Below are positions 1 through 64,000 of a stretch of 64,000 nucleotides of DNA, one piece after another. Made by a program: the position numbers and the translations under genes. Under the pieces are notes generated by a model. It was not told the origin of the DNA. It worked only from the letters and a program-made list of their open reading frames with translations, and made no database searches. This stretch comes from Nitrospirota bacterium (GTDB taxonomy: Bacteria; Nitrospirota; Thermodesulfovibrionia; SZUA-242): positions 1 to 64,000 of the forward strand of contig JACRHH010000015.1 in NCBI GenBank assembly GCA_016212095.1, in the 5' to 3' direction. How positions within the stretch are numbered: the stretch's first letter is position 1; each line of letters begins with the position of its first letter.

Positions 1-101
1 ACAACCGCAAACGACTCCATTCCACACTTGGCTACAAGTCGCCAGCCCGGTTCATGGAAAACTGGCTCATGACGCAAAATCAGGAAAGAATGGTAGCATG
101 A
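1..101 (+). pseudogene. IS3-family transposase, C-terminal end (cut by window edge)
   Basis: The frame open from base 3 to the TGA at 99-101 encodes the typical end of an IS3 OrfB integrase: an Asn-Arg-x-x-Leu-His-Ser-x-Leu-Gly-Tyr-x-Ser-Pro stretch followed by a short tail. The DDE catalytic core would lie upstream of the window, so intactness cannot be judged. In the family this enzyme cuts and joins the ends of the insertion sequence. The likely element end lies shortly downstream at 121-140. Confidence 0.75.
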
Positions 102-120
102 TCGAAAGACCTTGGAAGAC

Positions 121-140
121 GAAAAACCGGGGGAAGCTCA
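121..140 (+). repeat. Probable right terminal inverted repeat of the IS3-type element
   Basis: Read on the minus strand the segment begins TGAGCTTCCCCCGG, which resembles the TGA...CCCCC tips of some IS3 subgroups. It lies 19 bases after the transposase stop, the expected place. The left end is outside the window, so it cannot be confirmed. Confidence 0.5.
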
Positions 141-180
141 ATGTGATTCCAATTAGCATTATAAGTTGTATTATTTTTAA

Positions 181-300
181 AAGCCCCGAAGGGGCGGAAT
201 ATTATAAGCCGGGGCGTAAACCCCGGTGAAACTCAGTGTCGCCACGCTTTATAACCGGGGCTTACGCCCCGGTCTGCATTATTCCGCCCTTACAGGGCTT
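181..300. repeat. Large imperfect palindromic intergenic repeat
   Basis: Arms at about 181-226 and 255-300 are inverted copies of each other over roughly 45 bases, with a few mismatches. Each arm holds smaller palindromes (GCCCCGAAGGGGC; CCGGGGCGTAAACCCCGG). The transcript would fold into a long hairpin. It looks like a REP- or MITE-type dispersed element, not a single terminator. The rest of 141-546 shows no supportable gene; the short open frame at 226-450 runs through the right arm and has no recognisable protein. Confidence 0.75.
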
Positions 301-546
301 GATTCAAATCCGGAAGGATATTCCGGACAATTATTACAGTTTCTTATGCAAATTAGAATAAGTCGGCATAGCCACTCCCATGTCGCATTAATGTCACATG
401 CGATATCTATGGGCGCAGTGACATATTGTCAAATGAAATGCATTGTTTGACCTGCAATATCTCGCTACCTCGACAGTTATAACAAACAGGCCCGTGGCGA
501 GTAATGCAAATCTTTACTTTGTGAATTCTCGGATATAAAATAAAGT

Positions 547-1788
547 ATGCCTATAAAAAGAAAGCTGTTAAACGATCTTCAGGCTCATCTTTCCCAAAAA
601 GAGATGACATTGGTTGTCGGGCCACGTCAGGCGGGCAAAACAACTCTGATGCTGCATCTTCAGGATGATCTGCAAAAAAAAGGCGACAAGACGCTTTTCC
701 TCAGCCTTGATTACGAACGGGATCAGCCCCATTTTGCGAATCAGGAGGCGCTTCTGGGCAGGCTGCGACTGGAGTTCGGCAGCGGGCAGGGGTACGTCTT
801 CATCGACGAGATACAGAGAAAAGAAAACGCCGGTATTTTTCTCAAAGGTCTCTACGATATGCGTACACCGTACAAATTCATTCTCTCCGGCTCCGGAAGC
901 GTTGAGTTAAAGGAAAAAGTGCATGAATCCCTGGCAGGCAGAAAGAGGATGTTTGAACTTTCCACGGTTTCGCTTGCGGAGTTCATCAATCACCGAACCT
1001 CATGCAAATACGAGGACAGGCTCGCCGATTATTTCAGAATAAACAAGGCCGAGGCGCAGGGTCTTCTGATGGAATATCTCAACTTCGGCGGGTATCCAAG
1101 GGTGGTTCTTGAGGAAACCGTGAAGGAGAAGTCGGCGATAATCGACGAAATATACCGTAGCTACATCGAAAAAGACATAGCCTTTCTCCTGCGCGTGGAA
1201 CGGATCGACGCATTCGGAAGCCTGATACGCATGCTTGCCGACCAGACCGGCGGCATGGTCAACCTCAACGAGCTTTCCTCCACAGCGGGCATCTCCGTGC
1301 AGACCGTGAAAAACTATCTGGCATACGCAGAAAAGACCTTCATCATCAGAAGGGTTACACCCTGGTTCAAGAACATGAGAAGCGAGATCAGCAAGTCGCC
1401 GGTGATGTATTGGGGCGACCTTGGACTCCGGAATTTCGCGCTTCGCCGTTTTGGCAGATACACGGCGCTTCACGAGGCGGGGTTCCTGTTTCAGAACCTT
1501 ATCCATCAACTTCTCGTTGAGAGAACACGGGAGAAGGGAGGCACAGTCCACTTCTGGAGGACGAAGGATAGGGCCGAGGTGGATTTCATAATAGACAGCA
1601 ATGATGGCGTAATCCCCGTCGAGGTGAAATGCAGGGAGATGAAAGGCGGCGAGATTGGCCGCTCGCTCCGGGGCTTTATTGCGAAGTATCAGCCGAAAGA
1701 AGCATGGATTGTATCCCTTGGAGCGCATGAGGACGAGATGCAGGAGAAAACACGCGTGCGGTTTATTCCATTTTATGAGCTGATGTAA
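547..1788 (+). CDS. AAA-family ATPase with DUF4143 C-terminal domain
   Basis: A 413-residue ATP-binding protein of the AAA_14/DUF4143 type. The Walker A motif GPRQAGKTT is at residues 25-33 and the Walker B-like VFIDE at 84-88. The C-terminal third carries the DUF4143 pattern, ending in a nuclease-like strand with VDFII and VEVKCR. Such proteins are common as single accessory genes near mobile DNA. Some have been suggested to have a restriction-endonuclease-like C-terminal fold, but their role is not established. It stands alone here, next to an IS end and a palindromic repeat. The start ATG at 547 has only a weak ribosome-binding site. Confidence 0.85.
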   Translation: MPIKRKLLNDLQAHLSQKEMTLVVGPRQAGKTTLMLHLQDDLQKKGDKTLFLSLDYERDQPHFANQEALLGRLRLEFGSGQGYVFIDEIQRKENAGIFLKGLYDMRTPYKFILSGSGSVELKEKVHESLAGRKRMFELSTVSLAEFINHRTSCKYEDRLADYFRINKAEAQGLLMEYLNFGGYPRVVLEETVKEKSAIIDEIYRSYIEKDIAFLLRVERIDAFGSLIRMLADQTGGMVNLNELSSTAGISVQTVKNYLAYAEKTFIIRRVTPWFKNMRSEISKSPVMYWGDLGLRNFALRRFGRYTALHEAGFLFQNLIHQLLVERTREKGGTVHFWRTKDRAEVDFIIDSNDGVIPVEVKCREMKGGEIGRSLRGFIAKYQPKEAWIVSLGAHEDEMQEKTRVRFIPFYELM

Positions 1789-1934
1789 GCTTTCGGCACT
1801 GCGTGATGCGTTGTCGTTGCTCGTTGCGGCCACCGCCGGCGTCATTTATTTTATGGAATTGGGTTAGCGTCCTGTAGCAGTTCTGCCATTTATACTTACA
1901 GGCAGGCAGGGTATTCCAGATTTGGGGGGTTACA

Positions 1935-4181
1935 ATGTTTTTTCCAATCCGTTTCAGCTTCATTCGCCGGTTGAGTATTCGTCCGGCCAGGCTCCTGCTT
2001 GTTATCTCCGCGGCGTTTTTAATCACAACCGCGTCGGCACATGCCCAGCCACCGATCAATATCGTTTTCAATATTCACATCGAAGACATGGGACAGAACC
2101 ATGGCGCGCAGAGACTTTCCGAATACAATCGCCTCCGAACCGAAGTGAACTGGCTGCGGACAACCGCCGACACGTACAGCGCGAAGCTTAGCCTCCAGTC
2201 CAACGGCGAATACATGGAGTATTGCCTTGAACAGGGCCACGCCTCAGACTTTGCCGCCTACATTGCTAACGGCCACATGGTCGGCACGCACGCGCACCCC
2301 TACACGTGGGCGGCGGCGCACGACTGGCGGAACCAGACCGCGCAAACCCTGCCGGTCGTCCGCGACGTATGGACTGACAACAAGGATTTCGTCGATCGCG
2401 TGATAAACGCCGCCGGTTACAGCGCCGCCACATACAACAACGTCATGTGCGCCCAGGTTCCGTCCGACTATTCCATGTTCGATGCGCTTATGCGAGAGTT
2501 CGGGTTCATCATGGAAGGCGGCGGCAGGAATGAGGAGTTTTTTCTATATTACGGCCACGACACATGGAGCGCATGGGAGCCGGGCACGGGCGGGGCGATG
2601 GACGAGAGCCTGACGCAGAACCAGTTCGTGGTGATCCCGCACACTTCGCAAATAGGCGTGGCCGAGGATCACGGCCCGATGACTGCGCGCAGATACCTCG
2701 ACAACACCGTGCCAGCACTCAAGAAATCGTTCCTGATGCTCTATCTGGAATGGCTGTATCGCGAGCGCGCCGGAGCGCCGGAGAAGGTCTGGACATGGGG
2801 CTGGAACTCGCACGCGCAGGTGAACAACCTCTACCGGAACGACGTTACGGCGATTCTTTCATGGCTGAACGACAATTTCATAGGCAAGCAGTCAGCGCGG
2901 GGCAACACCATCGCAAATTACGCAACATTCTCCGACGTCCGCAACCGGTATCTTTCGTGGGAGGCGGCGAATCCGAACATATCGCTCTTCGAATACGCTT
3001 CAGGAATGCCGTATCCGTACATGTTCCCGGCTATGGCATCGCGGCTCTGGAACGTGAAGAACGGCCAGACCAGCACCTACGATTCGGCCATTGCAACCTG
3101 GAGCGCAAGCGGCATAAACGCGCACAAGCTTGCGTGGCAGGCGCTTGCAACCGACACTGCAACGCCGCTTTACATCCTCTGGAAAGACAGCGGAAGCGCG
3201 ACGATTGATTTCTCCTCCCAACTCGGCGGAACGCTTAAAGTGACCAGGCTGACTGACGGTTCCGTCACAAACGTGCGCGCAACCGGCCTGTACGTCGGCG
3301 AAGACCCGGTATTTGTCGAGCAGTCGTCCGTTGCCATGTCCACGGTTTCGGCATCATTAACCGGATCTGGCGGCATTTCGGCAAGCGACGGCCTGATAAA
3401 CTGTCCGGCAGGAAGCTGTTCCGCCGACTACACCGCCGTCACGAGCGTCGCATTCACGGCAACGCCAGACTCCGGCTGGACGTTTGTTTCCTGGGGAGGC
3501 GATTGCGCTTCGGAACCGGGCAGCGTCTGTACGCTTTCGGTTGATTCCGACAAGACGGTGGTGGCCAACTTCGGTGCGCCCGACATCGTTGTGACCGTCG
3601 TTTCGGCACCGGCGGCGGCGGTGGCCGGAGACAGCATTCCCGTCACCGTGACAGCCGGCAATCCGCTTACCGTCCCGACTGCGTCCGACAATGATCTGTC
3701 GCTCTATCTTTCCGCCGACACGTCATTCAGCGCGGATGACAAGCTCCTTAAAACGGTTCGCATCCTGAGAGGAACCACTGTCTCCGACTGGGCCGGAAGC
3801 GTGGCTATTTCGCCGTACAACTTCGGCGGCGTTTTTTACATCGTGGCGGTTGCAGATTCATCGGGCGAGGTTATCGAGACGAACGAGGGGAATAATTCGG
3901 CGGCGTCAACCGCGCTGACGATAAGCGGGCAGGTTCCGCCGCTCAATTCCATAGATGCGTATCGGGCGATATACCTGAGCGCCTCCCGCACGCTTTTGGT
4001 TCGGGCCTTAAGCGGATACGGCTGCGAAGCGGCGCTTAAGGTGGACGGATTCGGCGCGATGGTCTGGGACAGCGCAAAGTCGCGCTGGAACCTGCGCATG
4101 ACAGATCTGCCCTCGCCCCCTGCCTCCATCACCGTTTCCGGGCCGGAGGGAAGCGCGGCGGCAGCGGTTTCGGCATGGTAG
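1935..4181 (+). CDS. Secreted protein with polysaccharide-deacetylase-like N-domain, bacterial repeat and CARDB domain
   Basis: A 748-residue exported protein. Residues 1 to about 38 form a signal peptide: basic start, hydrophobic core, then Ala-His-Ala-Gln. The next roughly 350 residues contain His/Asp-rich motifs (NIHIEDMGQNHG, HMVGTHAHPYTW) reminiscent of the polysaccharide deacetylase/glycoside hydrolase fold, but I cannot name the enzyme. About residues 475-550 match the 'divergent InlB B-repeat' pattern (TPDSGWTFVSWGGDC...CTLSVDSDKTVVANF). Residues 550-660 are CARDB-like, ending SGEVIETNEGNNS. The domain set suggests a cell-surface or extracellular carbohydrate-related protein. A G-run lies just before the ATG. 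It converges on the RCC1 gene. Confidence 0.75.
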   Translation: MFFPIRFSFIRRLSIRPARLLLVISAAFLITTASAHAQPPINIVFNIHIEDMGQNHGAQRLSEYNRLRTEVNWLRTTADTYSAKLSLQSNGEYMEYCLEQGHASDFAAYIANGHMVGTHAHPYTWAAAHDWRNQTAQTLPVVRDVWTDNKDFVDRVINAAGYSAATYNNVMCAQVPSDYSMFDALMREFGFIMEGGGRNEEFFLYYGHDTWSAWEPGTGGAMDESLTQNQFVVIPHTSQIGVAEDHGPMTARRYLDNTVPALKKSFLMLYLEWLYRERAGAPEKVWTWGWNSHAQVNNLYRNDVTAILSWLNDNFIGKQSARGNTIANYATFSDVRNRYLSWEAANPNISLFEYASGMPYPYMFPAMASRLWNVKNGQTSTYDSAIATWSASGINAHKLAWQALATDTATPLYILWKDSGSATIDFSSQLGGTLKVTRLTDGSVTNVRATGLYVGEDPVFVEQSSVAMSTVSASLTGSGGISASDGLINCPAGSCSADYTAVTSVAFTATPDSGWTFVSWGGDCASEPGSVCTLSVDSDKTVVANFGAPDIVVTVVSAPAAAVAGDSIPVTVTAGNPLTVPTASDNDLSLYLSADTSFSADDKLLKTVRILRGTTVSDWAGSVAISPYNFGGVFYIVAVADSSGEVIETNEGNNSAASTALTISGQVPPLNSIDAYRAIYLSASRTLLVRALSGYGCEAALKVDGFGAMVWDSAKSRWNLRMTDLPSPPASITVSGPEGSAAAAVSAW

Positions 4182-4206
4182 GCGGAGCAGCCCGATGCTT
4201 GCGTAA

Positions 4207-6635
4207 CTATTTAAAACCCACATGAACCGGCGATTCGGAATAACTCGGCGCTATAATATTGCATAGCTCGCTGGGGAGATCGACTTCATCGCATTTTGAT
4301 GCACCGTATTCGCCCCAAAGCCATACGGTTCCATCTTTACGAAGTGCTACGGAATTCAGGCTTCCGGCTGTGATTGCCGCATTTTTATCCAGTTCGATCT
4401 CTCTGGAGGGTGTGAATTCCACCGCTTCGCCGCCTGCTTCATAGGAGCCCATGTCGCCAAATTCCGTAAAGATCCCGTCATATCTCAGTATTAACGAATG
4501 GTTGCCGCCGGCAGCAATAAGGGCAACACCGGACAGACTGCTTATTTGTATCGGCACAAGCGATTCGGTAAACTCTTCGCTGCCCAACTGGCCATATCCG
4601 TTGTAACCCCAAGCCCAGACGGTTCCGTCGTTGCGAAGCGCAACCATGTGGTTAGCGCCTGCCGAGATTGCGATAACGTCTTTCAACCCGTTTGCCATTA
4701 CCGGCGCGTTCCTGCTAACTGTCGTGCCATCGCCAAGCTGCCCGTGTGAGTTCTCGCCCCATGTCCAGACCGTGCCGTCATTCTTTAACGCAGCCGCATG
4801 AAGACCTCCTGCGGCTATTGCGGTTACCCCGCTCAGTCCGCTAACAGATACTGGAGCGGTTTTGTTCGCATCGGTTTCATCTCCGAGCTGGCCGGAGCCG
4901 TTGAGCCCCCAAGCCCAAACGCTTCCGTCCTGCATCAGCGCAATGGTGAATCCGCTGCCTGCGGCAACCGAGGCAGAATCGCTTAATCCGTTAACCTGTC
5001 CGGGCGGTTCGGAAGCGGATTCAGAACCGATGCCAAGCTCTCCATGGGTATTTTGCCCCCAAGTCCAGACGGTTCCGTCGTCCTTCAATGCCGCGGCATG
5101 GGAATGCCCGGCTGACAAGGCAATTATTCCGGTCAAGCCGTCAATATGCACAGGCGTGTAATGCTTGTTAGCATCGACAGAGCCAAGCTGCCCTGTGCTA
5201 TCCCCCCATGCCCAGACTGTTCCGTCATTCTTGAGGGCAACCGAATACCTGTACCCTGATGCTACGGCAATCATGTCGCCGCTATCGCTAAACTGTTCGG
5301 GTTGGCTGCCACCGATTTCCCACCGCCAGAATGAACCATCCTGCTTCACCGCTGAGAAAGCCGATGCATCTGCGAAAATATTGGTTACTCCGTCCAGTCC
5401 TGCGACCCGTTCGGGTTTGAACAAGTTTAAATTGCCGGAAGAGCTTGTTGCGAAACTGCGTCCCCACTCCCAGACACTTCCGTCCTGCTTCAGTGCGAGC
5501 GAATGGTAGTCGTCTGCGGCTATGGAAACTACATCTGTCAGGTCACTGACCTGAACCGGTCTGGAACTGTCAACGCCGGTATCATCACCCAACTGGCCGT
5601 ATTTATTGTTTCCCCACGCCCAGACTGTTCCGTCCCGTTTCAATGCAAGCGAATGTTCCTCCCCAGCCGCGATTGCAACCACATCGTTCAATCCGGGAAC
5701 CTGCGTTATTGGAATGGGGCTTTCCCCCCACATACCGCCCAAATCCCCCATGTCCATACAGTGCCATCAGATTTCAAGGCAAAAACATTGTTGCCGCTGG
5801 TCTTGATCTGGACAATGCCATCGATGCCGCTTATCTGAACAGGGACATGATTTGACGTATCGTAACCTTCTGTCATTTGCTGCAAATCATAATTCCCCCA
5901 AATCCATGCAGTGCCATCGGATTTCAGGGCGATGGAATACTTTCCATCAAGATAAGTTACAACTGACTGAACATTATCGATGCCGCTTAAAGGAGTTAGC
6001 GACATATCGGTAGGCGATATGGAAATTGTGGACAAGCCGTTATCCCTTTGATCAATATAATCCGCATTGGGGAAAGTCCATACCGTTCCGTCCAGCTTCA
6101 CGACAATTATATTCAGTGTGAACTTGTTAAGGTTAACCGAACCTGAGGCGATATTTTTAATGTCCGCATACTGATGCATACTAGCGTGCGACCGGCCCCA
6201 TCCGCTGACCGTGCCATCTTCCCTGACAGCAAATAACCCGAAAAAGTTGCTTGCAACAGAGACAATTCCTGCCTCGGTTACAATGCAAGATTCTGGCGAC
6301 TTCTCCGACCGATTGCCTGAAACATCGAAAGCCGCAACGCTGTAACAATATTTTGTTGCGCTTGCCAGCCCGCTGTCCGTATACCGCACGCCGACGGTTG
6401 TCGCTATCTCCGTGCCGTTTCGGTATATCCTGTATCCGTCAATTTCCTTTGTCGAGTGTGTTATGGGTTTCCACAACAGGTGAGCCTGCCTGCTGGAGTT
6501 GGTTGTGACCGTGGGTGATGATGGCTTGACCGATCCGAAGTCAGAGCAGTCCTCTTCGAAGGAGCAGGATAACAACAGGATGGAGACGAGTATTGCAAAA
6601 AGGAATGAATTTACCGAATTAAAACGATTTTTCAT
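4207..6635 (-). pseudogene. RCC1-repeat lipoprotein with fibronectin type III domain, interrupted by a frameshift
   Basis: The upstream frame (5706-6635) starts with a lipoprotein signal peptide (lipobox LLLSC, about residues 20-24). An Fn3-like domain follows (YRIYRNGTEIATT...YCYSVAAFD), then RCC1 repeats. The downstream frame (to 4207) continues with about ten more repeats of the form SLALKxDGTVWAWGxNxxGQLG. The two frames overlap near 5710-5757, and a one-base change in the minus-strand G5 run near 5746-5750 would join them as ...TVWTWG-GDLGG. I see no canonical slippery heptamer, so a real indel or a sequencing error in the G-run is likelier than programmed shifting. Intact length would be about 800 residues. 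Probably a surface beta-propeller protein. Confidence 0.85.
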
Positions 6636-6691
6636 TGCACCCCTCCAGACACCATTCAGCCGGAATATCCGGCCTGTCTAATTATTCGCTA

Positions 6692-8563
6692 TTATACCCC
6701 CATCTTGGCCAAAACCGTCGGATACCGGTTCATGTCGGTGTGCGGCAGGAACATGGCCGACATGTATTCGTCCATGAAGCTGGCCGACACCGAAAGCTCC
6801 ACATAGGTCATTTTGGCGGCTATTTCCTTCACCTCGGCCCGCATCGCGCCCGACAGCAGGCAGATCGCCGCGCCGGTGATCGAGGTGTTGCCGAGGAACA
6901 CGAACTTGCTTCTGTCAACATCGGGCAGCATTCCAAGCAGAATCGCCTTCTCGATGTTCAGGTAGTTGCCGAAACCGCCCGCGATGTATATGTTGTCGAG
7001 CATGTCGATGGTGAACCCGATCTCGTTCAGCAGAACGCTGTAACCGGCGTGAATGGCCGCCTTGGCCCGGATGATGTTCTCTATGTCCGATTCCGTCAGC
7101 ACAACCTCGCGTCTGCCGCCGGAAAGCAGAATCTCCATGCCGTCGTCGCCCTCGCGCACGCGCCTTGATACAGGCTGAAGCTTGCCCTTCTGGTCTATGA
7201 TGCCTTTCAGGTACATGTCGCCGATGGCGTCGATCATGCCGGAGCCGCAGATGCCAAGCGGCTCGCCGCCGCCAACCACCTTCAGCGTTGGATTGAACGA
7301 ACGCGGATCGAACTCGATGCCCTCGATCGCGCCCTCGGTGGCCCTCATGCCGCACTTCATGCCGCTGCCCTCGAAACACGGCCCGGCGGAGCAGGCCGCG
7401 GTCACCAGCATTTCGCGGTTTCCAAGCGCAATCTCGCCGTTTGTTCCGATGTCCATGAACAGGCTGAAACCCTCTCGCCGCGCCATTCCGGAGGCGAGCA
7501 CGCCCGCCGATATGTCGCCGCCCACATAGCTTGCAACGCATGGCGCGGTGAATATCGGCGCGTTCGGGTGAATATCGATTCCAAGCTGTCCGGCGTGGAT
7601 TTCGGGGTATGCGTTCGCAGCCGGAATGTACGGCTCCTCGCGGATGTATTCCGGATTCAGGCAGTAGAAAAGCTGGGTCATCGTGGTGTTTCCGGCGATG
7701 ACCATGGAATCGATGTCGTCTGACTTGAGGTTGTGGCGCTCCAGAACAGGATCGAGCAGGTTGTTGATGTCGCCCACAACGGCCTGCTGCAACTGCTCGA
7801 TCATCCCGTGCTCGGTTGCGTGGACGATGCGGTTTATCACGTCGTCGCCGTAGCGCATCTGCGAGTTGTAGGTCGAGCCGACATCCACAAGCTTGCCGGA
7901 GAGCATGTCGATCAGATAGACGACAACTGTCGTTGTTCCGATGTCAACCGCCACGCCGTAATGAGCCGCTGCTTCCGTGCCGCTGTGAATTGCCAGAAGC
8001 TCCGGCAGTTCGCCGGTGCTGATGGTCAGCGTCACCTGCCAGTCGTTGTCGCGCAGAACGTCGGACATCTCGCGCAGCAGATCGTAGCGCACATGGAGGC
8101 GTTCAGCGTCAACACCGGCGCGGCCAAGCTCGCGCTTGATGCGCTCCAGATCGCTGATATTGTCGTCGATTGTGGGCGGCGCAATGACAAGCGGAACGCG
8201 CCGCACAAGCGGCGAGAGAGCGCAACCAAGCTGTTCGGCAAGCCGGGCAAGGTCGTCGGCCCGGCCAACAGCTATCTTGTCGCCGATCAACAGGCGCGAT
8301 TCCTTGGGGATCTCGATTGCAATATCGGTGTCGGGGAACGCCTTGCAGGCAAGGGCGAAGTTGTTGGCTATCTCGTTGGCGTCCAGCTTCATCAAGGACT
8401 GCCTGCTTGCCGTGCCTTCGGTGATCTGAATCTTGCACTTCCCGCAGGTTCCCCTGCCGCCGCACGATGACACCAGATAGACCTTCTCGCGCCGAAGCGC
8501 CGAGAGAATGCTTTCGCCGGAACGCGACTCTACTGTTTTTCCTGTGGGGAGAGTTATTTTCAT
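6692..8563 (-). CDS. ASKHA-domain ferredoxin, RACo-like corrinoid activation protein (DUF4445)
   Basis: A 623-residue protein. Residues 1-85 form a [2Fe-2S] ferredoxin-like domain with SCGGRGTCGKC at about 33-43 and a fourth Cys in LACKAF. The rest is the DUF4445 ASKHA ATPase region, with phosphate-binding loops (VDIGTTTVVVYLID, DIGTNGEIALGN) and the conserved CSAGPCFEG and AGGFGNYLNIEKA motifs. The family includes RACo/RamA, which reductively return inactive cob(II)amide corrinoid proteins to Co(I) using ATP. No corrinoid methyltransferase lies beside it, so the partner is elsewhere or unknown. The length is normal for the family. Confidence 0.85.
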   Translation of the reverse strand: MKITLPTGKTVESRSGESILSALRREKVYLVSSCGGRGTCGKCKIQITEGTASRQSLMKLDANEIANNFALACKAFPDTDIAIEIPKESRLLIGDKIAVGRADDLARLAEQLGCALSPLVRRVPLVIAPPTIDDNISDLERIKRELGRAGVDAERLHVRYDLLREMSDVLRDNDWQVTLTISTGELPELLAIHSGTEAAAHYGVAVDIGTTTVVVYLIDMLSGKLVDVGSTYNSQMRYGDDVINRIVHATEHGMIEQLQQAVVGDINNLLDPVLERHNLKSDDIDSMVIAGNTTMTQLFYCLNPEYIREEPYIPAANAYPEIHAGQLGIDIHPNAPIFTAPCVASYVGGDISAGVLASGMARREGFSLFMDIGTNGEIALGNREMLVTAACSAGPCFEGSGMKCGMRATEGAIEGIEFDPRSFNPTLKVVGGGEPLGICGSGMIDAIGDMYLKGIIDQKGKLQPVSRRVREGDDGMEILLSGGRREVVLTESDIENIIRAKAAIHAGYSVLLNEIGFTIDMLDNIYIAGGFGNYLNIEKAILLGMLPDVDRSKFVFLGNTSITGAAICLLSGAMRAEVKEIAAKMTYVELSVSASFMDEYMSAMFLPHTDMNRYPTVLAKMGV

Positions 8564-8660
8564 GGTTGATAATTTAGTGGAAAAAGCGGGGGAAAATCAA
8601 AAGCGGGAGTTGGTGGACTGATGGAAGGTTCATAGTGTGGCATAATGTGAACGAAGCGCA

Positions 8661-8674
8661 GCATCAATTGATGC
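8661..8674. promoter_or_regulatory. Perfect 14-bp palindrome upstream of the VapBC pair, candidate operator
   Basis: GCATCAATTGATGC is a perfect palindrome 18 bases before the antitoxin ATG and just ahead of a good ribosome-binding site (GGAGG at 8681-8685). Type II antitoxins normally repress their own promoter, so this is a reasonable operator candidate. It is inferred from position only. Confidence 0.45.
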
Positions 8675-8692
8675 GTAGCAGGAGGTTGAGGT

Positions 8693-8926
8693 ATGTACGC
8701 CGTTGAATTCAAGGCCAAAATAAAGGATGGCATGATTCAGATTCCGGGCAGGTATCGTGACGCCGTTACTGATACCGTGAAGGTGATTATTCTGAAGGAT
8801 GATGCGGCAGCGCGGAAGCCGGAAAGCCGTCCGGTCTCGGACTGTATTGAACGGCTTCTGAATAATCCCGTTAAAATCAAGGGGTTTAGGCCTCTGAAAC
8901 GGGATGAGATTTATGCCGGGCGATAA
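8693..8926 (+). CDS. VapB-like antitoxin
   Basis: A 77-residue protein with an N-terminal beta-rich segment (VEFKAKIKDGMIQIP) like the small DUF104/AbrB-type antitoxins found upstream of PIN toxins, and a basic C-terminal tail. The next gene, a PIN toxin, overlaps it by 23 bases. This is the usual coupling of an antitoxin-toxin operon. The start is well placed, with GGAGG seven bases upstream. The exact antitoxin family is uncertain, but its role follows from the neighbour. Confidence 0.75.
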   Translation: MYAVEFKAKIKDGMIQIPGRYRDAVTDTVKVIILKDDAAARKPESRPVSDCIERLLNNPVKIKGFRPLKRDEIYAGR

Positions 8927-9326
8927 GTGTTTTGTCGATACCAACATCTGGCTGTATGCGTTCGTCCAGTCCGACGAGGCTGACAAGACCGCGTTGGCGG
9001 GAAAACTGGTAAGCGGTCATGAAATTGCCATCAGCGTTCAGGTTGTCAATGAACTTTGCGTCAACCTGATTCGAAAGGCCGGTTTCCCCGAATCCCGTAT
9101 CGCTGAACTGGTTTCCGCACTTTACGAAAGGCATGAGGTTGTTGGATTCAGCAGGGAGTTATTGCTTAGCGCCTCTGAGTTGAGAGTTGGTCACTCTTTT
9201 TCATACTGGGACAGTCTGATCGTGTCAGCGGCAATAAGTTCTGGCGCATCGATTTTATATTCGGAAGACATGTGCGACGGGATGGTTGTCCACAATCATT
9301 TACGTATTGTAAATCCGTTTCGATGA
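8904..9326 (+). CDS. PIN-domain ribonuclease toxin (VapC-like)
   Basis: A 140-residue PIN protein. The first acidic motif VDTNIWLY is near residue 12, the conserved Glu is in VVNELCVN, and the distal acidic site is at SYWDSLIVSAA with a following LYSEDM. These residues bind metal in the RNase active site. PIN toxins of this type typically cleave tRNA or rRNA when the antitoxin is lost. An alternative start at 8913 (Met-Pro-Gly-Asp) would reduce the overlap with the antitoxin. All catalytic acids appear present, so it is probably functional. Confidence 0.88.
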   Translation: MRFMPGDKCFVDTNIWLYAFVQSDEADKTALAGKLVSGHEIAISVQVVNELCVNLIRKAGFPESRIAELVSALYERHEVVGFSRELLLSASELRVGHSFSYWDSLIVSAAISSGASILYSEDMCDGMVVHNHLRIVNPFR

Positions 9327-9387
9327 CGACTTTATGATCGAATCAGGGCAGAGACTGTTTCTACAGCCCCTGCCCCAACTGGATCGC

Positions 9388-9585
9388 CTATTGCTTGCCC
9401 TGCTTCATCTCCTCAACCGTGATTCCGCCGACTCCGACATTTTCCAGCGGCATTTCACGTATCGACACAATGAAATGCTGCTTTGGAATCTTCGTGACTT
9501 CGGATGCGGTTTCAGTAAATTTGGCAATGAGTTCCTTCTTCTGCTCCCTTGTGAGTTTTCCGGCTTCGAAAGTTATTATCGGCAT
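9388..9585 (-). CDS. 4-oxalocrotonate tautomerase family protein
   Basis: A 65-residue protein starting Met-Pro-Ile-Ile. After Met removal Pro1 is the catalytic base of the tautomerase superfamily. The body (LTREQKKELIAKFTETASEV...FIVSIREMPLENVGVGG) matches the small 4-OT/DmpI fold, which works as an oligomer on small keto-enol substrates. The physiological substrate cannot be told. The frame is open upstream into a ParE-like fragment, so automatic calling would give a 124-residue chimera. I choose the internal ATG because Pro must be residue 1 after processing. Confidence 0.82.
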   Translation of the reverse strand: MPIITFEAGKLTREQKKELIAKFTETASEVTKIPKQHFIVSIREMPLENVGVGGITVEEMKQGKQ

Positions 9586-9762
9586 GGTGTCTATCCCTCT
9601 GTTTCGTGAAATTAAAAGACCAGTGCCGTCTTTCGCGGCTGCAGGATTATTCTTTACGTATTCTCTGTCTCCAATAATCCGGAGCCCGTATCTGCAATCT
9701 TCAAAATATTGAATGGCTTCAAACAGTTCAACCCTTGCTTCGCAATGGAACGAGTACTTCAA
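9586..9762 (-). pseudogene. Truncated ParE/RelE-type toxin relic
   Basis: The first 27 or so codons (MKYSFHCEARVELFEAIQYF...) match the start of ParE toxins. After that the frame loses all resemblance, including the expected C-terminal strand that ends the family's fold, and it runs without a stop into the tautomerase gene. The start overlaps the antitoxin stop in an ATGA arrangement, as in an intact operon. The toxin is therefore most likely inactivated by deletion while its antitoxin survives. Confidence 0.65.
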
Positions 9763-9989
9763 CGGTGGAATCTTTCCCTGATCTCTTCAAAGACTTTATC
9801 GCCTGGAATGGTTTTCGCTTTCCCGGCTTTAATCTCCTTGACTCTCTTTTCGGCCTCGTTAGCCCACAGCAAATCGATTTCTTTTTGCGATGGATGCAGG
9901 CTGTCAAGAATCTTTTCAACCAGTGTCGTCTTTATATCCACAGGCAAAGACTCGACCATTGAGATCAGCTCATCTGTTTTCACTGTCAT
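9759..9989 (-). CDS. Addiction-module antitoxin (PF09720-like)
   Basis: A 76-residue protein of the 'putative addiction module component' type: an acidic and basic helical protein with VESLPVDIKTTLVEKILDSL and the typical WANEAEKRVKEIKAGKAKTIPGDKVFEEIRERF. These antitoxins are normally followed by a ParE toxin. Here only a fragment of one remains, so this is an orphan antitoxin. It could still act against related toxins in trans, which is speculation. Confidence 0.82.
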   Translation of the reverse strand: MTVKTDELISMVESLPVDIKTTLVEKILDSLHPSQKEIDLLWANEAEKRVKEIKAGKAKTIPGDKVFEEIRERFHR

Positions 9990-10091
9990 AACACACCTCC
10001 GTCACGTCCGTATATTATCATACGTCCCCCGGACGTTCCCCTACGCCGCGCGCGGCAGAACTTCTCTCTCTGGCTGGTGTCAACGTCTGCG

Positions 10092-10400
10092 TCACGCAGC
10101 CTTTTCCGTTGGTTTTTCAAGGGAATGGCTGCCTAACCATTCCTTCAGCGCCGCATCGATGCGTGTTTGCCAGCCATTGCCGGTTGCGCGGAATTGTGTG
10201 ACAACGTCATGCGACAGCCGGATGGTGATGCGCTCCTTGGTAATCTCGGCCTTGGGGCGGCCAATGCGGACAAGCGGCTTGACCCGCTCCCATTCCTCGT
10301 CGGAGAGCGAGTACGCATCGGGATCGGAATCGATTCCGGACTGGATGCGGGAATCCTCCTCCGGCGTGGGCATGATGGTTCCCGGTTTAAGTTTTGGCAT
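10092..10400 (-). CDS. brnA: BrnA-type antitoxin
   Basis: A 102-residue protein with the BrnA_antitoxin pattern: a linker with SLSDEEWERVKPLVRIGRPKAE, then a ribbon-helix-helix C-terminal part (ITIRLSHDVVTQFRATGNGWQTRIDAALKEWL cut here into its two recognisable halves, strand then helices). BrnA binds BrnT and represses their common promoter. It starts 14 bases inside the end of the toxin gene, giving the toxin-first order typical of this family. Confidence 0.88.
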   Translation of the reverse strand: MPKLKPGTIMPTPEEDSRIQSGIDSDPDAYSLSDEEWERVKPLVRIGRPKAEITKERITIRLSHDVVTQFRATGNGWQTRIDAALKEWLGSHSLEKPTEKAA

Positions 10401-10653
10401 AGCGTTTCACCTCTCTTGAGTTTGCCTTGCGCAAGCTGATGATGCGGCGCTCATCGCCGCGATCAACAAAAACCACGTTGAACAGCCGGTTGCCGATATA
10501 ACCGAGGCCGACCAAGCGCTGCTCGCCATATTCGCGACGCTGGTCTGGCCATGTCACGGCGCTAGCCCACTCAAAATCCGCAGCATCGGCAAGCGATACG
10601 GAGTGTTTCTCGATGTTGCTTGCATCCTTGGCTCGGTCAAACGTGATTATCAT
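10387..10653 (-). CDS. brnT: BrnT-type ribonuclease toxin
   Basis: An 88-residue protein from the ATG at 10653 (the longer frame to 10689 adds residues not seen in the family). It has the family's opening FDxxKDASNIEKHSVSL, the WPDQRREYGEQRLVGLGYIG centre and the ERRIISLRKANSREVKRY end. BrnT is a RelE-fold ribonuclease that blocks translation. It overlaps brnA by 14 bases. The locus appears intact. Confidence 0.88.
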   Translation of the reverse strand: MIITFDRAKDASNIEKHSVSLADAADFEWASAVTWPDQRREYGEQRLVGLGYIGNRLFNVVFVDRGDERRIISLRKANSREVKRYAKT

Positions 10654-10731
10654 GCTATTTATTGTATGCACAAGAACTGCAAGAATCAAGGCGTAACAGC
10701 TTTACGATCTAATCCGCTCCGGCCTTGACAG

Positions 10732-11022
10732 CTACCGATACAGCCGAAGCGTGGAGTGCCGCGCCAATGTCTCGAAATGATTATCGCGGGTGGACAGAGC
10801 GGAAAGCCGTTCCGTATGGCTATGGCGGCGCCCCCGCCTCATCTCTTCCAGAACGCCCTCCCAATGGATATTGCCGCGCAATTCAAGAACCTTTTCGATG
10901 TCCCGCTGCTCAAGAAGGCGTTTCAACGCATAGTTGACCACATCAACTTTCTTTTTCAGCCCGGTATAGAGCCTTGCCTCTTCGTACAACGAGTCGTCGA
11001 TGTTCAATACAGTGCGGGACAT
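10732..11022 (-). pseudogene. VapB antitoxin fused in frame to the C-terminal tail of VapC
   Basis: From the ATG at 11022 the first 65 residues are a complete VapB of the type with MSRTVLNIDDSLYEEA and ELRGNIHWEG...EEMRRGR. The last 20 or so residues (STRDNHFETLARHSTLRLY) are instead the usual end of a VapC toxin. The simplest reading is an internal deletion that removed the vapB stop and nearly all of vapC, including every catalytic acid. The antitoxin part may still fold; the toxin is gone. Confidence 0.7.
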
Positions 11023-11105
11023 GCGGATTACTCCTTCACGAAATGGGGCGTATGACAAAAACGCCGAACTCCCTTTATTATAGTTAATTTGGTTGACAAC
11101 GCTAT

Positions 11106-13646
11106 ATGGCTGAAATCACAGAACACTCACAGGACTTCATCGTCGTAAAGGGCGCGCGGGAGCATAACCTTAAAAACATCTCCCTCGCCATTCCCCGCGA
11201 CAGCCTCACCGTCATCACCGGGCCGTCAGGATCGGGCAAGTCCACGCTCGCCTTCGACACGATCTACGCCGAAGGCCAGCGCCGCTACGTTGAAAGCCTT
11301 TCGTCATACGCAAGGCAGTTTCTGGAACAGCTTCGCAAGCCCGATGTGGATTCGATAGAAGGCCTTTCGCCGTCCATCGCAATCGAGCAGAAGACGACAT
11401 CCAAAAATCCGCGCTCCACACTCGGCACAATCACCGAGATATACGACTATCTCCGCGTTTTATTTACCAGAATCGGCAAATCCGACTGCCCTGAATGCGG
11501 CTCTCCCATCACGTCCCAAGGCGTTCAGCAGCTCCACGAACAGGTTTTCTCGCTGCCCGAAGGCAGCCGCGTGCAGATTCTTGCGCCGATTATCCGGGGC
11601 AGAAAGGGCGAGCACAAGGCCGAGCTTGAACGGATGCGGCGCGACGGTTTTATAAGGGCGCGAATCGACGGCGCAATGACCGATCTCACCGCCGACATCA
11701 GCCTGGACAAGCGAAAGCTTCACACCATCGAGGTTGTGATCGACCGGCTGATAATAAAGAAAGGCATCAACCGGCGGCTTTCCGACGCGCTTGATCTGGC
11801 GCTCCGGTACAGCGATCTGGTGTTGGTGAATCTGGCGGACGAGGGGCGCGACCTGCTGTTTAGCAAATCGCTTGCCTGCCAGAAATGCGGGTTTTCGTAT
11901 CCTGAAATGTCGCCGCGCCTTTTTTCCTTCAACAGCCCATACGGCGCGTGCCCGAAATGCCGGGGGCTTGGCGTGGCCGGAGTTTCCGAAGACGACGAGC
12001 GCGAACCGGACGACGACACATACGCGGCAACCGCGCCATGCCCAGCCTGCAAGGGCGCGCGAATAAGGCGCGAGGCGCTTTCGGTGCGCGTGGGCGGCCT
12101 GAATATCCACGAAATTTCGATGCTGCCGGTGGCGGATGCCGCGAATTTCATTGAAAATTTGCAACTTTCGGAGCGTGAAACCCTTATCGCGGCGCGGGTG
12201 CTGAAAGAAGTTCGCGAGCGATTGGGCTTTCTGGTGCGCGTGGGCCTGCCGTATCTCGCGCTCGACCGTCCGGCGGCCAGCCTTTCGGGCGGCGAGGGGC
12301 AGCGCATCAGGCTTGCCACGCAGATCGGCTCGTCGCTCACCGGCGTTTTGTATGTGCTGGACGAGCCTAGCATCGGGCTTCACCCGCGCGACTGCGGGCG
12401 GCTGCTGGACGCGCTTGCCTCTCTGCGCGACGCCGGAAACACGGTGATTGTGGTTGAACACGACGAAGAGACGATCCGGCGGGCCGATCATGTGGTTGAC
12501 ATGGGGCCGGGCGCGGGCGAGCACGGCGGGCGCGTGGTCTGCCAGGGCAGCCTCGATGCCGTGATGGAATGCCCGGAGTCGCCAACCGGCGCGTTTCTGT
12601 GCGGGCGGGAAACAATCGCGGTTCCGTCGGCGCGGCGCGAGCCGCGTGGAAATATCACGATAACCGGCGCGGCGGAGCATAATTTAAAAGGCGTTGATGT
12701 CGAAATTCCGCTTGGCGCGATGACATGCGTGACCGGCGTTTCCGGCTCAGGCAAATCCACGCTCATCTTCGACATTCTCTATCATGCGCTTGCAAAGCGG
12801 CTTTACCGGGCGGAACGGAAGCCGGGACGGCACGGAGCGATCAAGAACATCGCGGCAATAGAGCGGGCAATTCATATCGATCAGGCTCCGATTGGCAGAA
12901 GCCCGCGCTCGAATCCGGCAACCTACACCGGGCTTTTCGGCCTGATGCGCGATCTTTTCGCCCGAACGCAGGAGGCGCGGGTGCGCGGCTTCGGGCCGGG
13001 CCGGTTCAGCTTCAACGTGAAGGGCGGGCGGTGCGAAGAATGCGGCGGCGACGGCGTGAAAAAGGTGGAGATGCACTACCTGCCGGATGTTTACGTGCCG
13101 TGCGAGGCCTGCAAGGGGCGGCGTTTCAGCCCGGAAACCCTTGCGGTGCGCTACCGGGGCATGTCGATTGCCGACGTGCTCGATATGACGGTTTCCGGCG
13201 CGGCGGAGTTTTTCCACCTGCACGAGCCGCTTGCGCGAAAGCTTCGCCTGCTCGAAAGCGTGGGGCTGGGCTACCTGCGGCTCGGCCAGCCAGCCACAAC
13301 GCTTTCGGGCGGCGAGGCTCAGCGGGTTAAGCTTTCGAAGGAACTGAGCAGGCGGCCCGGCGGCGAGACTGTCTACATCCTCGACGAGCCGACAACCGGA
13401 TTGCACTTCGTTGACGTGAAAAAGCTGATTTCGGTGCTGAACGCGCTGGTTGAGGCGGGCGGCACGGTTGTTGTGATCGAGCATAATGTTGAAGTGATGA
13501 AATGCGCCGATCACATAATAGACATGGGGCCGGAAGGCGGCGACGAGGGCGGATATGTTGTGGCTGTCGGCACGCCGGAGGATGTGGCGGCGAACGCGGC
13601 GTCTCTAACAGGACGGTATCTGGCGCAGGCGCTGCCCCACCCCTGA
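11106..13646 (+). CDS. uvrA: Excinuclease ABC subunit A
   Basis: UvrA finds bulky DNA lesions and loads UvrB in nucleotide excision repair. Visible features are Walker A of the first ABC cassette (GPSGSGKST, residues 39-47), the zinc-binding CxxC pairs (CPECG; CQKCG), [16 protein letters not shown], the second cassette with [24 protein letters not shown] and [15 protein letters not shown]. At 846 residues it is about 90 shorter than the usual 940. Between CPKCRGLGV and CPACKGARI (residues about 280-320) only some 20 residues remain where most UvrA have over 100. Both flanking zinc motifs are kept and the frame is clean, so the protein is probably functional. No other uvr gene is adjacent. Confidence 0.95.
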
Positions 13647-13701
13647 AGGAGAGCTGGCAGTGTTATTTGCAGCCACCCCGCTTGAAAACGGTGGAATCTT
13701 T

Positions 13702-13782
13702 ACCCATCCTGCCTATCCTGCCCATCCATGTTTAATATTCTTGTTTTTGTATTTACATGGATCAACAGGATGAACAGGATGA
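13702..13782. repeat. Inverted repeat of the ATCCTG/CAGGAT dispersed type
   Basis: Arms at 13702-13731 and 13755-13782 are near-complementary and built from ATCCTG-like hexamers (CATCCTGCCTATCCTGCCCAT and its inverse CAACAGGATGAACAGGAT). Repeats of this kind are scattered through many deltaproteobacterial genomes. It lies between uvrA and apbE and could also stop transcription. No gene is visible in 13647-13847. Confidence 0.7.
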
Positions 13783-13847
13783 TGAAAACAGGGGGAGCTA
13801 TGTGGAAAGTTACTCAAAATAAATAACTTCAGAGAGTGGTTGTCAAT

Positions 13848-14846
13848 ATGAAACTTATTAATATCACAGCAATATTTGTAATTTGCCTTCTAGCTGTTTC
13901 CGGCTGCGCCCGGAAGCAGCCGCGCACGTTTCAGGAAACCCGCGACATGATGGCAACGTACATCACCATCACGGTTGACGCCCAAAGCGAGGAGGAGGCG
14001 AAACGCGCCATCGACGCCGGGTTTGCCGAGATCAAGCGGCTGGCCGGAATCTTCAGCATCTGGAGCGAGGGGACGGAACTGTCGAGGATTAACGCGCAGG
14101 CCGCCGATCACGCGGTGAAGGTGTCGCCGGAGGTGCTTGAGCTTGCAAAACGCGCCCTTGAAGTTGCGCAGATGACCGACGGCGCGTTTGACCCGACAGT
14201 CGGCCCGCTTGTGCGGCTCTGGAGCGTCACAAAACGCAAGGTTCCGCCCACTCCGGAGGAAATTTCCAAAGCGCGCGAGCTTGTGGATTATAAAAATATT
14301 GTTATCGAGGGCGATACTATCCGGTTTCTTAAAAAAGGCATCGTCTTCGATCCTGGCGGAATCGCCAAAGGTTACACGTCGGACAGGGTGGTTGCGGTGT
14401 TGAAGGGCTTGGGAATTAAGAGCGGAATCGTGGCAAGCGCCGGAGATATAAAGACATTCGGCGGCGGGCTCAGAAAAACGCCGTGGCTGGTGGGCATACA
14501 GCACCCGCGCGAAAAAGGCGTTGCGGCGACAGCCGAAATGGCGGACATGGCGATTTCGACATCCGGCGACTACGAGCGGTATTTCGAGTATGAGGGCAAG
14601 CGATATCACCACATCATCGACACAAAAACCGGCTATCCGGCGGAGGGAATACGCGGCCTGTCGGTTCTGCACAAAGATGGCGTCATGTGCGACGGGCTTT
14701 CGACCGGCCTCTTGGCGCTTGGGCCGGAGCGGGCGCGAAAGAAAATGGAGGAGCTTGGGCTTGCGGGCGTGATTATCGACGCAGCCGGGGCGATTTATGT
14801 GTCGCCTGCGGCGCGGGGGATGGTGAAGGTGGAGGGGGAAAGGTAG
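13848..14846 (+). CDS. apbE: FAD:protein FMN transferase, lipoprotein
   Basis: A 332-residue ApbE family protein that attaches FMN to a Thr/Ser of target flavoproteins such as RnfG/RnfD or NqrB/C, outside the inner membrane. The lipobox LAVSGC follows a short hydrophobic start. Family motifs are GAF/DPTVGPLVRLW, FDPGGIAKGYTSDRV, SAGDIKTFGG, STSGDYERYFE and HHIIDTKTGYPA, so substrate- and Mg-binding residues appear intact. The start is the ATG at 13848, giving a compact signal peptide; a GTG at 13836 is the alternative. No rnf or nqr genes are in the window, so the client protein is elsewhere. Confidence 0.93.
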   Translation: MKLINITAIFVICLLAVSGCARKQPRTFQETRDMMATYITITVDAQSEEEAKRAIDAGFAEIKRLAGIFSIWSEGTELSRINAQAADHAVKVSPEVLELAKRALEVAQMTDGAFDPTVGPLVRLWSVTKRKVPPTPEEISKARELVDYKNIVIEGDTIRFLKKGIVFDPGGIAKGYTSDRVVAVLKGLGIKSGIVASAGDIKTFGGGLRKTPWLVGIQHPREKGVAATAEMADMAISTSGDYERYFEYEGKRYHHIIDTKTGYPAEGIRGLSVLHKDGVMCDGLSTGLLALGPERARKKMEELGLAGVIIDAAGAIYVSPAARGMVKVEGER

Positions 14847-14902
14847 GAAGATGTTAATGGATCGACCTCCGTTTCTTCGGTAACAATTCACACGAAATAA
14901 TG

Positions 14903-14946
14903 TTGACCTCGCCTTAATCTGCACGTATAGTACACGTATACGGAGG
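14903..14946 (+). promoter_or_regulatory. Sigma70-type promoter with overlapping inverted-repeat operator, plus ribosome-binding site, for the MazEF-like pair
   Basis: TTGACC at 14903-14908 and TATAGT at 14926-14931 are separated by exactly 17 bases, which is optimal. An inverted repeat GTATA-n7-TATAC (about 14925-14941) overlaps the -10 box and fits an antitoxin operator. GGAGG at 14942-14946 lies six bases before the antitoxin ATG. All seen directly; the regulatory role is inferred. Confidence 0.65.
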
Positions 14947-14952
14947 CGTGCA

Positions 14953-15183
14953 ATGCATAAAAAACTGACCATTACCGTTGACGAGGCTGTCTATGACGGG
15001 CTTTACAAGACAATCGGCCCGCGCAAAATAAGCAGGTTCGTTCAGGAACTGGTGCGGCCATATGTCGTCCGGCCCGATCTCGACTCGGCTTATGCCGAAA
15101 TGGCCTTGGACAATAAGCGGGAGAACGAGGCATTGGAATGGGCCGAAGCCACCTTCAAGGACATAGCCAGTGAAAAGACGTGA
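14953..15183 (+). CDS. Ribbon-helix-helix antitoxin of a MazEF/PemIK-type pair
   Basis: A 76-residue protein starting [20 protein letters not shown], a typical ribbon-helix-helix DNA-binding start, followed by an acidic C-terminal toxin-binding tail ([16 protein letters not shown]). Its end overlaps the MazF-like toxin by 14 bases. It is preceded by a clear promoter with an inverted repeat over the -10 box, which fits autoregulation. Confidence 0.85.
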
Positions 15184-15493
15184 GGTGTGGTGGGTAAACT
15201 TCGACCCTTCAATTGGTGGCGATATCAGGAAGAAGCGGCCAGCCGTAATTGTAAGTAACGACGCGTCGAACAGGTTTCTTAACCGCGTCCAAGTCGTCCC
15301 CCTGACCAGTAACGTAGATCGCCTGTACCCAAGCGAAGCGGTGGTCATTCTGGAAGATAAGGAAAGCAAGGCTATGGCGGATCAGTTTGCAACCGTCAGC
15401 AAGGAACGGCTTTTCCGGCGCGTCGGCGTTCTCACACCGGAAGACATGCGCAAGATCGAGGAAGCCATCAAGATTCAACTGGGTATCCATTAG
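15170..15493 (+). CDS. MazF/PemK-type endoribonuclease toxin
   Basis: A 107-residue protein with the PemK/MazF opening [27 protein letters not shown], the central [15 protein letters not shown] strand and the conserved [14 protein letters not shown] segment, which contributes the active site. These toxins cut mRNA at short specific sequences when the antitoxin is degraded. The length is normal and all blocks are present, so the pair is likely functional. Confidence 0.92.
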
Positions 15494-15529
15494 AAACCGA
15501 TAGGAAACCGAGAGGAGACTAATACAGAA

Positions 15530-16057
15530 ATGGCCAAGATCCTCATCATCTATTCAACCACCGACGGGCAGACCAGAAAGATTTGCCGGAGATTGCAACA
15601 GGTTATCGAGCAGCAGACGCATCAGGTCACGGTGGTTCCCGTCCAGGACGCCCACTCAATCGACTTGGCGGCCTTCGATAAGATAGTGATCGGCGCAAGC
15701 GTGCGCTACGGAAAGCACAGCCCGTTGATTGCGGATTTCATTCAAAAGAACAGGCTTCTGCTTGAAAGCAAGCCAAACGCCTTTTTTTCGGTGAACGTGG
15801 TTGCCCGGAAACCGGAGAAGTGCAAGCCGGAAAGCAACCCCTACCTCCAGAAGTTTCTCAATCGCATATTGTGGAAGCCAAAAGAACTGGCGGTTATTGC
15901 AGGAAGGCTCGATTATCCAAGTTACGGTTTTCTGGATCGGACGATGATACGGCTGATAATGTGGATGACCAAGGGGCCGACCGATCCGAATACCGTTGTG
16001 GAATACACCGACTGGAAACAGGTTGAGGATTTTGGCTGTCTGATTAGCGCTATGTAA
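15530..16057 (+). CDS. hemG: Protoporphyrinogen IX dehydrogenase (quinone), flavodoxin-type
   Basis: A 175-residue flavodoxin-fold protein starting KILIIYSTTDGQTRKI, the FMN phosphate loop. The family's VIGASVRYGKHSP, FFSVNVVARKPEK and DYPSYGFLDRTMIRLIMWMTKGPTD stretches are all present. HemG oxidises protoporphyrinogen IX to protoporphyrin IX for heme, passing electrons to quinones, so it works without oxygen. That suits the c-type cytochrome in this window. It follows the MazEF pair by 36 bases but is probably unrelated. No other hem genes are near. Confidence 0.9.
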   Translation: MAKILIIYSTTDGQTRKICRRLQQVIEQQTHQVTVVPVQDAHSIDLAAFDKIVIGASVRYGKHSPLIADFIQKNRLLLESKPNAFFSVNVVARKPEKCKPESNPYLQKFLNRILWKPKELAVIAGRLDYPSYGFLDRTMIRLIMWMTKGPTDPNTVVEYTDWKQVEDFGCLISAM

Positions 16058-16121
16058 GACGCGGCGAATTTCACGGAAATTGTAAACTCTTGCAACGTTT
16101 TGTAAGATAGCCGAAAACAGG

Positions 16122-16517
16122 ATGCGGTCACCAATGAAACAACCGGAAGATATTTTAAAGGGCTGGATGGCGGCCATTAACGCGGGCGACGTGGAAAGCC
16201 TTCTCGCCCTCTACGACGAAAAAGCGGTATTGATCCCGACTTTTTCCAACAGGATTTTAAGCTGCCCGGAGAAGATTCGTCAGTATTTCGAACTGCTTGG
16301 AAGCCGCGAGGAGCTTAGCATCGCGCTGCACGAAAAAACATTGATTGTGCAGCCGATGGACAACCGCAGGTATGCCATGTGCGGAATTTACTGCTGGCGG
16401 TTCGCCATTGATGGCGAGCTGCTCAGTTTCGAGGCCCGGTTCAGCTATGTTCTAGACCTGAAGTTGTCAAGCCCGATCATCCACCATCATTCATCCCAGA
16501 TCCCGCGAATGCTTTGA
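16122..16517 (+). CDS. NTF2-like / SnoaL-type protein (CaMKII-association-domain-like)
   Basis: A 131-residue protein, or 127 from the second ATG at 16134, with the cone-shaped NTF2 fold pattern: an amphipathic helix with WMAAINAGDVESLLALYDEKAVLIPTF and a C-terminal strand ending HHHSSQIPR. That ending is typical of small DUF4440/CaMKII-association-domain proteins. Function is unknown; members include enzymes and binding proteins. It is followed closely by a TusA-like gene and the symporter, so the three may be co-transcribed. Confidence 0.7.
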   Translation: MRSPMKQPEDILKGWMAAINAGDVESLLALYDEKAVLIPTFSNRILSCPEKIRQYFELLGSREELSIALHEKTLIVQPMDNRRYAMCGIYCWRFAIDGELLSFEARFSYVLDLKLSSPIIHHHSSQIPRML

Positions 16518-16526
16518 TATTGCGTC

Positions 16527-16760
16527 ATGATCACGATTGATATTCGCGGAATGCGCGAGCGCGAGGCGCTTACAAGCATACGGGATGCGATGGCGCATTT
16601 CTGCATGACAGAATTCCGCGCCGAGATTCTTGCCGACGAGCAGGCGTCGCTTAACAAAATAAAGATGTTCGGCGCGATGAGCGGCTGCCGCTCGCGCATA
16701 GACCAGCGCGACGGCCACTGGGCAGTGCTGATGGAAGGCGACGCGTCGTCTTGCAGATAG
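16527..16760 (+). CDS. Small TusA-fold-like protein without the active Cys
   Basis: A 77-residue protein beginning ITIDIRGMREREALTSIRDAM. This aligns with the start of TusA/YedF sulfur-carrier proteins (DLRGLxCPEPVLxxxxAL), but the catalytic Cys-Pro is replaced by Arg-Glu. A second half with ADEQASLNKIKMFGAMSGC and RDGHWAVLMEG fits the remaining strand-helix-strand of that fold. It is too small for anything else I recognise. Sulfur transfer by the usual Cys is not possible; two Cys near the C-terminus could matter. It sits 16 bases before the symporter gene. Confidence 0.45.
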   Translation: MITIDIRGMREREALTSIRDAMAHFCMTEFRAEILADEQASLNKIKMFGAMSGCRSRIDQRDGHWAVLMEGDASSCR

Positions 16761-16776
16761 GCCGTTTTATATAATA

Positions 16777-18282
16777 ATGACAACAGGTTTCGGCTTCATA
16801 AACTGGATTGTGCTTGGCGTTTATCTGGCCGCCATGCTCGGAATAGGCGCGATGTTCGCCCGCAAGAACGTGTCGGCGAAGGAATATTTCTTCGCCGGCG
16901 GCAGCATCCCGTGGTGGGCGGCGGGCGTGAGCATGATCGCCACATCGGTTTCGGCCACCACGTTTCTTGGCAATCCGGCTGAAACATACTCCGGCGACAT
17001 GTCGTTCATGATGCTGAACCTCGGCGTGCCCGTTTCCATATTAATAACGTCGTTTGTGTTCATCCCGTATTTCCGCAAGGCGCAGGTTCGCTCGGCCTAC
17101 GAGACGCTTGAAAAACGTTTCGACCGCAAGACCAGATACCTTGCGGCCTGCATCTACAGCGCGCATCTTCTGCTTCGCACCGGCATCCTGATATACGGCC
17201 CGGCGATTGTGCTTTCGAAAATCACAGGATTTTCAACGACTACCGCCATTTTGATATGCGGCGTATCGACGATAATCTACACCTACGAAGGCGGTTTCCG
17301 CGCCGTGATCTGGACGGACGTCATCCAGTTCGGCATCTTTTTCGCCGGAGCGGCTGCGGCCATAGCCTTCGCCGCGGGCGGCATAAGCGGCGGATACGCC
17401 GAAGCCTCGCGCATGGCCGACGAGGCGGGCAAGTTCGTCTGGTTCCGGGGCGGCGTCGATCCGTCCGACGCGCGGAATTTTCTCTCCGCCGGAGTTGCCT
17501 ACATCGCGCTCGATCTGGCGATTCGCGGCTGCGACCAGCAGTTCATCCAGCGTTATCTTTCCACCAGCGACACAAAACGGGCGCAGTGGGCCACGGCGCT
17601 CTCGGCTGTGCTTGGGCTGCTTGTGTCGTGGGCGCTTTTCATGGTCGGCGCGTATCTCTATTCCTATTACAAGGTTCATCCGGCGGATCTGCCAGCCGGA
17701 ACCGACGCAAACGGCGTGTTTCCGCATTTCATCCTCACGGTGCTGCCGAAGGGTTTTTCGGGATTGCTGGTCGCCGCGATCTTCGCCGCCGCCATGAGCA
17801 GCCTCACGTCGGCCATAAGCGCGCTTTCGAACACCACTCTGGTTGATTTCGTCGAAACGCGGCGCGTGTTTGCCAGCGAGACCGAACGCCTGAAAACCGC
17901 GCGCCGTTGGGTGCTCCTATGGGGCGTGGTGGGCGTGGCGTCGGCACTTTACGCCTCCACCTTTAACGCAAGTCTTTTATATACCGCGCTTTATTTCACT
18001 TCGCTCTTCACCGGCTCGCTGCTTGGAATTTTCCTGCTGGCTGTCGCCGTGCCGTGGGCGCGGGGCGGCTCGGCGTTTGCGGGCGCGATAATCGGCATGA
18101 TCGCGCTTGCGATATGCACGCGCGGCCTGAACCTGGACATCGCGGCAGCCGAAGCCACGCCCGTAATCGGCTGGATCGCAAACGGCCTGCGGCTGAATAT
18201 CTCGTGGCCGTGGTATCCGGTGATCTCGGCCACGGCAACGGTTGCGGGCGGAATGGCGGCGGGGATGATTGGGCGGAAGTGA
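16777..18282 (+). CDS. Sodium:solute symporter (SSS family)
   Basis: A 501-residue integral membrane transporter with about 13 hydrophobic segments. Family marks are GIGAMFARKNVSAKEYFFAGGS near the start, SMIATSVSATTFLGNPAE in the second helix, YTYEGGFRAVIWTDVIQF in the middle and AAIFAAAMSSLTSAISALSNT, the conserved sodium-site helix, near residue 345. Substrates in the family are sugars, amino acids, carboxylates and vitamins; nothing here says which. It may be co-transcribed with the two small genes before it. The minus-strand hypE converges on it, with 6 bases between stops. Confidence 0.93.
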   Translation: MTTGFGFINWIVLGVYLAAMLGIGAMFARKNVSAKEYFFAGGSIPWWAAGVSMIATSVSATTFLGNPAETYSGDMSFMMLNLGVPVSILITSFVFIPYFRKAQVRSAYETLEKRFDRKTRYLAACIYSAHLLLRTGILIYGPAIVLSKITGFSTTTAILICGVSTIIYTYEGGFRAVIWTDVIQFGIFFAGAAAAIAFAAGGISGGYAEASRMADEAGKFVWFRGGVDPSDARNFLSAGVAYIALDLAIRGCDQQFIQRYLSTSDTKRAQWATALSAVLGLLVSWALFMVGAYLYSYYKVHPADLPAGTDANGVFPHFILTVLPKGFSGLLVAAIFAAAMSSLTSAISALSNTTLVDFVETRRVFASETERLKTARRWVLLWGVVGVASALYASTFNASLLYTALYFTSLFTGSLLGIFLLAVAVPWARGGSAFAGAIIGMIALAICTRGLNLDIAAAEATPVIGWIANGLRLNISWPWYPVISATATVAGGMAAGMIGRK

Positions 18283-18288
18283 GCTTCT

Positions 18289-19305
18289 CTAACAGATCCT
18301 CGGCAACTGCTCCCCGGTAAGCAGGTCTAGAATCCGCGTTCCACCGGCAATTGTCGCAAGCAGCGCCTTGCCGCCGGTTTCAGCGCCGCCAGCTTCGGCG
18401 TCAACTGTGCCGATAATCGCTGAATGCTTGCCGAACCGGTGCGAGCGCATGGCGGAAAGAACCGCGTCAGCCGCATCAGCGGCCACAACCGCCACAAGCA
18501 CGCCCTCGTTGGCAACGTAAAGCGGATCGAGGCCAAGCAGGTCGCACCCGCCGCGCACCGATGGCAGAACCGGAATGGCGCGTTCTTGCAGAGTTATCCG
18601 CCGTCCGGCGTCCACGGCTATTTCCTTGATTATGGTGGCAAGCCCGCCGCGCGTGGGGTCTCGAAGCATCTTGACTGAATCCGGCGCGGCTTCCAGCATC
18701 GACGCTGCCAACCCGTTCAGCGGCGCGGTGTCGCTTGAAAGCGGCGGAGAAAACGAAAGTCCGTTGCGCTCGGCCATAACCGCCATGCCGTGGCTGCCGA
18801 CCGGCCCGCTCACGATCACCGCGTCGCCCGGAGCAATCCGTTTCGGCCCAAGCGAAATGCCGTCCGGAATGACGCCGACGCCGGATGTGTTGATGAAAAT
18901 CCTGTCGCACTTGCCGCGCTCCACCACTTTTGTGTCGCCGGCCACAATCCGCACGCCAGCCTCATCCGCCGCCTTCGCCATTGAAGCAACGATACGCGAG
19001 AGGTCTTCAATAGAGAAACCTTCCTCGATGATGAATCCGGCGGTTAAAAATCGCGGCGCGGCGCCGATCATCGAAAGATCGTTCACCGTTCCGTTCACCG
19101 CAAGCTCGCCGATGTTTCCGCCCGGAAAGAATACCGGCGAGACAACGTAGCTGTCGGTGGTGTATGCCAAACGGCCATTGATTGGGCCCAAATCGGCGGC
19201 GTCGGCGAGGCTGGTCATGCCGAACGCGGGCGCGATCAGTTCGCGGATGAGGCGCTCCATCATTCGCCCGCCGCTTCCATGACCCATCAAAATCCGTCCG
19301 TCCAT
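18289..19305 (-). CDS. hypE: Hydrogenase expression/formation protein HypE
   Basis: A 338-residue AIR-synthase-fold protein. HypE dehydrates the carbamoyl group on its C-terminal Cys to thiocyanate, the source of the cyanide ligands of [NiFe]-hydrogenases. The required end Pro-Arg-Ile-Cys is present. N-terminal GHGSGGRMMERLI and central VAGDTKVVERG and RDPTRGGLATIIKEIA motifs are as expected. It is not SelD: the start lacks the glycine-rich Cys/Sec site. It lies downstream of hypD in orientation but is separated from it by about 3 kb of accessory genes, and bases 19223-19259 of its 5' region recur at 20944. Confidence 0.96.
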   Translation of the reverse strand: MDGRILMGHGSGGRMMERLIRELIAPAFGMTSLADAADLGPINGRLAYTTDSYVVSPVFFPGGNIGELAVNGTVNDLSMIGAAPRFLTAGFIIEEGFSIEDLSRIVASMAKAADEAGVRIVAGDTKVVERGKCDRIFINTSGVGVIPDGISLGPKRIAPGDAVIVSGPVGSHGMAVMAERNGLSFSPPLSSDTAPLNGLAASMLEAAPDSVKMLRDPTRGGLATIIKEIAVDAGRRITLQERAIPVLPSVRGGCDLLGLDPLYVANEGVLVAVVAADAADAVLSAMRSHRFGKHSAIIGTVDAEAGGAETGGKALLATIAGGTRILDLLTGEQLPRIC

Positions 19306-19331
19306 AATGCCTCCAGCGCCGAATGTTTAGC

Positions 19332-19376
19332 GGAATGACACATTATGCCCGTAACCGGACTTTTTCAACAACCGGC
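19332..19376. repeat. 45-bp direct repeat, copy 1
   Basis: This segment, starting GGAATGACACATTATGCCCG and ending CAACAACCGGC, is identical base for base to 19671-19715. It lies 27 bases upstream of the hypE start codon (minus strand), and together the copies bracket the UPF0175 gene. Confidence 0.95.
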
Positions 19377-19431
19377 AGGTTTACTGGTAAACTGTCTGTT
19401 GTAAATAACCGGCTGAAGGAGGCTGTTAATC

Positions 19432-19677
19432 ATGTTGTCAATTACCATTCCCGATTCGGTGCTGCACTCGCTCAAGCTTCCTGAGAAAACACTCACGAGC
19501 GACCTAATGAAGCTGTTGGCCGTGAAATTATATGAAAAAGGCGCTCTGGGCCTCGGCAAGGCTTGCGAGTTGTGCGACAAAAGCAGGGTGGAGTTTCTGC
19601 AGGTGCTGAAAGACGAGGGAGTCTTTCTGAATTATGATGACGCCGAGCTTGAACGTGACCTCGCCAATATGGAATGA
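19432..19677 (+). CDS. UPF0175 family antitoxin-like protein
   Basis: An 81-residue protein of the UPF0175 type: an N-terminal strand with SITIPDSVLHSL, a helix LTSDLMKLLAVKLYEKGALGLGKACELC and the family's EFLQVLKDEGVFLNYDDAELERDL end. Such proteins usually sit upstream of a DUF3368/PIN toxin. No such toxin follows, so this is an orphan. The gene is flanked by the two copies of a 45-bp direct repeat, the second overlapping its stop codon, which suggests a moved or duplicated unit. Confidence 0.88.
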   Translation: MLSITIPDSVLHSLKLPEKTLTSDLMKLLAVKLYEKGALGLGKACELCDKSRVEFLQVLKDEGVFLNYDDAELERDLANME

Positions 19678-19715
19678 CACATTATGCCCGTAACCGGACT
19701 TTTTCAACAACCGGC
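19671..19715. repeat. 45-bp direct repeat, copy 2
   Basis: Identical to 19332-19376. It begins inside the last codons of the UPF0175 gene (its GGAATGA includes the TGA stop), so the repeat may originally have been the 3' edge of that gene. Confidence 0.95.
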
Positions 19716-19815
19716 CGTTTTTTTAAGCCGCACGCCCGGCGGAAAGTTCAATTCTTCATTGTAATCACCGGAAGCTGACCGATATAATTCCCAAGTCAGG
19801 CAGGTTAGTTAGAAC

Positions 19816-20706
19816 ATGCGCATTGATGAGCACAATAGTTTCGAGTCTCTGTCATCCCGATACAGCCATTGCCTCTCGGCCCTTACACTGAAGGGAATCG
19901 GTATTGCAGGGGCGTCTCGATTGCGCACTTACGCGCAGCGGCTTGAACAAGCAATGCTGGATCCACGAACAGCCGTCGAGCCCGAGCTTATCGCTACGGC
20001 AACATTTGATCTTCGCGAAATTGATGAGATTATTGAGATCGTTAATCATCTTCCGAATCAACCAGATCAGGCCACTCTTGATCTCTTGCGGAAGTTGAGC
20101 GGTGGTACAGATCATCCCGATGATGAAATCGGCGCTGTGTCGAGAGAGGCGCAGTATGAACTTTACATAGGTACTGTGCTACGCCAGGCGGGACTTCAGG
20201 TCAAACACGGTGAACCTGACTTGGTTGCAGAATGGAGGGGTAGGAATTTCTTCATTGAGGCCAAAAGGCCGTCTTCACCTAATAGAGTCGACGACCGCTT
20301 AAGATCGGCAATTCACCAGATTCGGAGACTACCAACACCAACAACTGGAATTATTGCATTGTCATTAGATCAGGTTCTAAGGCCACTCGGCGGACTGCTG
20401 ACTGTCAAAAGCTTAGATGATATATCTGCAACGGTTGTTCGACTCATCCAAGGTTTTGTTACTAATAATTCTAGGGTGTGGAGAAATCGACTGCAAGGGC
20501 AGCCAGTCTCCGCGTTGATAATGACGGCCAGAATTCCTGGATATGTTACTCAATCTGGCCATTCGGCTCTAGGCTCGAACTTGCACGTCGAATTACTTTC
20601 ATCGGCAGACGAGAACGGGGCTACACATGATTTCATTGAGTACGCCTTCGCCGCATATGGAAGAGCGCAGGGCGAAACTGTCTTTAAAATCAAAGGCCTG
20701 GAATGA
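19816..20706 (+). CDS. Predicted restriction-endonuclease-like (PD-(D/E)xK) protein
   Basis: A 296-residue protein with no close family that I recognise. The middle contains EAQYELYIGTVLRQAGLQVKHGEPDLVAEWRGRNFFIEAKRP split as helix, strand with PDL, and strand with EAK. This Glu...Asp...Glu-Ala-Lys layout (about residues 112-152) is typical of the PD-(D/E)xK nuclease fold. The N-terminal part is helical. Its codon use looks less GC-rich than neighbouring core genes, and it sits in the insertion between hypD and hypE, which suggests transfer. A DUF2442 gene overlaps its stop by four bases. A defence role is a guess. Confidence 0.55.
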   Translation: MRIDEHNSFESLSSRYSHCLSALTLKGIGIAGASRLRTYAQRLEQAMLDPRTAVEPELIATATFDLREIDEIIEIVNHLPNQPDQATLDLLRKLSGGTDHPDDEIGAVSREAQYELYIGTVLRQAGLQVKHGEPDLVAEWRGRNFFIEAKRPSSPNRVDDRLRSAIHQIRRLPTPTTGIIALSLDQVLRPLGGLLTVKSLDDISATVVRLIQGFVTNNSRVWRNRLQGQPVSALIMTARIPGYVTQSGHSALGSNLHVELLSSADENGATHDFIEYAFAAYGRAQGETVFKIKGLE

Positions 20707-20942
20707 GGAGGACTATAACAACTATTTGCGCTAACGACGATTGGACGCTTGATGTTGCTTTTAACGACGGCGCAAAGCGCCGATTTGATGCAAAGCCATT
20801 ACTTTCTCTTGAGGCGTTTAAACCGCTACGCAATCTCAAGGCTTTCAAGGCGATAAGAAATGGCGGCTACTTTGTGGAGTGGGAAAGCGAGGCGGATTTA
20901 AGCGCGGACACTCTATATCTGGAAAGCACAGCCATGAAATAG
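20703..20942 (+). CDS. DUF2442 family protein
   Basis: A 79-residue protein with the DUF2442 pattern: a strand-rich start DDWTLDVAFNDGAKRRFDAKPLL, then LEAFKPLRNLKAFKAIR and the family end VEWESEADLSADTLYLES. DUF2442 proteins are often paired with a DUF4160 or other small gene in TA-like units. Here the start codon overlaps the stop of the nuclease-like gene (ATGA), so the two are probably translated together. Confidence 0.82.
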   Translation: MRRTITTICANDDWTLDVAFNDGAKRRFDAKPLLSLEAFKPLRNLKAFKAIRNGGYFVEWESEADLSADTLYLESTAMK

Positions 20943-20943
20943 T

Positions 20944-21001
20944 AACGCGGGCGCGGTCAGTTCGCGGATGAGGCGCTCCACATTATCCGCCTGCCGCCCG
21001 G
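20944..21001 (-). pseudogene. Duplicated fragment of the hypE 5' region
   Basis: Bases 20944-20980 match 19223-19259 inside hypE at 36 of 37 positions, in the same orientation, and weaker similarity with small indels continues to about 21001. In hypE this encodes residues roughly 16-28 (MERLIRELIAPAF region). The copy has no start and no continuing frame, so it is a relic. The rest of the gap 21002-21141 holds only AT-rich sequence before the Fic gene. Confidence 0.75.
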
Positions 21002-21141
21002 TTCATTCGTTGGGGAATGGGAAGAGTTGGGATGAAGCCTGTCATGCGTAATGTTTTGCCCTGTTGTATACATAAAGCAGGTAATATGTATAGAAAACCA
21101 GTTTTTTGTATATATAACTTTTACCGGGAGAACGTATAAGC

Positions 21142-22205
21142 ATGAGCGAAATCCTGCCGTTGCATCACTTGGCGCCGGAACGGTTCGAGACAGCCGCCAT
21201 CTTGAAGCTGTTGGCCAAGGCCAGTCGCAACCTGGCCGAGTTGAAAGGAATTGCCGCATCAATCCCCAATCAGGGAATTCTTGTAAGCACATTGGGGATA
21301 CAGGAAGCCAAGGACAGTTCGGCCATCGAAAACATTGTCACAACCCACGACGAACTGTTCAAGGACGACGCATTTCCTGAATCCTTCGTCAATCCGGCAG
21401 CCAAGGAGGTCTTGCGTTACCGGCAGGCGTTGCGCGTCGGTTATGACGCCGTGCGGCAAACCGGTCTGCTTTCGGCCAATCATATTGTGGCGATCCAGGC
21501 GGAACTGGAACGAAACAGCGCCGGTTTCCGGAAGCTTCCGGGTACGGCGCTGAAAAACAGCGCTGGCGATACCGTCTATACGCCGCCTCAGGAGCGTGGC
21601 ACCATAATCGCACTGATGGGCGATCTTGAACGATTCATTAACGACGGCCAGCTATTCGATGCGGATCCGCTCATAAAAATGGCGCTCATTCACCATCAGT
21701 TCGAGAGCATTCACCCCTTTTACGACGGCAATGGCCGCACCGGACGGATCGTCAACGTGCTTTATCTTGTGAAAGAGGGATTGCTCGACATCCCGGTTCT
21801 GTATCTCAGCCGCCTATCATGCGCGCCAAGACCGACTACTACCGGCTGTTGCAAGAAGTTCGGAACCGTGATGTCTGGGAGGATTGGGTGCTGTACATGC
21901 TGACAGCCGTGGAGCAAACTGCCGGAGAAACCATCGCAACCATCCATGCCATTAAAAACGCGCTGATGGACGCCAAGCACCGCATCCGCAGCCAATACAA
22001 ATTCTACAGCCAGGACTTGATCAACAATCTGTTCACGCATCCCTATACCAAGATCGAGTTCATCGAGCGTGATCTGAAGGTTTCGCGGCTGACCGCCACA
22101 AAGTATCTGGAGGCCTTGACCGCCGGCGGATTCCTGCGGAAACAGAAGATCGGACGATCCAACTATTACGTCAATATCGCCCTGAATGCGATTTTAACCC
22201 GATAA
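21142..22205 (+). pseudogene. Fic family protein, interrupted by a one-base frameshift
   Basis: The first frame (21142-21903) has the Fic N-terminal helices, an inhibitory-helix-like segment (SSAIENI, about residues 60-66) and the full catalytic motif HPFYDGNGRTGR. Fic enzymes transfer AMP or a related group to Ser/Thr/Tyr hydroxyls. Just after IPVLYLSR the frame is lost near 21822. The second frame (21819-22205) continues with the expected MRAKTDYYRLLQEVR and a C-terminal winged-helix domain (TKIEFIERDLKVSRLTATKYLEAL). A one-base deletion around CGCCTATCATG explains this. It is either a real inactivation or an assembly error; with the base restored the protein would be about 354 residues. 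Confidence 0.85.
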
Positions 22206-22261
22206 TCCCCTGAGCGGAGCAAGCAACTTAAGGCTAATATAACCGCAAACGACGATAACAG

Positions 22262-23317
22262 CTACACCGAGTATTTGAAATATGCGGCGCAGGAGCCTTC
22301 GGAGCTTACCATGCACGGCCCGACCGGATGCTCCGGCGTGCAGGATTTCCCGAACAGCGGGCATTCGCCCGGTATTTTCATGCCGCGAAGCACGTCTCCG
22401 CACCTACAGGCCGACGGCTCTTCGAAGCGAACCGGCGCAAGCCCAAGCCTCGCGGATGCGTCGAATTTCTCGTATTTCGCCCTCAGCTTCAGGCCGCTTC
22501 CCGGAATCGGGCCGATGCCGCGCCACCATGCCTCTTCCGGCTCGAAATATTCGTTCAGAACCGCTACCGCCTTCGGATTGCCTTCCGGCCTCACAACGCG
22601 CGTGTATCCGATCTTCACGGCTGGCTTGCCGGAGGCGATCTGCGCCAGAATCATGCGGATGCCTTCAAGGATGTCATGCGCCTCGAAGCCGGTGATCACA
22701 GACGCCTTGCCGAAATCGCGGGCCAGGAATTCGTAAGGCGCGCTTCCGATTATCGCGCTAACATGGCCGGGCAGAATGAAGCCGTCAACCTGCACTTCGC
22801 CGGAGGAAAGAAGCGCCGCCATTGCGGGCGGCACGAGCTTGTGAACCGAATACACAAGAAAGTTTTCCACGCCGTTTCGAACCGCTTCGCCAACCGTGGC
22901 CGCGACCGACGGCGATGTCGTCTCGAATCCGGTTCCGAAAAACACAACCATGCGCGACGGGTTTTCGGCTGCAAGCTTCAGAGCGTCAAGCGGCGAATAC
23001 ACGATGCGTATGTCCGCGCCGTCGGCCCGCGCCCCGGAAAGAGAGCGTGTTTTGCCCGGCACGCGCATCATGTCGCCAAATGTGGTCACGATAACATCGG
23101 GCTTTTCCGCAAGCGCAATCACGGCGTCGATGTCGCCCGCCGACGTAACGCAAACCGGACAGCCAGGGCCGCTTAGAAGCGTGATGCCGTCGGGCAGAAG
23201 CCCGCGTATGCCGTGGCGGAATATCGCAACGGTATGCGTGCCGCAGACCTCCATCAGCCGGACAGGCCGGTTTATGGTGTGCATGAGGGAGTGGATGGCG
23301 CTGAGGGTATCTTTCAC
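22262..23317 (-). CDS. hypD: Hydrogenase formation protein HypD
   Basis: A 351-residue protein that, with HypC, assembles the Fe(CN)2CO unit of [NiFe]-hydrogenases. Conserved sites are CGTHT at residues 25-29, GPGCPVC at 50-56, and the C-terminal Cys set (CRCGDVLRG, GECPLFGKSC) that holds the [4Fe-4S] cluster. The length is normal. The next hyp gene in the same direction, hypE, is about 3 kb away across accessory genes on the opposite strand. hypC, hypF, hypA and hypB are not in the window. An ATPase/PIN-like pair lies just upstream in the same orientation. Confidence 0.96.
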   Translation of the reverse strand: MKDTLSAIHSLMHTINRPVRLMEVCGTHTVAIFRHGIRGLLPDGITLLSGPGCPVCVTSAGDIDAVIALAEKPDVIVTTFGDMMRVPGKTRSLSGARADGADIRIVYSPLDALKLAAENPSRMVVFFGTGFETTSPSVAATVGEAVRNGVENFLVYSVHKLVPPAMAALLSSGEVQVDGFILPGHVSAIIGSAPYEFLARDFGKASVITGFEAHDILEGIRMILAQIASGKPAVKIGYTRVVRPEGNPKAVAVLNEYFEPEEAWWRGIGPIPGSGLKLRAKYEKFDASARLGLAPVRFEEPSACRCGDVLRGMKIPGECPLFGKSCTPEHPVGPCMVSSEGSCAAYFKYSV

Positions 23318-23342
23318 GGGGCTCGCAATGCAAATAGCTCGT

Positions 23343-23846
23343 TCACTTCAACTTCTTTGCCCCCTCCGTCAGCCATTTCGCGCAACCGGCGTCAGCCGGA
23401 TTGGCCCAGATTATCTGTTTAAGTTCATCAATATGCTGTGAAGCGGTACAAAATAGTTTTATCGCCTTTTCGTCTCCAGATATGATACTGGAATCAGTTT
23501 GCAGCGCTGCTTCAACAAGATGAGCGTCCTTAAGCATAGCCCTGATTCCCTTTTGCCCAATATCCAACTGCTCCAGTTTGTCGGACAAGCTATGATCCGG
23601 AGTCACGATTCGGACGATCTTCCCCCTTGACTGCATGGCTGCAATCCATTTTCCGGAAAATCCGGACTTATGTTTTTTCCATTCTTTTTCAATCGCCTTG
23701 CTCATCACCACCTTATGACAAACCTTCAAAACTGTAGTCAGCGCCTGTCTGCATGAACTGGAAACAGGATGCTCGGTTTCCCCGGCGGATCGGGCCACAG
23801 ACGCATCTATCACCAATGCTTTCGACATTTTGCGACTCATGCACAC
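23343..23846 (-). CDS. PIN-like nuclease-type protein partnered with an ATPase
   Basis: A 167-residue protein (157 from the fourth Met-start region) with a PIN-like opening ALVIDASVARSAG, a later acidic pair in LKDAHLVEAALQTD and IISGDEKAIKLF. This spacing matches the metal-binding Asp/Glu of PIN RNases. It overlaps the stop of the upstream AAA ATPase gene by up to 10 bases, so the two are translationally coupled. ATPase plus PIN-like nuclease pairs are a recurring layout for abortive-infection or TA-like modules. I do not recognise a named system. Confidence 0.65.
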   Translation of the reverse strand: MCMSRKMSKALVIDASVARSAGETEHPVSSSCRQALTTVLKVCHKVVMSKAIEKEWKKHKSGFSGKWIAAMQSRGKIVRIVTPDHSLSDKLEQLDIGQKGIRAMLKDAHLVEAALQTDSSIISGDEKAIKLFCTASQHIDELKQIIWANPADAGCAKWLTEGAKKLK

Positions 23847-25192
23847 GCGCTCCGTCGCTCAACTGCGTCGAGATATTCGCTGTCTGCTTCAAGGGCAACA
23901 TCGTCAAAGTCCTCCGGCCACTGGCCGAATGCGCCTTGCTCATCCATGCCTGAGCTATCCACAACCGTTGCGCCTGTGCCTTCCTTGCGCGTAAACCAAT
24001 TAAGGTTTACCAGATCATGAGACAGTTCACCTCTGGCTACCAGTGTTTGAATGCCTCTCAGAAGTAAACTACTGTGAGTCTCGACAATAACCACCACGCC
24101 CCTGCTTGCCGCTTCCGCCAACAGCTTTGCCATCTGTTTTTGCGCCTTCGGATGCAGATGTATTTCCGGCTGCTCCAGATAAACAATCTGTCCGGCTCTT
24201 GCCGTAAGAAGCGCAACAAGAATAGGAAGAGTCTGGGAAACACCAAATCCAACATCGGCAATGCTGACCAGATCGCGCGCGCCGCCGCGTCTGCTATGCG
24301 GCAAGCGGCCAACGCGCAACTCAACCTGCGTATCGTCAACAGGCTTGGCTTCAACCTTCCATGTCAGGCCGAGGGTTTCAAGCGCACTGCCAAGCTGTTT
24401 CAGCCTGTCATCCTTTGCCGACTGCCAATGGTTGATGATGCTTGCGCAATAATTCTCAAAAGTACCCGGAAAGTTTTTTCCGACCGCCGTTGTTCTGTAG
24501 GTACGCGCAGGATTGCCGCGAAGCCCCGGCACATGGATGATGTTTTCCAGATTAGGCCCCACAAGCTCTGCGGAAGTTATGCCAGCTAACAAGAATTTGT
24601 TCGGTTGTTTACCGCTTAGTCCCAGATTAAAGGATAAGAAACACCGATCACGAATGACAGCCCATTTAAATTCGCTCTCTTTTGATACGTTATTTTGTGA
24701 CAAAGCAATTCGATTTTTCCAGCTTTTTATATGATCAGGCAATATCTGCTCAATCTCGTCACTGGTCATGCCGAGGTGAATTCTCTGCTCGTTGCCGTCT
24801 CCGATAGATGACATTTCTGTAATTTCAATCGCAACACCGGGATGCCTACTTCGCTTGAACTTGAGTCCAAGGCCATCATTATTTCCAAATTCAAATCGAA
24901 CCGAAAAAGTGTCGCTGCACAATGAATCGACTTTGCAGAATAATTGCTCTGTGGAAGTGCATCGGACGTTAGGGCCATCAAGCAACAAGGCTCCGGGATC
25001 AAAGGGGGCTTCCAGAGTCTGCTTCAATAAAAGCAACGGCTGCATAATGCTCGATTTCCCTGAACTGTTTGCGCCGGCCAGCAATGTCAGCGGTTTTAGC
25101 TCAATCCGTTGCTCCTGACAGATGGATTTATAATTGCAAACAGCAATCGCAGTTATGCCGCCCGGCTTTGATGATTTAGTTTTGGATGGCAT
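23837..25192 (-). CDS. AAA ATPase (SMC/RecF-like, DUF3696 type), first gene of a two-gene module
   Basis: A 451-residue P-loop ATPase. It opens with the RecF/OLD-like strand (IAVCNYKSI) and Walker A GANSSGKSSI near residues 41-50. The late half has VSIADVGFGVSQTLPILVALL, the signature-helix region, then Walker B VYLEQPEIHLHP and the H-loop VVIVETHSSLL. The C-terminal GQWPEDFDDV is like the DUF3696 end. There is no Toprim domain, so any nuclease activity would come from the PIN-like partner that follows. The codon use is more AT-rich than in flanking hyp genes, suggesting transfer. Confidence 0.85.
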   Translation of the reverse strand: MPSKTKSSKPGGITAIAVCNYKSICQEQRIELKPLTLLAGANSSGKSSIMQPLLLLKQTLEAPFDPGALLLDGPNVRCTSTEQLFCKVDSLCSDTFSVRFEFGNNDGLGLKFKRSRHPGVAIEITEMSSIGDGNEQRIHLGMTSDEIEQILPDHIKSWKNRIALSQNNVSKESEFKWAVIRDRCFLSFNLGLSGKQPNKFLLAGITSAELVGPNLENIIHVPGLRGNPARTYRTTAVGKNFPGTFENYCASIINHWQSAKDDRLKQLGSALETLGLTWKVEAKPVDDTQVELRVGRLPHSRRGGARDLVSIADVGFGVSQTLPILVALLTARAGQIVYLEQPEIHLHPKAQKQMAKLLAEAASRGVVVIVETHSSLLLRGIQTLVARGELSHDLVNLNWFTRKEGTGATVVDSSGMDEQGAFGQWPEDFDDVALEADSEYLDAVERRSACA

Positions 25193-25245
25193 GTGTATTC
25201 TCCTTATATCAGCGTAAGTCGTCCAAATCCAGGGTGCGCTTCTAG

Positions 25246-25503
25246 TTATTTCCGTCCAATCAATCGTTCATATTTACGGTGCTCGCCAATCCAGAACCAT
25301 ACGATGCCGGTATCAACTTCAACGCCCAAGGCTCTGTATTCCTTTCCCACCCTGACGCTCCAATAACCGCCGACTTTCTTGAAATGCAACGACGGGTGAG
25401 ACGGATCGGCTTTCAGAAGTTCATAATTCTTGTCGGCAAGCGATTGAATATCGCGAGGAAGTTGCTCATAGCACTCCCGGAACCTTGGCGAAGTGTAATG
25501 CAC
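25246..25503 (-). CDS. RelE/ParE-fold toxin
   Basis: An 85-residue protein with the RelE-superfamily layout: a helical start (FRECYEQLPRDIQSLADKNYELL), then SLHFKKVGGYWSVRVGKEYRALGVEV and a final strand VWFWIGEHRKYERLI. The Arg/Lys/His set could serve RNA cleavage or gyrase binding, depending on subfamily. It follows a small antitoxin-like gene by 16 bases. Confidence 0.8.
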   Translation of the reverse strand: MHYTSPRFRECYEQLPRDIQSLADKNYELLKADPSHPSLHFKKVGGYWSVRVGKEYRALGVEVDTGIVWFWIGEHRKYERLIGRK

Positions 25504-25519
25504 TTACATTCCAGGCAAA

Positions 25520-25720
25520 CTACATTCGCCTGCAACGGCCCGCCCGATAATCCATGACCGCCTCATGGGCATAAGCTGCCAGACGGCCATTTGCAGCATC
25601 TTCCTCGATCTCTCGATCCCATTTCTCATGATCCATCCGGATAAACCAATCATAAAAACGGCGGTAGTCATCCGGCGAAAGATGCATTACGGCATCTTCC
25701 AACTGTTCAATGGTTTCCAT
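25520..25720 (-). CDS. Small antitoxin-like protein upstream of RelE-type toxin
   Basis: A 66-residue, acidic helical protein (METIEQLEDAVMHLSPDDY...WDREIEEDAANGRLAAYAHEA...YRAGRCRRM). I know this pattern as small unnamed proteins that precede RelE/ParE-like toxins. The role is inferred mainly from that position. Confidence 0.7.
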   Translation of the reverse strand: METIEQLEDAVMHLSPDDYRRFYDWFIRMDHEKWDREIEEDAANGRLAAYAHEAVMDYRAGRCRRM

Positions 25721-25749
25721 GCAATCTGTTTACACCTCCCGTATCGAAA

Positions 25750-26013
25750 CTACTTCTTGCAATTCTTCCCTGAACATCCGCAGGATGAAAGCACCGGCAC
25801 GGTCTTGCCCGGAGCCTTCGTCACGGGCATGGCCCTCTCCGGAACCACGATCTTTCCCTCGGCGGCAAGCTTGTCCACGTGCTCCTTAATCTTTGCGTTA
25901 ATCCGGCTGCTCGCCTCTTCCTTCGTTTCAGCCGTAGCCTCAAGGCCGAACATGTCGCAGGATGCCTTCCACGAATCTTCGCCTGCGGGCGTGAGTGTTA
26001 CCTTTACTGCCAT
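25750..26013 (-). CDS. Small protein with Cys-rich C-terminus, unknown function
   Basis: An 87-residue protein. The first 55 residues look like a small alpha/beta unit (VTLTPAGEDSWKASC, then a helix with EEASSRINAKIKEHVDKLA). The tail ends SSCGCSGKNCKK, a plausible metal-binding cluster with three Cys. It starts two bases after the cooT stop, so it belongs to the DUF3842-cooT operon, whose theme is nickel. A metal-handling role is inference. Confidence 0.6.
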   Translation of the reverse strand: MAVKVTLTPAGEDSWKASCDMFGLEATAETKEEASSRINAKIKEHVDKLAAEGKIVVPERAMPVTKAPGKTVPVLSSCGCSGKNCKK

Positions 26014-26014
26014 G

Positions 26015-26203
26015 TTATCTCCGTTTCAGTATGATCTTGTGGCGCAGGAGCGATATTTCCTTCACCTCGCCGTCGAATGTCTTCTGCTCGCCAAACAGGT
26101 TTCGCATGTAGATTCCGCCCTCTTCGGGCCGCATGATGTCAACGCTTTCCAGATAAAGCTCTTCCTTTCCGTCCTGCTCTATGTATGCGTTAGCCTCGCA
26201 CAT
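26015..26203 (-). CDS. cooT: CooT-family nickel-binding protein
   Basis: A 62-residue protein with the family start MCEANAYI, in which Cys2 is the nickel ligand of CooT dimers, and the central LFGEQKTFDGEVKEISLLRHKIIL pattern. In Rhodospirillum rubrum CooT supports nickel delivery to carbon monoxide dehydrogenase. No CODH is in the window, so here it may serve CODH or hydrogenase encoded elsewhere. It overlaps the end of the DUF3842 gene by 14 bases, as these two often do. Confidence 0.88.
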   Translation of the reverse strand: MCEANAYIEQDGKEELYLESVDIMRPEEGGIYMRNLFGEQKTFDGEVKEISLLRHKIILKRR

Positions 26204-26612
26204 GGTATTTCTCCTTCATTAAATTTATAAGTTCGTCTATCAGATGCGGAAGCGGCTCTTTCTTTAGTCCAACCATCGTCACAAGCTCCTGATTCAGCGG
26301 CAGAAGAAGCTTTTCCGCCCTGCTCGACGACAGCGCCTCCGCCATCTTCGGCGTCACCTCGCCCAGCATCCCGTTTGCCAGCACCACACTCACCGGCCCG
26401 GTTATCACGTCAACGCGCCCGCTGTTCCAGACTATCGCGTTTTCGCCGGTTGCGCCCCGGTTGGCCTTGGCCTTCATCATGGCGGCAGTGGCGGCGGAAT
26501 TCGTGCCGAGCGCGGTTATGTCCAGCGATTCGCCGAACGATTCCCTAAGGCTTTTCACGATCAACGCGCCTATTCCTCCACCCTGTCCATCAACCACGGC
26601 TATCTTGAGCAT
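26190..26612 (-). CDS. DUF3842 family protein
   Basis: A 140-residue protein from the ATG at 26612. The longer frame adds 31 non-homologous residues overlapping the tamB start. It opens with a Rossmann-like loop, LKIAVVDGQGGGIGALIVKSL, and carries ALGTNSAATAAMMKAKAN and GPVSVVLANGMLGEVTPKMAEAL. Its function is unknown. It is often encoded with CooT-type proteins, and that coupling is seen here. Confidence 0.85.
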   Translation of the reverse strand: MLKIAVVDGQGGGIGALIVKSLRESFGESLDITALGTNSAATAAMMKAKANRGATGENAIVWNSGRVDVITGPVSVVLANGMLGEVTPKMAEALSSSRAEKLLLPLNQELVTMVGLKKEPLPHLIDELINLMKEKYHVRG

Positions 26613-26649
26613 ATGGAAGTATATAATATCCGTCTGAAGGTGCGATAGC

Positions 26650-29600
26650 TTGTTCAACAATAAAAAACCAATATACCTATTGCGGAAAGCTCTGCTCATG
26701 ACCACGCTGTCATGTCTTGTTTTCCTTTCAGGCTGCGACTTCGCGCGCGACGCGTTGAACCGGAACCTGTCGGAGTGGTTTCAGCAGAAGATCAAGCCCG
26801 CCATCGAGGCCGACAGCGGGCTGAAAATAGAGATCGGCAGCATCTCGGCAACCGCATGGCCGCTATGCTTCGATGCGCGTTCCGTAAAATTATACGATCC
26901 GGCAGGCGGCGCGACCCTGGCGGTTGAACGAGCGAGTGCGTGTCTCGATGCCGCAGCGCTGATTTCCGGCAAAAAGGTGTCGATCAGCCGCATTTCGATT
27001 GACGGGGTGAACCTGTCCGGAGAGTATGAGGCGATCAATAACGCCGTCAAATCGCTAAAAAAACAGAAGTTTACGCGCGAAAAGCCGGCAGGTTCGGCTC
27101 CGGCTCAGGAGTTTGAGATTCGCAACCCGGTAATCAGCGGCTTGTCGTTCGACATCAGGCATGAGGCGAAGGGGATTCATATTGCCACCGCCGTGAAGAT
27201 CAATCCATTGGTTGAGCGGAGCGGTTCGGGCTGGGCAGTGCTGGTTGACGGCGCGAAGCTGGACGTTGCCATGCGGGATCGTCCGGAGTTTGCCGCATCG
27301 GTTTCAGGCCGGATTCTGATTGCGCCAAACGGCGCGGCCACAATCGAGCGTTCCGTGGTTGAAGCGATGGATTCAAACGCGGTGGTTTCGGGCCGGATTG
27401 CGGACGGCGCGGCAGTGTTAGAGATTGAGAAGTCCGCAATAAAAATGAAATCAATCAAGCGGTTCCTGCAACTGTCCGGGCCGGGCGGCGGCGAATTCTC
27501 CGTGACCGGTGAAATCGCGGTTCCTGCGGCGGGAAGCCCGTCCGCCGAACTCGACATAAGCGGCGAGGGATACATTGAGAACCTGATGGAGGCGCTTGGC
27601 GCAAGGCCAGTTGTTGGCGGCCTTGTCCGGGCGGACGCCAGACTGGTTCACAAGGCTGGCAGCCTGTCGCTTTCCGGCGGCCTGGAAACAAGGAACGCCG
27701 TGATTCTGGGCATGGACGGCGCGAACCTGAAGGCCGAGTTCGAGTATGGCGACAAGAAACTGGCGTTCAGCAAAGGCCGAGGCGCAATTATGGGCGGCAA
27801 GGTGACAGACCTGCTTGTGGCGCTCGATTTCGGCGAGCAACGTTCGTACAAGGTTGAGGCGGACGTGGCCGAGGCCGCCGCCGACGCTGTCTTCAAGCTC
27901 GCCGGATGGACAAAGCCTGGTCTTTCCCCCGGCGTTCTCTCCGGGCGGTTCCGGCTTTCAGGAACAATGGGCGGCGGCGTGAAGGCGATGCTTGCCGACG
28001 GCAGAATCTCCTATCAGAGCCACAGAGTGGGCGAAACCCTGCCCGAACGCATAACCGGAATCGATGCCTCGCTTCTGCTCTCCGACGGCATCCTTACAAT
28101 TGTGGGCGCGGAGGTGCGCTGCGACTGCCTGGACGGCGATGTCGCGGGCCGCGCCGATATGGAAAACCGCTGGATCGCGCTGGATTATTCATTGCATGGC
28201 GGCGACATCGGCTGCGTGATCGCCGGACAGTCCGAATGGGTCGGCGGCGCGTTCCGGCTCGATGGCCGGGTGGACGGAACGTTCAACGCGCCTTTTGTCT
28301 CCGGCACGCTTGCGGTCTCGAAAGGCGGGCTTCACGGCATTAACTTCGATTCAACTGAATCGCTGCTGCATCTCTCGGACAAAGGCCTGAGCATCGACCG
28401 GCTGATAGTCCGCTCCGGCGAGTCGATGCTGGAGGGATCGGGCATCGTGGAGTTTCAGGGCGGCCCGTACACGTTCAGCAGGCCGAAATACCGTTTTTCG
28501 GGCAAGGCGCTGCGGATCGATCCGAATGTCGTGATCGAGACCGCCGGAGTTTCGACCGGCACGATTTTCGATTCCGCCATGTTTTCCGGCACGTTTTCGG
28601 GCGACATCCGGATCGAGGGCGATTCCGCTGGAATGACAGCCGATGTGAAGGCTGTTTCCGAAAACGGCAAAGTGTACGGACAGCCATACGACCGACTTGA
28701 TCTCGACATGCGCATATCCCCCGAAGAGACGCGAATCCGGAGCCTTGATGCAAGGCGGAACGACTCTTACATCAAGGCTTCCGGAACGGTGGCGAAGGAC
28801 AGCGTCTGCCTTGGCTTCGGAGATTCGGAGGTGAATATCGCGGACATCGCCGCGGCTCCGCCGGGCATGTCCGGACGAATCGCTTTCAAATCGAGCTGCT
28901 ACAGCACAAAGTCCGGACGCGAGGGCGAGGGAACGATCAAGATAAGTTACGCTTATTACCGCAAAATCTATCTTGGCGGCGGCGATATTCACCTGACAAT
29001 GAACGGCAACGATGTTTCGTATGAAGGCCTGCTTCTTGACGGAAGATGCCGCGTCAAGGGAACCGCCGAAATATCGAGGACGCCTGCCGTGCGCTTGAAT
29101 GCACAGTTCGACCAGGCCGAGTATGCAGACGTGGTTCTGCCGATGCTGAAGGATGTTCCGGATGACATATCGCTTGCGGGGCGCGGATGGCTCGATGCTG
29201 AATACTCGTCCGGACGCCTGACCGCCCGCCTGCGCCTCGACGACATTGCGCTTCGCGGATATGGCAAGCGCCTGAAGCTGGAAAAGCCGGTTGACGCCCA
29301 TGCGGATGGGCGCAGGCTTGAATTCGATACGGTCACGCTGTCGTCGGAGGACGGATATTTCACGCTGGACGGCAGCCTCGAAATCGGCAGGCGGTTCGAT
29401 CTGGCCGCCGGAGGCAAGCTCGACCTGGCGGCCGCACAGGCATTTTCCGCCGATCTGCGGAACGTGCGCGGCAACGCCTGGCTTTCGGCTGAAATGCGCG
29501 GCGAATGGGCCGATCCGGTTCTTGCTGGAAGCGTCTATATCGACAGCGGCAGCCTTGGGCTTCGCGACCTGCCCGGACGGCTGACAGGCATAACCGGCGT

Positions 29601-30669
29601 GATATTCATGGACGGCGGAAAAATAACTTCCGATTCGATAACGGCCCAGCTTGGCGGCGGCGTGGTTGATATGAGCGGGTGGGCGGTCATCGGGCGGGCG
29701 GCGCCGAAGGCGTTTCATCTGGATCTGCGCGCCGGAAACGTCGCGCTCAAGCCGCTGAAGGATCTTTCGGTGCAGCTCGACGCGATGCTGCGGATTGACG
29801 GCGACGGGCAGAGAAGGCGGATGACCGGCGACATCGTGTTTACGAATGCGGTGTACCGTGGGAGGGTCAACTACAAAAGCTGGCTTACCGGCCCGTCGGG
29901 CGGCGAGACCCGCCAGGCCGACAAGTCGTGGTTCGGCGACACAGAGTTGAACGTCCGCGTCACCGGCAAGAACCGCATTCTGGTTGACAATAACCTCGCG
30001 CGGGTATTTCTCGACGCCGATCTTTATCTGGGCGGAACTCCGGCGTCTCCCGGACTTATGGGGCGCGTTCAGGTTGAAAGCGGCTCGGTATTCTTCAGGA
30101 GCCACGAATTCCGGGTGATTTCGGGAAGCGCCGACATGATCGATCCCGGACGGTTCAACCCCATCGTGAACGTGAGCGCTGAGACATGGGCCAAGGGGCA
30201 TCTCGTGCGCCTGAGCATGGAAGGGCCGCTGAACCAGTTGAACATGAACCTGTTTTCGGAGTCGAACTTCACCGAAACCGACATTCTCGCATTGCTTTCG
30301 GTCGGCGGCGTGGGCAAGGAAGTGGAAGGGCTGGCCGGAGACATAGGCGCGGCTGAGGCGGCGGCGTTTCTTTCGGGCGGCCTTCAGGACGAGATGGAGG
30401 AGAAGATCACCTCTATCACCGGCTTCGACCGCTTCCAGCTCGATCCGCATGTGGACAAGACTCTGGGCACAATGGGGCCGCGCATGACCGTGGGCAAGAA
30501 ACTCTTTTTCGACAAGCTTTTTATCAGCTATTCAACCAACATCGGCACAAGCGAAAGCCAGGCCGTGAAGCTGGAATACAGCGTAATGCCGGGCATAACG
30601 GTGCTTGGACAGCGCGACGAACTTGGCGGAACCGGCGCTGATGTGAAGTTTCATTTCGATTTCGATTAG
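26650..30669 (+). CDS. tamB: TamB-like translocation and assembly module protein (DUF490), lipoprotein-type start
   Basis: A 1339-residue AsmA/TamB-superfamily protein bridging inner and outer membrane. Its long beta-rich body forms a groove; in E. coli TamB works with TamA in outer-membrane protein or lipid transport. The N-terminus is unusual in carrying a lipobox-like LVFLSGC at about residues 23-29. The DUF490 domain is in the last 350 residues (LARVFLDADLYLGGTPASPGL...FNPIVNVSAETW...SESNFTETDILALLSVGG). The TTG at 26650 gives a good signal peptide; the ATG at 26698 leaves a poor one. No tamA is adjacent. A 699-codon open frame on the opposite strand is a composition artefact. Confidence 0.88.
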   Translation: MFNNKKPIYLLRKALLMTTLSCLVFLSGCDFARDALNRNLSEWFQQKIKPAIEADSGLKIEIGSISATAWPLCFDARSVKLYDPAGGATLAVERASACLDAAALISGKKVSISRISIDGVNLSGEYEAINNAVKSLKKQKFTREKPAGSAPAQEFEIRNPVISGLSFDIRHEAKGIHIATAVKINPLVERSGSGWAVLVDGAKLDVAMRDRPEFAASVSGRILIAPNGAATIERSVVEAMDSNAVVSGRIADGAAVLEIEKSAIKMKSIKRFLQLSGPGGGEFSVTGEIAVPAAGSPSAELDISGEGYIENLMEALGARPVVGGLVRADARLVHKAGSLSLSGGLETRNAVILGMDGANLKAEFEYGDKKLAFSKGRGAIMGGKVTDLLVALDFGEQRSYKVEADVAEAAADAVFKLAGWTKPGLSPGVLSGRFRLSGTMGGGVKAMLADGRISYQSHRVGETLPERITGIDASLLLSDGILTIVGAEVRCDCLDGDVAGRADMENRWIALDYSLHGGDIGCVIAGQSEWVGGAFRLDGRVDGTFNAPFVSGTLAVSKGGLHGINFDSTESLLHLSDKGLSIDRLIVRSGESMLEGSGIVEFQGGPYTFSRPKYRFSGKALRIDPNVVIETAGVSTGTIFDSAMFSGTFSGDIRIEGDSAGMTADVKAVSENGKVYGQPYDRLDLDMRISPEETRIRSLDARRNDSYIKASGTVAKDSVCLGFGDSEVNIADIAAAPPGMSGRIAFKSSCYSTKSGREGEGTIKISYAYYRKIYLGGGDIHLTMNGNDVSYEGLLLDGRCRVKGTAEISRTPAVRLNAQFDQAEYADVVLPMLKDVPDDISLAGRGWLDAEYSSGRLTARLRLDDIALRGYGKRLKLEKPVDAHADGRRLEFDTVTLSSEDGYFTLDGSLEIGRRFDLAAGGKLDLAAAQAFSADLRNVRGNAWLSAEMRGEWADPVLAGSVYIDSGSLGLRDLPGRLTGITGVIFMDGGKITSDSITAQLGGGVVDMSGWAVIGRAAPKAFHLDLRAGNVALKPLKDLSVQLDAMLRIDGDGQRRRMTGDIVFTNAVYRGRVNYKSWLTGPSGGETRQADKSWFGDTELNVRVTGKNRILVDNNLARVFLDADLYLGGTPASPGLMGRVQVESGSVFFRSHEFRVISGSADMIDPGRFNPIVNVSAETWAKGHLVRLSMEGPLNQLNMNLFSESNFTETDILALLSVGGVGKEVEGLAGDIGAAEAAAFLSGGLQDEMEEKITSITGFDRFQLDPHVDKTLGTMGPRMTVGKKLFFDKLFISYSTNIGTSESQAVKLEYSVMPGITVLGQRDELGGTGADVKFHFDFD

Positions 30670-32063
30670 GGAGCGTCTCCAAGCAGTCTTGCCGCCGCCC
30701 GTTGCGCCGGGCCGCCTGTCCACCAGGCATCCACAAGCGCGTCGGCGGAAACGCCGTCGAGAATTGAGGGGCAGCCAAACGAGATAACTGTGCTTTTTCC
30801 TGCCGATTTCAGGATTCCATCCAGCAGCTTTCCCGATTCATCCGAGAGTCCGCTTCGCCCTTTCCACGCCGCCACCTTCGAAAAGAGCGCGACTACAACA
30901 TCTCCTCCGGCGAATTCGTTCGCAGCCATTCCGCGAATGCCCGGATGCTTCGCCCTGAGCGCATTCAAAAATATTGAGTCGTTTTCGCGGTTATCGTCGT
31001 CGATAACGATCACCGTTTCATCGCCTTCAATATGCGTTTCGCCTTTTCTAACGCGAAGCGCCTTGAACGACAGCGTTTCGGCAAGCTTTTCATTGGCGGT
31101 ATAGTCCGGCGGCGATGGGGTTCCATGCGCCGCCAGCATTGCACGCAGATGCTCAACCCGTTGCTCTGCCTCTATGAACCGCGCCTCAACATGCTCCCAC
31201 GCGCCGGCAATCTCCCGCGCCGCCGCCATCGGATCGTCCGGATGAAGGATTATATCGCAGCCCGCGATCAGCGCCATCAGGCAGGCGCGCGCCTCGCCGT
31301 ATCGCCCGGTTATCGCGCCCATGTTCATGGCATCGGTAATTACTACGCCGTCGAAGCCAAGCTTGCGTCGAAGCAGCCCGTCGATGACCGGGTGTGAAAG
31401 CGTGGCCGGAAGCTCGTCGTCGAACGCGTCAACGCGAAGGTGTCCGGCCATTATCATCGAAACGCCCGCGTCGATGGCCGCCCGAAACGGCGCAAGCTCA
31501 ACCGCTTCAAGCCGCGCCTCGTCCATGGCAAGAAGCGGCAGGCTAAGGTGCGAGTCGATGGCGGTGTCGCCGTGGCCGGGAAAATGCTTGGCGCAGGCGG
31601 CTACCGTGCCGCCCTGCTGAATCGCCCGTACATGCTCGCGCACAAACCACGAAACCTCAGCCGGATCGTTCCCGTATGCGCGTGTGCAGATGATCGGATT
31701 GGACGGATTGGTGTGAACATCGGCAACCGGCGCGAGAATGACGTTGATTCCGGCATCCAGAGCCTCGTCGCGCACTGCGGCAACTGCGGCGCGGAACATC
31801 TCCGCCCCGGCGAGATCGTGTCCGCAGGTGGCCATTGCCATTGCCATCGCGGGCGGAAACAGCGTGCCGCCATCAACGTGCTGGCCAAGCCCCTGTTCAA
31901 GGTCGGACATTACAAGAAGCGGGCGTCCAGCCGCGCGATTCAGCTCGCGCACAGCTTCACGCACAACCGGCAGCTTTCCGCCGAAGATTATATAACCGCC
32001 GATTCCGGCCTCTGCCAGCTTGCGATATTGGTCGAACCCGGAATCAAGTTCCGCGCCGTTCAA
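30666..32063 (-). CDS. nagZ: Glycoside hydrolase family 3, beta-N-acetylhexosaminidase (NagZ-like)
   Basis: A GH3 enzyme that removes N-acetylglucosamine from peptidoglycan fragments during cell-wall recycling. The signature KHFPGHGDTAIDSH is present, with the catalytic His in the flexible loop, together with SDLEQGLGQHV and ITDAMNMGAI, whose Asp is the nucleophile. About 100 extra C-terminal residues follow the barrel. The TTG at 32063 gives 465 residues. The upstream in-frame codons read KRIAGIIVPRL, which fits the family's first strand, so translation probably begins further up, perhaps at the CTG at 32111 (481 residues). It is the last gene of the selB-crcB-cytochrome run. Confidence 0.88.
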   Translation of the reverse strand: MNGAELDSGFDQYRKLAEAGIGGYIIFGGKLPVVREAVRELNRAAGRPLLVMSDLEQGLGQHVDGGTLFPPAMAMAMATCGHDLAGAEMFRAAVAAVRDEALDAGINVILAPVADVHTNPSNPIICTRAYGNDPAEVSWFVREHVRAIQQGGTVAACAKHFPGHGDTAIDSHLSLPLLAMDEARLEAVELAPFRAAIDAGVSMIMAGHLRVDAFDDELPATLSHPVIDGLLRRKLGFDGVVITDAMNMGAITGRYGEARACLMALIAGCDIILHPDDPMAAAREIAGAWEHVEARFIEAEQRVEHLRAMLAAHGTPSPPDYTANEKLAETLSFKALRVRKGETHIEGDETVIVIDDDNRENDSIFLNALRAKHPGIRGMAANEFAGGDVVVALFSKVAAWKGRSGLSDESGKLLDGILKSAGKSTVISFGCPSILDGVSADALVDAWWTGGPAQRAAARLLGDAP

Positions 32064-32123
32064 GCGCGGAACGATGATTCCGGCGATGCGTTTCAGCAGC
32101 GACGTATCCAGTTTGGCTGCCGC

Positions 32124-32516
32124 CTATTCCTTGTGCTTGCCTTCATGCTTTTCGTCAGAATGGTGTCCGCTGCTTTTATTCCATTTGGATTGGTGGCATT
32201 CATGGCACTTGCGCGGATCGGCGGTTGAAAAGGTTATCTTGCCGTTATGGCATGTGCCGCAGAAACGTCCCTTGTTCATCTCGGCCATGGTCATCTTTGC
32301 CGCGCCATGCTTCATCTCGAAGATGCCCGGATGGCAGGCGTCGCATTTGAAGCCCTCCTTGGCGTGTTCCTCTCCCTCGAATTTCACCACGCCGCGTCCA
32401 CCGCCCGGCCACGTCAGTTCGCGGTCTGGCGGAACGGCAAAACCGGCTTGCGGACTGATCAACATGGCTGCGACAGCTAAAACTCCAATTGCTGCCTGAA
32501 TGCGTATTGTTCTCAT
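32124..32516 (-). CDS. Periplasmic triheme cytochrome (c7-like)
   Basis: A 130-residue protein with a signal peptide (to about AGFA, residue 27) and three heme c attachment motifs: CDACH, CGTCH and CHECH. Extra His residues (HAKEG, KHGAA) could be distal ligands. A GVVKFEGEEHAKEGF segment before the first heme matches small c7/c3-like cytochromes of metal- and sulfate-reducing bacteria. It would carry electrons in the periplasm. The His/Lys-rich tail may bind metal. It overlaps the stop of the DUF190 gene by four bases. Confidence 0.88.
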   Translation of the reverse strand: MRTIRIQAAIGVLAVAAMLISPQAGFAVPPDRELTWPGGGRGVVKFEGEEHAKEGFKCDACHPGIFEMKHGAAKMTMAEMNKGRFCGTCHNGKITFSTADPRKCHECHQSKWNKSSGHHSDEKHEGKHKE

Positions 32517-32872
32517 TTCATCTCCTTTTTCTTTGGCTGGTATCTGACAATCTCGGCAAGCTCCAAGGTTAGAAGCCCGCCGCAGTTTGCCTCGTCGAAA
32601 AGTCCGTCGATGACCGGAATGAACGCCCGAAGCTTTTCTTCCGAGTCAACAATCTCGATTATCACCGGCATGTCTTCGGAAAGCCGCAGTATTTTTGCGG
32701 TATGAATGCGGCTTGACGCGCCGAATCCGGCCACGCATTTTAGCACGGTTGCGCCTGCAAGGTCGTTTTTCCGCGCTTCAAGCACAATGGCCTCGTAGAG
32801 CGGCTTGCCATGCACATGGTCGCTTTCACCAATGAATATGCGAAGCAGCTTGCCGATGTCTGAAGTTTTCAT
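32513..32872 (-). CDS. DUF190 family protein
   Basis: A 119-residue PII-like-fold protein from the ATG at 32872; an earlier start would run into crcB. Family marks are LLRIFIGESDHVHGKPLYEAIVLEA, GATVLKCVAGFG and LSEDMPVIIEIVDSEEKL. DUF190 genes very often adjoin crcB, as here, and are thought to act in fluoride response, though the mechanism is not established. Confidence 0.9.
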   Translation of the reverse strand: MKTSDIGKLLRIFIGESDHVHGKPLYEAIVLEARKNDLAGATVLKCVAGFGASSRIHTAKILRLSEDMPVIIEIVDSEEKLRAFIPVIDGLFDEANCGGLLTLELAEIVRYQPKKKEMK

Positions 32873-32889
32873 TTTGCCCCCTGAGTTCG

Positions 32890-33264
32890 TTAAATAATCC
32901 GGCCAAGCAGAATCCCGGCCCAAGCGCCCGCAATGCAGCAAACAACCGAACCGGCCACGTTCACGCTTGCCGCAACCAACTGTCCGCCCTGCAACAGAGC
33001 CATCGTCTCGTAGCTGAACGACGAGAACGTAGTAAAACCGCCCATGATGCCGATGGTGAGAAACACGCGGATATTCGGCGTAATCGCCATGTATCGCTCC
33101 GACATGCTCATCACAAGGCCGATCATGATCGAGCCAAGGATGTTTATGATCATCGTTCCAAGCGGAAACTCAGCGCCGCTGTAACGGTGAATCAGCCCGC
33201 TCAGGCCATACCGAGCCATCGCGCCCAGCCCGCCGCCAAGGAAAACGAGGAGGTATTTCTCCAT
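32890..33264 (-). CDS. crcB: Fluoride exporter CrcB/Fluc
   Basis: A 124-residue membrane protein with four hydrophobic segments and the Fluc motifs GGGLGAMARYGLS, PLGTMIINILGS and GGFTTFSSFSYE, the Phe-box and Na-site region. It works as a dual-topology dimeric channel that lets fluoride leave the cell. It lies between selB and DUF190 with spacings of a few bases. I did not recognise a crcB fluoride riboswitch upstream, because the gene is internal to an operon. Confidence 0.95.
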   Translation of the reverse strand: MEKYLLVFLGGGLGAMARYGLSGLIHRYSGAEFPLGTMIINILGSIMIGLVMSMSERYMAITPNIRVFLTIGIMGGFTTFSSFSYETMALLQGGQLVAASVNVAGSVVCCIAGAWAGILLGRII

Positions 33265-33268
33265 TAGA

Positions 33269-35173
33269 TCAGGCCCCCGCCGGTTTCAAGATAATCTTTC
33301 TTGCATCCCCAATTCGCATGGTAATTCGCGCGGAATCCAGATGTTCCAGAAACGGCAACGCGAATTTGCGCGTCGTGCCGACAAGGTCGCGGAACTCGGC
33401 AACGGTCATATCCGGCATCTCCGGCTTTTCGGCCTGAAATTTCCGAAGTAGCGCGATCATCTCGTCGTACCGCCCGGTTGTAATATACACCGCGTCGGTG
33501 ATGCGCTTCAGCTTTCCCTCCACGGCCAGCAGTTTCAGCACGTCGGCCATGCGTTTTTCGGTCATCTTCATCTCGTCGGCCAGTTCCTTCAATAGCGGCG
33601 GCTGGAATCCGCCCGCGCCTATCTTGTCAAGAACTCCCTTTTTGGTTGCCTCATCGGTTTCTGTGAGCGCCACCTTGTGGCCAGCCGAACGCACAAACTC
33701 CTGCTCCACAGCAACCTCGCGAGTAAGCGCAAGCAGTCCGCCGAATATTTTGGGCGGAAGCCCCGGAAACATGCCGCGCAGCTCTTCCTTGGCCATGCCC
33801 GGCTTCATCGGATTTGCGCGGTGGAATTCCCGCAGCCGCGTAACCACCCTCTCCCGGAAGCCTGTAACGGCGGACGAATGAATGAACGCGTCTTCCACCG
33901 GCAGAACAGCGCCGCTTTTCTTGAGCGAATCCACTGCCGCGGCAATCGCCGGAATGTCGGCCTTTATCCAGCCCTCAAGCCGGGCAAGCGTCATGCCGCG
34001 AATGCCCTCGCGCGAGATTTTGGTCTCAATCGCCCGCGCCAGATTGCCGGAAGCGTAAACTTCGAGGTCGGCGACGCCGTCTTTTCGCTTGCGCCTTCGC
34101 GGCGAAGGATCTAGCACCACGCCGCCGCCAAGCGTTGCAAGCGGCGAAAACCGGCGGATAACGAACCTGTCGCCCGACATCGCGACAACCGGGTTGTCGA
34201 TACGGAATTGACAGAACGCCTCTTCGCCCGGCTTCAGCGCGTCGGTGTCGTACAGCAGGATTCTGCCCACGGTTTCCGCCGTGCCTATATGGAAATGAAC
34301 GGGCGACATGGTTTTCAGCGGCTGCACGTCTTTCAGCAGGCGCACACTGGCGTCGATAACCGTGGTTGATTCAAGCCGTCCGGGCGAAACAAGCGTGTCG
34401 CCGCGCGCGATGTCTTCCTTTTCGATGCCCTGTAGATTCACCGCAACGCGCTGTCCGGCGCGGGCCGTGCGTATAGATTTCCCGTGGCTGTGCAGGCCGC
34501 GCACTTTGCACTCGGTGTCGCGCGGAAGGATTTCTACCGATTCCTCAACCGACAGCTTTCCGCCGATTGCGGTTCCGGTTACAACCGTGCCAAAACCTTT
34601 CAGCGTGAAAACACGGTCTATCGGAAGCCGGAAGATGCCGCGCTCAGATTTCACCGGAGTTTCGAGCGCCATTTTGTGGATTGTTTTTTTGAGCGTGTCA
34701 AGGTTGTCGCCGGTTTTCGACGAAACCGCCACGATCTCCGCGCCCTCCAGAAACGTTCCGGCGATGAAGGCGCGCACGTCGTCGGTCACAAGCTCAAGCC
34801 AGTCGGCGTCAACCATGTCGCTTTTGGTGAGCACGACGATGCCGCGAGCTATTCCAAGCAGGTCGCAGATGGCCAGATGCTCGCGGCTCTGCGGCATCAC
34901 GCCCTCGTCCGCGGCGATCACCATCGCCACGATGTCTATGCCGCCCGCGCCCGCAAGCATGTTTCGCACAAGCCGCTCGTGGCCCGGAACATCCACTATG
35001 CCGATGGTGAGGCCGTCGTCGAACGCCAGATCGGCAAACCCAAGCTCGATGGTTATGCCGCGCTCTTTTTCCTCCTTCAGGCGGTCGGGATCGGTTCCGG
35101 TTAGCGCCTTTACCAGAGAGCTTTTGCCGTGGTCTATATGCCCGGCGGTTCCGAGGATGACGTATCTGGCCAT
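33269..35173 (-). CDS. selB: Selenocysteine-specific elongation factor SelB
   Basis: A 634-residue EF-Tu-like GTPase that delivers Sec-tRNA to UGA codons by binding the SECIS hairpin. GTPase motifs are [10 protein letters not shown] (G1), [22 protein letters not shown] (G3) and TKSD (G4). The last 250 residues are winged-helix repeats that bind SECIS RNA. With selA in the window this shows that the organism decodes UGA as Sec, which matters for the UGA-containing gene at 59400. It heads a run of closely spaced genes (crcB, DUF190, cytochrome, nagZ). Confidence 0.96.
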
Positions 35174-35176
35174 GGG

Positions 35177-35317
35177 CTACATGTACCCCTGTTCGCGGTT
35201 GTATTGGAGGAACTTTTCAAAGCTCGATTCCCGCAACGACTCATCCGCCGGAAACCAGCGGATGGCAGGTTTCAGAATGGCGTGGGGGGAGGTAGGGAAA
35301 TTGGGGTGGAGGGCCAT
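35177..35317 (-). pseudogene. 5' relic of a type III restriction enzyme (res) gene
   Basis: A 46-codon frame. Its first 33 or so residues ([20 protein letters not shown] then [15 protein letters not shown]) match the N-terminus I know from BPTD_3080-type type III restriction endonuclease subunits, normally about 900-1000 residues. The helicase and nuclease parts are absent. The last codons (REQGYM, stop) are nearly identical in DNA to the 3' end of radC at 38308-38328, which suggests a recombination joint. It ends three bases before the selB start codon. Confidence 0.65.
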
Positions 35318-35323
35318 GCGAAC

Positions 35324-35860
35324 CTAGCGCAGTAAACGTTTGTTTGCCGAAAGAACGGGAATGCCACTGTTTATAAAGTCGCCGTCATCCGTAACCAGTG
35401 TCAAGCCCTTTCTCTTACACAACTCGGTGATAACCTGGTCATTGAAATCTGAATCGCCTGCCCCGAACTGGTTAATCAGTCCATCGATGTCCAAGGCCTC
35501 AAAGCTGCTTTCAATCCGTGAACAGTGCTTCAGGACGCGCTTGACATCGGCGGCTACGTCTTGTGCCACGGGCTTGAACTCCGCACTTTTACGAAATCGC
35601 TTGAAATCGGCGTGCGGTTTGCCCATGACATTCCATTTCAACCTGGCATAGGTGTTAATGAATTCAGAAACGATCAGAACATCAATATAGATGCGGCTTT
35701 GCGCGGCAAGAATTCTTGCGAGCTCGCGCGAATAGGCAGTCACCCTCTTGTCCCCCGGTTTTTGTGGGCCATAGACAAACATCCAGATGTTGGCATCCAG
35801 CAGCAATTCGTCCGAAGCCTTAAAGCCGTAACGGGTAATTTCTTCCGCCCTATGACTCAT
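35324..35860 (-). CDS. PIN-domain protein, third gene of HATPase/STAS-like/PIN cassette
   Basis: A 178-residue protein from the ATG at 35860; a longer frame begins inside the preceding gene. The PIN motifs are [14 protein letters not shown] near the start, [15 protein letters not shown] with the conserved Glu, and the distal acids in [20 protein letters not shown] and LVTDDGDF. All metal-binding positions look intact, so it is probably an active RNase. It overlaps the STAS-like gene by 11 bases, so its expression is tied to the two upstream genes. Confidence 0.8.
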
Positions 35861-36215
35861 CGCTGTCGCTCCCCAGCGCTTCTTGCACGGCTCGATCAAA
35901 TTTCTTAGGGTCTTTAAAGTAAAGCTTGGCCGTTTCAACCACGCGCTTTAGTAACGCCAGATCATCAGGCTGCATATCCCGAACTGTGAGCATGGAGCGA
36001 ATCTGTTCTTCGCTGAAGGAGCCATACAACTGGCCAATAGCCGCATTCAGAAACGCCGAGGTCAAGATCGTGATGTTGTGGAATGAAAGCGTGACGTTTA
36101 GCCCCTCTTTCAGGGTTGCCGCAAGACGATCATAGACCTTTTGTCCATCGCCGGAGGCAACGCAGATAGGGCTGCCAACAATCTCGAATATTGAAAGAGA
36201 CATGCCTTTATTCAT
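35850..36215 (-). CDS. DUF4325 STAS-like domain protein
   Basis: A 121-residue protein of the DUF4325 type: ASGDGQKVYDRLAATLKEGLNVTLSFHN, then ILTSAFLNAAIGQLYGSFSEEQIRSML. The fold resembles STAS anti-anti-sigma proteins, where a conserved Ser can be phosphorylated by a GHKL kinase. The upstream gene encodes just such an HATPase, so a kinase-substrate pair controlling the downstream PIN nuclease is a reasonable inference but unproven. Confidence 0.78.
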   Translation of the reverse strand: MNKGMSLSIFEIVGSPICVASGDGQKVYDRLAATLKEGLNVTLSFHNITILTSAFLNAAIGQLYGSFSEEQIRSMLTVRDMQPDDLALLKRVVETAKLYFKDPKKFDRAVQEALGSDSDES

Positions 36216-36226
36216 AATGTTTGCCC

Positions 36227-37099
36227 CTAGAATATGTCGTTTTCCGATATTTCGGAAGAAAGTGCATAGGATTGCATATCAGCGGTGTTTATTTCTATGC
36301 TTGCGACAGTGCCGGGAAATGGCCGATTGAGCCGGGCAATAACCGTTTTGCCATTTTCCCGCCGCCAATAACCCGCGTCAGAGACAATTTGAATGCGTCC
36401 GCCGTTCAAATCAATAAAATCTCTCAGCAGCTTTAAACCAAGACCGCCCGGAATCAGTCCGCGCTTTGTAGTATTGCGGCCCTCGGTAGCCCAGGCTATC
36501 GCCTGTTGCGGCGTGAAAGAAAGTCCTGTGTTTTCCTTAATATTCTGACGCATACCGATCCCAAGGTCAGCCACGGAAAAATCAAGTCGTTGGCGTTTTG
36601 GATAAGACTGCCCGCAACTGAAGATCCCCCGCTCTGTCCTTGAGTGCAATACCGCGTTGCTGAAAATCTCGAAAACGCTTTCCCGGAATTTCTTCAACAA
36701 TGCCGGAGACATGGCGGGCATTTCCGAACGGTTCATCAATTCAGCCTCAATATAGTCCGCGAAGTATCGGTCGTCTTTCACATCGAAGCGGCGATAGGGA
36801 ATTGTCGTTCCCCATCGGTCAGGAATTTTTTCGCGCCCGTAGTGGCTCAGAAAACCGTTTCTGGCGAGAATATCTCCTACATCGGAGCGCATATTGGTCA
36901 AGCTAATTGTGTTCAATTCCGCCCCAAGATGGTAAAGAATCGCGCCGAATGCCGCGCACATGTCGGCGTCGAACCAAGTCGTTGCGTTCATGTCAATTTC
37001 AATATCGTCAAACAAACAGTCCTTCGTTTGCGCGTGGAGGCGAATCAGCGCCTCAAAGCCTGCTTGGTCGTGGCGAATTTCTGGCAGGAAGAGTTTCAC
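36227..37099 (-). CDS. GHKL (HATPase) ATP-binding protein with N-terminal STAS-like part
   Basis: A 290-residue protein. Residues 1-90 resemble a STAS-like unit (DIEIDMNATTWFDADMCAAFGAIL). Residues about 130-280 form an HATPase_c domain: the N-box FEIFSNAVLHSRT, G1 SVADLGIGM, and G2 GGLGLKLLRDFIDLNGGRIQI. There is no sensor or dimerisation His domain, so it is closer to anti-sigma-type Ser kinases than to two-component kinases. It begins four bases inside the mod relic (ATGA overlap) and precedes DUF4325 and PIN genes in one operon. Confidence 0.82.
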   Translation of the reverse strand: MKLFLPEIRHDQAGFEALIRLHAQTKDCLFDDIEIDMNATTWFDADMCAAFGAILYHLGAELNTISLTNMRSDVGDILARNGFLSHYGREKIPDRWGTTIPYRRFDVKDDRYFADYIEAELMNRSEMPAMSPALLKKFRESVFEIFSNAVLHSRTERGIFSCGQSYPKRQRLDFSVADLGIGMRQNIKENTGLSFTPQQAIAWATEGRNTTKRGLIPGGLGLKLLRDFIDLNGGRIQIVSDAGYWRRENGKTVIARLNRPFPGTVASIEINTADMQSYALSSEISENDIF

Positions 37100-37698
37100 A
37101 CCCTCACATCCACAATCGTCATCGTGTCGTTGCCGAATATATCCACCACCTTCACCGCAATCTTTTTACGCCGTCCCGGCGGGCATTCGTGGAATACGCT
37201 GGTCAGTTCAATTGCGCGGTCTTTCTTTGTGCGGAAGCTCTGCCACTCGTTCTCAAACACATAGTCGCCTGTCCAGACTTCTTCAAATCCCCATGCTTCG
37301 CTTCCCCCTTTGGCAAAGGGGGGCTGGGAGGGATGCGAATTCAAGCCGCCCTGCTTTTCGATCTCCTCCCGCAGCGGGCCGTTTTTCAGGCTGGAAAGAA
37401 TCAGCTTGTTGTCGCCCCAGATCAGCTTGTTCGTCCAACCCTTGAGCTGGCGGCCCGAAACAGCATCGAAAAAGCTCGGCCATAGCTTGACATCCTTCTC
37501 GGCCCTCGGCTCGTCCACCTGCTCGATGATCTGAAAAGGCAGAACAATGTTGCAAACCTCGCCGGTCTTGCCGTTCCAGACAAGCTCAACTTCGCGCTTT
37601 TCTTCAAACAACAGAAACCGGTACTTGTCCGGCAACGGTCTGCCGGCTTCGATGAAGCGCATCACTTCCTGCTGTTCCTGTTCGGTAAGGCTGGCCAT
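37096..37698 (-). pseudogene. Type III DNA methyltransferase (mod) with its catalytic core deleted
   Basis: A 200-codon open frame made of two ends of a Mod protein. Residues 1 to about 118 match the N-terminus (YRFLLFEEKREVELVWNGKTGEV..., KGWTNKLIWGDNKLILSSL). Residues about 140-200 match the C-terminal end (VWTGDYVFENEWQSFRTKKD..., FHECPPGRRKKIAVKVVD). The DPPF-type catalytic motif, the AdoMet-binding core and the target recognition region, normally several hundred residues, are missing. In their place is an in-frame piece of a C- and G-run palindromic repeat at about 37298-37345. It is almost certainly inactive as a methyltransferase, although the frame is still open. Confidence 0.72.
37298..37345. 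repeat. Short C/G-run palindromic repeat inside the mod relic
   Basis: The segment CTTCCCCCTTTGGCAAAGGG with its continuation GGGGCTGGGAGGGATG resembles dispersed repeats with runs of C, a short palindrome and runs of G. A related pattern sits inside the gene at 54098. It is read through in frame here, as SHPSQPPFAKGGSEAWG. Confidence 0.6.
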
Positions 37699-37748
37699 GA
37701 ATCCCCTCTATATCGTGCTGCGGCTTAAAGCAAACGATTTCAACAACT

Positions 37749-38009
37749 TCAAGCCGACACTATCTCCACATGCGCGGCAAAGCCAAGCAAGCGCAGCAAT
37801 TCCTCGCAATCATCCCATGCAAGGCCGAATGCGCGGGTGTCGGCAACGCCCAGACGCGGAACCACCTGCCGCAGCACGTCGGCATCCTGTCCGGCAAACT
37901 CCCCGTTCATCATGGCGTTTTCGGCCCAGTCAACCAGCTCATCAAGCGCGATTTCGTGGCGCAGATACGCGCCGATTTTGTCAGCCGTCATCTCTCTGGT
38001 TATCAGCAT
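37749..38009 (-). CDS. Small protein of unknown function, second of a pair
   Basis: An 86-residue helical, acidic protein (MLITREMTADKIGAYLRHEI...ELVDWAENAMMNGEF...LGVADTRAFGLAWDDCEELLRLLG). I have no family name for it, though the pattern looks familiar as an accessory gene. It follows the 78-residue gene by 9 bases. Together they have the size and order of a toxin-antitoxin pair; which one would be toxic is unclear. Confidence 0.6.
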   Translation of the reverse strand: MLITREMTADKIGAYLRHEIALDELVDWAENAMMNGEFAGQDADVLRQVVPRLGVADTRAFGLAWDDCEELLRLLGFAAHVEIVSA

Positions 38010-38018
38010 GCTGCGAAC

Positions 38019-38255
38019 CTACACTTTCCGGTGACCGGTATCCACGGGATATTTCTCATGGATTTCAACCAGTTCGCCAAACTCGTTAAATATTTCCTGC
38101 CGGAAACCAAGCGTTATTTCTTGCGAATCCGTTTCCTTGATGTAGCGGGCAACCCAGCCCATTCTGCCCCGCACATCCAGCCGGTATCTTCTGCCGCCAC
38201 CGGGAAGTTCCTGCCAATTACCAAATTTCTTCTCATTGCGTTCCCGTAAATTCAT
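38019..38255 (-). CDS. Small basic protein of unknown function, first of a pair
   Basis: A 78-residue basic protein (NLRERNEKKFGNWQELPGGG, RRYRLDVRGRMGWVARYIKE, ending VEIHEKYPVDTGHRKV). The strand-rich, basic composition and small size would suit an RNA-binding or RelE-like fold, but I cannot assign it. It precedes the 86-residue gene by 9 bases. Confidence 0.6.
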   Translation of the reverse strand: MNLRERNEKKFGNWQELPGGGRRYRLDVRGRMGWVARYIKETDSQEITLGFRQEIFNEFGELVEIHEKYPVDTGHRKV

Positions 38256-38307
38256 TCTATACGGATTCCCCTCACGCGGCCAAGTAAGAGATCATTCCGC
38301 CCGGCTT

Positions 38308-39003
38308 CTACATATACCCCTGTTCGCGCAGGCTCATGTAGCCGTGGTCGCTTACGATAAGATGATCGTGAACGCGCACGCCCACGGTTGCGGCGGCTTC
38401 CGAGAGGCGTTTGGTCAGGTCGATGTCCTGCGGCGACGGCGTGAGGGAGCCGCTTGGATGATTGTGCGCAAACAGCACTCCGGACGCCTTGTGCCGAATC
38501 GCCTGCTCGATCACTGTGCGCGGATATACCGCCGCCTGATCTATCGTGCCCTCCTGAAGAATCTCCTCGGCCACAAGCTCGTTTCTGGTGTTCAGGAAAA
38601 ACGCGCGAAACTGCTCGCGTCCAAGCCCGCCGAACGACACGCGGCAGTAGTCGTATAGCGCCTGCGGGGATGTAAGTGAAAACCTGTTTTGGGCGTCCTG
38701 ACGGAACATCCGCTCGGAAATGGCGCGCGCAAGCGAAATCAGCGTTGCCGAATGCTCGCCTATGCCGTCAACCGCCGACAGGTCGCGCATGTCGGCGTTC
38801 ATCACGCCGCCCAAGGTTTTAAAACGTTTTAACAGCGCCTTGGCAACCGGCTTGGTGTCGCGCCGGGGAATGGCGAAGGTGAGCAGGAATTCAAGCGCCT
38901 CATGATCGGCAAAGCCCGAAAGCCCGCTTTCGGCAAAGCGCGCGCGAAGCCGCTTGCGATGTTCGGCATGATCGGGTTCGGCGCGTTCAGGATCAGTGGG
39001 CAT
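38308..39003 (-). CDS. radC: RadC family protein (JAB/MPN domain)
   Basis: A 231-residue protein. A helix-hairpin-helix-like N-terminal half (MNADMRDLSAVDGIGEHSATLI) is followed by a JAMM metalloprotease-like domain with Glu in AEEILQEGT and the zinc motif HNHPSGSLTPSPQD. Despite the name, a role in DNA repair is not established; the family is often found on mobile elements. Its 3' end shares 20 of 21 bases with the end of the res relic at 35177-35197. Confidence 0.93.
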   Translation of the reverse strand: MPTDPERAEPDHAEHRKRLRARFAESGLSGFADHEALEFLLTFAIPRRDTKPVAKALLKRFKTLGGVMNADMRDLSAVDGIGEHSATLISLARAISERMFRQDAQNRFSLTSPQALYDYCRVSFGGLGREQFRAFFLNTRNELVAEEILQEGTIDQAAVYPRTVIEQAIRHKASGVLFAHNHPSGSLTPSPQDIDLTKRLSEAAATVGVRVHDHLIVSDHGYMSLREQGYM

Positions 39004-39037
39004 TTGTCAGACTGTCGATGGCAGCGCAACAAGCCAT

Positions 39038-39379
39038 TCAAACTCTCCCCGCTTCCATAAGGCGCTCCAACGCATTTATCAACTCGGGCAGATCGTCTTT
39101 TACGGTATGCCAGACAACGTACATGTCCACGCCATCGTACATGTGTATCACCTGATTGCGCATCCCGATCATCAGCCGCCACGGGATGCCGGGATGCGCC
39201 GTTCTGGTTTCTTCCGAAACGCGCCGCGCGGCTTCGCCCATGATCTCCAGTCGCCGGATAACCGCATCCTGCAATTGGGTGTTCTGTCCGAACGCCTGCC
39301 GCTCCACACCCGTCACATATGATACAGCCAGCTTCGCCGCTTCAAGAATATCCCGTATATACGCCAGATCACGCTGCAT
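39038..39379 (-). CDS. hepT: HEPN-domain ribonuclease toxin (HepT, DUF86)
   Basis: A 113-residue helical protein. The HEPN active motif R-x4-H-x-Y appears as RNQVIHMY near residues 73-80. HepT toxins are RNases neutralised by the MntA nucleotidyltransferase, which attaches AMP to the motif's Tyr. The gene overlaps the preceding mntA by 11 bases. The locus appears intact. Confidence 0.9.
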   Translation of the reverse strand: MQRDLAYIRDILEAAKLAVSYVTGVERQAFGQNTQLQDAVIRRLEIMGEAARRVSEETRTAHPGIPWRLMIGMRNQVIHMYDGVDMYVVWHTVKDDLPELINALERLMEAGRV

Positions 39380-39680
39380 AAACCAGCTCTGCGGAATCCA
39401 GAATCGCCTGTCGCCGGATAGGGTTGCGACTGGCCTCGATACCCCGCCGGCTCACGAGATCCACCGTGCGCCCGAACATCTCGCTCAACTCGTCCTGCAT
39501 ACGCACCATGTCGAAGAATCCATGTGCGGCATCCGGGTGAAAACTGATCAGCACATCAATGTCGCTCTCCGTTCCGAAGTCGTTTCGCAGTGCCGAACCG
39601 AACAGCGCCAACTCCGTAATCCTCCATCGGCGGCAGAACTCCGCAAGTGCTTCCATTGGTATATCGATGCGCGCCGTCAT
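39369..39680 (-). CDS. mntA: MNT-type nucleotidyltransferase antitoxin (MntA)
   Basis: A 103-residue minimal nucleotidyltransferase. The polymerase-beta motif GSALRNDFGTESDIDVLISF gives Gly-Ser and the two catalytic Asp, and a third acid is in TVDLVSRRG. MntA AMPylates HepT. It lies 13 bases after selA in the same orientation and overlaps hepT. Confidence 0.9.
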   Translation of the reverse strand: MTARIDIPMEALAEFCRRWRITELALFGSALRNDFGTESDIDVLISFHPDAAHGFFDMVRMQDELSEMFGRTVDLVSRRGIEASRNPIRRQAILDSAELVYAA

Positions 39681-39693
39681 CTCTCCACCCCGA

Positions 39694-41121
39694 TTACTTC
39701 AGGCGTTCCACGCAGGCTGCCCGATCCCCCAACGCCACGGCAACAGCCCCAACCAATGCCTGTATTTCCCTGTCCGCAATAGTCCGCGCGTCAAGCAGGA
39801 TCCGGTCTTCCTTCACGCGCACGATCACGGCGGTTTCCCCGGCGCGAAGTTTTTCCTCAAGCGCCGCCGCCGACATGTTTGCCGGAGAGATCGAGACCGC
39901 CCATGTTTTCATCTCGTGTTCGGGAAGCGAGCCGCCGCCGGCCTGCGACGCCTCGCGCGCTATTTTCACGTCCGCCGCCCCGCCAACGGCCTTCGCAAGC
40001 CGCTTTGCGATAATTGCGGCGCGGCGTTTCAGCGTTTCATCCGACACGGTGAGCATGGACAATACCGGGAGTTCGCGTATCGCCTGCTCCTCGTCGCGGT
40101 AGAGCATCAAAACGGCTTCGAGCGCGGCAAGCGTCATTTTGTCCACCCTGAGCGCGCGCGTGAGCGGATGTTTCTGAATTGACTGAATTAATGCTTTCCG
40201 TCCGACGATGATTCCGCCCTGCGGGCCGCCAAGAAGCTTGTCGCCGCTGAATGTGACCACGTCAACTCCGGCCTCGACAACCTCGCGCACTGTCGGCTCG
40301 CCGCCAATTCCGTATTTTGCAAGATCGATTATGGAGCCGCTGCCAAGATCGTACATCACCGGAACGCCGCGCTCGCGGCCAAGTTTCACCAAATCGGCAA
40401 GCGGCGCTTCCTTCGTGAAGCCGATTATGCGGTAGTTGCTAGGATGAACTTTAAGATACAGCGCGGTTTCCGGGCCGGTTGCCGCCTCGTAGTCGCGCAG
40501 ATGCGTCTTGTTCGTGGTTCCCGCCTCGCGCAGAATTGCGCCGCCCGCGCGCATTACATCCGGCACGCGAAACGCCCCGCCGATTTCGATAAGCTCGCCG
40601 CGTGAAACCACTACCTCGCGCCCGGCGGCAAGCGCTGAAAGGCATAAAAGCACGGCTGCGGCGTTGTTGTTCACCACAATAGCGTCTTCCGCGCCGGTAA
40701 TCTCGCGCAGAATGCCCACAATGTGGCTGTAACGCTTGCCGCGTTCGCCTCGCTCGATGTCGTATTCGAGGTTCGAATATCCGCGTGATACCTCTTTCAC
40801 ATGATCCAGAATGGCGTCCGACAGCGGCGCGCGGCCAAGATTGGTGTGCAGTATGACGCCGGTTGCGTTTATCACGGGGCGCAGATGCGGGCGGGATTTT
40901 TTGGCAAGGCGCATGGAGACGCCATCGGCGATAGTCACGCTGTCGAAGGCAGCATTACTGTCCAAAATCCCCCTGCGAGCGTCATCAATCGCCTCGCGGA
41001 CAGACGCGACAACAAGGCTTCGCGGATGGCGCGCAAGCCACGCCGCGCCCTCGTCGGAGCGCAGCATCTCATCCACCGAGGGAAGCGCCGCAAGTTTCTT
41101 TTGTATCGTTTTGTCAGCCAT
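39694..41121 (-). CDS. selA: L-seryl-tRNA(Sec) selenium transferase SelA
   Basis: A 475-residue PLP enzyme that converts Ser-tRNA(Sec) to Sec-tRNA(Sec) using selenophosphate. Conserved parts are RPVINATGVILHTNLGRAPL, SNLEYDIERGERGKRY, VNNNAAAVLLCLSALA and the PLP-lysine site TFSGDKLLGGPQGG. The length is normal. selB lies 4.5 kb downstream in the same orientation, separated by TA, radC and restriction-modification remnants. selD and selC were not seen in the window. Confidence 0.97.
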   Translation of the reverse strand: MADKTIQKKLAALPSVDEMLRSDEGAAWLARHPRSLVVASVREAIDDARRGILDSNAAFDSVTIADGVSMRLAKKSRPHLRPVINATGVILHTNLGRAPLSDAILDHVKEVSRGYSNLEYDIERGERGKRYSHIVGILREITGAEDAIVVNNNAAAVLLCLSALAAGREVVVSRGELIEIGGAFRVPDVMRAGGAILREAGTTNKTHLRDYEAATGPETALYLKVHPSNYRIIGFTKEAPLADLVKLGRERGVPVMYDLGSGSIIDLAKYGIGGEPTVREVVEAGVDVVTFSGDKLLGGPQGGIIVGRKALIQSIQKHPLTRALRVDKMTLAALEAVLMLYRDEEQAIRELPVLSMLTVSDETLKRRAAIIAKRLAKAVGGAADVKIAREASQAGGGSLPEHEMKTWAVSISPANMSAAALEEKLRAGETAVIVRVKEDRILLDARTIADREIQALVGAVAVALGDRAACVERLK

Positions 41122-41194
41122 ATGTGAACGGTTTCAAAAAGCTGTCTATTTTGCCCCAACCGGGGTGGTTTGCGCTATGGACTTCTGCCGGTGC

Positions 41195-41782
41195 TTATGC
41201 AGTCCACTCATTGAATTTACTTTTCAACTCTTTCAAAAACCTGCCCAGTGACGCATCGGCCTGCTCCATTTTAGTCAAATCCAGAGCGTTGACAATATCT
41301 TCAGCATGCTCAATTCCTCCCAGTAAAGGTGACACGCCAGCATTCCTGATCGATTCTATGAGTAGTTGCTTATAGCGATCTTTTGAGCATTTTTGATTTG
41401 GCGCAGCGCAACCTTTTCCAAGCACAGCCTTGAAAGCTGACGAATCCAGCAACAACCAACGCTCAATGTGAGGGTCAGGAATTGCGCAAATAGTTATTCC
41501 CTGGAATTGATCGTTCACTTCATCAACTTCGCGTTTTCTTTCCGTATATCCCCTGCAATTCGCATCGATTGCAACAACAAGAAGATCAGGCACATCGCCT
41601 TTCCCCTGTTCAAGGCTGCGGAGATATGTTTTAAGCTCGGAGACTGCTTTGCCGTGGCCACCACGCACACTTCTGCTGACGATGCTAACCTGAAGAGTCT
41701 TTTCTTGGGAAAACCGCTGAATAAGAGTTCTAATGACGGACTCATGCCCATAGTCCTCGACAAAAAGAACAATATTACGCAT
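41195..41782 (-). CDS. Toprim/RloB-like protein partnered with an ATPase
   Basis: A 195-residue protein with a Toprim-like arrangement: an early Glu in VLFVEDYGHE, an acidic site in LLVVAIDANCRGYTERK and a late motif ITICAIPDPHIERWLLLD like the 'NPCFELWLLLH' of RloB or the DUF4276 group. Toprim nucleases cut nucleic acid with Mg. Its start overlaps the stop of the ATPase gene by 8 bases. ATPase plus Toprim-like pairs include known anti-phage modules (Gabija-, PARIS- and OLD-like), but I cannot place this pair in a named one. Confidence 0.62.
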   Translation of the reverse strand: MRNIVLFVEDYGHESVIRTLIQRFSQEKTLQVSIVSRSVRGGHGKAVSELKTYLRSLEQGKGDVPDLLVVAIDANCRGYTERKREVDEVNDQFQGITICAIPDPHIERWLLLDSSAFKAVLGKGCAAPNQKCSKDRYKQLLIESIRNAGVSPLLGGIEHAEDIVNALDLTKMEQADASLGRFLKELKSKFNEWTA

Positions 41783-43082
41783 CGAGATCGCCCCGCATAA
41801 TAAGTTCAGAGGTAGAAAGCTCTTCTGTGTTGAGATCTCTATCGATATCGAGGCGGCGGGATAAACTGCCCCAAGTCGTAAAGGGGGTGATACTGGTGTT
41901 GCCTTGTTTTTTGCAGCAGACCAAGAGACTCTCGTCCGAGATCATGTCAGGAAGAATTGGGGAATGCGTGGTGACAATAAGCTGGGTTTCACCGCTGGAG
42001 GTTCTTGTTTTGAGCAAGTCCGCGATCATATTTATTCTGCGCGGGTGAATACCATTTTCCGGTTCTTCAAAACCAAGAAGGGCAGGCGGTTCCTTCGCCC
42101 CTCCAAGAGCAAGCAGGCCTAGAACACGTAGCGTCCCCTCGGACAGAACCCGTGCCGGTATAGGTGTTTCACCTTCCAGTAGTTTCAGTTCAACCTCGCC
42201 CAATTCGTTGACAGCTACATCGATACCCGTCACGCTTGGCACTATCATGTGCAACGCTTTCTCCACCGCACGAAATTGAGGCTTATCAAGAGCTTGCAGC
42301 GTATTTAGAAACGATGCCAAGTCTTCTCCCATCAATCCGATATGGCGCACTTCCTTGACCGGACTTGCGGCGCGCATCCGCTCCCGCGGTTCAAAGTAGA
42401 AGAAAAACCAGCTTGCCAATTCCTGGCGCATCGCAACCAGGTGGGGATAGTGAGGAGGATACAACGGCATTGAGAGGATACTATGATCAAGATACGTTTC
42501 ATAATAGGTGGGGTGCGCCTGCCCTTCCATTCTCAGATGCAGCCGGCTCTCTTTCTTCTCAAGAAATGCGCTCCGTTTCCCGGTTATTTCTCCTTTTGAA
42601 TTGAGGGCGGCCAGATATTCGTCAGCGACCCTCAGAATTCCGGTTTTAGGCAGAATTTCAACCTGGATGCGATACCTGAGATTTTTTTCTTTAACAAAGG
42701 ATTGCGGCTTTGGTTCCGGTTCATGGGATCCATCGGGAGGTTTTGTTTTTCTCATCTCACGGATTTGACGGTTGACGGAGTTGATAACAGAATCTGAAAG
42801 CTCAACATCGACTTCCAACGTGAATGAAATGCTGTCCTGATTCAACAGCCCTTTGAGACCGCCTTTCCCAAACGTAAAAGATTCGAGCGGTTTCCCGCGG
42901 TACGGTGGTTCAAAAGCTTCTTTCAACGTGCGGCTGACTGCAATTCGTGACAATAATTGCAATGCGTCAAGAAAGTTGCTTTTCCCGGCGGCGTTGGGGC
43001 CGAATAGCACAGACAAAGGCTGGAGCGTCACATCCACATCAATAAGCGACTTGTATCCCTGAATTTTTATTTTTTTCAGCAT
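41775..43082 (-). CDS. AAA_21-type ATPase, first gene of ATPase/Toprim-like module
   Basis: A 435-residue P-loop ATPase from the ATG at 43082. It opens KKIKIQGYKSLIDVDV, with Walker A GPNAAGKSN at about residues 31-39. The late part carries LSEGTLRVLGLLALGGA (signature region), Walker B LGFEEPENGIHP and the H-loop LIVTTHSPILPD. It resembles the free-standing RecF/OLD-like ATPases of defence modules. The codon use is less GC-rich than that of ubiB or selA on either side. The Toprim-like gene follows with an 8-base overlap. Confidence 0.85.
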   Translation of the reverse strand: MLKKIKIQGYKSLIDVDVTLQPLSVLFGPNAAGKSNFLDALQLLSRIAVSRTLKEAFEPPYRGKPLESFTFGKGGLKGLLNQDSISFTLEVDVELSDSVINSVNRQIREMRKTKPPDGSHEPEPKPQSFVKEKNLRYRIQVEILPKTGILRVADEYLAALNSKGEITGKRSAFLEKKESRLHLRMEGQAHPTYYETYLDHSILSMPLYPPHYPHLVAMRQELASWFFFYFEPRERMRAASPVKEVRHIGLMGEDLASFLNTLQALDKPQFRAVEKALHMIVPSVTGIDVAVNELGEVELKLLEGETPIPARVLSEGTLRVLGLLALGGAKEPPALLGFEEPENGIHPRRINMIADLLKTRTSSGETQLIVTTHSPILPDMISDESLLVCCKKQGNTSITPFTTWGSLSRRLDIDRDLNTEELSTSELIMRGDLDA

Positions 43083-43207
43083 ACGGGCTCCATTTCTATT
43101 CAATTGCGCGCTACGCTTACAACGCAATAGCCACAAAGCTATCTCAATGGCGATGTTAGGAAGCTATATCAAAAACTGGTTTTAGTGCAAGTAGTTAATT
43201 ACACCAA

Positions 43208-44905
43208 TCACAACCGCCCGGATTTTATTATAGAAATCAGCAGCCAGATGCCCATGAGAAAAGCCACCAGGAACGAGATCATCGCAAGCGCCGACAGGCC
43301 GTATATCTTAGGCCCCACATTAGTTGAATGCATGATCGCCGAGCTTAGCAGAAGCGCGCTCACAATAAGGGAAAAAGCGATGCGGTTGCTCGATCGGTCG
43401 AAATCCTTTATCAGGTGGTCGATTCCTATGTGATGCATCCGGATCGTAAGCTGGTCGCGAAGCGTGCGCTGGATGAGCGTTCGCACCTGCTTCGGGAAAA
43501 ACAGCGCGAACTCGCCCAGTTCCTTGGCGTGCTTGCTGGTAGTGCGGTAGAGGCGCGACGGATCCATGCGCCTTTTCATGATCTTGGTGGCAAATGGCTT
43601 GGCCGCCGCGATGAAGTCGAAGTTCGGATCGAGCGAGCGCCCGATGTTTTCGAGCACCAGCATGGTTTTGTTCACCAGAAGAAGATCGTCCGGCATCCGG
43701 AGGTGGTGGCGCATCGCAAGCTCGGTGAGCGTGTTCAGGTAGGCGGCGAAGTCGATCTCGTTTAGCGTGAGGCCGTAAAGCGGCTCCATGAATTCCTCCA
43801 GATCGGAGGTAAATTCCCGTCTGAAGCGCTCAAGATCGAGCTCCTCCGGCACGATGCCAAGCTCGATGTATTCGTCAACCACCGCGTCGAAATTCTTGTC
43901 CAGTAGCGCCATCAACAGGTTCGCTATGCTCTCGCGGAAACGCTCGTTTATGCGTCCAACCATGCCGAAATCGAGGAACGCCACCATGCCCGACGGCATG
44001 GCGATTATGTTTCCGGGATGCGGATCGGCGTGGAAAAAGCCGTCTTCCAGAATCTGCTTGAAGTACGCTCCCACGCCAATGTCGGCAAGCGCGCGGCGGT
44101 CTAGCCCCATCCGCTCGATGCCGTCGATGTCGTCAATCCGCACGCCGTCTATGAACTCCATCACCAGCACTTTTTCGGTCATGAACTCGGCGTATATGCG
44201 CGGGATGAAGATGCCGAGATTATCGGCGAAGTTCCGGCGGAAACGGCAGGCGTTGCGGCCCTCTTCAACGAAATCCATCTCTTTCCGCACTGTGCGCGCG
44301 AATTCGTTCACTATGCCAACCGGATTGAAAAAAACCGCCTCCGGAATATAGCGCAGCATAAGCTTGGCGATGGTGCGAAGCAGGTGGATGTCGGTCTCGA
44401 TGGTCTCGCGTATGCCGGGCCGCTGAACTTTTACCACCACTTCCGAGCCGTCCTGCAGAACGCCGCGATGCACCTGCGCTATCGATGCGGCGGCAAGCGG
44501 AACGTTGTCGAACTCGGCAAAGATGTCGTCAACCGGCATCTTGACCTCGTCTTCGATAATACGGCGAGCCTCGGCTGCCGGAAACGGCGGAACCTCGTCC
44601 TGAAGCTTTTTGAATTCGTTGGCGAAGGATTCGGTTATCAAATCCGGGCGTGATGAAAGAATCTGGGCCAACTTTATGAAGCTTGGGCCAAGCTCCTCGA
44701 ACGCCATTCGTATGCGTTCCGCGTCGGTCAGATGGCGATCCGGCGTCCAGTGGCCGAACGTCTGGACGCGTTTTTTAAACGGGATGTAGCGCTGAAGCGT
44801 AAGCTGCTCCACAACGCGCCCGAACCCGTGCTTGATGAGAACCGCAACAATATGGCGCAGCCGCCGCGCTCCCCTGTACGACTGCCTGATCCGAAGGATA
44901 TTCAT
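43208..44905 (-). CDS. ubiB: UbiB/ABC1 (AarF) family protein kinase-like ATPase
   Basis: A 565-residue member of the ABC1 atypical kinase family. Motifs are FEELGPSFIKLAQILSSRPD (the KxGQ-like extension), PLAAASIAQVHRG (A-rich loop), VVVKVQRPGI (Lys), EGRNACRF (ExD-type) and HADPHPGN...FLDFGMVG. Two hydrophobic helices close the C-terminus. UbiB supports quinone biosynthesis or lipid handling. Its upstream neighbour is a phasin-like gene, a pairing I have seen before in related genomes. Confidence 0.92.
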   Translation of the reverse strand: MNILRIRQSYRGARRLRHIVAVLIKHGFGRVVEQLTLQRYIPFKKRVQTFGHWTPDRHLTDAERIRMAFEELGPSFIKLAQILSSRPDLITESFANEFKKLQDEVPPFPAAEARRIIEDEVKMPVDDIFAEFDNVPLAAASIAQVHRGVLQDGSEVVVKVQRPGIRETIETDIHLLRTIAKLMLRYIPEAVFFNPVGIVNEFARTVRKEMDFVEEGRNACRFRRNFADNLGIFIPRIYAEFMTEKVLVMEFIDGVRIDDIDGIERMGLDRRALADIGVGAYFKQILEDGFFHADPHPGNIIAMPSGMVAFLDFGMVGRINERFRESIANLLMALLDKNFDAVVDEYIELGIVPEELDLERFRREFTSDLEEFMEPLYGLTLNEIDFAAYLNTLTELAMRHHLRMPDDLLLVNKTMLVLENIGRSLDPNFDFIAAAKPFATKIMKRRMDPSRLYRTTSKHAKELGEFALFFPKQVRTLIQRTLRDQLTIRMHHIGIDHLIKDFDRSSNRIAFSLIVSALLLSSAIMHSTNVGPKIYGLSALAMISFLVAFLMGIWLLISIIKSGRL

Positions 44906-44967
44906 TTATTTTTGCATGGGAATTGGACGCGACGTAACATTGATGCGCGTCCAATTCCTTGCGATGT

Positions 44968-45306
44968 CTAGATGTCCGACTGCTCTTCGCCTCCCTCGCT
45001 GCCGGCAGCCGCTTCCTCAAGCTTTTTCACGCGACTGGAAAGAGCCTGAATCTTGCGGTTAAGCTTCTCGATGTCTTCCTTCGTGGCAAGGCTGATCTTC
45101 TCCACCGCGCTTTTTACAAGATCGTCAACGGTTTTTGTAACGTCTTCTGTTGTCTTTTCCGCCTTGGCAGACCATTCCTTCACAAGCTTCGCGCCCTCGG
45201 AATTGCTCAGTTCTCCTTTTGCAACCAGATCGTTAACAAATTCGTTCACTTTCTCCTGAACCCCGAAACCGGCAAGCATCGCTTTTCTAACGATATCGAA
45301 CATCAT
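44968..45306 (-). CDS. Phasin-like family protein
   Basis: A 112-residue, highly helical and charged protein starting MMFDIVRKAMLAGFGVQEKV, with a coiled coil near the end (KEDIEKLNRKIQALSSRVKKLEE). Phasin-like proteins of this sort coat polyhydroxyalkanoate granules or act as scaffold proteins. I see no PHA synthase in the window. A strong site AAAGGAGG precedes the start at 45306. Confidence 0.75.
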   Translation of the reverse strand: MMFDIVRKAMLAGFGVQEKVNEFVNDLVAKGELSNSEGAKLVKEWSAKAEKTTEDVTKTVDDLVKSAVEKISLATKEDIEKLNRKIQALSSRVKKLEEAAAGSEGGEEQSDI

Positions 45307-45391
45307 TGTTGAACGCCTCCTTTGTTTTGTATAAGCGGCTGACTTCGATTCAAGTATATCGAAATTGCAATCTTTCGCAAGCGTTCGGGCC

Positions 45392-46180
45392 TCACATCTT
45401 CGCGCCCTTGAGCGCTTCGCGGCAGGCGCAGTCGCGCTCCCACGCGGCAAGAAGCGGGAATGCGGCGCGAAGCAGATTCCGTATTTTCTCGGTTGAGGCG
45501 CGCATGGTGTCGATCACCTCGACCGATGTAAGTTTCGCGCCGGTTATTCCGGCTCCCAGATTTGTCACAACCGCCACCGATGAAAAACATATCTCAAGCT
45601 CCCGCGCCAGAGCCGCCTCCGGCATTCCGGTCATGCCCACAACGTCGCCGCCCATCGCGGCAAGCATCCGCACCTCCGCCGCCGACTCAAGACGCGGGCC
45701 GTTCGTGCAGATATACGTTCCGACAGGACGGAGCTGAATTTCGGCGCTTGCCGCCGCGTCGCGCAGGATGCCGCGCATCCGGTTGCAATACGGCTCGGTG
45801 AAGTCGATATGAACAACCTCAGGGCCGTCGTAAAAAGTCGATTCGCGCCCGCTGGAAAGATCGACAACCTGATCGAGAAGAACCAGCGAGCCGGGCTGAA
45901 CCGAAGGTTTCAGTCCACCGGTTGCGCCAACCGATATGATCCGGTCGATGCCGAGTTCCCTGAACCCGTAGATATTTGCGCGATAATTCACCTTGTGCGG
46001 CGGAATGCGGTGGGGCGCGCCGTGCCGGGGAAGAAAAGCCACATCGATTCCGTCGAACTCGCACAGGTGATAACCGTCCGACGGCAGGCCAAACGGCGTG
46101 TTCACCCTGCGGATCTCTTTGATCCGCACTCCCTCCATCTCGTAAAGCCCGCTTCCGGCTATCACTCCGATTCCCGGCAT
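45392..46180 (-). CDS. mtnP: S-methyl-5'-thioadenosine / purine nucleoside phosphorylase
   Basis: A 262-residue protein of the MTAP/PNP class. Phosphate-binding GVIAGSGLYEMEG is at the start; PRHGAPHRIPPHKVNYRANI, SVGATGGLKP and TNGPRLESAAEVRMLAAMGGDVVGMTGMPEAA follow. It cleaves methylthioadenosine (or a purine nucleoside) with phosphate, feeding methionine and purine salvage. The MGGDVVGMTGMPEA substrate region is of the methylthioadenosine/methylthioinosine kind; the exact base preference cannot be fixed from sequence alone. Confidence 0.9.
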   Translation of the reverse strand: MPGIGVIAGSGLYEMEGVRIKEIRRVNTPFGLPSDGYHLCEFDGIDVAFLPRHGAPHRIPPHKVNYRANIYGFRELGIDRIISVGATGGLKPSVQPGSLVLLDQVVDLSSGRESTFYDGPEVVHIDFTEPYCNRMRGILRDAAASAEIQLRPVGTYICTNGPRLESAAEVRMLAAMGGDVVGMTGMPEAALARELEICFSSVAVVTNLGAGITGAKLTSVEVIDTMRASTEKIRNLLRAAFPLLAAWERDCACREALKGAKM

Positions 46181-46264
46181 TTCAAACCTCCAAATGAATG
46201 TCTAACCCGCTGAAATTCAAAATAAAATTGACCTTCCGGCCAAATTGGTGCTATAGTATGAAAC

Positions 46265-46759
46265 ATGTCCACCGTTTACCTCAGCCTTGGTTCCAATCAG
46301 GGAAATCGCGTAAAACAGTGTCGGGATGCCATCGGCCATATAAAAGAGCGCTGTTCGGCTGTCGTCAAGGCCCATTCATCGCTGTATGAAACGGAGTCGG
46401 TAAGCCCGATCGAGCAGGAAACCTTCATCAATCTGGCAATAGAGATTACCACCAACCTTTCGCCGATGCCGCTTCTGCGCTCGATCAAGGAGATCGAAAC
46501 CCTGATGGGACGCAGAAAGCTTGCCCGCTGGGGGCCGCGTGAAATCGACATCGACATTCTCCTTTACGGCGATCTGGTCATGCGCTCCGAACATCTCACA
46601 ATCCCTCACATCCTTATGCATGAACGCAGGTTCGTGCTTGCGCCGCTTGCGGAGATAGCACCGGAAGCGATGCATCCACTCCTGAAAAAGACGGTATCCC
46701 AGCTTCTGAGGGAATGCACCGACGAGCACTGGGCCAAACGGATTGATGAAAAAATATGA
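46265..46759 (+). CDS. folK: 2-amino-4-hydroxy-6-hydroxymethyldihydropteridine pyrophosphokinase
   Basis: A 164-residue HPPK. It transfers pyrophosphate from ATP to the pterin in folate synthesis. Family motifs are VYLSLGSNQGNR, YETESV, the signature RWGPREIDIDILLYG with the Mg-binding Asp pair, and IPHILMHERRFVLAPLAEIAP. The length is normal. The next gene is on the other strand and converges on it. Confidence 0.95.
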   Translation: MSTVYLSLGSNQGNRVKQCRDAIGHIKERCSAVVKAHSSLYETESVSPIEQETFINLAIEITTNLSPMPLLRSIKEIETLMGRRKLARWGPREIDIDILLYGDLVMRSEHLTIPHILMHERRFVLAPLAEIAPEAMHPLLKKTVSQLLRECTDEHWAKRIDEKI

Positions 46760-46771
46760 TGCACGCCGCCT

Positions 46772-48001
46772 TTACGCCACCGATAGCCCCTTGCAGCCCA
46801 GGTTTCTCTCCACGCATTCCAGCAGGAACGGAGACTCATTCCTGCGCGGCGAACCACATTGCATCAACGCCTGCCTGACTGAAGGCGCTCCGGCGTATGG
46901 CTCCGAGATGTCGAGGCCAAGCGAAGGCAGATTCCTGCGCAGCTCATCGTAATCGTATCGCAGCGCCAGGCGGTGCATGTAACCGCCGAAGATGGATTCC
47001 CCGCGTTCACCAACCCACTTTCCCACAACGCCGGGCGTTTTAAGTTCATCAAGTCCGCCCTCCAGAATCTCGTCATTCATTTCGTCTCTGCTCGCGTCCA
47101 GTTCCACAAGCGCAACAGCCCCGATGGACGGCTGCTCAAGCGCCTGGACGCCCCATTCATTCGCGTCGGCTCCCCTCAAGAAACGTTCCCGCCTGCCGAA
47201 TCCCATCAGTTCAAAGATTGCTATCAGGTGGTGAAAGTTCTTTCTTGAGCTGCGGAATACGTGATGGTCGTGGTTGCCCCATCCAAGCCCAAGCTTGTCG
47301 TGCAGAGACTTGAGCGCCATCGCCGCCGGGCAGCAGACCTCCCATATCCGGCGCTCGCTGTCCAGAAACATCGACGCGCAACGGTCGCGCCCCACAAGGC
47401 CGATCACCCTGTTGATGATCCGTTCCGTATATTTCCAGCCGTCCTCGCCCCTGTCGAATGCCCTGCGGCGCTTCAGTATGAGTTCCCGCGCCTCCATGAT
47501 GTCCTGCACTCCGCTCGAATCCATCTCTTCCGGCATCCACATGTCGGCGTTTTTCTCGGCGGCAAACAGCAGAGTTCCGCCGGTGTCCGAGAGCAGAATG
47601 CGCGAGTAACCGCTTCCGGGCGTGCCGTCAAGCTCTCCGTAGAATCCGCCCAGATGGCGGAACACCGTAAGCGATTCGATTTTGAGCGTAATTCCACGAA
47701 CCACCTGAACCGGGCCGGGAAAAACCCGGAGGGCCGGGAAGCAGCCCCTTGGATGGATGAATATTTTCTGGCCATATATCGTTGTCCAGAGCCGGTAGCC
47801 TAAACGCTCGATCTCATACATGAGGGCGCCTGAAAGCGTGAAGCTTTCAATCCAGTCGCTGATGCGCGAGAATGTGCGGCTGGAGATCTGGTGCGTGACA
47901 CGGTTTATCTCCTCGCTTTTTTCGCACGCCTCCCGAATAAGCGATGCAACCATCGCCTCTGTTTCCGGATACTCCTCCCATACGAATCGTCCTGAATCCA
48001 T
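46772..48001 (-). CDS. Conserved-looking protein of unknown function
   Basis: A 409-residue soluble protein with no signal peptide or membrane segment, and no family I can name. Notable parts are IHPRGCFPALRVFPGPVQVVRGITL, a His-rich patch GWGNHDHHVFRSSRKNFHHL (about residues 240-260) that could bind metal, and C-terminal GGYMHRLALRYDYDELRRNLP. The patch loosely recalls VOC-fold enzymes, but the evidence is too thin. Regular codon use and a clean frame support a real gene. The gap 48002-48117 upstream holds nothing I can name. Confidence 0.75.
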   Translation of the reverse strand: MDSGRFVWEEYPETEAMVASLIREACEKSEEINRVTHQISSRTFSRISDWIESFTLSGALMYEIERLGYRLWTTIYGQKIFIHPRGCFPALRVFPGPVQVVRGITLKIESLTVFRHLGGFYGELDGTPGSGYSRILLSDTGGTLLFAAEKNADMWMPEEMDSSGVQDIMEARELILKRRRAFDRGEDGWKYTERIINRVIGLVGRDRCASMFLDSERRIWEVCCPAAMALKSLHDKLGLGWGNHDHHVFRSSRKNFHHLIAIFELMGFGRRERFLRGADANEWGVQALEQPSIGAVALVELDASRDEMNDEILEGGLDELKTPGVVGKWVGERGESIFGGYMHRLALRYDYDELRRNLPSLGLDISEPYAGAPSVRQALMQCGSPRRNESPFLLECVERNLGCKGLSVA

Positions 48002-48117
48002 GATTTTCCGTTCATTTCCTGATTTTGCGTGAATTACGATATGTTATCACGAATCCCGACGATTCGTGAGCGCGGGAGTGTGGAGAAAAATTCGAATGAG
48101 CGCCCGGCGGAAGCAGC

Positions 48118-48474
48118 TTACTCCCTGCCGCGCCAGCCCTCCATCAGCGTGACCGCATGCACGGCAACCAGCCCCGCGGTTATGCCCAGAACATCCAGTC
48201 CGGCTATTTTTATCAGCAAAAACAGCGCCCCGGCAATCGCAAGCAGTCTTATCGCAAGGAAGAACAGCGATCCGCCCTGAGCCGCCTGTCCACCAGCCAC
48301 AAGCGCGGCGGTGAAACCCACGGAACGCAGATGCGCCAGCCCAAGCGCGCCGCCCGCGATTATCGCAACCGGAAAGCGGTGGCGATCCATCAACGCGAAA
48401 CAGGCGGCAAGCAGGAGCACAACCAATGATGCGCGGAGGATGATCCGACGTAGAAGTTCGTCTGCTGTGGTCAT
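48118..48474 (-). CDS. ATP synthase subunit I-like membrane protein (AtpI)
   Basis: A 118-residue protein with about four hydrophobic segments and the layout of ATP synthase I (PF03899): IILRASLVVLLLAACFALM, then GGALGLAHLRSVGF, LFFLAIRLLAIAGALFLLI. Such proteins aid c-ring assembly or Mg uptake for the F-type ATPase. It overlaps the AtpZ-like gene by four bases. The rest of the atp operon (atpB, atpE...) does not follow. Confidence 0.72.
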   Translation of the reverse strand: MTTADELLRRIILRASLVVLLLAACFALMDRHRFPVAIIAGGALGLAHLRSVGFTAALVAGGQAAQGGSLFFLAIRLLAIAGALFLLIKIAGLDVLGITAGLVAVHAVTLMEGWRGRE

Positions 48475-48707
48475 TTATCGCCTTCCCGCGACGACCGCTT
48501 CGCTATCTCGAACAATTTCACAAATCCGGCGGCGATGCCCAGAAAAAGGAATATTATGCTGAACCACGGAAACGTGCCGAAAACCTTGTTGTCCAGCCAG
48601 TAGCCAAACCAGCCGCCTATGAACGTGGACACAACCATGTTGATCCCGATGCCGCTCAGATCGAGAAGCGCCTGACGCCCGCCCTGTTTTTTCCCCTCAT
48701 CTGCCAT
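48471..48707 (-). CDS. AtpZ/AtpI family protein
   Basis: A 78-residue membrane protein from the ATG at 48707; longer frames start in non-coding DNA. Two hydrophobic helices with LSGIGINMVVSTFIGGWFGYWLDNKVF and PWFSIIFLFLGIAAGFVKLFEI match the AtpZ family found at the head of F-type ATPase operons. It is coupled to the next gene by an ATGA overlap. Confidence 0.85.
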   Translation of the reverse strand: MADEGKKQGGRQALLDLSGIGINMVVSTFIGGWFGYWLDNKVFGTFPWFSIIFLFLGIAAGFVKLFEIAKRSSREGDK

Positions 48708-48812
48708 GCCAAAGCATACAACATGGCGACGTCGCGGGGCTATCGCGGAAAATAGGGTAAAATGTAGTCCTGCCGAAGAAACAGAATTGACGGCAAAACG
48801 GAGGAACTGTAA

Positions 48813-50756
48813 ATGAGCGAATGCCAGCCATCGGCTGCCGGAAAAATGGTTCATGGCCCAAGCCTGCTCACAGAGCACGACACATATCTATTAAAGGAAG
48901 GCTCGCACTTCGACCTGCACAAAAAACTGGGCGCGCATCTTCTGACGGTGGACGGGCGCGAAGGAGTTCTGTTTGCCGTCTGGGCTCCAAACGCGGAATA
49001 TGTTTCGGTCATCGGAGATTTCAACGGATGGGACGGTTCGACCCATCCGCTTGCGGTTCGGCTTGACGAAACAGGCATATGGGAAGGCTTTCTGCCCGGA
49101 GTTGGAAAGGGCTGCATCTACAAGTTCATGGTGCATTCGCGTTACAACGGCTTTCGCGCCGAGAAGTCCGATCCGATGGCGTTCGCGGCGGAGCTTCGCC
49201 CCAACAGCGCGTCGGTTGTGTTTCCGCTCGACGGCTACGAATGGCGCGACGCCGAGTGGATGAACGGGCGGGCCGAGCGAAACGCGTTGTCGGCTCCGAT
49301 TTCGATCTATGAGGTTCACCTTGGCTCGTGGATGCGCGTTCCGGAGGAAGGAAACCGCTGGCTCACGTACCGGGAACTGGCCGGGAAACTGGCCGCCTAT
49401 GTTCAAGAAATGGGCTTCACACATGTCGAGCTCCTGCCGGTGATGGAGCATCCGCTTGATGCCTCATGGGGCTATCAGGTGATCAACTATTTCGCGCCGA
49501 CAAGCCGTTTCGGCAGTCCGCACGACTTCATGTATCTTGTGGACGAGCTTCACCGGCACGGAATCGGCGTGATTCTGGACTGGGTTCCGGCGCACTTCCC
49601 GAAAGACGGACACGGGCTGGGCTACTTCGACGGCACGCATCTCTACGAGCACGCCGACCCCAGAATGGGCGAGCACATGGACTGGGGAACCCTCATCTTC
49701 AACTTCGGACGAAACGAGGTGCGTAATTTCCTGTTAAGCAACGCGCTGTTCTGGCTGGAGCAGTATCACCTCGACGGGCTGCGCGTTGACGCCGTGGCCT
49801 CGGTTATCTATCTTGACTATTCCCGCAACGAGGGCGAATGGATACCGAACAAGTATGGCGGGCGCGAAAATCTTGACGCGCTGGATTTCCTGCGGCGCTT
49901 CAACCAGATGGTTTACGAGCGGCATCCTGACGTAATAACCACAGCCGAGGAATCGACGGCGTGGCCGATGGTGTCGCGCCCCACATACGTTGGCGGCCTC
50001 GGCTTCGGCCTGAAGTGGAACATGGGCTGGATGCACGACATACTGGAATACATGACGCTCGATCCGATATACCGGAGCTGGCATCACAACAACCTCACGT
50101 TCGGACTGCTGTACGCCTTTCACGAGAACTTCATCCTGCCGTTCTCGCACGACGAGGTTGTGCATGGCAAGGCTGCCATGCTCTCGAAAATGCCGGGCGA
50201 CGACTGGCAGAAACTGGCCAACCTGCGGCTTCTCTACGGCTTCATGTTCGGACATCCGGGCAAGAAGCTGATGTTCATGGGCGGCGAATTCGGACAGTGG
50301 GCCGAATGGAATCATGAACAGAGCCTCGAATGGCATCTGCTCCAGTTCGCCCCGCATCAGGGCCTGCGCAACTGGGTGAGGGATTTAAACGCGGTATACA
50401 AGGCGGAACCGGCGATTCACGAGATCGATTTCGATCACACCGGTTTCGAGTGGGTTGACTGCAACGACCACGCCGGAAGCGTGCTTGCGTTCCTGCGTTT
50501 CCCGAAGGACAGGCGTCATCCGGTTCTTGTCGTCTGCAACTTCACGCCGGTTCCGCGCGAAACGTATCTGGTTGGCGTGCCGGAGAGCGGTTTCTGGCGC
50601 GAGATGTTGAACAGCGATTCCGAATACTACGGAGGCAGCGGCATGGGAAACGGCGGCGGGGTTCAGGCCGAAGAGGGGGAAGCCCATGGAAAGCCGCACA
50701 GGCTGAGGCTGGTTCTTCCGCCGCTTGCCGCGCTGATTTTCCGTCGGGAACATTAG
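48813..50756 (+). CDS. glgB: 1,4-alpha-glucan branching enzyme
   Basis: A 647-residue GH13 enzyme that makes alpha-1,6 branches in glycogen. There is an N-terminal CBM48 ([20 protein letters not shown]). The catalytic barrel has the nucleophile Asp in GLRVDAV (about residue 326), the acid/base Glu in TAEES (about 379) and the third acid in [10 protein letters not shown]. The C-terminal beta domain is complete. GGAGG sits about 10 bases before the ATG. The glycine-rich insert near residues 610-625 is slightly unusual. No other glg gene is adjacent. Confidence 0.96.
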
Positions 50757-50781
50757 CAGGCAGTGGCGAACGCATTCCATT

Positions 50782-50802
50782 GGGCGAACGCAAGGTTCGC
50801 CC
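50782..50802. terminator. Hairpin downstream of glgB
   Basis: GGGCGAAC-GCAAG-GTTCGCCC is a perfect 8-bp stem with a 5-base loop, 26 bases after the glgB stop. No U-run follows, so it may be a dispersed repeat or RNA-stabilising hairpin and not a strict intrinsic terminator. Confidence 0.55.
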
Positions 50803-50922
50803 CTTCCCATGCTGTTCACGGTGTATAATCAACAGTCTGCCGTGCTAACAACGTCAGCATATTCCGCCGATAGATAAAGGTAACGCCCGGCATATTCAAG
50901 GCCGCCGCTACCGGAGGATCAT

Positions 50923-53127
50923 ATGAAGTCTGGACTGGTCATCAAGCGCGCCCTCATGGCAGGGCTTCTTCTTTTCGCCGACATGGGTTCGGCCTCCGTT
51001 GTCCGCGCCGACAACAACGCCGATTTTGAAAACAACAAGGCGCGGGTTGTCGGCTACAGGCTGCGCCAGGAGCTTCCGCGCGAGCATTACAGCCACAAGC
51101 CGCTGGACGACAACCTTTCACACGCCGCGTTCGATCTCTATCTGAAACAGCTCGATTACCAGAAACGCTTCCTGCTTGAGGACGACGTCAGAAAACTCCG
51201 GCCCTACGCCGACAAGATTGACGATGAAATCAACCTTGGAGACATCGAGCTTCCGCAGACCGCGCATAAAATACTGAGCAAGCGGCTGGCCCTCGTAACC
51301 GAAATGGTGCGCGCGATCCTTGCAAGCGACTTCGATTTTTCCGGAAAGGACGACATCGAGACCGACCCTGAAAAGCTCTCGTTCTGCAAGACAGATGACG
51401 AGCTTCGCGAGCGCTGGCGCAGGAATCTCAAGTATCAGGTTCTGATCCGCGTGCTCAACATGGAAGATGACGAAGCCGCAACGCCAAAAGGCGATAAAAA
51501 GGAAGAAAACGGAGCCGAGCCCAAAAAGGACAACGGCGACGGCAAGCCGCCCCGCAGCGTACAGGAGAGGGCGCGGGAGAAGGTTTTAAAAAGTCATGAA
51601 GAGGCGTTTGCCCGGATGAGGAAGGCTCCCCTTCAGGATCAGTACGACCAGTACTTCAATGCCGTGACCCGCGCATACGACCCGCACACCAACTACATGC
51701 CGCCCGAAAAGAAGGAAGATTTCGACATCAGCATGCGCGGCTCGCTAGAGGGAATCGGCGCGCTCCTTAGCGAGGAGGGCGGCTACATAAAGGTGAGCAG
51801 GGTTATTCCCGGAAGCGCAGCCGCCCGTCAGGGACAGCTTGCAGCCGAAGACATCATCCTGCGCGTTGCCGAGAAAGGCGGCGAACCGGTTGAGATCACC
51901 GACATGCGCCTTCGCGACGCCGTGAAGCTCATTCGCGGGAAGAAGGGCACGGAGGTTCGCCTTACCGTGAAGAAGCCGGATGGCATTCTGACCGTGATTC
52001 CGATCATCCGCGACGTTGTGCAGATAGAGGAGACGTTCGTCAAGGGCACGGTCATCACCGATGACAAGACCGGCGGGAAATACGGCTACATCAAAATCCC
52101 GTCGTTCTACCGCGATTTCGAGCAGTCGAGCAGGGGCGGCAAGGCCCGAAACTCCACCGACGATCTTAAGGCCGAACTGGACAAGCTGTTGAAGGAAAAG
52201 ATTCACGGGCTGGTTCTGGATTTAAGGAACAACGGCGGAGGCGCGCTGTCAGACTCGATAAGCATAGCCGGGCTGTTCATCAAGTCCGGCCCGGTGGTTC
52301 AGGTGAAGGACAGCTACGGCAACATGAAAACGCTTGCCGACGATGATCCGTCATTGGCCTACGACGGCCCGATGGTTGTTCTTGTGAACAAGTTCAGCGC
52401 GTCGGCGTCGGAAATTCTGGCGGGCGCACTCCAGGACTATGGCCGCGCCGTGATAATCGGCGGCGAACATACGCACGGCAAGGGAACCGTCCAGACCATT
52501 CTCGATCTCGACTCGAAGCTCCATTACAAGAACATGGATCGGTTCAAGCCGTTGGGCGCGCTCAAGATCACCATCCAGAAGTTTTACCGCGTCACAGGTG
52601 AATCTACCCAGTTCCGGGGCGTGGTTCCGGACATAGTTCTGCCCGACTCGTTCCAGTATCTGAAAACCGGCGAGCAGTACGGCGAGTATGCGCTTCCATG
52701 GGACACAGTGGGTGGAGCCGCGTACACAAAATGGAAAAAACGCCCGTCGCTTGCGCGCATAAAGGAAAAAAGCGCGGCGAGAACGTCATCGAACAGCGAG
52801 TTTGCCGAAGTGACACGCGAGGCCGCGCGCGTGAAAGATCGGAGCGAGCATACTATCCAGTCGCTGAACATGGCCGACGTGCGCAAGGAGCGCGAAGATG
52901 AGCGCAAGGCCGCCAAGTCCGGCGCGAAATTCCACGGGCTCGGCGATCCTGACGATCAGGATGATTCCGGCAAGCCGTCCGGCAAGGCCCAGACAGAGGA
53001 AGAGAAACAGGCCGCATGGCTCAAGGGGTTGAAGGAAGACCCGTACCTGGGCGAATCGATTGCGGTCATCAACGACATCGGCTACGAGGATAACGGCGAG
53101 GCGGCGACGCTTGGCCAAAAGCTTTAA
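50923..53127 (+). CDS. prc: Carboxy-terminal processing protease (Prc/Tsp, S41)
   Basis: A 734-residue periplasmic protease with a signal peptide to about residue 29. It has the long N-terminal DUF3340-like helical region, a PDZ domain (SLEGIGALLSEEGGYIKVSRVIPGSAA) and the S41 catalytic part with LDLRNNGGGALSDSI, the Ser in NKFSASASEILAGAL and the Lys in THGKGTVQTI. It degrades periplasmic proteins from their C-termini and trims envelope proteins. A charged low-complexity insert (about residues 185-215, rich in Lys/Glu/Gly/Asp) precedes the PDZ domain. The gap 50803-50922 holds only the upstream region. Confidence 0.93.
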   Translation: MKSGLVIKRALMAGLLLFADMGSASVVRADNNADFENNKARVVGYRLRQELPREHYSHKPLDDNLSHAAFDLYLKQLDYQKRFLLEDDVRKLRPYADKIDDEINLGDIELPQTAHKILSKRLALVTEMVRAILASDFDFSGKDDIETDPEKLSFCKTDDELRERWRRNLKYQVLIRVLNMEDDEAATPKGDKKEENGAEPKKDNGDGKPPRSVQERAREKVLKSHEEAFARMRKAPLQDQYDQYFNAVTRAYDPHTNYMPPEKKEDFDISMRGSLEGIGALLSEEGGYIKVSRVIPGSAAARQGQLAAEDIILRVAEKGGEPVEITDMRLRDAVKLIRGKKGTEVRLTVKKPDGILTVIPIIRDVVQIEETFVKGTVITDDKTGGKYGYIKIPSFYRDFEQSSRGGKARNSTDDLKAELDKLLKEKIHGLVLDLRNNGGGALSDSISIAGLFIKSGPVVQVKDSYGNMKTLADDDPSLAYDGPMVVLVNKFSASASEILAGALQDYGRAVIIGGEHTHGKGTVQTILDLDSKLHYKNMDRFKPLGALKITIQKFYRVTGESTQFRGVVPDIVLPDSFQYLKTGEQYGEYALPWDTVGGAAYTKWKKRPSLARIKEKSAARTSSNSEFAEVTREAARVKDRSEHTIQSLNMADVRKEREDERKAAKSGAKFHGLGDPDDQDDSGKPSGKAQTEEEKQAAWLKGLKEDPYLGESIAVINDIGYEDNGEAATLGQKL

Positions 53128-53236
53128 TGCCCAGATTTAATACTAAGTCGCCAAAAACGTATAATACCGCCTATGCGAGCCATAGGCCCGGTAACATCAA
53201 CCGCCACCGGTATGCGAAAGAGAGCACTGCGCAGCA

Positions 53237-54037
53237 ATGAAGAAACTCGGCATTACACTTAAGGACGTCAACGCTGTCTATTCCGGCCCGGAGGGCAAGC
53301 TCTGGGAGCTTATAATGGGCGAGCAGATTCATGTTGGCGGGTTCGCCCATTCGATGATTCTGGCACAGAAGGCGGGCATTGGCGAGGGGCAGAAGGTGCT
53401 CGATCTATGCAGCGCGCTTGGCGCGGGGCTGCGGTTTCTGGTTGGCAACTTCAAGGTGCAGGGTTTCGGCCTCGACGGAACCGAACACATGTGCGAGGAG
53501 GCCAAGCGCCGAGCCGCGCGCGACGGCATGGCCGAGGCCATCGAGTTCAAGCTTGGCGACGTGACCAGCATCCCGTGGGCCGACTCGCACTTCGACGTGG
53601 TTTGGGGCGAGGACGCCTGGTGCTACGTTTCCGATAAGGACAAGCTGATCGGCGAAGCCGCGCGCGTGCTTAAAAAAGGCGCAACCATCGCCTTTACAGA
53701 CTGGGTTGAGGGCAAGGCCGGACTGAGCGACGCCGACGCGGAGCGCATCAACACGTTCATGAAATTTCCGTACATGGAGAGCCAGAATGGCTACGAATCG
53801 CTCCTTGCAAAACACGGCTTCGACGTGAAGGTATCCGAAGACCTGACAGCCGAATTCGCTGATTTCATAGAGCTTTACCTGCAAATGGTATCGAAGCAGC
53901 TCACCTTCGACGCCTTGAGAATTATCGGCTGGAACGCCGAAATGATGCAGGCCATCGGCGGCGAGATGAGCTTCATGCTGGGCTGCGCCCGAAGCGGCGG
54001 GTTCGGCAGGACACGAATTGTAGCCGTAAAGAGATGA
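53237..54037 (+). CDS. Class I SAM-dependent methyltransferase
   Basis: A 266-residue Rossmann methyltransferase. AdoMet motif I is VLDLCSALGAGLRFL (the usual GxGxG loop is SALGAG), motif II-like FGLDGTEHMCEEAK, motif IV FDVVWGEDAWCYVSDKDKL and TIAFTDWVEG. It resembles sarcosine/dimethylglycine- or sterol-type small-molecule methyltransferases. It is the first gene before the dehydratase/DCCP run, 60 bases upstream, and may share its transcript; the substrate is unknown. Confidence 0.82.
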   Translation: MKKLGITLKDVNAVYSGPEGKLWELIMGEQIHVGGFAHSMILAQKAGIGEGQKVLDLCSALGAGLRFLVGNFKVQGFGLDGTEHMCEEAKRRAARDGMAEAIEFKLGDVTSIPWADSHFDVVWGEDAWCYVSDKDKLIGEAARVLKKGATIAFTDWVEGKAGLSDADAERINTFMKFPYMESQNGYESLLAKHGFDVKVSEDLTAEFADFIELYLQMVSKQLTFDALRIIGWNAEMMQAIGGEMSFMLGCARSGGFGRTRIVAVKR

Positions 54038-54097
54038 GATCGGCTGTGCCAGCCACTCAATTTTCAGGTCATTTGCGTATGAAAATCGAACCACCAA

Positions 54098-55375
54098 TTG
54101 TCTGATTCCGGTTTCATAAGAAGCGCCTGCCGTAAACGTTATCAGGAAGAGATTGAAGCGCTGGGCAGTTGGAGGCAATCCGGACGAAAATGCGCCGGAT
54201 TCACCTGCAACGCATTTCCACCCGCGGTTATTGCCGGGCTTGGCATCCGGCCCTTGCGCCTGCTCTGCGGCGCGTCGTCCGACGCCGAAAGCGCTGGCGA
54301 GCGCGTGGCGCGGGCCGACGTATGCCCGCATGTGAAGTGCCTGCTCGGAAATGTTTCCGCGTCAGCTTCGCTTCACTCTACGGTCGATATCTGGATCGGT
54401 CTTTACACCTGCGACCAGATGCGGCGCGGATTTCAGGTGCTTTCCGCAAACCTTGGGCGCGAGGTTCATCCGATCCAGCTTCCGGCCACGCGCGCGACGG
54501 AATCCGCCGAATATTACGCCGGTCAGGTTCGGCGTTTTGTGGCGGATGCCGAGGCGCATCACGGTTTGCGCTTCGATCCGGAGGCGGCGCTTGCATGGCA
54601 TCGTCAGTGGGCCGAAGCGGCTGACGCGCTGAAAGCAGCCGCCCTGTCGCCGGAAATTTCGCCGCTTGATCTGCACGAGATGTTTCATCTTTTTTTCATT
54701 GCGCGGCCTTTTGGGTTAGCCGATTTTTTCAAAAACCTTATTGCAAACGCGCCGCGCTTCAAGCCGTCGCGCCGGGTTGTGCTTGCCGGAAGCCCTCTTG
54801 CACATGAGGATACGGCGGTTATCGCCAGGCTTGAGGCAAGCGGAATCGGCATTGTTCCGCTGAACTGCACGGGCCTGAACGCAGTTGAGTTGCCGGGCGG
54901 TGTAATTGATGAAGACTACACTCCCCCCTTGCCCCGTCCATTTGCGGGATACGCGGCTGGCGTGCCAGCGCTTGGTGTAATTGATGAAGACCACACACCC
55001 CCCTTGCCCCCCTCATTGAGGGGGGTGGCGAAGCCGGGGGGAGCCGGAAACAGGGCGAACACGCAGGTTTGCCCGAATGATTTGAAAATGGAATTAGTCG
55101 GCTCGCTTGCCTTGCAGGCGTTTCATCTTCCGCCGTGCATCCGCGCCCGCCCGAACACGCCTGTGTACGAGCGCATTGGCCGGGTTATCGCCGAAACCGG
55201 CGCGTCGGGATTAATCGTGAAATGCCTGAAATTCTGCGACCAGTGGTACACGGAGCGCGAGAGAATGCGCCGCTCGTTCGACATTCCGGTGCTGGTCTTC
55301 GATTCCGACTACGCTCCGGGCGGCATGGACAGGCTCGAAAGCCGGATAGACGCATTTATAGAGATGCTGCCATGA
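54098..55375 (+). CDS. 2-hydroxyacyl-CoA dehydratase family protein (HgdB/BcrC-like) carrying an in-frame repeat
   Basis: A 425-residue member of the 2-hydroxyacyl-CoA dehydratase D-component superfamily, which holds [4Fe-4S] clusters through conserved Cys. Visible are CNAFPPAVIAGLGIRP near the start, ADVCPHVKC, YTCDQMRRGF, and the C-terminal KCLKFCDQWYTERERMR with VFDSDYAPGGMDRLESRIDAFIEM. At about residues 267-320 there is an insert with two copies of GVIDEDYTPPLP-like sequence, derived from a DNA repeat. The start is a TTG; no ATG lies in frame before residue 138, so the true start is uncertain. Its stop overlaps the next start (ATGA). The reaction is unknown. Confidence 0.72.
   Translation: MSDSGFIRSACRKRYQEEIEALGSWRQSGRKCAGFTCNAFPPAVIAGLGIRPLRLLCGASSDAESAGERVARADVCPHVKCLLGNVSASASLHSTVDIWIGLYTCDQMRRGFQVLSANLGREVHPIQLPATRATESAEYYAGQVRRFVADAEAHHGLRFDPEAALAWHRQWAEAADALKAAALSPEISPLDLHEMFHLFFIARPFGLADFFKNLIANAPRFKPSRRVVLAGSPLAHEDTAVIARLEASGIGIVPLNCTGLNAVELPGGVIDEDYTPPLPRPFAGYAAGVPALGVIDEDHTPPLPPSLRGVAKPGGAGNRANTQVCPNDLKMELVGSLALQAFHLPPCIRARPNTPVYERIGRVIAETGASGLIVKCLKFCDQWYTERERMRRSFDIPVLVFDSDYAPGGMDRLESRIDAFIEMLP
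54901..55045. repeat. Repeat-derived insert inside the dehydratase-like gene
   Basis: Two near copies of TGTAATTGATGAAGAC (54901 and 54981), each followed by runs of C and CTTGCCCC, lie 80 bases apart. The second copy continues into a C-run/G-run palindrome (CCCCCCTCATTGAGGGGGG) and GTGGCGAAGCCGGGGGGAG. The block is translated without a stop and interrupts the family alignment. Confidence 0.7.
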
Positions 55376-56823
55376 ACGACGCTGCAAGGCGGCTTACGGT
55401 GATGGAATGGGAGGAGCGGATGCCGCTCGTGCCGGAGGCGTACCGCGCCGAATGCACCGTGCTGCGCTCGCTTGTGCCGGGCGGGGTGCGCTATCTGTTC
55501 AGCCCCTACGAATACTCGTGCCGGGGCGACGCGCTTCTTCGCCGCCTGAAGTTCGACGGCTCGCTTGCCGCGCTCCGGCTCTGGGCGTTCATCTTCAGCG
55601 AGAAAGACCGGCTGTTTCTGGCGAAGGAAAAAGGCTGGAAAATCATCGCCGCCATGAAAGACCTCGGCCCCGTGCCGGTGCTTGCCTACGCGCTGCCTGA
55701 GGCGCTCACCTTCTACGCCGACGAACTCTGGTGGGCTCCGTGTTTTGCCGAGGAGCCGCATCTGCTTGACGAGGCGGCGAAACTCGGCGCGGGCGAAGAG
55801 CTTTGCTTCGTGCGCGCCGCGCTTGGCGCGATGATCACGCTCGATTATTTTCCGGCGCCCGATCTCTGCATCGCCGGAGTGGGCGCATGCTGCGACGATT
55901 TTTCGGCGGTGATGCAGCTTATCGAATCGATAGGCTATCCGGTGCATTGGTGGGAAATGGCGGCGCGGTTCGATCTGTTATCACCAACCACGGAAATGTT
56001 TCTCCGCACCCCAGGCGGCGGCTCGATGTATCAGGAGTCGGCGCGGGAATTCGTGGCCGGCCAGTTGCGCGGCGTGGTGAAGCGGCTGGAGGAGCTTTCC
56101 GGCGTGACGATCACCGAGGAGATGCTCGAAAAAAGCCGCACGGTTTTCAACGAGATTCGCGGGAAAATCTCCACGCTCCGCGATCTGGTCTATGGCGCGA
56201 AGAATCCGCCGCTTCCGGGGCTTGAGATGATGCTTGCCGAGTTCATCGCCATACACGCATGTTCCGAGCCGGAGGAAGCCGTCCGCGTGCTTGACGATCT
56301 GTTGCAAACCGTGTGCGAGAGACTTGCGAACAACACTTCTCCCCTTTCGCCGGAGGTTGCCCATTCGGCCAATCTGGCCGAACCGGTACGCATCTTCTGG
56401 GCCACGCCGCCTACAGATGCTTCGCTCATCACGCTGCTTGAGGACTTGGGCGGATGCATAGCCGGAACCGAATACATGATCAGCCACGCGTTTTACCGGA
56501 TGGCGACGGACAGGCCGGTTGTGGAAGCGGTTGCCGAAAACTGCATGGACGATCCGATGACCGGAAGCGCGGCGTTCCGGGCGAGGCGAATAGTGGATGG
56601 CGCGCGAAAGTACGGGGCCGAGGGCGTGATCATATCCGGCATATCCGGCGCGAGCCACTGCCCGTTCGACGAGGGCGCGATAACCGAAGCGGTGATGAAA
56701 GAGCTTGATATTCCGGTGCTTTCGTTCGATGTGCCGTACTCGCCGGGCAGGTTGAGCGAGCAGATCGCAAACCGGATGCAGGGTTTTATCGACATGATTC
56801 GCCAGCGCCGCGCCCCCATATGA
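55372..56823 (+). CDS. 2-hydroxyacyl-CoA dehydratase family protein (BcrB/HgdA-like)
   Basis: A 483-residue protein from the ATG at 55372, four bases inside the previous gene; a longer frame from 55135 is not supported. The family pattern shows in FSPYEYSCRGDALLRRL, GVGACCDDFSAVMQLIESIGYPVHWWE, ENCMDDPM, SGASHCPFDEGAI and the closing LDIPVLSFDVPYSPGRLSEQIANRMQGFIDMI. Conserved Cys could bind an iron-sulfur cluster with the partner subunit. The TGA stop at 56821 is followed in the same frame by sequence leading directly into the next gene, with a hairpin 11 bases after the TGA. Confidence 0.78.
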   Translation: MNDAARRLTVMEWEERMPLVPEAYRAECTVLRSLVPGGVRYLFSPYEYSCRGDALLRRLKFDGSLAALRLWAFIFSEKDRLFLAKEKGWKIIAAMKDLGPVPVLAYALPEALTFYADELWWAPCFAEEPHLLDEAAKLGAGEELCFVRAALGAMITLDYFPAPDLCIAGVGACCDDFSAVMQLIESIGYPVHWWEMAARFDLLSPTTEMFLRTPGGGSMYQESAREFVAGQLRGVVKRLEELSGVTITEEMLEKSRTVFNEIRGKISTLRDLVYGAKNPPLPGLEMMLAEFIAIHACSEPEEAVRVLDDLLQTVCERLANNTSPLSPEVAHSANLAEPVRIFWATPPTDASLITLLEDLGGCIAGTEYMISHAFYRMATDRPVVEAVAENCMDDPMTGSAAFRARRIVDGARKYGAEGVIISGISGASHCPFDEGAITEAVMKELDIPVLSFDVPYSPGRLSEQIANRMQGFIDMIRQRRAPI

Positions 56824-56834
56824 ACTCCGGGCGG

Positions 56835-56850
56835 CCCGCCGGTCGGCGGG
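56835..56850 (+). other. Hairpin with GGUC loop just downstream of a UGA
   Basis: CCCGCC-GGTC-GGCGGG forms a perfect 6-bp stem; the loop begins 17 bases after the UGA at 56821-56823. The position and the GGUC loop recall bacterial SECIS elements, but the tetraloop is small, the region is simply very GC-rich and the UGA falls at a natural protein end. It is recorded as a structure only. Confidence 0.4.
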
Positions 56851-56898
56851 GAGTGCTCAAGCGAGGCGATTACTCCGGCAGAATACTTCCGCACGTCG

Positions 56899-57996
56899 AT
56901 GTCGCGCGAGGTGGACATCGCACGGGAGGCCAAAAAAGCCGGGAAGGGCGTTGTCGGCATCTACTGCGAATTCACGCCGCGCGAGCTGATTCTGGCGGCA
57001 GGCGCGGTTCCGGTCTGCCTCTGCGGAGCCAATCCGCGCACGATTCCGGCAGCCGAAACGGTTCTGCCGGCTAATCTATGCCCGCTTATAAAATCATCGT
57101 TCGGCTACATCCTTACCAACCGATGCCCGTTTTTCATGGTGACGGATCTGGTAGTTGCCGAGACCACATGCGACGGCAAGAAGAAGATGTACGAGCTGAT
57201 CGCCGAAAAGAAGGCGGTTCACGTTCTGGAACTTACGCAGAAGGTTGACGAGGCCGAGGCGTTTGGCCATTGGCTGGCGGAAGTGCGGAAATTGCGGGCA
57301 AAGCTGGAATCGGTTTACAGCCGAAGCATATCCGACGACGATCTCCGCGCCGCCATACGCGCCATGAACCGCGAACGGGCGCTTTTGCGGCGTGCGTTCG
57401 AGCTTGGCATGAACGAACCGGCGGTTGTCACCGGAAAGGAACTCTCCGAGCTTCGATACCGGCTTTCGGGCATTGACGATCACCTGAAGATGCTGGAGGT
57501 GTTTATTGCAGACATCGAGGCGCGCAAGGCCGCGGGCCGGTTTGCCGCGCCCGCCGGTGCGCCGCGCGTGATGCTCACCGGATGCCCGACAGCGCAGGGA
57601 ACCACAAAACTTATTGAAATAATTGAGGAATGCGGCGCGGTTGTGGTGGCGCAGGAAACCTGTTCGGGCTTGAAGCCGCTCGACATTCAGGTTGACGAAG
57701 ACGGCGATCCGACAGAGGCTATCGCGCGGAAATACTTCCGCCTGCCGTGTTCCTGCATGACCCCGAACACCGGGCGTACCGAGCTGATCGAACGGCTGGC
57801 GCACGATTTCAGGGTTGACGCCGTGATCGATCTTGTGTGGCAGGCCTGTCATACATACAATATCGAGGCGTATCTTGTCGAGCGATTCGTGCGCGACAGG
57901 CTTGGGCTTCAATATCTCAAGGTGGAAACAGACTATTCCGATTCAGACCGCGAGCGGCTGAAGGTGCGGGTGCAGACAGTTTTGGAGATGCTTTAA
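56899..57996 (+). CDS. Double-cubane-cluster anaerobic reductase (DCCP, YjiM-like)
   Basis: A 365-residue protein of the DCCP/YjiM family. Family DCCP carries an [8Fe-9S] double-cubane cluster and reduces small molecules at very low potential when driven by its ATPase. Matching motifs are GIYCEFTPRELILAAGAVPVCLCG, LPANLCPLIKSSFGYI, VAETTCDGKKKMYELI, LTGCPTAQGTTKLIEIIE, CSCMTPNTGR and QACHTYNIEAY with a closing ETDYSDSD. The in-frame codons before the ATG (AITPAEYFRTS) also look coding, so the start may be further up, for example the ATT at 56869. The natural substrate is unknown. The matching activator is at 58583. Confidence 0.9.
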   Translation: MSREVDIAREAKKAGKGVVGIYCEFTPRELILAAGAVPVCLCGANPRTIPAAETVLPANLCPLIKSSFGYILTNRCPFFMVTDLVVAETTCDGKKKMYELIAEKKAVHVLELTQKVDEAEAFGHWLAEVRKLRAKLESVYSRSISDDDLRAAIRAMNRERALLRRAFELGMNEPAVVTGKELSELRYRLSGIDDHLKMLEVFIADIEARKAAGRFAAPAGAPRVMLTGCPTAQGTTKLIEIIEECGAVVVAQETCSGLKPLDIQVDEDGDPTEAIARKYFRLPCSCMTPNTGRTELIERLAHDFRVDAVIDLVWQACHTYNIEAYLVERFVRDRLGLQYLKVETDYSDSDRERLKVRVQTVLEML

Positions 57997-58001
57997 CCGG
58001 C

Positions 58002-58313
58002 ATGATTACCTTGAAATGGATTTGCGAAAGGGTGCGGAAGCAGGAGTACTATTATTCGCAGCATGGCGATCAGGAGCGGCAGAACGACAACCTCGCGCTA
58101 GCCGAGATCGAGGAAGCACTGCTTTCGGGAAGAATGCTTGAGCAATATGAGGATACCGGAAGAGGTTATAGCTGCCTTGTTGCCGGTTTCACCGACAACG
58201 GAAAGCCTGTTCATGTGGTTTGTGGAAAACGAGGCAATTGGATGGTTATAGTGACCGTATACATTCCGGCTCCGCCGAAATTCATCAGCCCGTACGAGAG
58301 AGGTTTGGGATGA
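58002..58313 (+). CDS. DUF4258 family protein, probable toxin of a DUF4258/YgiT pair
   Basis: A 103-residue protein with ITLKWICERVRKQEYYYSQHGDQERQ, the typical 'His-A-x-x-R' DUF4258 start, and YSCLVAGFTDNGKPVHVVCGKRGNWMVIVTVY. DUF4258 proteins are RelE-like-fold toxins. The next gene encodes a YgiT-type zinc-finger antitoxin and overlaps its stop by four bases. The pair is inserted between the DCCP gene and its activating ATPase. Confidence 0.85.
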   Translation: MITLKWICERVRKQEYYYSQHGDQERQNDNLALAEIEEALLSGRMLEQYEDTGRGYSCLVAGFTDNGKPVHVVCGKRGNWMVIVTVYIPAPPKFISPYERGLG

Positions 58314-58564
58314 ATCGCGTTTGCAACTTTTGTGGGAACAAGAACGTGTCCAGCAAGCTGGTTCAGTATGTTTACAAGCATGATGACCGGTTTCTGGTTG
58401 TAAACAACGTGCCGTGCGAGGAGTGCGAATACTGCGGAGAACGATATTTCCGGGCGCATGACCTGAAACGAATCGAGAAGGATTTTTTTGCGATTTATGA
58501 GCATGGGAAGAAAGCCGCAAGAAAAATCAGCGTTCCGGTTGAGGAATTCGTTGAGCTTTCATGA
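58310..58564 (+). CDS. YgiT-type zinc-finger antitoxin
   Basis: An 84-residue protein from the ATG at 58310. The N-terminal half carries two CxxC pairs (VCNFCG and ECEYCGE) for zinc and the family pattern LVVNNVPCEECEYCGERYF. The C-terminal half (DLKRIEKDFFAIYEHGKKAARKISVPVEEFVEL) binds the toxin. It lacks the DNA-binding HTH of full MqsA, as is usual in this short class. Confidence 0.88.
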   Translation: MNRVCNFCGNKNVSSKLVQYVYKHDDRFLVVNNVPCEECEYCGERYFRAHDLKRIEKDFFAIYEHGKKAARKISVPVEEFVELS

Positions 58565-58582
58565 CGTGACGGGTAACGGCGC

Positions 58583-59395
58583 TTGATCACATGCGGCATT
58601 GACATAGGCTCAACATCCATAAAGGCGGTGCTGTTCGACGGCGCGCAGATAATCGATGCGAAGGTGGACAAAAGCGGCTCGCGGCCTGCCGACAACGCGC
58701 GCGGGCTTTTTCACCGGATACTTGAATCGGGCGGCGTGGCGCGCGACGACGTCGGGCGGATTGTGGCAACCGGATATGGCCGGAACTATTTTAAAGAAGC
58801 CGACGCAGTTTCGTCCGAGATTCTCTGCCACGCAAGCGGCGTTGCCTACATGTTCCCGTCGGCGCGGACGGTTATAGACATCGGCGGGCAGGATTCCAAG
58901 ATCATCAGCATCGACGCATCCGGCAGGGTGGCTAACTTCGCCATGAACGACCGTTGCGCCGCCGGAACCGGCAAGTTCATAGAGATGGTATCGTTGATGC
59001 TGGATGTTCCGCTTGGACGCATGGGCGCTGAATCAGAGCCAGGAACCGATGCGTGTGAAATATCGTCGATGTGCGCGGTGTTTGCCGAATCGGAGATAAT
59101 AGGGCTAACCCAGAGCGGCACGCCGGTTGACAGCGTGCTTCGCGGCGTTTTCCGCTCTGTTGCGCGGCGGACGCTCTCGATGACCGGGAGAATCGGCCTT
59201 CAGCCCGATGTTGTATTCACCGGCGGCGTGGCCCTGAACACCGGAATTGCGCGGGCGCTGGAACAGGAAACCGGCCACCGGCTGATGATTCCGTCCGATC
59301 CGCGCATCACCGGGGCGCTTGGCGCGGCGATAATCGCGGCGTCGAAGGCGGCGGCTCGCCGCCCGGTTTCCGAAAGCATTGTTGGAGCGAGGTGA
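58583..59395 (+). CDS. Acyl-CoA dehydratase activase / DCCP ATPase (BadF/BadG/HgdC family)
   Basis: A 270-residue ASKHA ATPase that injects electrons into its reductase partner. The phosphate loop is GIDIGSTSIKAVLFDG; Cys ligands for the [4Fe-4S] cluster bridging the dimer are in NDRCAAGTGKFIEM and SSMCAVFAESEI, and GGVALNTGIARALE closes the fold. The start is a TTG at 58583. In E. coli the yjiL-yjiM genes encode such an ATPase and DCCP pair, so this activator most likely serves the DCCP protein and perhaps also the two dehydratase-like proteins. The next gene starts five bases after its stop. Confidence 0.93.
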   Translation: MITCGIDIGSTSIKAVLFDGAQIIDAKVDKSGSRPADNARGLFHRILESGGVARDDVGRIVATGYGRNYFKEADAVSSEILCHASGVAYMFPSARTVIDIGGQDSKIISIDASGRVANFAMNDRCAAGTGKFIEMVSLMLDVPLGRMGAESEPGTDACEISSMCAVFAESEIIGLTQSGTPVDSVLRGVFRSVARRTLSMTGRIGLQPDVVFTGGVALNTGIARALEQETGHRLMIPSDPRITGALGAAIIAASKAAARRPVSESIVGAR

Positions 59396-59399
59396 GCAG

Positions 59400-59834
59400 A
59401 TGGATAATAAATTTACAATTCCGACCGGCCTGACTGAGAAGAAACACTCCGGCAGCAACGATGCCGGAACCGGCATGAAACCCTCAGGAATGACGCCGGT
59501 GGAAATCAGCGGGCCGGTCTGCATGATCAACCCCGCGCCCGGCGGGAAGGGTTCGTCGCTTGCGGGGGGCGGTGCGGTAGGCTCGGCCTTCATGAGCGCG
59601 TTTCTCTGAAACATCAACATCGTCCTGGCCGGTCTTGGCCTGGGAAGCGTTTCGGCGGGCGCGTGGCTCGCCAAATACAGGTTCTTCTTTCTGCCTCTCA
59701 CGGCATCGCTGCTGGCGTATTCGTTCTATCGCACATACACGGCGAAATGCTATGTTCCGCGCCGAAACAAGGTTATACTCTGGGTGACGGCAACGGTGAG
59801 CATAGGGCTTACGGCCTATTCGATTTTGAAGTAG
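59400..59834 (+). CDS. MerT-like membrane protein, predicted selenoprotein (in-frame UGA = Sec70)
   Basis: An ATG at 59400 with AGGTGA close by opens a frame that meets TGA at 59607 and, if read as Sec, continues to TAG at 59832, giving 144 residues. The part after the UGA (NINIVLAGLGLGS, GAWLAKYRFFFLPLTASLLA, YSFYRTY, then a Cys and VILWVTATVSIGL) aligns with the mercuric transporter MerT from its Cys-Cys site onward. The UGA falls on the second Cys of that pair. Codons after the UGA keep the local G/C third-base bias. A hairpin with a GGUCU loop follows. selA and selB are in the window. The substrate is unknown; MerT kinship suggests a soft metal or metalloid. Conventional calling would give only a 69-residue stub. 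Confidence 0.8.
59607..59643 (+). promoter_or_regulatory. Candidate bacterial SECIS element
   Basis: The UGA at 59607-59609 is followed by a hairpin with left arm CCTGGCC (59624-59630), loop GGTCTT (59631-59636) and right arm GGCCTGG (59637-59643). One U-U mismatch lies four pairs below the loop. The loop starts 21 bases after the UGA. E. coli fdhF has an apical GGUCU loop 18 bases after its UGA and an unpaired U in the stem, so spacing and loop agree closely. SelB would bind here. Confidence 0.75.
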
Positions 59835-59844
59835 GGACTTTTCA

Positions 59845-60657
59845 ATGTCTGACGAAAATATCTGGAACGATTTCTTCACAGCTGTCAGAAAGCATGAATG
59901 GCCGGAGGCGATAAGAAGCGTTGAATCGCTTGTGCTGAAGGAGCCGAACGACCCGAACAACCTCATAAAGCTTGGCGATCTGTATCTGGAGGACGGGCGC
60001 AAGCCGGACGCTGTTGCCGCCTACGAGAGGGCGCTTGCCCTTTTCAAGAAAGCTGGCAACGCCGGGCGCGCGATTGTGGTCTGCAAGAAGATTCTTGCCA
60101 TCGACCCGGATCGCATGGATGTACAACGAGAGATGACGAACATGCTGTTGAACCATTCATCCGACACCCGCCTGAAAATTCCGGCAAGACCGGCAGTAGC
60201 GGACGGTTCGGCCTCAAGAGACAAGCAGACCCGCATACTGAATTTCCTGAAATCCGGGCGAGTTGCCGAGTTTCTAAAACGGATTATCGAACAGGGCATT
60301 CCGAGTGCGCTGAAGGACGTGGAGCTGAAAACATTTCACGCCGGAGAAACAATTATCCGCGAGGGAGAGAAGGGCGATTCAGTTTTCGTGATCATGAGCG
60401 GCGAGGCCGAGGTGTCGTGCGAATTCGACGGCAACATCGCCATTCTGGCCTATCTTGGCGCGGGCGACGTGTTTGGCGAGATGGCGTTTTTCATGTCGCG
60501 CCCGCGCAGGGCAACGGTGAAAGCCCTGCGGGAGACCGAAATAATGGAGCTTGGCAGACCGCTGCTTGAAAAGCTGCTTTCAGCGCGGCCCAAGGCGCTC
60601 AAGTATCTGCACCACATCTACACTTCGCGGCTTGAGCATATGCCGCCGATGCTTTAG
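59845..60657 (+). CDS. TPR and cyclic-nucleotide-binding-domain protein
   Basis: A 270-residue protein. Residues about 10-100 form tetratricopeptide-like helices (DPNNLIKLGDLYLEDGRKPDAVAAYERAL and the following pair). Residues about 150-265 form a cNMP-binding beta-roll with FHAGETIIREGEKGDSVFVIMSGEAEV and GDVFGEMAFFMSRPRRATVKAL, the phosphate-binding cassette (Gly-Glu...Arg-Arg-Ala). There is no HTH, so it is not a CRP-type regulator. It may localise or gate partners in response to a cyclic nucleotide. It starts 10 bases after the MerT-like gene, so it likely shares its transcript. Confidence 0.88.
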   Translation: MSDENIWNDFFTAVRKHEWPEAIRSVESLVLKEPNDPNNLIKLGDLYLEDGRKPDAVAAYERALALFKKAGNAGRAIVVCKKILAIDPDRMDVQREMTNMLLNHSSDTRLKIPARPAVADGSASRDKQTRILNFLKSGRVAEFLKRIIEQGIPSALKDVELKTFHAGETIIREGEKGDSVFVIMSGEAEVSCEFDGNIAILAYLGAGDVFGEMAFFMSRPRRATVKALRETEIMELGRPLLEKLLSARPKALKYLHHIYTSRLEHMPPML

Positions 60658-60666
60658 CCGCCGGAA

Positions 60667-61593
60667 TTACTTCCCTTCCTTCGCCCGCAGCCGCTTTAGA
60701 GCCTGAAGCGCTGCCATCACGCCCTCGCCCACAGCCGTGGCCACCTGCATTCCGCCGCAGGTAAGATCGCCTGCCGCGTAAACTCCCTCCAGATTCGTCT
60801 CCTGCTCGCGGTTCACTATCACGCAGTCGCGCTGGTTCAGGTTCACTCCGGCGCGCTCAAGAAGCTTTCCGGCTGGAACATGCTGGATGATGAACACCGC
60901 GTCGGTCTGAAGGAAATCGCCGCCCTCTTCGCTTTCGATGACGATCTGCTCAACCCTCGTTTCGCCGATTATCGACTTTATCCGCGTGTTGTGCAGGATT
61001 GTTATGCCGCGCTCGCGGGCCGCCTCCCGGAGCGACTCAGGGCATTTCACCTTCTTGCAGTATGAAACCAGCGTCACATCGCAGCCAAGCTGCTTGAGCA
61101 TGAGCGCGTCTTCCACCGCCTCATGGTCGTTGCCGTACACCACAACCTTTTTGCCCTTGTAGAACGCGCCGTCGCATACCGCGCAGTATGAAACGCCGCT
61201 TCCGATGAACCTGTCCTCGTTCTCGATCTGCGTTTTGTGGCCGCCCCTGCCGGTTGCCACAATCACGACGTCGGAGATGATAATCTCGCCTCTTGTGGTA
61301 ACCATCTTGGGGTCGTAGCCAAGCCCGTATTCGATCACGTCGCCCTGCATGATGGTTGCGCCAAAGCCCTCCGCCTGCTTCTCGAATTTCGCAAGAAGCT
61401 CAGGCCCGCTCATCGATTCCACGCCCGGATAGTTTTCTACCGCGTGAGCCAGCTCAAGCGACGACTTCGCCTTGCCCTTGAGCACAAGCGTCTTTCTGTT
61501 GGCGCGCGCCGTGTAAATGGCCGCGGCAAGCCCGGCAGGGCCGGCCCCGATTATCAACACCTCGGTCTGAATCTCTTTCTGTTGCGGCTGCAT
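60667..61593 (-). CDS. trxB: Thioredoxin reductase
   Basis: A 308-residue FAD/NAD-binding flavoprotein. The FAD loop is IIGAGPAGLAAAIYTARA, the redox pair CAVC is at residues 137-140, and the NADP-domain loop is VVVYGNDHEAVEDALML. The closing GVYAAGDLTCGGMQVATAVGEGVMAA binds FAD. It reduces thioredoxin or a related carrier using NAD(P)H. The NADPH loop GNDHEA is not the classic GGGDSA, so cofactor preference may differ. It is convergent with the preceding gene. Confidence 0.93.
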   Translation of the reverse strand: MQPQQKEIQTEVLIIGAGPAGLAAAIYTARANRKTLVLKGKAKSSLELAHAVENYPGVESMSGPELLAKFEKQAEGFGATIMQGDVIEYGLGYDPKMVTTRGEIIISDVVIVATGRGGHKTQIENEDRFIGSGVSYCAVCDGAFYKGKKVVVYGNDHEAVEDALMLKQLGCDVTLVSYCKKVKCPESLREAARERGITILHNTRIKSIIGETRVEQIVIESEEGGDFLQTDAVFIIQHVPAGKLLERAGVNLNQRDCVIVNREQETNLEGVYAAGDLTCGGMQVATAVGEGVMAALQALKRLRAKEGK

Positions 61594-61715
61594 ATATTAT
61601 TCTCCTGACCTGTTGAGTGGTTCCATTACGAAAGTTTCGACATAACGAGTTTATCACATGTGCCGCGTCCGGTTCGTTTGACAACCATTTCGGCTCGCCG
61701 CTAGACTAGACGGCC

Positions 61716-63386
61716 ATGATAAATAACGTATACAAAATTATTGCAGACGCCGTAACTCCGCTCATGCCCAGCTGGGGAATAAGCGAACTTCCTCGCTTCG
61801 AGGTTCAGACCCCGAAAATCGAGGCGCACGGGGATTTGGCCACTAATCTTGCCATGCTTCTTGCCAGGCCGCTGCGCCGCGCTCCGCGGCAGGTGGCAGA
61901 GGAGATAAAGGCGGCGATAGAGCAGGCGACGGACGCTTTCTCGGCCATCGAGATAGCCGGGCCTGGGTTTATCAATTTCCGGTTCGGAAACGCCTTCTGG
62001 CACGGAAATCTTTATAAAATCCTGCACGAAGACCGCGCGTATCTGCGCCCGGACATAGGTGGCGGCGCGCGTGTGCAGGTTGAGTTCGTCTCGGCCAACC
62101 CAACCGGGCCGCTTCACATCGGCCACGGACGCGGCGCGGCTGTGGGGCTTGCGCTTTCGAACCTGCTTTCAGCCGCCGGATTCGGCGTGGAGCGCGAGTT
62201 CTACATAAACGACGCCGGGCGGCAGGTGAAACTGCTGGGGCTTTCGGTGCATATCCGCTACAGGCAGCTTCTGGGCGAGGCGGTTGAATTGCCGGAAGAT
62301 TCCTATCGCGGCGACTACATAGCCGATGCGGCGCAGGCTTTGATCGACGAAAAGGGCGATACATACCGGAATATGGCGTTCGAGGACTGCCGCGAGGAGA
62401 TAGTGGACTGGTCGTACAAGCGGATGCTTGCCGATCTGAAGGCCGATCTGGAGTCGTTCGGCGTGGTTTTCGACACATGGAAAAGCGAGAAATCGCTGTT
62501 TGCAAGCGGCAAAGTCGCCGACGCGCTCGACGCGCTTCGCGCCGCCGGGCATGTGTACGAGAAAGACGGCGCTGTCTGGTTTGCCTCCAGCGCGTTCGGC
62601 GACGAGAAAGACCGCGTGGTCGTCAAGGCCGACGGCGAATTTACATATTTCGCCTCCGACATCGCCTATCACAAAGACAAGCTCGACAGGGGCTTCGATT
62701 CCATAATCGACATCTGGGGCGCGGATCATCACGGCTACATTTCGCGAGTTGGCGCGGCGCTTCAGGCGTTCGGCCTCGACAGGGATAAGTTTCGCGTGCT
62801 GCTCGTCCAGATCGTCAGCCTGCTTCGTGGCGGCGAGCCGGTGAAGATGTCGAAGCGTTCCGGCGAGTTTATTACCCTGCGCGAGGTGGTGGACGAAGTT
62901 GGAGCGGACATCGCCAAGTTCATTTTTCTTACCCGCCGGTGCGACAGCCATCTGGATTTCGACATCGAGACAGCCAAGGCGCAGTCGTCGGAGAATCCAG
63001 TCTATTACGTTCAATACGCCCACGCCCGCATAAACAGCATATTCAGGCAGGCTCCGTCGAAAGGTTTTCAGGGCGTTGACCGGAACGCGATGGGCACGAT
63101 AGATGTTTCGTGTCTCGTGGAGGCAGATGAAATCGGCCTGATAAAGAAACTATGCCGTTATCCGGCTGTGTTCGAGGGCGCGGCCACTTCCTGCGAGCCG
63201 CACAGAATAACGTATTATTTGCAGGAACTTGCTGGCGAATTTCACGCCTTCTACCGCAATCACCGCGTGCTTGTGGAGGACGACCGGCAGCTTGGGCTTG
63301 CGCGCATGGCTCTGGCCCGCGCGGTCGAGGTTGTGCTGCACGAGGGGCTGTCGATTCTGGGCGTGAACGCGCCGGAAGAGATGTAG
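61716..63386 (+). CDS. argS: Arginyl-tRNA synthetase
   Basis: A 556-residue class I synthetase that charges tRNA-Arg. The N-terminal additional domain is followed by the HIGH motif in SANPTGPLHIGHGRGAAVG, AHKD-like DIAYHKDKLDRGFD, DIWGADHHGYISR and the KMSKS-like KMSKRSGEFITL. The C-terminal DALR anticodon domain ends LSILGVNAPEEM. The length is normal. Clear start at ATG 61716, divergent from trxB. Confidence 0.97.
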   Translation: MINNVYKIIADAVTPLMPSWGISELPRFEVQTPKIEAHGDLATNLAMLLARPLRRAPRQVAEEIKAAIEQATDAFSAIEIAGPGFINFRFGNAFWHGNLYKILHEDRAYLRPDIGGGARVQVEFVSANPTGPLHIGHGRGAAVGLALSNLLSAAGFGVEREFYINDAGRQVKLLGLSVHIRYRQLLGEAVELPEDSYRGDYIADAAQALIDEKGDTYRNMAFEDCREEIVDWSYKRMLADLKADLESFGVVFDTWKSEKSLFASGKVADALDALRAAGHVYEKDGAVWFASSAFGDEKDRVVVKADGEFTYFASDIAYHKDKLDRGFDSIIDIWGADHHGYISRVGAALQAFGLDRDKFRVLLVQIVSLLRGGEPVKMSKRSGEFITLREVVDEVGADIAKFIFLTRRCDSHLDFDIETAKAQSSENPVYYVQYAHARINSIFRQAPSKGFQGVDRNAMGTIDVSCLVEADEIGLIKKLCRYPAVFEGAATSCEPHRITYYLQELAGEFHAFYRNHRVLVEDDRQLGLARMALARAVEVVLHEGLSILGVNAPEEM

Positions 63387-63416
63387 ATGCTATAATATGG
63401 CGAGGGAGGATAGCAT

Positions 63417-63707
63417 ATGCAGGCAACATTGCCGCTCGAAGCCTTTGAAGCGCTGGAAAAGAGCCTCGGCAAGGAAGAAGCGAAAAAGGTTGTGCGGTCG
63501 ATAGAGACCACGATAACCGATCTGACCGAGTATCGCTGGAAGTCCAGCAAGGACGAGCTTCTGGATGCCATGAGAGCGGAGTTCGTGACCCGCGATCTTC
63601 TTGAGCGGCGCAATGCCGAACTTAGAGCCGACATTATAAAATGGATGTTCATTTTCTGGTGCGGACAGATCGGCGTGATCTTCGCTTTGCTGAAATTGGC
63701 GCGTTGA
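63417..63707 (+). CDS. DUF1640-like coiled-coil membrane protein
   Basis: A 96-residue protein: a helical soluble part (LEAFEALEKSLGKEEAKKVVRSIETTI, then a coiled coil with RAEFVTRDLLERRNAELRADIIK) and one C-terminal membrane helix (MFIFWCGQIGVIFALLKLA). Small proteins of this sort, related to the CCDC90/MCU-regulator fold, are common and of unknown role in bacteria. GGGAGG lies just before the start. Confidence 0.8.
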   Translation: MQATLPLEAFEALEKSLGKEEAKKVVRSIETTITDLTEYRWKSSKDELLDAMRAEFVTRDLLERRNAELRADIIKWMFIFWCGQIGVIFALLKLAR

Positions 63708-63712
63708 TTTGA

Positions 63713-64000
<288 letters not shown>

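Follow-up and report, generated by a model that had tools for sequence, protein, structure and literature searches.

The 64,000-nucleotide stretch of Nitrospirota DNA analysed here (the window) contains a frame resembling the mercuric transport protein MerT that is interrupted by a UGA. This locus raises the question of whether the codon is a stop or is read as selenocysteine (Sec) and, in the latter case, of what a Sec residue might do in a membrane protein of this type.

The UGA codon and its decoding

The Sec-MerT coding sequence (59400..59834, + strand) starts at ATG 59400, meets the UGA at 59607-59609 and closes with a TAG at 59832-59834; reading through the UGA gives a product of 144 residues with Sec at position 70, as described in the original prediction. 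That prediction had also counted 75 codons after the UGA; the frame does continue open, and the sense codons between the UGA and the TAG number 74. A ribosome-binding-like site (GAGGTGA, 59389-59395) precedes the start and overlaps the stop codon of the activase gene upstream. The peptide spanning Sec70 reads SAFMSAFLUNINIVLAGLGLGSVSAGAWLAKYRFFFLPLTASLLAYSFYRTY. Hydropathy flagged residues 54-92 and 124-144 only, and the AlphaFold model of the protein (pLDDT 52, 8-row alignment) was too uncertain for topology.

Homologs were sought among 61 relatives and in genomes of the class (231) and of the phylum (396). The protein used as a single query against genome contigs gave no match; matches were obtained there with an alignment query. 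The searches define a Sec clade of 12 members from 12 genera (the window and 11 other Nitrospirota genomes), which forms one side of a branch with support 98/94 in a tree of 27 proteins. A scan of viral contigs, plasmids and PDB sequences found no relatives of Sec-MerT. Each of the 12 genes carries a single UGA, always in the same column, and none of them has Cys, TAA or TAG there. The prediction had been staked beforehand on homologs not ending at this position; all 12 read on, for 70-85 residues. The UGA was also correctly placed at the second Cys of the Cys-Cys pair in the first transmembrane helix (TM1) of MerT, since the aligned residues are Cys-Sec in a sister branch and Cys-Cys in distant MerT proteins, including the other MerT-type matches that were read.

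Standard annotation would call a stop at this codon, and the UGA might be a true stop, a sequencing error, the mark of a pseudogene or a Trp codon in this host. We regard such explanations as very improbable. A stop or an error is hard to reconcile with a UGA that recurs at this column in 12 genomes from as many genera and has conserved coding sequence on either side across the clade, and the Trp reading is opposed by the aligned residue, which is Cys and not Trp, and by the upstream activase gene, which ends in TGA. The stop reading is further opposed by the fixed codons of a downstream SECIS hairpin and by a complete Sec machinery, both described below.

A predicted SECIS apical hairpin (59623..59645, + strand) was delimited with RNAalifold, by the fixation of its codons and by a synonymous-shuffle test. 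It has 8 pairs and a six-base loop (59631-59636) that starts 21 nt after the UGA, the distance first proposed, and the loop begins with RGU in all 12 members of the clade. Codons +6 and +7 after the UGA are CTG and GCC in 12/12, and codon +8 is AGT (Ser) or GGT (Gly) in all, against a background use in the clade of 27% for Leu CTG, 32% for Ala GCC, 12% for Ser AGT and 16% for Gly GGT. At these hairpin codons (CTG GCC RGT), synonymous pairs were identical in 166/166 cases vs 587/1449 (41%) elsewhere in the alignment of the gene; these counts are inflated by relatedness, but the same sequences nonetheless vary freely on either side of the hairpin codons. The mean hairpin energy was -10.2 kcal/mol, in comparison with -4.5 kcal/mol in synonymous-codon shuffles, and 11 of the 12 members fell within the best 6% of such shuffles. 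The hairpin is thereby conserved in the orthologs, in agreement with the prediction, its codons being fixed across 12 genomes and its fold stronger than in the shuffles. In dinucleotide shuffles with a single-sequence fold, the z-score was +0.67, not significant, and this unremarkable value is a point for the stop reading. The SECIS motif was absent from all 16 of the Cys-Cys MerT genes compared.

The two Sec genes reported to lie in the window were confirmed: selB, encoding the Sec-specific elongation factor (33269..35173, - strand; TIGR00475, 363 bits, cut-off 242), and selA, encoding Sec synthase (39694..41121, - strand; TIGR00474, 621 bits, cut-off 268). The prediction also hinged on selC and selD, and both are present in the genome. 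The tRNA-Sec, with anticodon UCA, is located on another contig, and selD lies at G000:C31:24107-25033 (L069); because it has one in-frame TGA, selD probably encodes a selenoprotein itself. Rfam gave another tRNA-Sec-like match, at C5:13412 (50.6 bits), but it was discarded because ARAGORN calls no tRNA there. Among the Sec-MerT genomes, selB scored above the cut-off in 11 of 12; G202 gave only a weaker elongation-factor match, which may reflect assembly loss.

We are thus highly confident in the prediction that SelB and tRNA-Sec decode UGA 59607 as Sec under the direction of the downstream SECIS hairpin. By each of the computational criteria applied, Sec-MerT is almost certainly a selenoprotein.

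Relation to MerT and to known Sec-containing MerT proteins

The window protein matched the NCBIfam model merT_RC607 (NF033560) with E=6.4e-10 and 39 bits (cut-off 130) and MerTP_fusion with 2.5e-4. It had no Pfam match; its closest relative, 61% identical, matched PF02411 with E=3.9e-5 and 24 bits vs a gathering score of 32.9. The proposed resemblance to MerT was confirmed at these sub-cut-off scores, and on sequence grounds Sec-MerT is clearly a divergent member of the MerT superfamily. Because its score lies far below the NCBIfam MerT cut-offs, routine annotation is likely to miss it, as had been anticipated, and probably truncates the gene.

Classical MerT (PF02411, NF033560) and the Sec clade share the features of a small membrane protein, the first-helix Cys-Cys position and a YR..F..T..FLG.AFYRTY region. 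On the other hand, the Sec clade has Sec for the second Cys, lacks the loop Cys pair, stands outside mer operons and scores under all curated cut-offs. The MerT loop Cys pair between helices 2 and 3 was found in 0/12 Sec clade members vs 12/15 of the compared Cys-Cys homologs. The first-helix Cys-Cys is itself altered, to Leu-Sec in the window protein and to Cys-Sec in six relatives, and the first Cys of the pair is absent from half of the clade. The Cys-Sec branch comprises the members from G001, G102, G104, G105, G112 and G202, with the motif FCUQ; Leu-Sec-Asn is found in five members, that of the window among them, and Ile-Sec-Gln in G043. Proteins of the Leu-Sec branch are extended at the N-terminus, where a GxxC motif is conserved (Cys41 in the window protein); except in G234, they also have a Cys in the loop preceding the last helix (Cys117 in the window protein). 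The sole Cys of the G043 protein lies near its start. No mer-operon linkage of the Sec clade was found in the 12 genomes. Only two of these genomes, G102 and G104, have a MerA above its cut-off, and there it lies next to a different MerT, of the Cys-Cys type. As judged from gene content, the Sec clade is thus distinct from the mer-operon MerT in these genomes.

A Sec-containing MerT was already known, as reviews list one and NCBIfam holds another, NF045683. The former, a 'putative mercuric transport protein' (PF02411; ABB16073.1), is a published predicted selenoprotein (PMC9312934 Table 1, PMC13188914, PMC2398784) that likewise belongs to the MerT family and whose Sec was likewise predicted from a UGA/Cys alignment. 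Compared by description, its motif is C/SxxU according to the review, whereas the Sec clade has A/V/L/I at position -3. NF045683 (MerT/CopZ fusion-like heavy metal transport selenoprotein) also combines a MerT-type domain with Sec; Sec-MerT differs from it in being single-domain, without the CopZ-like domain. This model matched the clade member of G001 weakly (E=1.6e-4), gave no match to the window protein and exceeded its cut-off (375 bits) in 0/392 phylum genomes.

In other Nitrospirota (G429, G350, G400, G407, G274 and others; L084-L089), NF045683 matched sequences with one internal stop, mostly TGA, with TAA in G350. Such matches may represent either a MerT gene next to a CopZ gene or additional Sec proteins.

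The single-domain, all-Sec clade lacking the MerT loop Cys pair and standing outside mer operons appears to be new: no description of it, or of its two gene contexts, was found in the accessible literature (excluding Haft & Gwadz 2023 and Haft & Tolstoy 2025). Nearly all selenoproteins have Cys homologs of greater abundance (PMC13188914), and for this reason the fixation of Sec in a transporter-type membrane branch, with no Cys version found, is unusual.

Genes around Sec-MerT

In the window, Sec-MerT closes a gene cluster on the + strand. Its first gene encodes a SAM-dependent methyltransferase (53237..54037), followed by two DCCP-like paralogs of the HGD-D family (PF06050), both below the NF040772 cut-off (54098..55375, 105 bits; 55372..56823, 51 bits, with the start of the latter set by comparison with L030). 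Next come a double-cubane-cluster-containing anaerobic reductase, DCCP (56899..57996; NF040772, 449 bits, cut-off 350), and an acyl-CoA-dehydratase-type activase of the BadF/HgdC family (58583..59395; TIGR00241, 243 bits, cut-off 125; PF01869), which probably reduces the double-cubane protein at the expense of ATP. G084, G166 and G234 have this cluster too, Sec-MerT included, and in G234 Sec-MerT is its first gene. The cluster methyltransferase was found at E<=1e-50 in 4/396 phylum genomes, namely that of the window and these three, and in all four Sec-MerT is in the cluster.

Between DCCP and the activase, the window carries a DUF4258 gene (58002-58313) and a YgiT-type zinc-finger gene (58310-58564), which resemble a toxin-antitoxin pair. 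Neither gene is present at the corresponding place in L030, so the pair looks like an insertion into the cluster. Elsewhere, an Acido-Lenti-1 RNA match was recorded at window positions 254-299 (RF01687, 47.3 bits).

Other neighbours recur in the remaining genomes. YedF lies immediately upstream of Sec-MerT in G043 (151 bits, cut-off 110), and a YedF DsrE-domain gene occurs close to the cluster in G084 and, as judged by eye, in G166 too. LysR_Sec_metab, the Se-associated LysR regulator, is a neighbour of Sec-MerT in G234 and lies in its vicinity in G084, with scores over the cut-off. In G166 and G084, Sec-MerT is followed by genes of cytochrome c assembly and ResB-like genes, and an ArsR-family gene lies upstream of it in G112.

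In members of the Cys-Sec branch, Sec-MerT stands between two other selenoprotein genes, TsoA-like and MbdU, which encode proteins unrelated to it. MbdU (NF045648), over its cut-off and with two in-frame TGA codons, lies directly downstream in G102, G104 and G112. In G202, its position is taken by a related DUF5714 gene with a further in-frame TGA; in this locus (L074, 6419-7700) the DUF5714 gene is followed by an in-frame GGGCQPU (CxxU) and a second TGA, and the predicted product would be a multi-Sec protein other than MbdU.

In G102, G104, G112, G166 and G190, a TsoA-like gene that itself contains a UGA is located at most about 7 kb from Sec-MerT. Every copy of this winged-helix protein that spans the site has one TGA (V-E-x-U-I-K-E-C); its loci are L033 (where 1165-1434 is the part after the UGA), L092, L093, L096, L101 and L102-L111. 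The family scored 102-108 bits against NCBIfam TsoA (NF045695), below the cut-off of 170, and it has U-I-K-E-C where TsoA has LULAxC; it has the look of a diverged TsoA branch that has probably not been curated. The identities of MbdU and TsoA rest on the NCBIfam names and on the 2026 review PMC13188914, which lists both as predicted selenoproteins from Haft & Tolstoy 2025.

A short remnant of the Sec-MerT C-terminus, HLSMLYGTTALCIGMIVFTLFYR, was observed in L095 (G195) at about nt 400-500, and possibly in L097 (G079). In L095 it sits between a broken TsoA-like gene and MbdU, which suggests that Sec-MerT was lost from that TsoA-like/MbdU operon.

Possible roles of Sec-MerT

The original prediction held that Sec serves as a soft-metal ligand in a MerT-type transporter. 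Its selenoprotein part stands and it is plausible that Sec binds or transports a soft metal or metalloid, whereas the mer-like features fell away, given the absence of the loop Cys pair, the presence of MerA in only 2/12 genomes and the non-mer neighbours. We lean modestly towards a model in which Sec-MerT is a Sec-decoded MerT relative whose Sec would be a soft metal or metalloid ligand at the membrane, with a job unlike that of the mer-operon MerT. At the membrane, Sec70 and a thiol close to it (in the Cys-Sec branch the vicinal Cys; in the window protein Cys41 or Cys117) would capture a soft metal or metalloid species and hand it to partners in the cytosol. The candidates for this part are, in the window, the methyltransferase with the ATP-driven set of double-cubane reductases and, in the Cys-Sec branch, the metal-binding selenoprotein MbdU. 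The metal role fits the MerT ancestry and the MbdU/ArsR neighbourhood. A metal hand-off of MerT type is opposed by the missing loop Cys pair and by the lack of the first Cys in half of the clade. Furthermore, Se-Hg bonds are very tight and the release of mercury could be slow, which counts against a metal role, as does the lack of mer-operon linkage; YedF, LysR_Sec_metab and DCCP would suit Se metabolism too. Instead of mer functions, the conserved neighbours suggest Se metabolism, low-potential reduction driven by ATP, methylation, and selenoproteins that bind metals.

Alternatively, what Sec-MerT handles at the membrane might be selenium itself (selenide, methylselenide or other reduced Se/S species), in a route of Se uptake, recycling or detoxification that also involves the methyltransferase, the double-cubane reductases, YedF and the Se-linked LysR. 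We consider this less likely, but a serious alternative. YedF or DsrE-domain genes in G043, G084 and G166 and LysR_Sec_metab in G234 and G084 speak for it, as do the DCCP in the cluster, DCCP genes being provisionally tied to Se metabolism (PMC10418091), and the statement in reviews that a high-affinity transport system dedicated to Se is not known (PMC9312934, PMC13188914). The MerT ancestry and the MbdU/ArsR context favour metals, and Se users in general may simply group their Se genes together. Moreover, because only 12 of several hundred genomes carry it, Sec-MerT is not a core Se-uptake protein. A dedication of the all-Sec clade to Se (selenide or methyl-selenium), acting with the SAM methyltransferase and the ATP-driven double-cubane trio, is more doubtful still.

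Most characterised selenoproteins are redox proteins (PMC9312934), and Sec-MerT could be a membrane redox partner in which Sec and a nearby Cys form a selenenylsulfide and pass electrons to or from, for example, the cytochrome-c-assembly or double-cubane modules, with no metal being moved. The vicinal Cys-Sec in half of the clade and the cytochrome c assembly and ResB-like genes of G166 and G084 are in line with such a relay. Nevertheless, the other half of the clade has no vicinal Cys, with only a Cys near the start in G043, and Sec-MerT has neither a thioredoxin-like fold nor a CxxU motif; we give this possibility little weight.

Altogether, the Sec clade is tied to two defined clusters, one with the methyltransferase and double-cubane reductases and the other with TsoA-like and MbdU. 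If the dedication to Se were true, the all-Sec clade would be a candidate for the dedicated Se transport step that is missing in bacteria. The two clusters lead to testable hypotheses on what Sec may do at the membrane of anaerobic Nitrospirota: the binding of toxic metals or metalloids, or the handling of Se.
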